In this document: piece after piece, positions 1-17,727 of the stretch | Position numbering within the stretch: position 1 is the first letter of the stretch | How the letters are laid out: each line of letters starts with the position of its first letter | DNA from: a bacterium | GTDB taxonomy: Bacteria; SZUA-182; DTGQ01 | DNA length: 17,727 nt | Assembly (NCBI GenBank): GCA_023512255.1 | Contig: JAILZY010000072.1 | Coordinates: 1 to 17,727 of the forward strand | Reading direction: 5' to 3' | The notes under the pieces: model-generated | What the model saw: the letters and a program-made list of their open reading frames with translations, nothing else | The model's database searches: none | Told to the model about the DNA's origin: nothing | Made by a program: the position numbers and the translations under genes

Positions 1-4
1 ACTA

Positions 5-1654
5 TTGTCTTTTACCTCAATACCCTTCCCCTGCAGCTTATCTACTTCTCCTAATTTTAAATATGGGGAACATCTGGTAAGATTACAAGAACAATCCAAA
101 GATACGCATAAAGAGTTGATTATTTCAGCAGGAATCATCAGTGCGGCTACCCTGTGCAGCCGCATTCTTGGCTTCCTGAGAGATATGATTATGGCTAATA
201 TGTTCGGAGCACATATGGCCACCGATGCCTTTTTGGTCGCCTTCCGCTTCCCTGACCTTCTCCGCCGTCTTATGGGTGAAGGGGCCTTAAGCTCTTCCTT
301 TATTCCAGTTTTTACCGAATACCTTCACCAAAAAGGAAAGCAGGATTCCTGGAAACTGGCCAATAATGTAATCAGCCTGACCTTGATTGCTACGGCAATC
401 ATGATAGCCCTCTTGCTCTTGTTTACCCCTTGGATCATCATGATTTGTGCTCCAGGATACCGCCACTCACCAGAAAAATTCTCTCTGACCATTCTCTTAG
501 CCAGGATTCTTTTTACCTACGTTTTTTTTATCGGCCTTGGCTCTCTTGCTATGGGTATTCTAAATTCTCTCAACCATTTTCTGCTACCAGCCCTGTCTCC
601 GGCGATTTTCAATATAGCCATAATCAGCAGCGCCTATCTCATTGCCCCCAGCCTAAAGGAGCCTATTGTCAGCCTGGCTATTGGTGTGCTGCTCGGGGGA
701 GCAATTCAGCTCCTCTTTGAACTTCCGCTCCTCATCCGCAAAGGGATGAGATTTAGATTTTCTATAGATCTGCACCATGAAGGATTGAGGCGAATTGGGA
801 TCCTGATACTTCCCTCAATTGTCGGCTTAGCCGTAGCGGAGATAAACAGCATGATCGATACGCTCTGCGCCACTTTCTTGCCAGAGGGAAGTGTATCGTA
901 TCTTTACTACAGCAATCAACTTATTCTATTCCCACTTGGATTGTTTGGCATAGCTATTGGCACTGCTATCTTGCCTACTCTATCCGGACAAGCTGCTCGC
1001 GGGCAGGTTGAGGCCGTAAAGGAAACCTTCTCCCTTGGGCTACGCCTGGTAATGTTCATTACTCTTCCGGCCACTTTTGGCCTAATAATCTGCCGCCAGA
1101 TGATTGTCAGTGTACTGTTTCAACGGGGAGCTTTTACCGCTGAGGCCGCCCAGGCCACAGCCAGAGCTCTTCTGCTGTATGCAGTCGGCCTGTTTGCCTA
1201 CGCAGGTGTAAAGGTTGTTGTTCCGGTATTTTACTCTTTCCAGGATACGAAAGCACCGGTCAAGGCCGCGATTATCAGTATGATCTTCAATATTATCTTA
1301 AATATCACCCTGATGCGGCCACTCAAGCATGGAGGATTGGCTCTGGCTACTTCCCTGGCTTCAATTATGCACCTTTTGAGCCTCTTTTACTACCTCAGAA
1401 GAAAAATGGGCCCCCTGGGTGGCCGAAAAATACTTTACTCATGCCTGAGGAGCGCACTAGCCAGTATCCTCACCGGAGCAGGAATCTGGATAATGGTCTG
1501 GCAAAGCAACTTCTTCGCCTTATCCCGTACGTATTGCTTTGTGGCCTTAATGATTACCATCTTGACCGCTATTTTGTTGTATGCTGCTATTTCATACCTT
1601 ATGGGAAGCCCTGAGCTGTCCTTTCTGATAGATACCTTCAAACCAAGAAGTTAA
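5..1654 (+). CDS. murJ: Lipid II flippase MurJ (MviN family), 5' end uncertain
   Basis: This is a polytopic inner-membrane protein of the MOP superfamily that flips undecaprenyl-linked lipid II across the membrane for peptidoglycan synthesis. The family's N-terminal signature is clear: SAATLCSRILGFLRD (residues 46-60, with the conserved Arg-Asp), then DAFLVAFRFPDLLRRLMGEG (74-93) and SSSFIPVF. Alternating hydrophobic segments continue to the C-terminus, matching about 14 membrane helices. The open frame begins with TTG at 5 and gives 549 residues, some 25-40 longer than usual, with an extra N-terminal stretch of about 38 residues that is not MurJ-like. A second in-frame TTG at 116 would give a conventional N-terminus but has no well-spaced ribosome-binding site. 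The codon before position 5 is not a stop, so the frame may continue off the left edge. Identity is very secure; the start is not. Confidence 0.93.
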   Translation: MSFTSIPFPCSLSTSPNFKYGEHLVRLQEQSKDTHKELIISAGIISAATLCSRILGFLRDMIMANMFGAHMATDAFLVAFRFPDLLRRLMGEGALSSSFIPVFTEYLHQKGKQDSWKLANNVISLTLIATAIMIALLLLFTPWIIMICAPGYRHSPEKFSLTILLARILFTYVFFIGLGSLAMGILNSLNHFLLPALSPAIFNIAIISSAYLIAPSLKEPIVSLAIGVLLGGAIQLLFELPLLIRKGMRFRFSIDLHHEGLRRIGILILPSIVGLAVAEINSMIDTLCATFLPEGSVSYLYYSNQLILFPLGLFGIAIGTAILPTLSGQAARGQVEAVKETFSLGLRLVMFITLPATFGLIICRQMIVSVLFQRGAFTAEAAQATARALLLYAVGLFAYAGVKVVVPVFYSFQDTKAPVKAAIISMIFNIILNITLMRPLKHGGLALATSLASIMHLLSLFYYLRRKMGPLGGRKILYSCLRSALASILTGAGIWIMVWQSNFFALSRTYCFVALMITILTAILLYAAISYLMGSPELSFLIDTFKPRS

Positions 1655-1656
1655 TT

Positions 1657-1671
1657 TATCTTAAGAAGATA
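1657..1671 (+). terminator. Weak stem-loop after murJ
   Basis: TATCTT and AAGATA form a 6-bp stem with a 3-nt loop three bases after the murJ stop. A T-rich stretch follows only after about 8-10 bases. The stem is AT-only, so it is at best a weak terminator. Confidence 0.25.
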
Positions 1672-1776
1672 GATGATAAGGTTTTATGTTTTTCGGCAAA
1701 TATGGTATATAAATATACTAATCAGATTCTATAGATCTTATGCCAGAGGGAATGCTTGATTGCATTTTAAAATCAA

Positions 1777-1853
1777 TCAGTTAACTTTCACAAAATGTGT
1801 GAGTTAACATTCTGGAATATAAAGCTTTTTCAGGTGTTCGCTCTGAATTCAGG
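1777..1853 (+). repeat. 77-bp dispersed repeat, copy 1
   Basis: This copy matches the reverse complement of 17652-17727 at all but two positions: one extra T in a T-run and one A/G change in GAATTC versus GGATTC. It opens with a hairpin (1780-1808) whose outer stem is GTTAACT/AGTTAAC. After a G-T wobble and one mismatch comes an inner stem CACA/TGTG with a 3-nt loop. The distal part contains TTCAG...CTGAA, which could form a second small stem. It lies about 120 bp downstream of murJ. No open frame is present, so it looks like an intergenic repeat family of unknown function. Confidence 0.85.
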
Positions 1854-2064
1854 CTAATCTTATAGGACCCTCTCTAAAGATTTTGCCACCCTATTTCACT
1901 CAAGCTAATTATAGTGCTTCAACTTTGGTTTTCCCAGGCACGATTTTTGATTAGCTATTTTGGCAAAAATTTATAGTTTATTTCGATATTGTGTTCAGCT
2001 TACCATAAAAATATGTTTATTGACGTGGTTATCAATATTCATGCCAATCAAAACCTAACTTGAA

Positions 2065-2082
2065 CGAGTATAGCGAGTATAG
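2065..2082. repeat. 9-bp perfect tandem duplication
   Basis: CGAGTATAG occurs twice with no spacer (2065-2073 and 2074-2082). It belongs to a wider set of two-copy tandem duplications in the spacers of this window. Confidence 0.85.
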
Positions 2083-2108
2083 CAAATTACTCCCCATCTT
2101 ACCCTAAT

Positions 2109-2157
2109 CATCTACCTACACTCATCACTCATCCACCTACACTCATCCACCTACACT
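2109..2157. repeat. Short tandem array, 14-bp unit
   Basis: CATCCACCTACACT is repeated exactly at 2130-2143 and 2144-2157. A one-mismatch copy (CATCTACCTACACT) lies at 2109-2122, and a 7-bp half unit (CATCACT) fills 2123-2129. There are no spacers, so this is a tandem repeat and not a CRISPR array. Confidence 0.9.
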
Positions 2158-2444
2158 TTTGCAAAAATTTCTTAACGCCTTGAAAAATCCTTGAAAGTTG
2201 CCTCTAATAGCAAATCCAATAGAATCAGGGTTTGGAGAAAAAGTGCCAAAGCTTAATCATCAACCAAAGTGCAAAAATGATACTGGAACAGTAACATCGA
2301 AACAGGTAAAAAACCCTCCCTCTCCAGATAAAAAGGGAAAGAAATTCTCCCCTCGCGCATAAAAGCATGTGCCAACCTGCCTTTAAACTTCCTTATACAG
2401 AAGAATTATTTTAGATCGCAAAGGTTAAATTTTCTATTCAGTAA

Positions 2445-2474
2445 TTGAATTTTTATAGTGCATAAAATATGATA
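2445..2474 (+). promoter_or_regulatory. Candidate promoter of the ribbon-helix-helix gene
   Basis: TTGAAT (2445-2450) and TATGAT (2469-2474) are separated by 18 bp, a reasonable sigma-70 arrangement about 70 bp before the start codon. A dyad ATAAT-GTGAT-ATTAT (2472-2486) overlaps the end of the -10 and the likely transcription start. Small ribbon-helix-helix proteins often bind such dyads to repress themselves, so autoregulation is possible. The promoter is judged by eye and AT-rich DNA gives many such matches. Confidence 0.4.
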
Positions 2475-2502
2475 ATGTGATATTATTAGTAAGACATCCT
2501 TA

Positions 2503-2528
2503 AATCTGTAGCAAAAATCTGTAGCAAA
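2503..2528. repeat. 13-bp perfect tandem duplication before the RHH gene
   Basis: AATCTGTAGCAAA is present twice back to back (2503-2515, 2516-2528), ending just before the ribosome-binding site of the small downstream gene. It lies in the presumed 5' untranslated leader. Confidence 0.9.
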
Positions 2529-2541
2529 AATGGAGGGAACT

Positions 2542-2751
2542 ATGCAAAAAAAGAGACTCAATTTCACTATCCCTAAAGATAGTTATGAGGCACTAAAAGA
2601 ATTAAGTACCAAAAGCGGATTGACAGTCAGTGAGATTATGCGAGAGGCTATTCGAATCTATAAATGGGCAAAATTAGAATCAGGAAAGGGAAACGTTATT
2701 GTCTCCAAAGCTGATGATGGTAAGGGGGTAGAAACAAGGGTTATCCTCTAG
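2542..2751 (+). CDS. Small ribbon-helix-helix (CopG/Arc-like) DNA-binding protein
   Basis: This 69-residue protein has the ribbon-helix-helix pattern. A short basic beta strand KKRLNFTIP (residues 3-11) is followed by helix 1 (about 12-25, DSYEALKELSTKSG), the turn, and helix 2 beginning TVSEIMREAIRIYKW (28-42). A polar tail (about 45-69) has no recognised fold. Such proteins dimerise, insert the paired strands into the DNA major groove and act as transcriptional repressors or antitoxins. I chose ATG 2542 because GGAGGG (2532-2537) sits just before it; an ATG at 2530 would place this ribosome-binding site inside the gene. No toxin gene follows: the next gene, smc, is convergent and its stop is only 9 bp away. 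It is therefore an orphan regulator or orphan antitoxin. Target unknown. Confidence 0.75.
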   Translation: MQKKRLNFTIPKDSYEALKELSTKSGLTVSEIMREAIRIYKWAKLESGKGNVIVSKADDGKGVETRVIL

Positions 2752-2763
2752 CCCCGAGGGCTA
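2749..2763. terminator. Small bidirectional stem-loop spanning two stop codons
   Basis: TAGCCC-CGA-GGGCTA forms a 6-bp stem with a 3-nt loop. Its left arm begins with the TAG stop of the ribbon-helix-helix gene. Its right arm ends with the complement of the smc TAG stop. The convergent genes thus share one compact 3' structure. No T-run follows on either strand, so intrinsic termination would be weak. Confidence 0.4.
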
Positions 2764-5700
2764 ATCTGCCGCAGTTATACAATTATTGAGCTCCAGACTG
2801 ACTACCTTGGAAATGCCTGGCCGCTCGATCGTTACCCCGTAAATGGCATCGGCCATTTGTATTGTTTTTTTATTATGGGTAATGATCAAAAACTGGGTCC
2901 TCTGTTTGAATTCATTAATGATACTGAGAAAACGATCAATATTGGCATCATCCAGTGGAGCATCGATCTCATCTAATAAGCAAAATGGACTTGGCTTGAG
3001 CAAATAAATGGCTAAAATCAGAGCAATTGCAGTCAAGGCCTTCTCGCCCCCTGACAGAAGAGAAAGATACTGTGGTTTTTTCCCAGGCGGCTGAGCCACT
3101 ACCTCGACTCCTGTCTCGAGAAGGTCATTAGGTTCCTCAAGCAAAAGTTCTGCATGTCCGCCTTCAAATAGCCGCTTGAAGGCGGCTTGAAAATTAAGAT
3201 TAATATTTTCAAATGCCTGCTTGAACCGTTCACTGGAATCCTGGTTGATCCTATTGATAAGAGAATTGAGCGCCTCAAGTGAGGAGCGCATATCATTCTC
3301 CTGTTGATTGAGAAATTCATAACGCTGAACTAGTTGTTGATATTCTTCAATGGCCATCAGGTTAACCGCACCAAGAGATGAGATCATGCTCCTGGTCTTC
3401 TGGAGTTGTTCCTGAAGCTCTCGAATCTCCTCTTCACTCAAAAGAGCGCCATCATCGGCAGAGAGAGGAATAGGGTCTTCAGACAAGTGGCTGCCTTCAA
3501 CTATATGGCTCATTCGGACCTCGATTTCAGCTAGGTGGAGTTCGATCTTTTTGATCTCCATGAGAATTTGGTTTTTTGACTGAGAGGTTTTTTTCAGCTT
3601 TTTTTCCAGTTCTCTGAGCGATTCGGCTTTTTCACTCCGGGCAGTCTCAAGCCTTTGAAAATCAAGGCTGGCTGTCTCTCTCTCCTGCACAAGCTGAGGA
3701 AGTTGGCTGTGGAGTTTGTGGATAGTTTGATGGCTCGTTTGCCAATCAAGGGCGATTTTTTCCAGCCTACTCTGCAGCTGGTCGATTCTTTTGCTATTCT
3801 GAACTCGAAGCTCCTGCTGATGTCTGAGGGCTGCTCGCTGGGCAGCTAGGTGTTCCTTCAGTGAAGTGAGGGCAATTTTGGCCTCTGTTATCTGCTCTTG
3901 CAGCTCTTTCTCCTGCTGCCGTAAGGTATCAAGCTCATGGGCTAGGGTTTTGATTTCCTGTTCTGCTGTGGCCTTATCTTCCCGCAGTTTATCGAGCTTG
4001 GCCTCATGGGTCTTCAACTCCGCAAGCATCTGTCTTTCATCGAGTAAGGCGCGCTCTTTCTTATACCCGATCTCTTTCACCCGCTGCTGCTCCTGCTCAA
4101 GCTCTCTCTCAAGATGGAAGAGGTCTTTTTGCAGCCCGCTTAGGGCAATTTCAAGCTTATGACGCCTCTGGCCCAGCCCTTCTTTTTCCATCCGCAGCTC
4201 TTCCATCTCTCTAACCTTTTGATTTCGGGCCGCCTCCTCTTGTTCGATGTTTGACTGAAGGATCGGAACCGAAATCCGCAGCTCTTCCATCTCTCGCTTT
4301 CTGGCCAGAAGGCTTGGCGAGCTTTTCTGAGCCTCTCCCCCTGAGATGATTCCCCAAGACGATAGAATTTGTCCCCCTAGGGTGACGATTTGGTAGTCTC
4401 CGGCAAGTTTGGCCAAAAGCTCCTTGGCTGCTGACAGGTCATCGACTATAATTGTGCGACCTAAAAGGCAGGATATGACCTTCTCATACTGTTTATCATA
4501 CTGAATCAGTTTGATGGCCAGACCTCTTACTCCCTGTATATTCAAGGATCGAACGGCTTGCTCAAGATCAGCAGCCGGCTCTGGCCTGCTCTGCTGCTGC
4601 CAGCCCAAGTCATGAGCAGAGCAAGTTGCTATCTTGGCCTCAAGGGCAATGAATGTTCCCCGGCCAATCTTGTGCTCCGTAAGATACTGCAGCAGCCTAA
4701 GCCCATCCTCGAAGCTTTTGACCACCATAGACTGAAGGTCATGCTCCAGCACAGACTCAATGGCCCTTTCATAGGTCGCGGGTACGCTCATAAGCTCGGC
4801 TACTACCCCTAAAAGCCCTCGGGTCTGCGGTTGATCGGTTTTTTTGGCCAACAGCAGATGTCTGACACTCTCCTGATAGCCTTCTTTGCGCTCGAAGATC
4901 TCCTCCAGCGACTTAAGAAGTGAGCTTGCGGCTTGAAATTTTCTGTCTAAGGCTCGGATCCTAAGCTCGGTCTCCTTTAACTCCTCAGAAGCTTTTCTCA
5001 TCCGCTCCGAAACTTCTTCCTCCTGCTGCCTAAGCTCTTCTAGCTGCCCTTTTTGCTGCTCTATTTGTTGCTGAAGCTCTCTCTTTCGATTATCCTTTCG
5101 CCTAAGCTCATCCTCAAGCCGCGCTAGAGTTTTCTCAAGTCCCTCCTGCTTTCCCCGCAGCTCTTTTTGCTTCCCTTTAAGGTTAGTACAAAAATTCTCA
5201 AGCCGGGCCTCCTGATTGCTCAATCCAAAGATATCCTTGCGCCTCATCTCATAGAGCTGGCTTTTTTTTTGGATATTCTGGCCAAGGAGCAGATAGTCTT
5301 TCTCTAGCTCTTTTAACCTCTCGCCTCTCTCTGCCAGGGACTGCTCTTTTTCCTCAAGCTCTGCCTCAAGAGCGCGGCTTTCGGCTTCAATCTTTGATTG
5401 TGAGGCGTGCAATTCTTCTTGTTCCAGACCGATGGCTGTCCGCTCCTCCTCAAGCCGCTTTAACTCTCGCTCGCATGCCTGCTGCTGTTGGATATGAGAA
5501 TTTATCTGGCTCTCCAGTTCATAAATTGCTTTTTGAATGGTTGAAATCTCCTGGTTATATTCCAGAAGATCGGTTTTTAGCTTTTCAATTTCAGCCTCAT
5601 CTTGAGCCAGTTGTGCCTGAGTAGCCATCTCCTTGTCTTTCCATTGCCTAAGTTCAGCATTGAGCTTAGTTTTTTCCCTCTCCAGGATAAGATACTGCCC

Positions 5701-6390
5701 GCGGGCAATCTTTAGGGAAAGCTCATCCTCCTGCCGGCGATATTCCTTATAGGCAATAGCCATCTTGGCCTGCTCGGCCAAGGTATCTTTTTGTTTTTCC
5801 ACCTCATGCAGGATATCCCGTATCCTTTCTAAATTCTGTTCCGTAGCCTCCATCTTCTTCAAAGCCTCCTCCCGCTTTGATTTGTACTTCAGAATTCCGG
5901 CTGCGGATTCAATCAGAGAGCGGCGCTCTTTTGGCTTGGCCATGATGATAAAGTCGATTTTTCCCTGCTCAACAATGGAGTAGGCACCTTTGCCAAGACC
6001 AGTATCCAGAAAAAGATCAACGATATCCTTGAGACGGCATGGCGTTTTGTTAATCAGGTATTCGTTTTCCCCCGACCGAAAGATTCTGCGGGTAATCACT
6101 ACCTCCTGGAAGGCTATGGGGAGGGAGCCCAGGTTAGTCAACTTCAGGGAGACTTCGGCCATTCCCTTGGCTGGCTGGCAAGCACTACCATTGAAGATCA
6201 CATCCTCCATCTGGCCTCCCCGCAAGGCTCTGGCACTTTGCTCGCCCAGAACCCAGCGGATGGCATCAGTGATATTGCTTTTCCCACATCCATTGGGGCC
6301 GACAATGGCGGTAATTCCTGGTTTAAAAACCAGCTCAACTTTATCGGCGAATGATTTAAAGCCTTGAATTTTAAGAGATTCTAAACGCAC
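2761..6390 (-). CDS. smc: Chromosome partition protein SMC
   Basis: SMC is the bacterial condensin ATPase that, with ScpA and ScpB (not in this window), organises and segregates the chromosome. The head has Walker A GPNGCGKS at residues 31-38. At the C-terminus the ABC signature LSGGE lies at 1112-1116 and Walker B FCLLDEID at 1136-1143. Two long Glu/Gln/Lys/Leu-rich coiled coils flank a hinge at about 510-685, which ends with the glycine motif LGG...GIISGGEA. Length 1209 is slightly above the usual 1,170-1,190. The start is GTG at 6390; it gives the canonical SMC N-terminus (LESLKIQGFKSFADK), but no clear ribosome-binding site precedes it. It is last in the minus-strand block, 25 bp after the aminotransferase stop, and translational coupling may help. 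The start codon lies in a 16-bp tandem duplication. Confidence 0.97.
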   Translation of the reverse strand: MRLESLKIQGFKSFADKVELVFKPGITAIVGPNGCGKSNITDAIRWVLGEQSARALRGGQMEDVIFNGSACQPAKGMAEVSLKLTNLGSLPIAFQEVVITRRIFRSGENEYLINKTPCRLKDIVDLFLDTGLGKGAYSIVEQGKIDFIIMAKPKERRSLIESAAGILKYKSKREEALKKMEATEQNLERIRDILHEVEKQKDTLAEQAKMAIAYKEYRRQEDELSLKIARGQYLILEREKTKLNAELRQWKDKEMATQAQLAQDEAEIEKLKTDLLEYNQEISTIQKAIYELESQINSHIQQQQACERELKRLEEERTAIGLEQEELHASQSKIEAESRALEAELEEKEQSLAERGERLKELEKDYLLLGQNIQKKSQLYEMRRKDIFGLSNQEARLENFCTNLKGKQKELRGKQEGLEKTLARLEDELRRKDNRKRELQQQIEQQKGQLEELRQQEEEVSERMRKASEELKETELRIRALDRKFQAASSLLKSLEEIFERKEGYQESVRHLLLAKKTDQPQTRGLLGVVAELMSVPATYERAIESVLEHDLQSMVVKSFEDGLRLLQYLTEHKIGRGTFIALEAKIATCSAHDLGWQQQSRPEPAADLEQAVRSLNIQGVRGLAIKLIQYDKQYEKVISCLLGRTIIVDDLSAAKELLAKLAGDYQIVTLGGQILSSWGIISGGEAQKSSPSLLARKREMEELRISVPILQSNIEQEEAARNQKVREMEELRMEKEGLGQRRHKLEIALSGLQKDLFHLERELEQEQQRVKEIGYKKERALLDERQMLAELKTHEAKLDKLREDKATAEQEIKTLAHELDTLRQQEKELQEQITEAKIALTSLKEHLAAQRAALRHQQELRVQNSKRIDQLQSRLEKIALDWQTSHQTIHKLHSQLPQLVQERETASLDFQRLETARSEKAESLRELEKKLKKTSQSKNQILMEIKKIELHLAEIEVRMSHIVEGSHLSEDPIPLSADDGALLSEEEIRELQEQLQKTRSMISSLGAVNLMAIEEYQQLVQRYEFLNQQENDMRSSLEALNSLINRINQDSSERFKQAFENINLNFQAAFKRLFEGGHAELLLEEPNDLLETGVEVVAQPPGKKPQYLSLLSGGEKALTAIALILAIYLLKPSPFCLLDEIDAPLDDANIDRFLSIINEFKQRTQFLIITHNKKTIQMADAIYGVTIERPGISKVVSLELNNCITAAD

Positions 6391-6419
6391 GGGATAAACT
6401 TAACACGGGATAAACTTAA
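6388..6419. repeat. 16-bp perfect tandem duplication across the aminotransferase/smc junction
   Basis: CACGGGATAAACTTAA is repeated exactly (6388-6403 and 6404-6419). On the minus strand one copy carries the TAA stop of the aminotransferase and the other carries the GTG start of smc. Each unit contains both a TAA and a GTG. The duplicated GTG is 16 nt upstream, out of frame with smc. The duplication makes up the whole 25-bp junction. Confidence 0.95.
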
Positions 6420-7612
6420 GCAGACAACTGACTTAGGGCCTCTTCTATTCTGTCAAGCCCGCGGCGGATATTTTCCATACTACAGGCATAGGAGAGCCGA
6501 ATGTGCTGATCAGAGCCGAAGGCAGAGCCTGGAACAACGGCCACGAAGGCTTTTTCCAGCAGGTAATTAGACAGATCAAGAGATGATTTGATGGTAACCT
6601 CTCCGGCTCTCTTCCCTAGGTAAGCTGAGATGTTAGGAAAGGCATAGAACGCTCCCCCAGGATTTAGACAAAAGAGGCCAGGGATCTTGTTCAGGCGGCC
6701 TACCATGTAATCTTTTCTTTGAGCAAATTCAGCCACCATCTTTCTAACAAATGTTTGATCTCCCACTAGGGCTTCGACAGCTGCTTTCTGGGAGATAGAG
6801 GTAGGATTTGAGGTCGTCTGGCTCTGAATCTTAGACATAGCCTTGATCAGGTCTTTGGGACCAGCAGCATAGCCGATCCTCCATCCAGTCATGGAATAGG
6901 GCTTAGATACGGCATTGACTACCACGGTCAGGGCTTTGATTTCAGCTCCCAGCGAGGCAATGCTGACAAAGCGGCCGCAGTCATAGGTAATCTGCTCGTA
7001 GCATTCATCTGAAATGATCCAGATTCCGTAACTTAAAGCCACCTCAGCTACCTTTTCTAAAACCTCCTTTGAGCAGATGACCCCAGTCGGGTTAGAAGGA
7101 CTATTGATAATAATGGCCTTGGTCCTTGAGGTGATCATACGAGAGAGACGGTCTGGGTCGATCTGAAACTCCTCGGACTCTCTGGTTTCCATGATCAGCG
7201 GCTTTGCCCCAACCAATTTGATCTGCTCAGGGTAGGAAACCCAGTAGGGAGAGGGGACAATGACCTCATCGCCTGGATCAAACAGCGCCAGGCAGATATT
7301 AAACAGGGAGTGTTTTGCCCCGCAGGAGATAATGACCTCATCTGGCTCATAGGTCAGGCCATTATCTCTGGATAGTTTTTTGACCACAGCCACTTTGAGC
7401 TCGTCGATCCCCGACTCTGCCGTATACTTGGTAAACCCCTGGTCAATAGCTACCTTGGCCGCCTGTTTGACATTTTCCGGAGTGTCAAAATCAGGCTCTC
7501 CAGCCCCAAAACCAATGACATCAATTCCTTCGGCCCGCATTTTTTTGGCCTTAGCTGTAATGGCTAAGGTCGGCGAAGGGCTGATCTCTTTAACCCTTGA
7601 TGCTAAGTTCAT
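6416..7612 (-). CDS. Class I PLP aminotransferase (aspartate/prephenate aminotransferase type)
   Basis: This fold-type I, pyridoxal-phosphate-dependent aminotransferase of 398 residues resembles the bacterial subgroup Ib of aspartate aminotransferases, which convert aspartate plus 2-oxoglutarate to oxaloacetate plus glutamate. Some members also act on prephenate. Visible landmarks are GAGEPDFDTP (37-46), YTAESGIDELK (63-73), NSPSNPTG (170-177), SDECYE (201-206) and the Schiff-base lysine Lys237 in NAVSKPYSMTGWRIGY (233-248). The C-terminal substrate-carboxylate arginine lies in HIRLSYACS. ATG 7612 is supported by GAGGG overlapping the coaD stop 12 bp upstream, which implies cotranscription and perhaps coupling. 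I leave out a symbol because aspC, aspB and the prephenate-active aat cannot be told apart by reading. Confidence 0.92.
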   Translation of the reverse strand: MNLASRVKEISPSPTLAITAKAKKMRAEGIDVIGFGAGEPDFDTPENVKQAAKVAIDQGFTKYTAESGIDELKVAVVKKLSRDNGLTYEPDEVIISCGAKHSLFNICLALFDPGDEVIVPSPYWVSYPEQIKLVGAKPLIMETRESEEFQIDPDRLSRMITSRTKAIIINSPSNPTGVICSKEVLEKVAEVALSYGIWIISDECYEQITYDCGRFVSIASLGAEIKALTVVVNAVSKPYSMTGWRIGYAAGPKDLIKAMSKIQSQTTSNPTSISQKAAVEALVGDQTFVRKMVAEFAQRKDYMVGRLNKIPGLFCLNPGGAFYAFPNISAYLGKRAGEVTIKSSLDLSNYLLEKAFVAVVPGSAFGSDQHIRLSYACSMENIRRGLDRIEEALSQLSA

Positions 7613-7624
7613 AACCTTGTGCCC

Positions 7625-8116
7625 TCACTGTCTATTTTTCTGAAATTTTTCCTCAAGCTTTGCTTTCACATAAGGCTCCACCATATCGTCAATACATCCT
7701 CCAAGCATAGCCAGCTTGCGGACCAGACTGGAGCTTAAATAGATATAGTTAGCCTTTGGTGTCAGGAAGACCGTTTCAATTTCATTGCCTAGTTTTCGAT
7801 TCACCAAGGCCATCTGGAGCTCAGATTCAAAGTCAGAGATAGCTCGCAGCCCTCGAATAATGGCTTGCACCTTGAGCTTGCGAGCAAAATCAACCAGCAA
7901 CCCCTGAAAAGAGACCACTTCCACCCGCGCCACTCCCTCAAGACAGCGCTCGGCCATCTCGGTTCGCTCTCTGAGTGAAAAAACCGGCACCTTGGCCGAC
8001 TCAGCAGCCACGGCCACGATCACCTGGTCGAAAAGCTTCAGCCCTCGATCGACAAGATCAAGATGCCCCTTGGTAATTGGATCAAAGGTACCAGGATAGA
8101 TTGCTTTTCGAATCAA
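7625..8116 (-). CDS. coaD: Phosphopantetheine adenylyltransferase
   Basis: CoaD is a cytoplasmic nucleotidyltransferase for the fourth step of coenzyme A synthesis: 4'-phosphopantetheine plus ATP gives dephospho-CoA plus pyrophosphate. At 163 residues it has the family's normal length. The N-terminal motif YPGTFDPITKGHLDLV (7-22) contains the nucleotide-binding histidine His18. Further motifs are AIIRGLRAISDFESELQMA in the middle and the ATP-binding LSSSLVRKLA near the C-terminus, where Lys stands in place of the usual Glu after the Arg. The start is TTG at 8116: AAGGA (8124-8128, minus strand) is 7 nt upstream and the product begins in register with known CoaD proteins. It sits between rsmD (39-bp gap) and the aminotransferase (12-bp gap), a common rsmD-coaD pairing. 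Confidence 0.96.
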   Translation of the reverse strand: MIRKAIYPGTFDPITKGHLDLVDRGLKLFDQVIVAVAAESAKVPVFSLRERTEMAERCLEGVARVEVVSFQGLLVDFARKLKVQAIIRGLRAISDFESELQMALVNRKLGNEIETVFLTPKANYIYLSSSLVRKLAMLGGCIDDMVEPYVKAKLEEKFQKNRQ

Positions 8117-8155
8117 AATTTATTCCTTACTCTCTAACCTCTATTTATTTCTTCC

Positions 8156-8755
8156 CTACTCTTTCGGCCTCTCTTCCTTTGGCTCCTCTTCCTTCTCCGC
8201 CTTCTCTTCCTCTCTTCGGTAAAAGGTAAGAAGTGTGTCGCCAAACTCCGAAACCCTCTCTACAATCAGGTTCCCGATCCTCGCAGGCAGTGGATTTTTA
8301 ATGCTATGCTCAACAATGATGCTGTGCTCCTGATCGAGAAGGTCAGTGGCATCCAGAGCCTGTAGGGTTTTTAAAGCCAGATCCGAGCGGTAGGGAGGAT
8401 CGATGAAGATGAGGCCAAACTTCCTTTGCCGGTTGTGAAGAGAAACAATAGCTCGCAAGACATCATAGACAATAATCTCAAAATTGGTAAACCCGCAAAG
8501 CTCAACGTTTCTTCGGATTAACTCCGCGTATGAGGCCTTTTTTTCTACAAAAGTAGCCTGTTTTGCTCCCCTGCTCAGGGCCTCAATGCCAACACTCCCT
8601 GTTCCGGCAAAAAGGTCCAGAAAATGCACCTTCTGAACCCGCAGCCCCAGGATATCAAACAAAGCCTCTCTCACCCTATCCGAGGTTGGCCGAAGGGCAT
8701 ACTTTAGAGAGGATTTTAATTTTCTTCCCTTGGCAGAGCCGGCAATTACCCGCAT
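8156..8755 (-). CDS. rsmD: 16S rRNA (guanine(966)-N(2))-methyltransferase RsmD
   Basis: RsmD is a SAM-dependent methyltransferase that modifies G966 of 16S rRNA during 30S assembly. It begins MRVIAGSAKGRKLKS, typical of the family, followed by RPTSDRVREALFDIL (22-36). SAM motif I is LDLFAGTGSVGIEALSRGA (46-64), and the catalytic DPPY tetrad is at 119-122. The core ends around residue 180. The last 20 or so residues (EEEKAEKEEEPKEERPKE) are a highly charged low-complexity tail that is not part of the usual fold. ATG 8755 fits the family N-terminus, but I see no clear ribosome-binding site. Instead a strong 12-bp hairpin ends 16 bp upstream. It probably forms a unit with coaD, the aminotransferase and smc downstream. 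Confidence 0.95.
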   Translation of the reverse strand: MRVIAGSAKGRKLKSSLKYALRPTSDRVREALFDILGLRVQKVHFLDLFAGTGSVGIEALSRGAKQATFVEKKASYAELIRRNVELCGFTNFEIIVYDVLRAIVSLHNRQRKFGLIFIDPPYRSDLALKTLQALDATDLLDQEHSIIVEHSIKNPLPARIGNLIVERVSEFGDTLLTFYRREEEKAEKEEEPKEERPKE

Positions 8756-8771
8756 TGATTTTTCAAATAAT

Positions 8772-8805
8772 CAGCCCGGAGCAAAGGGTTATCTGCTCCG
8801 GGCTG
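8772..8805 (-). terminator. Strong GC-rich hairpin between ppdK and rsmD
   Basis: CAGCCCGGAGCA (8772-8783) and TGCTCCGGGCTG (8794-8805) form a perfect 12-bp stem with a 10-nt loop. On the minus strand it is followed by ATTATTTG, a weak U-tract, and 16 bp later by the rsmD ATG. It could end the glyQ-glyS-ppdK transcript or act as an attenuator, RNA stabiliser or occluder of rsmD translation. The stem itself is certain; the role is not. Confidence 0.6.
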
Positions 8806-8831
8806 TACCGATTTATCCCACTCTTCTCTGT

Positions 8832-8850
8832 GGTCTCTTAGATAGAGACC
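8832..8850 (-). other. Second stem-loop after ppdK
   Basis: GGTCTCT and AGAGACC form a 7-bp perfect stem with a 5-nt loop, 23 bp after the ppdK stop on the minus strand. No T-run follows. It stands in series with the larger hairpin, so the 118-bp ppdK-rsmD gap is unusually structured. Confidence 0.5.
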
Positions 8851-8873
8851 CCTGTGTATATAAAGCTAGCCGA

Positions 8874-11621
8874 TTATTCACCCATTGTGGTTTCCTTGGT
8901 TCCGCCCTGCTCCTCTTTGATTCGAGCATGAGCCGCAGCCAGCCGAGCAATGGGTACCCGGTAGGGAGAGCAGCTAACATAGTCTAGCCCCACTCGATGA
9001 CAGAACTCCACCGAGGCTGGATCTCCACCATGCTCGCCACAGATGCCTACCTTCAGGTCGGGACGGGTCTTTCGACCCCGCTCAACGCTCAGTTTGATCA
9101 GCTGACCGACCCCAGCCTGATCCAGGGTAATGAATGGATCATCGGGCAAGATCTTTTTCTCTACATACCCAGGCAGAAACACTCCGGCATCATCGCGGCT
9201 GAAGCCAAAGGTCATCTGGGTCAAGTCATTGGTCCCAAAGGAGAAAAATTCCGCCTCTTTGGCAATTTCAGCCGACATCAGGGCCGCTCTTGGCACCTCG
9301 ATCATGGTCCCGATCGAGTACTTCAGACTTACTCCATAGCGGCGCATGACCTCTTCGGCTACCCGGACAGCAGATTTTTTGGTATAGATCAGCTCATTGA
9401 CATCGCCGACCAGGGGGATCATGACTTCCGGCACAATGGAGTATCCCTCTTTGGCCAGCTCGCAGGCTGCCTCAAATATAGCCTGCACCTGCATCTCGTA
9501 GATTTCCGGATAGGTAATCCCCAATCGACAGCCACGATGACCAAGCATGGGGTTGAATTCGTGCAGAGATTCCACCTTAGCCAGAATGCTTTCCTTAGCC
9601 CTGATCTTGGCCAGCATGTCATTGATCTCCTGCAGAGTGCTCAGGGAGGTCAACTGCATTTTCAGATCAGCGATCTCCTGAATAAGCTCTTCCCTCTTGG
9701 GTAAAAATTCATGCAGCGGCGGATCAAGTAGCCGGATGGTCACGGGCAGGTCCTTCATGGCCTTAAATATTCCCTTAAAATCTTCCCGCTGCATGGGCAG
9801 GAGCTGATCTAGGGCCTTTAGCCGCGCCTCCTTGTTATCAGCCATAATCATCTCTTGAACAATGGGGAGACGGTCTTCACCAAAGAACATATGTTCAGTC
9901 CTGGTCAGGCCTATCCCTTGAGCGCCAAAGTCTCTGGCCAGTTTGGCATCTTCTGGCGTATCAGCGTTAGTGCGCACTTTGAGGGTTCTGATCTCATCAG
10001 CCCAAGCCATTAGTTTGGCGAAATCTCCGCTCAGCTCAGGTTGAATCAGCTTGGCCTCTCCCAGGATAACCTCACCGGTTGAACCGTTCAGAGAGATGTA
10101 ATCTCCTTCCTTGATCCTCAGCTCGCCTACGGTCATATAACCGGCCTCCTCATGAATGGAGAGAGCGCCGCATCCAGCCACGCAGCACTTCCCCATGCCT
10201 CGGGCCACCACTGCGGCATGGGAGGTCATGCCCCCGCGAGCGGTCAAAATCCCTTGAGCAGCATGCATACCGCCGATATCCTCAGGAGAGGTTTCATTTC
10301 GCACCAGAACTACTCTCTCTCCACTAGCGGCGGCTTCCTGGGCTTTTTCAGCCGTAAATACAACCCTGCCCACGGCTGCCCCGGGCGAGGCTGGCAGCCC
10401 CTTGGCAATCACCTTGGGTTTGGTTTTCATATCAATCATCGGATGCAGCAGTTGATCAAGCTGTTTTGGCTCAACCCGAAGGACCGCGGTCCGCTTGTCG
10501 ATCAGCCCCTCTTCTACCATGTCAACGGCAATCTTCACCGCTGCGGCTGCGGTTCGCTTACCGTTTCTGGTTTGCAGTAAAAACAGCCTACCCTTTTGGA
10601 TGGTGAATTCAATATCCTGCATATCCTTGTAGTGATTTTCCAGCTTCCGGTAGATATTCTCAAGTTCACGATAGACCTGGGGCATCTCTTCTTCAAGAGA
10701 GGGGAGATCAGAGCCTTTTTTCTGGGCAATATTGATTGGCTGCGGCGTGCGAATTCCAGCGACCACATCCTCACCCTGAGCATTCATCAGGTATTCGCCG
10801 AAGAATACCTTCTCACCCGTGGCCGGATCACGGGTAAAGGCTACACCGGTTCCTGAATCATTGCCCATATTTCCATAGACCATAGCCTGCACATTGACCG
10901 CAGTTCCCCAGTCATTAGGGATGCCGTGGAGTTTTCGATAGGTAATGGCCCGCTCGTTATTCCATGAGCCAAAGACAGCGCCAATGGCCATTTCCAGTTG
11001 AGTTTTTGGATCTTCCGGAAAATCTCGTCCAGTTTCCTGCCTCACTAGCTCCTTGTATTGAGCTACAACACTTTTGAGCGCCTCGGCATCAAGCTCCGTA
11101 TCAAGCTTGACCCCAAGCTCATCTTTTTTAGCTTGCAGTATCTTTTCAAATTTCTCGTGAGGCACTCCCATGACTACGTTACCGAACATATTGATAAACC
11201 GGCGATAACTGTCATAGGCGAATCTCTCATTTCCTGTCTGTTTGATAAGCCCTTTTACAGTCTGATCATTGAGGCCGAGATTCAAAACCGTATCCATCAT
11301 CCCAGGCATGGACACACGGGCTCCACTTCGAACGGAAACCAACAGCGGGCGCTCACGGTCCCCAAACTTCATGCCCATGATCTCTTCCATCCGACGCAGA
11401 TTCTCCTCAACCTGGGGCCACAGGTCAGGAGGATATTGCTTGTTATTCTTGTAATATTCAGTACACACTTCAGTCGTGATCGTGAATCCAGCAGGTACCG
11501 GAATTCCAAGATTCGTCATCTCAGCAAGATTGGCACCTTTCCCCCCCAAGAGGTCCTTCATCTTAGCATTACCTTCCGCTCTCCCCTGTCCGAAGAAATA
11601 TACATACTTTTTGCTTCCCAT
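8874..11621 (-). CDS. ppdK: Pyruvate, phosphate dikinase
   Basis: PpdK reversibly converts pyruvate, ATP and phosphate to phosphoenolpyruvate, AMP and pyrophosphate. It is common in anaerobes for gluconeogenesis or PPi-linked glycolysis. An N-terminal ATP-grasp region (about 1-350) starts [10 protein letters not shown], with [10 protein letters not shown] and [13 protein letters not shown]. The central swivelling phosphohistidine domain has [17 protein letters not shown], with catalytic His at about 468. The C-terminal PEP/pyruvate barrel has the active-site Cys at about 861 in [12 protein letters not shown], which fits a dikinase better than PEP synthase. I chose ATG 11621 (915 residues) over an ATG at 11660 because AGGGGG (11629-11634, minus strand) precedes it and the product starts at the family N-terminus. 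The upstream glyS stop is only 4 bp away and overlaps this ribosome-binding site, suggesting coupling. No PPDK regulatory kinase gene is present. Confidence 0.97.
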
Positions 11622-11625
11622 TAAG

Positions 11626-13752
11626 TTACCCCCTTTCGGCGACAATCTTTGAAAAGTCAACCACCTGGGAAAAAGTGGCTTTGGTGGCCTGGAGCAATGA
11701 AAGCCGGTTTTGTCTTAGCTTCTCATCCTCGGCCATGACCAAAATCTCTTCAAAGAAAGTATCGATATCACGTTTTAGTCCTGCTAGATTCTGTAATACC
11801 TTTCTGTAGTCCTCTTGTTGCAGTCCGATGAATACCTGGGCCCTAACTTCCTGCAGTTTGCCATAAAGCCTCTTTTCAGCCTCTTCCCGCAGTGCCTCGG
11901 CATCTACTTCAGGGAAAGTGTTCATCCCCTTAGGGATGATGTTGATTACCCGCTTGAGCGAGGTCATAAGCGATCCAAAATCAGCCTGGTCAACAAAGAG
12001 CTTTAATGCTACCAGCTTATTGAGAAGCCTAATCACATCGTCATCTCCGCTGGCCAGGGCAGCTTCAATCAGATCAGAATCAAACCCCCTGGCACTGAGG
12101 GCTGAAAATATCCGCTGTTGAAAGAAAGAAATTACCTCATCGCGCACCTCCTCTGGTTTTCTGGTTAATTTCCCTTCCAGTAATTGAATAGCCTGGTTAA
12201 TAAGTTCAGTTAATGAAAGCCGATACCCTCCTTGGATAAGGATATTGACTATGCCCTGAGCCTGTCTTCGCAAAGCATACGGATCCTCTGATCCGGTCGG
12301 TATCAGCCCAAGGCCGAAACAGCCGACAATATTGTCGATCTTATCAGCAATACCGACCAGGGCTCCGGGCAGAGTCTTGGGCAGATCATCATCCTGAAAC
12401 CTAGGCAGATAATGTTCATAGATGGCTTCGGCTACCTCTGGCTTTTCTCCCGCGCATAAGGCATACTCTCTGCCCATAACACCTTGCAGTTCAGGAAACT
12501 CCTTGACCATTTCAGTTAGCAGATCCGCCTTGCACAGATATGCTGCCCGATCAGCAAGGTTGAGAATATCTTCCTTTCGGTCCGAGAATCTTTTATCAGA
12601 TGAGAATAGGTTAACTAAAAAGGCAACTATCCTTCTGATCCGCTCGACCTTATCGTACAAAGTGCCTAACTTTTCCTGGAAAACCACTTTCTTTAAGGAC
12701 TCTACCAGGTGAGAGAGAGGGATTTTGCGATCCTCATGGTAAAAAAATTCAGCATCAGCCAGCCGCGCTCGCAACACTCGTTCATTGCCAGCCTGGATCA
12801 GGCGGTAATCATCGGTTTTGATATTGCAAATGGCAATGAATTTAGGCATCAGTTTTCGATTAGGCTCATGAACAGGCCGATCATAGATGGGAAAATATTT
12901 TTGATGACCACGCATTGAGGTAACCAGCACTTCCTCTGGCAACTGTAGGAAGCGGGGGTCAAAGGATCCGCAAATAGCCTTAGGGTATTCGACTAGAAAG
13001 GTAACCAAATCAAGAAGTTGCGGATCGTCCGGCACATACCCTCCCTCCTGGGCGGCAAGATGGGCGATCTGCTCCTGTATCATGACCCGCCTTCTTTGAG
13101 GCGAAATGATCACCTGCGCCTCTTCGGTTTGTTTCTCAAAGGAGGCAAAATCAGAAACTTCGAATGGGCCAGGGCTGGTAAATCGGTGCCCGTAGGATGT
13201 GCGGCCACTTTTGATTCCATCCAAAGAAAAGGGGATAACCTCACCCCCATAGAGAGCCACGATCCAGTGAATTGGACGAGCAAATAGCAAACTCCCCTCT
13301 CCCCAGCGCATGACCTTGGGGAAAGAGAGAGAGGTAATCAATTTCGGAAGAATAGACGGAAGAAGCTCTCTGGTTTTCCGGCCTTGGTAATGTTTAACCG
13401 CAACCAGATATTCACCCTTGCCCTCAATGGTTCTAACCTTTAGATCTTCAACCGAAACCCCTTGATTTTTGGCAAATCCAAAAGCTGCCTTGGTAGGCTG
13501 CCCATGCTGGTCATAGGCGATTTTCTTAGGAGGACCAGCGATTTCTTCGATAAAACTCTCCTGCTCCTCGGCCACATGATCGGCATACAGAATCAGCCGT
13601 CGGGGAGTGCCATAGGTGGCTTTGACTTCAGCAGCAATCCGATTTTTAGCCAAAAGCTCTTTGGCCTTGGTGAACAATTGCTCTAGCGCTCCGGCCATAA
13701 AACGAGCCGGAATTTCCTCAACTCCAATCTCTAACAGCAGCTCCATTGGCAT
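11626..13752 (-). CDS. glyS: Glycyl-tRNA synthetase beta subunit
   Basis: This is the large subunit of the bacterial alpha2beta2 glycyl-tRNA synthetase, which recognises and binds tRNA-Gly while the alpha subunit activates glycine. The N-terminus [15 protein letters not shown] (5-19) is diagnostic, and GRTSYGHRF and [14 protein letters not shown] are further family blocks. The central part (around [21 protein letters not shown] split by helices) is HD-like. The last 120 or so residues resemble the DALR-type anticodon-binding helical bundle. The 708 residues match the usual length of about 690-700. ATG 13752 is used; ATG 13746, two codons in, is an equally possible start. It follows glyQ after 63 bp and precedes ppdK by 4 bp, so the three genes are probably one transcript. 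Confidence 0.97.
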
Positions 13753-13804
13753 AATAGTCTTTCAGTCCGCTCTTATTTTTGGCTGTATCTCACTCTTTCT
13801 TTTT

Positions 13805-13820
13805 ATCTCATCATCTCATC
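13805..13820. repeat. 8-bp perfect tandem duplication over the glyQ stop codon
   Basis: ATCTCATC occurs twice in tandem (13805-13812, 13813-13820). The glyQ TGA (13816-13818 on the minus strand) lies in the second copy. By itself such a short repeat could be chance; it is listed because several other gene ends in this window show the same thing. Confidence 0.6.
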
Positions 13821-14706
13821 TGGCTGCAAGCAGGGGAAAACCCTTTTTTTCCCGCTCCTTAAGATAATTCTCAGCACAGCGCCGGGCCAGATTTCGAATC
13901 CTGCCTATATATCCTGTCCTTTCAGTAACACTTATTGCTCCCCGTGCCTCTAAGAGGTTGAAGGTGTGAGAACACTTAAGACAATAATCATAGGCAGGAA
14001 GCACTAGCCCCATCTCAGCCAGGCGCAAAGATTCCTGTTCATAGAGAGAAAAGATCTGAAAGAGCATTTTAAGATCTGCTTGCTCGAAATTATAGGTGGA
14101 AAATTCCACCTCGCTTTGAAGATGAATGTCCCCGTAGCGAATACCCGGCGCCCAGATCACGTCGTAAACATTATCTACCCCTTGCAGGTACATAGCGATG
14201 CGCTCAAGACCATAGGTGATCTCTACAGAAACAGGCTTTAAATCAAGCCCCCCTACCTGCTGAAAATAAGTAAACTGAGTGATCTCCATTCCATCTAGCC
14301 ACACTTCCCATCCTAACCCCCAGGCCCCAAGAGTGGGAGACTCCCAGTCATCCTCCACAAAGCGAATGTCATGCTGCCGAAGATTAATACCTAGCCTCTC
14401 TAAGCTCTTTAAATACCTATCCTGCACATCAAGAGGAGAAGGCTTTAAGATAACTTGATACTGATAGTAGTGCTGTAGCCGGTTAGGATTCTCACCATAG
14501 CGGCCATCCGTTGGTCGGCGAGACGGCTCCACATAGGCCACCTTCCAAGGCTCAGGACCAAGAATCCGCAGAAAGGTTGCGGGATTGAAGGTTCCGGCAC
14601 CTACTTCGATATCATAGGGCTGCTGAAGAACGCAGCCTTGTGAAGCCCAGTACTGTGAGAGAAAAAGAATAATATCTTGAAAATTCAACTCTTGACTCTT
14701 GTTCAT
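13816..14706 (-). CDS. glyQ: Glycyl-tRNA synthetase alpha subunit
   Basis: This class II catalytic subunit activates glycine with ATP and, with GlyS, charges tRNA-Gly. Family blocks are unmistakable: [20 protein letters not shown] (8-27), [20 protein letters not shown] (28-47), the motif 2 region [20 protein letters not shown] (57-76) and [20 protein letters not shown] further on. Its 296 residues match the usual length of about 290-300. ATG 14706 is preceded by AGGG (14714-14717, minus strand) at a suitable distance. The gene heads the minus-strand block, with a strong promoter about 30 bp upstream. The leader is only about 26 nt, too short for a T-box riboswitch, so control by uncharged tRNA as in many Firmicutes is not expected here. 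Confidence 0.98.
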
Positions 14707-14738
14707 TAATTTTCCCTATAAACTATAGTAAATCAATT

Positions 14739-14766
14739 ATTTAACAGAAATTAGTTTCAATGTCAA
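14739..14766 (-). promoter_or_regulatory. Predicted sigma-70 promoter of the glyQ-glyS-ppdK block
   Basis: On the minus strand a perfect TTGACA (14761-14766) is followed, after 16 bp, by TTAAAT (14739-14744; four of six consensus bases). A start near 14732 would give a leader of about 26 nt with AGGG before the glyQ ATG. The -35 lies 10 bp beyond the T-run of the upstream terminator, a tight terminator-promoter junction. Confidence 0.7.
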
Positions 14767-14776
14767 GCAAATTTTC

Positions 14777-14817
14777 AAAAAAAGGGGAAAACCCTTTTGA
14801 AAAAGGGTTTTCCCCTT
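14777..14817 (-). terminator. Strong intrinsic terminator of the glycosyltransferase gene
   Basis: AAGGGGAAAACCCTTTT (14782-14798) and AAAAGGGTTTTCCCCTT (14801-14817) form a perfect 17-bp stem around a 2-base centre. Read on the minus strand it is followed by seven T (14777-14783 complement), the form expected of a Rho-independent terminator. It lies 110 bp after the glycosyltransferase stop and directly upstream of the glyQ promoter, insulating the two units. Confidence 0.88.
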
Positions 14818-14835
14818 ATGCCCCTTTCCTAAAAC

Positions 14836-14875
14836 TTTAATAAACTTAATATAAATTTAATAACCTTAATATAAA
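14836..14875. repeat. 20-bp tandem duplication after the glycosyltransferase
   Basis: Two adjacent 20-bp units (14836-14855, 14856-14875) differ at a single base: TTTAATAAACTTAATATAAA versus the same with an A-to-C change at the ninth base. They lie between the glycosyltransferase stop and its terminator. Confidence 0.9.
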
Positions 14876-14926
14876 ATAGTAACGGACACTGGCTCAGTTT
14901 AATTTAAAAACCATGGTGAATCATAG

Positions 14927-16162
14927 TCATGGTCGCAGAAGATATTTTCGAATTTGAATCATCATCTTTTCCTTTTCAATTTCAAGAGTATGAGAAGCCA
15001 CGGTTTTTCGCCCTTCAATAACCAGCCTGGTTCGCATAAGCTCATCATCCGCCAGGGTGATAATCGCCTGACATATAGCCTGTGGATCAGCCGGTGGTAT
15101 CAGCAGACCGTTTATTCTATCCTGAATAAAAAAGGGAATCCCAGCCACTGAGGTAGCTATGACACAAAGCCCACAGCTCATGGCTTCCAAAATGGTCTGA
15201 GGTAGCCCCTCTCCGGTCAGCGAGGGGAGAATGAAAAAATCATGCTCTCGAAAACGGCTAAAAAGCTCAGGTCCATGCCTTATGTAGCCGACAAATTGCA
15301 CAGCGTCCGAAAGCCCTCTTTTTCTGACCTCATGCCAAAGCCGCGCCTCTTCCCTTCCCCGGCCAATAATGGTCAATAAGACCTCTCGCCCCTCTCTCCT
15401 CAGCAGCCTGTCCACAGCTTGAATAAGATAGATTAGCCCCTTTTCCGGCTCCAGGCGACCTGCACTCAGCAGCCTGATCGGATTGTTGGCCGAGGTGTTG
15501 GCCGTGGCAGAGGAAGAGCAAGGGATGGGACGATTAGCCACCTGCTCTTTTAGGTCCTGGCTAGAAACCAGGGAAATTATAACCGGAAAGACCAGGGAAT
15601 GGTTTTTCCGGTACTGAATCAACATCTCCTGGCCCACAGTAAAGATCGGCGCCTGCTGAGAGTGCGCCAGCCATTGCGAGAGCCGCTCGATGAGGCGAAC
15701 CATAAAGATAGATACCGTACGCTTGGCGCCCCGGCACCGATGCCGAACCTGCTCAGCCAAATTTTGCCTGACCAGAAAGAAAAAGGGCTTGCTTTTCTGA
15801 CGGCACAAGCAGGCCGCCATAACTCCAATGGGGTGAGGCGCAGGCAACCAAACAAGATCCCACTGGTCAATGTTTTCTTTTAGCTTGCGCCATATCTGAG
15901 GTAAGATAAGAGCTCCCCTGGTATAGAGGCTATAGATATCAGGATAGTAAGGGAAGGAGCAGACTGGGTGTTTTGCAGGATGTAAGGGATAGGCCCAGGC
16001 TCTACTGCCCTGCTGATGGGAACAGCTCCGAACCCTTCCGCAGAAGGTAATCCGTTCAAAATCCTGATCAAAGGCGGTAACAAACCTACTGAAGGCATCA
16101 TCCAGAAAATACCCCTCACCATCCCGCCATATGATCCAATCGTGAAACATAGCCAGATGCAT
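14927..16162 (-). CDS. Group 1 (GT4-type) glycosyltransferase
   Basis: This is a GT-B fold retaining glycosyltransferase that transfers a sugar from a nucleotide-sugar donor, probably at the cytoplasmic face during glycan or glycolipid assembly. The C-terminal Rossmann half is classic GT4: RLLSAGRLEPEKG (230-242, donor-phosphate Arg236 and Lys241), LTIIGRG (263-269), VQFVGYI (288-294), and the E-x7-E motif in GEGLPQTILEAMSCG with Glu318 and Glu326. The N-terminal acceptor half is divergent, starting MHLAMFHDW, and gives no clue to substrate. The Ser/Ala/Thr/Asn-rich stretch at about 211-228 is probably the linker between the halves. ATG 16162 has GAGAAG just upstream. It is divergent from the methyltransferase at 16437 and has its own terminator, so it seems monocistronic. 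Family secure, sugar and acceptor unknown. Confidence 0.9.
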   Translation of the reverse strand: MHLAMFHDWIIWRDGEGYFLDDAFSRFVTAFDQDFERITFCGRVRSCSHQQGSRAWAYPLHPAKHPVCSFPYYPDIYSLYTRGALILPQIWRKLKENIDQWDLVWLPAPHPIGVMAACLCRQKSKPFFFLVRQNLAEQVRHRCRGAKRTVSIFMVRLIERLSQWLAHSQQAPIFTVGQEMLIQYRKNHSLVFPVIISLVSSQDLKEQVANRPIPCSSSATANTSANNPIRLLSAGRLEPEKGLIYLIQAVDRLLRREGREVLLTIIGRGREEARLWHEVRKRGLSDAVQFVGYIRHGPELFSRFREHDFFILPSLTGEGLPQTILEAMSCGLCVIATSVAGIPFFIQDRINGLLIPPADPQAICQAIITLADDELMRTRLVIEGRKTVASHTLEIEKEKMMIQIRKYLLRP

Positions 16163-16255
16163 AATGCTTCTCGAAAATCAGGCAACACTGCTAAAGCTCA
16201 AAATACAGAAGGCTCGCCACTTCTTAACCCTACTTATTGGTATATGAGTATAGAT

Positions 16256-16293
16256 GGTATATATGTATGATTATGGTATATGTATGATAGTAT
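16256..16293. repeat. Imperfect 19-bp direct repeats near the glycosyltransferase promoter
   Basis: GGTATATATGTATGATTAT (16256-16274) and GGTATATGTATGATAGTAT (16275-16293) share GGTATAT and TATGTATGAT, with a 2-bp offset. The second unit overlaps the -10 box and the probable start site. It could be an operator, or just another slippage product. Confidence 0.6.
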
Positions 16294-16315
16294 AGGATGA
16301 TTACCCTTATGTCAA
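16287..16315 (-). promoter_or_regulatory. Predicted promoter of the glycosyltransferase
   Basis: On the minus strand TTGACA (16310-16315) is followed after 17 bp by TACTAT (16287-16292), a perfect -35 and a four-of-six -10. The transcript would begin near 16280 with a leader of about 118 nt that includes the direct repeats. Confidence 0.65.
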
Positions 16316-16388
16316 GGTTCAATTATTGCTTGCCCTCTATCTGAAAAAAATGGTAAAGTCTGTCATCAAAATATCATATACAATCCAA

Positions 16389-16404
16389 AATATAGCAATA
16401 TAGC
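16389..16404. repeat. 8-bp perfect tandem duplication upstream of the methyltransferase
   Basis: AATATAGC occurs twice back to back (16389-16396, 16397-16404), 32 bp before the methyltransferase ATG. Confidence 0.7.
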
Positions 16405-16436
16405 CTGAAAACTCATGAAGAAAGCAGGTCGAGAGA

Positions 16437-17384
16437 ATGCAGAAAGTCAAAAAATTACGGCTTGAATGCTGCATTTGCGCAAATACTGACCCCGGTGGGT
16501 ACGAATTGCTGTATCCCCTGCCAAGGGGAGAGGTGATTCGATGCCGCCGCTGCGGCCTAATCTACGTTAATGATCTTCCCTCTGGAGATGATGATTGTCA
16601 GAATGAGGAATACTTCACCTACTGGGGGATCGATGTTTACCAGAAATCAGAAGGGCTTTTCCTTGAGGAGTTTCACCAGGTAATTAAAGAAATTAACAGA
16701 TTTAATCCCTTAACCGGCAAGCTGTTGGATATTGGTTGCGGCCCGGGATACTTTTTAACTGTAGCCAGGCAGTATGGATGGGAGGCCGTAGGTCTTGATG
16801 TCAGTAAGGTTATTGTGAATCTGGCCAAGAAACGAGGGGAAAATGTTTTTTGCTGTAAGGTGGAAAAATTCGCTCTAAAGTATCCAGCAGAGAAATTTGA
16901 CTGCATCACTATGTTCAATATCCTTGAGCATCTTGTCTATCCTGCACAGGCATTATCCGCTGTCCGAAGGATATTGAAAAGTGATGGAATTATAGTTATT
17001 GAAACCCCTACTGAAGATAGCCTTGTTCGCCGTACCGCCCACCTTCTTTACCGGCTGAGTAATGGAAAATGCGACCATCTGACCAGGCAATTGTACCATT
17101 GTGGAGGTCACCACTTTGGCTTTTCACCAAAAACAATAAGCTTACTTTTGGTCAGTCAAGGCTTTATGCCCGTGAGCATTCAACCTGCTCTCTCATCGCC
17201 GAAGATCGCCCTGAAAAAGCGCATAGTGGAATTAGCCAGAGCAAGGGGGCTGGCTGAAAAGCTACTTCAGCTTATCTTGGCAGGCGCAATTTCCTTGGCC
17301 TGGGGTGGCTCTAGGCTTTTCGGCCCCCAGCACATGGCCAACCGAATGAGGATCCTGGCCCGGCCTAACATGCCTAGTAAATAG
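16437..17384 (+). CDS. Class I SAM-dependent methyltransferase with N-terminal zinc-ribbon-like cysteines
   Basis: The protein has 315 residues. Residues 11-39 carry a CxxC...CxxC arrangement (C11, C14, C36, C39), probably a small zinc-binding element. The Rossmann methyltransferase domain follows: SAM motif I KLLDIGCGPGYFL (95-107), an acidic residue at Asp121 after the second strand (EAVGLD), and FDCITMFNILEHL (154-166), typical of the Methyltransf_23/UbiG-like group. RILKSDGIIVIETPTEDS then leads to GGHHFGFSPKTISLLLVSQGF. Such CxxC-headed enzymes are often found in sugar or polysaccharide clusters, so glycan or lipid-carrier methylation is possible, but the substrate is unknown. Hydrophobicity near residues 270-295 hints at membrane association. 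ATG 16437 is used, with AGG and GAGAG upstream. It is divergent from the glycosyltransferase. The stop codon lies in a 22-bp tandem duplication. Confidence 0.88.
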   Translation: MQKVKKLRLECCICANTDPGGYELLYPLPRGEVIRCRRCGLIYVNDLPSGDDDCQNEEYFTYWGIDVYQKSEGLFLEEFHQVIKEINRFNPLTGKLLDIGCGPGYFLTVARQYGWEAVGLDVSKVIVNLAKKRGENVFCCKVEKFALKYPAEKFDCITMFNILEHLVYPAQALSAVRRILKSDGIIVIETPTEDSLVRRTAHLLYRLSNGKCDHLTRQLYHCGGHHFGFSPKTISLLLVSQGFMPVSIQPALSSPKIALKKRIVELARARGLAEKLLQLILAGAISLAWGGSRLFGPQHMANRMRILARPNMPSK

Positions 17385-17405
17385 GCCTAACATGCCTAGT
17401 CAATA
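17362..17405. repeat. 22-bp tandem duplication over the methyltransferase stop
   Basis: Two adjacent 22-bp units share the exact 17-mer GGCCTAACATGCCTAGT (17362-17378, 17384-17400), and their last five bases are AAATA versus CAATA. The TAG stop (17382-17384) falls at the unit boundary, so the second copy repeats the last coding codons outside the gene. Confidence 0.93.
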
Positions 17406-17469
17406 ATAGAAAGGCTCTGTTCCGCAAGTCCTAAATAGCCGATGATACAAGTAGAGGAAAGACTATCAA

Positions 17470-17589
17470 ATGGAGGATAAGTGCCCGACCATAAAGATCT
17501 GTAATTTACTCAGGTATCACAAGCGGCTCGCCTGGGCTGGACAAGCGAGGTCTTATCCTCATCAAAAGGTTATAATTTATGATGGCTAG
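17470..17589 (+). CDS. Doubtful 39-residue open frame, possibly a gene remnant
   Basis: An ATG at 17470 opens 39 codons ending in TAG at 17587-17589. GAGG lies about 14 bases upstream, further than ideal. The product has a stretch LLRYHKRLAWAGQARSYPHQ followed by KVIIYDG. The last part faintly recalls the first helix and strand of GT4 glycosyltransferases (…QA..L...GH.V.V), but this is by eye only. It may be a chance frame, a small gene or the stump of a decayed glycosyltransferase. Its stop lies at the boundary of a 21-bp tandem duplication. Confidence 0.15.
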   Translation: MEDKCPTIKICNLLRYHKRLAWAGQARSYPHQKVIIYDG

Positions 17590-17608
17590 GTTATAATTTA
17601 TTATGGAC
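17567..17608. repeat. 21-bp tandem duplication
   Basis: Adjacent 21-bp units (17567-17587, 17588-17608) share AGGTTATAATTTA exactly. They then read TGATGG versus TTATGG and diverge at the end. Confidence 0.85.
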
Positions 17609-17622
17609 GGATGTTTATTCGG

Positions 17623-17651
17623 ATACTTATTTAAATGAATACTTATTTAAA
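17623..17651. repeat. Direct repeat with 16-bp period next to the 77-bp repeat
   Basis: ATACTTATTTAAA occurs at 17623-17635 and again at 17639-17651, ending exactly where the 77-bp repeat begins. Confidence 0.85.
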
Positions 17652-17727
17652 CCTGAATCCAGAGCGAACACCTGAAAAGCTTTATATTCCAGAATGTTAA
17701 CTCACACATTTTGTGAAAGTTAACTGA
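17652..17727 (-). repeat. 77-bp dispersed repeat, copy 2 (inverted)
   Basis: This 76-bp copy is the reverse complement of 1777-1853 apart from one missing T and one substitution. Its hairpin (17696-17724) is fully conserved. Homology with copy 1 ends at 17652 on the inner side. On the outer side the window stops, so the true boundary cannot be seen and the match may be longer. Confidence 0.85.

Follow-up and report, generated by a model that had tools for sequence, protein, structure and literature searches.

A 117-bp repeat with terminal inverted repeats and 5-bp target duplications, almost certainly a bacterial MITE

The window analyzed here is a whole contig of 17,727 bp (G000:C73). It carries mviN at positions 5-1654 and, about 15.8 kb apart and in opposite orientations, two copies of an intergenic repeat. 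This repeat had been predicted from a near-identical inverted match of 77 bp (1777-1853 and 17652-17727). The match is genuine, with 53 identical nt and a further 27 nt at 96% identity, and chance is excluded by the many further copies in the genome. A gene for a 73-aa ribbon-helix-helix (CopG-like) protein at 2530-2751 adjoins smc and is near-identical in the sister genome of the genus (G001); the DNA upstream of this gene is about 81% conserved in another genus of the family. A 22-bp tandem repeat (GGCCTAACATGCCTAGTAAATA) is located at 17362-17405, at the 3' end of a methyltransferase gene. The features that belong to the element are as follows.

1731-1735, + strand: left flank of copy 1, ATAGA; differs from the copy's own right flank and recurs as the right flank of the C167 half copy
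1736-1853, + strand: MITE copy 1, complete, 118 bp (one T inserted), flanking 5-mers not matching
1736-1759, + strand: left terminal inverted repeat of copy 1, TCTTATGCCAGAGGGAATGCTTGA; consensus CCTTATGCCAGAGCGAATGCTTGA
1780-1808, + strand: internal interrupted palindrome of copy 1, GTTAACTTTCACAAAATGTGTGAGTTAAC
1830-1853, - strand: right terminal inverted repeat of copy 1, CCTGAATTCAGAGCGAACACCTGA; consensus CCTGAATCCAGAGCGAACACCTGA
1854-1858, + strand: right flank of copy 1, CTAAT; fits NTNAN, with no exact partner among contig-end copies
17647-17651, - strand: outer flank of copy 2, TTTAA in element orientation; identical to the half-copy flank at the C131 end
17652-17727, - strand: MITE copy 2, covering positions 42-117 of the element; the remainder lies past the contig end

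Alignment of the copies together with their flanks revealed that the 77-bp match, although genuine, is only the larger part of a 117-bp unit, with similarity reaching some 41 bp beyond it on the left. The edges are sharp and common to the copies (CCTTATGCC on the left and ATTCAGG on the right), and the flanking sequences are unrelated. The unit ends in imperfect terminal inverted repeats (TIRs) of 24 bp, whose termini are CCTTATGCCAGAGCGAA and CCTGAATCCAGAGCGAA and whose first bases are CCTTATG and CCTGAAT. Its interior consists of an interrupted 29-nt palindrome and AT-rich spacers. This palindrome (GTTAACT...AGTTAAC) had been taken as the start of the repeat; it is internal, and the real ends are the TIRs. 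The tail with TTCAG...CTGAA is the right-hand TIR. As predicted, the repeat contains no frame, and at 117 bp it is too short to encode a transposase. Copy 2 looks 76 bp long because the contig stops at position 17727.

The window's own genome (3,834,629 bp, 172 contigs, 96.6% complete) was then searched for further copies. The 77-mer gave at least 40 matches, and the 3.83-Mb assembly carries the element at a minimum of 41 sites, comprising 20 complete copies, three internally deleted ones, one that has lost an end and 17 interrupted by the end of a contig. It is clearly not confined to the two copies of the window. The true number of insertions is about 35-41, because many half copies represent the two halves of one insertion. 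The three internally deleted copies are 81-84 bp long and have the same deletion. Variants common to several copies (e.g., GAGGGAA in L001 and L011) point to more than one source copy. Simple ORF calling in 33 contexts showed no gene clearly interrupted by a copy, and the two ORF overlaps that it produced appear spurious; the copies look intergenic.

Several additional repeats were observed during this survey. One region (L076, C134:25000-26000) contains two MITE copies separated by about 140 bp. One of the two is missing 9 bp at its left end, and a 16-bp direct repeat (CTCTAGGCTGCTTCAA) borders it. Another locus (L105, 2165-2192 on the - strand, C107:20641-20692) has a tandem pair of units similar to the left TIR (TTATGCCAGAGCGATTG.TTGAAAA), with neither the remaining element nor a transposase nearby. 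A second short intergenic repeat (approximately CCATAAATnAGTTATAACC), spotted by eye at 17560-17605 of the window and in the flanks of L022, L024 and L093, may recur beside several MITE copies, and a pattern check of its exact form gave only one close match.

Target-site duplications were examined in the 22 copies that have both flanks. Exact 5-mers are present on the two sides of 13 of them, and 96 of 110 flank letters are identical, compared with 66.9 +/- 3.8 after permuting the right flanks (none of 20,000 permutations was as high). T occupies the second flank position in 43 of 44 cases, and A the fourth in 42 of 44. Thus, the target site is NTNAW and the duplication is 5 bp long. A 3-bp TNA duplication was ruled out, as the variable first and fifth bases match across the two sides too often. 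The three deleted copies are flanked by TTAAA/TTAAA, GTAAT/ATAAT and ATGAA/ATGAA, that is, by duplications of their own, and therefore the deleted form probably moved after the deletion had occurred. In that case, the left repeat would need no more than its outer 10 bp, and most of the rest of it would be dispensable.

Bacterial MITEs are shorter than 500 bp, do not code for a transposase, and have TIRs of about 4-30 bp, a target duplication and dispersed, mostly intergenic copies (PMC2229807, PMC10969869). All of these features were found here, in agreement with the prediction of a non-autonomous mobile repeat. The element is almost certainly a MITE, a non-autonomous transposon without genes of its own, which has been amplified in this species. 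It is a known kind of element and a new family.

A reasonable hypothesis is that a transposase encoded elsewhere, or since lost, recognizes the 24-bp imperfect TIRs and moves the element in trans; both this movement and the identity of the enzyme are what we infer. The enzyme would excise or copy the element and insert it at NTNAW sites within AT-rich intergenic DNA, and repair of the staggered cut would create the 5-bp duplication. Copies would afterwards decay neutrally through substitutions and small internal duplications or deletions, and the 81-84-bp form probably moved as well.

The original prediction had also considered a structured RNA or a protein-binding site. The element might be a selected structured RNA or an mRNA-end hairpin (terminator, RNase III or RNase E site) that was spread by host benefit; this would agree with its strong predicted foldback (z -7.5 on one strand and -5.2 on the other) and with the observation that all three arm differences of the inner TIR are G-U pairs in + strand RNA. 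However, terminal repeats alone would produce such a foldback, as any inverted repeat would. The covariance check that had been proposed for the hairpin revealed no compensatory changes: across 20 copies no pair was changed on both sides, and the shuffle control was not exceeded. Stem substitutions preserve pairing in 17 of 40 cases versus 15.9 expected. Right-hand neighbour genes show no orientation bias (15 + and 15 -), none of the eight relatives examined in the phylum carries the element, and no Rfam match was found. With no sign of selection on RNA, we consider a selected RNA very improbable, and the chance-like substitutions, unbiased neighbours and lack of carrier relatives speak against a selected protein-binding site as well.

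Movement of a REP/BIME-like repeat by a RAYT (Y1 transposase) had been suggested too. The element is dispersed, intergenic, palindromic and without a frame, as such a repeat would be. REP elements are hairpins of 20-40 bp, and Y1/RAYT movement is not known to duplicate the target. The anatomy argues against this origin: with its length of 117 bp, its two ends formed by TIRs and its 5-bp target duplications, the element is not a short single-hairpin repeat, and the probability of such an origin is close to nil.

We analyzed the distribution of the MITE in other genomes. No copy was detected in the sister genome, whose TIR-like single sequences are all unpaired. TIR pairs (24-mer with 3 mismatches) were absent from the other eight genomes of the phylum, so that among nine genomes they occur only here. 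A degenerate 24-mer TIR pattern had four matches in about 85,000 species genomes, no more than expected by chance and all unpaired, and no other species has an exact 35-mer of the element. None was found in viral contigs or in plasmid and phage records. The named collections may omit records of the window's own genome. No clean empty site was found in a relative; in the sister genome mviN and smc are located on different contigs, and the intergenic DNA is unalignable.

A MITE would be expected to have the same ends as an autonomous transposon able to move it, but no transposase gene with matching ends was detected in this assembly or in eight relatives. Likewise, TIR pairs at insertion-sequence spacing were not found with a 17-mer (2 mismatches), with the 12-mer tip, or across the phylum with a 24-mer (3 mismatches). 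Absence of the enzyme here proves little, because a fragmented metagenome assembly may lack multi-copy insertion sequences. Several candidates were rejected. Among the DDE_Tnp_1 matches, L082 has other ends (TCTCACTACCGGACA) and L081 has decayed, while L083 belongs to a DDE_5 (IS701-like) element with the ends ATTACAACGAGACATTCA. PF13340 is absent from this genome. An IS1380 partner was likewise unsupported: the genome has no PF13701 transposase, and the single clear relative in the phylum is without these ends.

In the sister genome, the DNA downstream of mviN (L084, reverse strand) contains a short foldback element of another kind (CTACCGGACACTTTT...AAAGTGTCCGGTAG), with an apparent AAACCTA duplication. 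It may be a MITE of the L082 insertion sequence, because its ends resemble TCTCACTACCGGACA.

Copy 1 of the window lacks a matching duplication. It is the only complete copy whose flanks are clearly discordant (left ATAGA, right CTAAT); the apparent discordance of copy L021 is due to a 1-bp deletion. The ATAGA that copy 1 lacks on its right side is found to the right of the half copy at the start of contig C167 (L104), and about 30 bp past that half copy a DUF3467 gene starts. In relatives (the sister genome and another genus of the same family), the gene that comes after mviN is this DUF3467 gene. The discordant flanks and this gene order therefore indicate that copy 1 joins two insertions, either by mis-assembly or by recombination. 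The original order was probably mviN-MITE-C167, and the window appears to link mviN to a different region. Thus, the inverted match of the original prediction stands, but the arrangement of its two copies is doubtful, since the flanks of copy 1 and the gene order of relatives are against the contig join. The suspicion of an assembly artefact may be justified for the junction at copy 1; it does not hold for the element.

Most half copies end 69-76 bp into the element, pointing to an assembly overlap of around 77 bp. In copy 1, an 80-bp run is identical to the consensus; in most other complete copies, which have concordant duplications, the run is 76 bp or less. With such an overlap and an 80-bp run, a false join at copy 1 would be easy, and we think that mis-assembly is the likely explanation. 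It is possible that copy 1 is instead a real recombination junction of two MITE copies (inversion or translocation), present in this genome or in a part of the population: homologous repeats are able to recombine, and the discordant ATAGA and CTAAT flanks and the separation of mviN from its ancestral neighbour DUF3467 would fit. Contig ends lying 69-76 bp into copies argue against such an event, as does the 80-bp run, which suffices for a false join, and we regard it as rather unlikely. A long run alone does not imply a false join, because copy L005 has a 93-bp run and its flanks are still identical at four of five positions. Whichever origin applies to the junction, the 15.8-kb inverted pair should not be used, and the predicted flipping of the segment between the copies would presuppose this doubtful arrangement.

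The target duplications serve as bar codes that pair contig ends and reveal one doubtful junction in the window. Five of six right halves could be paired with a left half whose 5-mer is identical (C73 end with C131; C33 with C161 or C107; C113 with C154; C68 with C2; C167 with copy 1); some of these pairs could be chance matches, given the biased target. The MITE probably accounts for at least 17 breaks of this assembly. The family is well defined, its ends and target site being known exactly, and comes from a lineage in which nine genomes were examined. There is also a small chance that it is the trace of an undescribed insertion-sequence family with the ends CCTTATGCC/CCTGAATCC and a 5-bp NTNAW target, in an almost unsampled bacterial phylum.

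Among known transposons, Tn3 ends begin with GGGG, and those of the element with CCTTATG and CCTGAAT. IS1380-family ends begin with CCT, and their duplications are AT-rich and 4-5 bp long; the element resembles this family in its first bases and duplication length, a likeness that serves as a lead only. TIMEs, which are derived from Tn3, are similar to the element in having mostly 5-bp AT-rich target duplications and no transposase of their own, but they are 262 bp long and have 38-bp Tn3-type ends (PMC4133298). RUP, the repeat unit of pneumococcus, is a 107-bp MITE for which IS630-Spn1 was proposed as the mobiliser (PMC2229807). It is like the element in its similar size, intergenic location, lack of a frame, foldback, TIRs and tens to about a hundred copies; in contrast, RUP targets TA (PMC2229807), whereas the element uses a 5-bp NTNAW target and has unrelated ends, and no partner insertion sequence was found for it. 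Correia/NEMIS of Neisseria and ERIC of enterobacteria differ in having TA ends and other sequences and in the RNA effects reported for them (PMC2229807, PMC10969869). They are nevertheless like the element in being intergenic palindromic MITEs, of about 100-160 bp, whose transcripts form stable hairpins, as predicted for the element, and the Correia TIR, at 24 bp, has the same length as that of the element (PMC2229807, PMC10969869).
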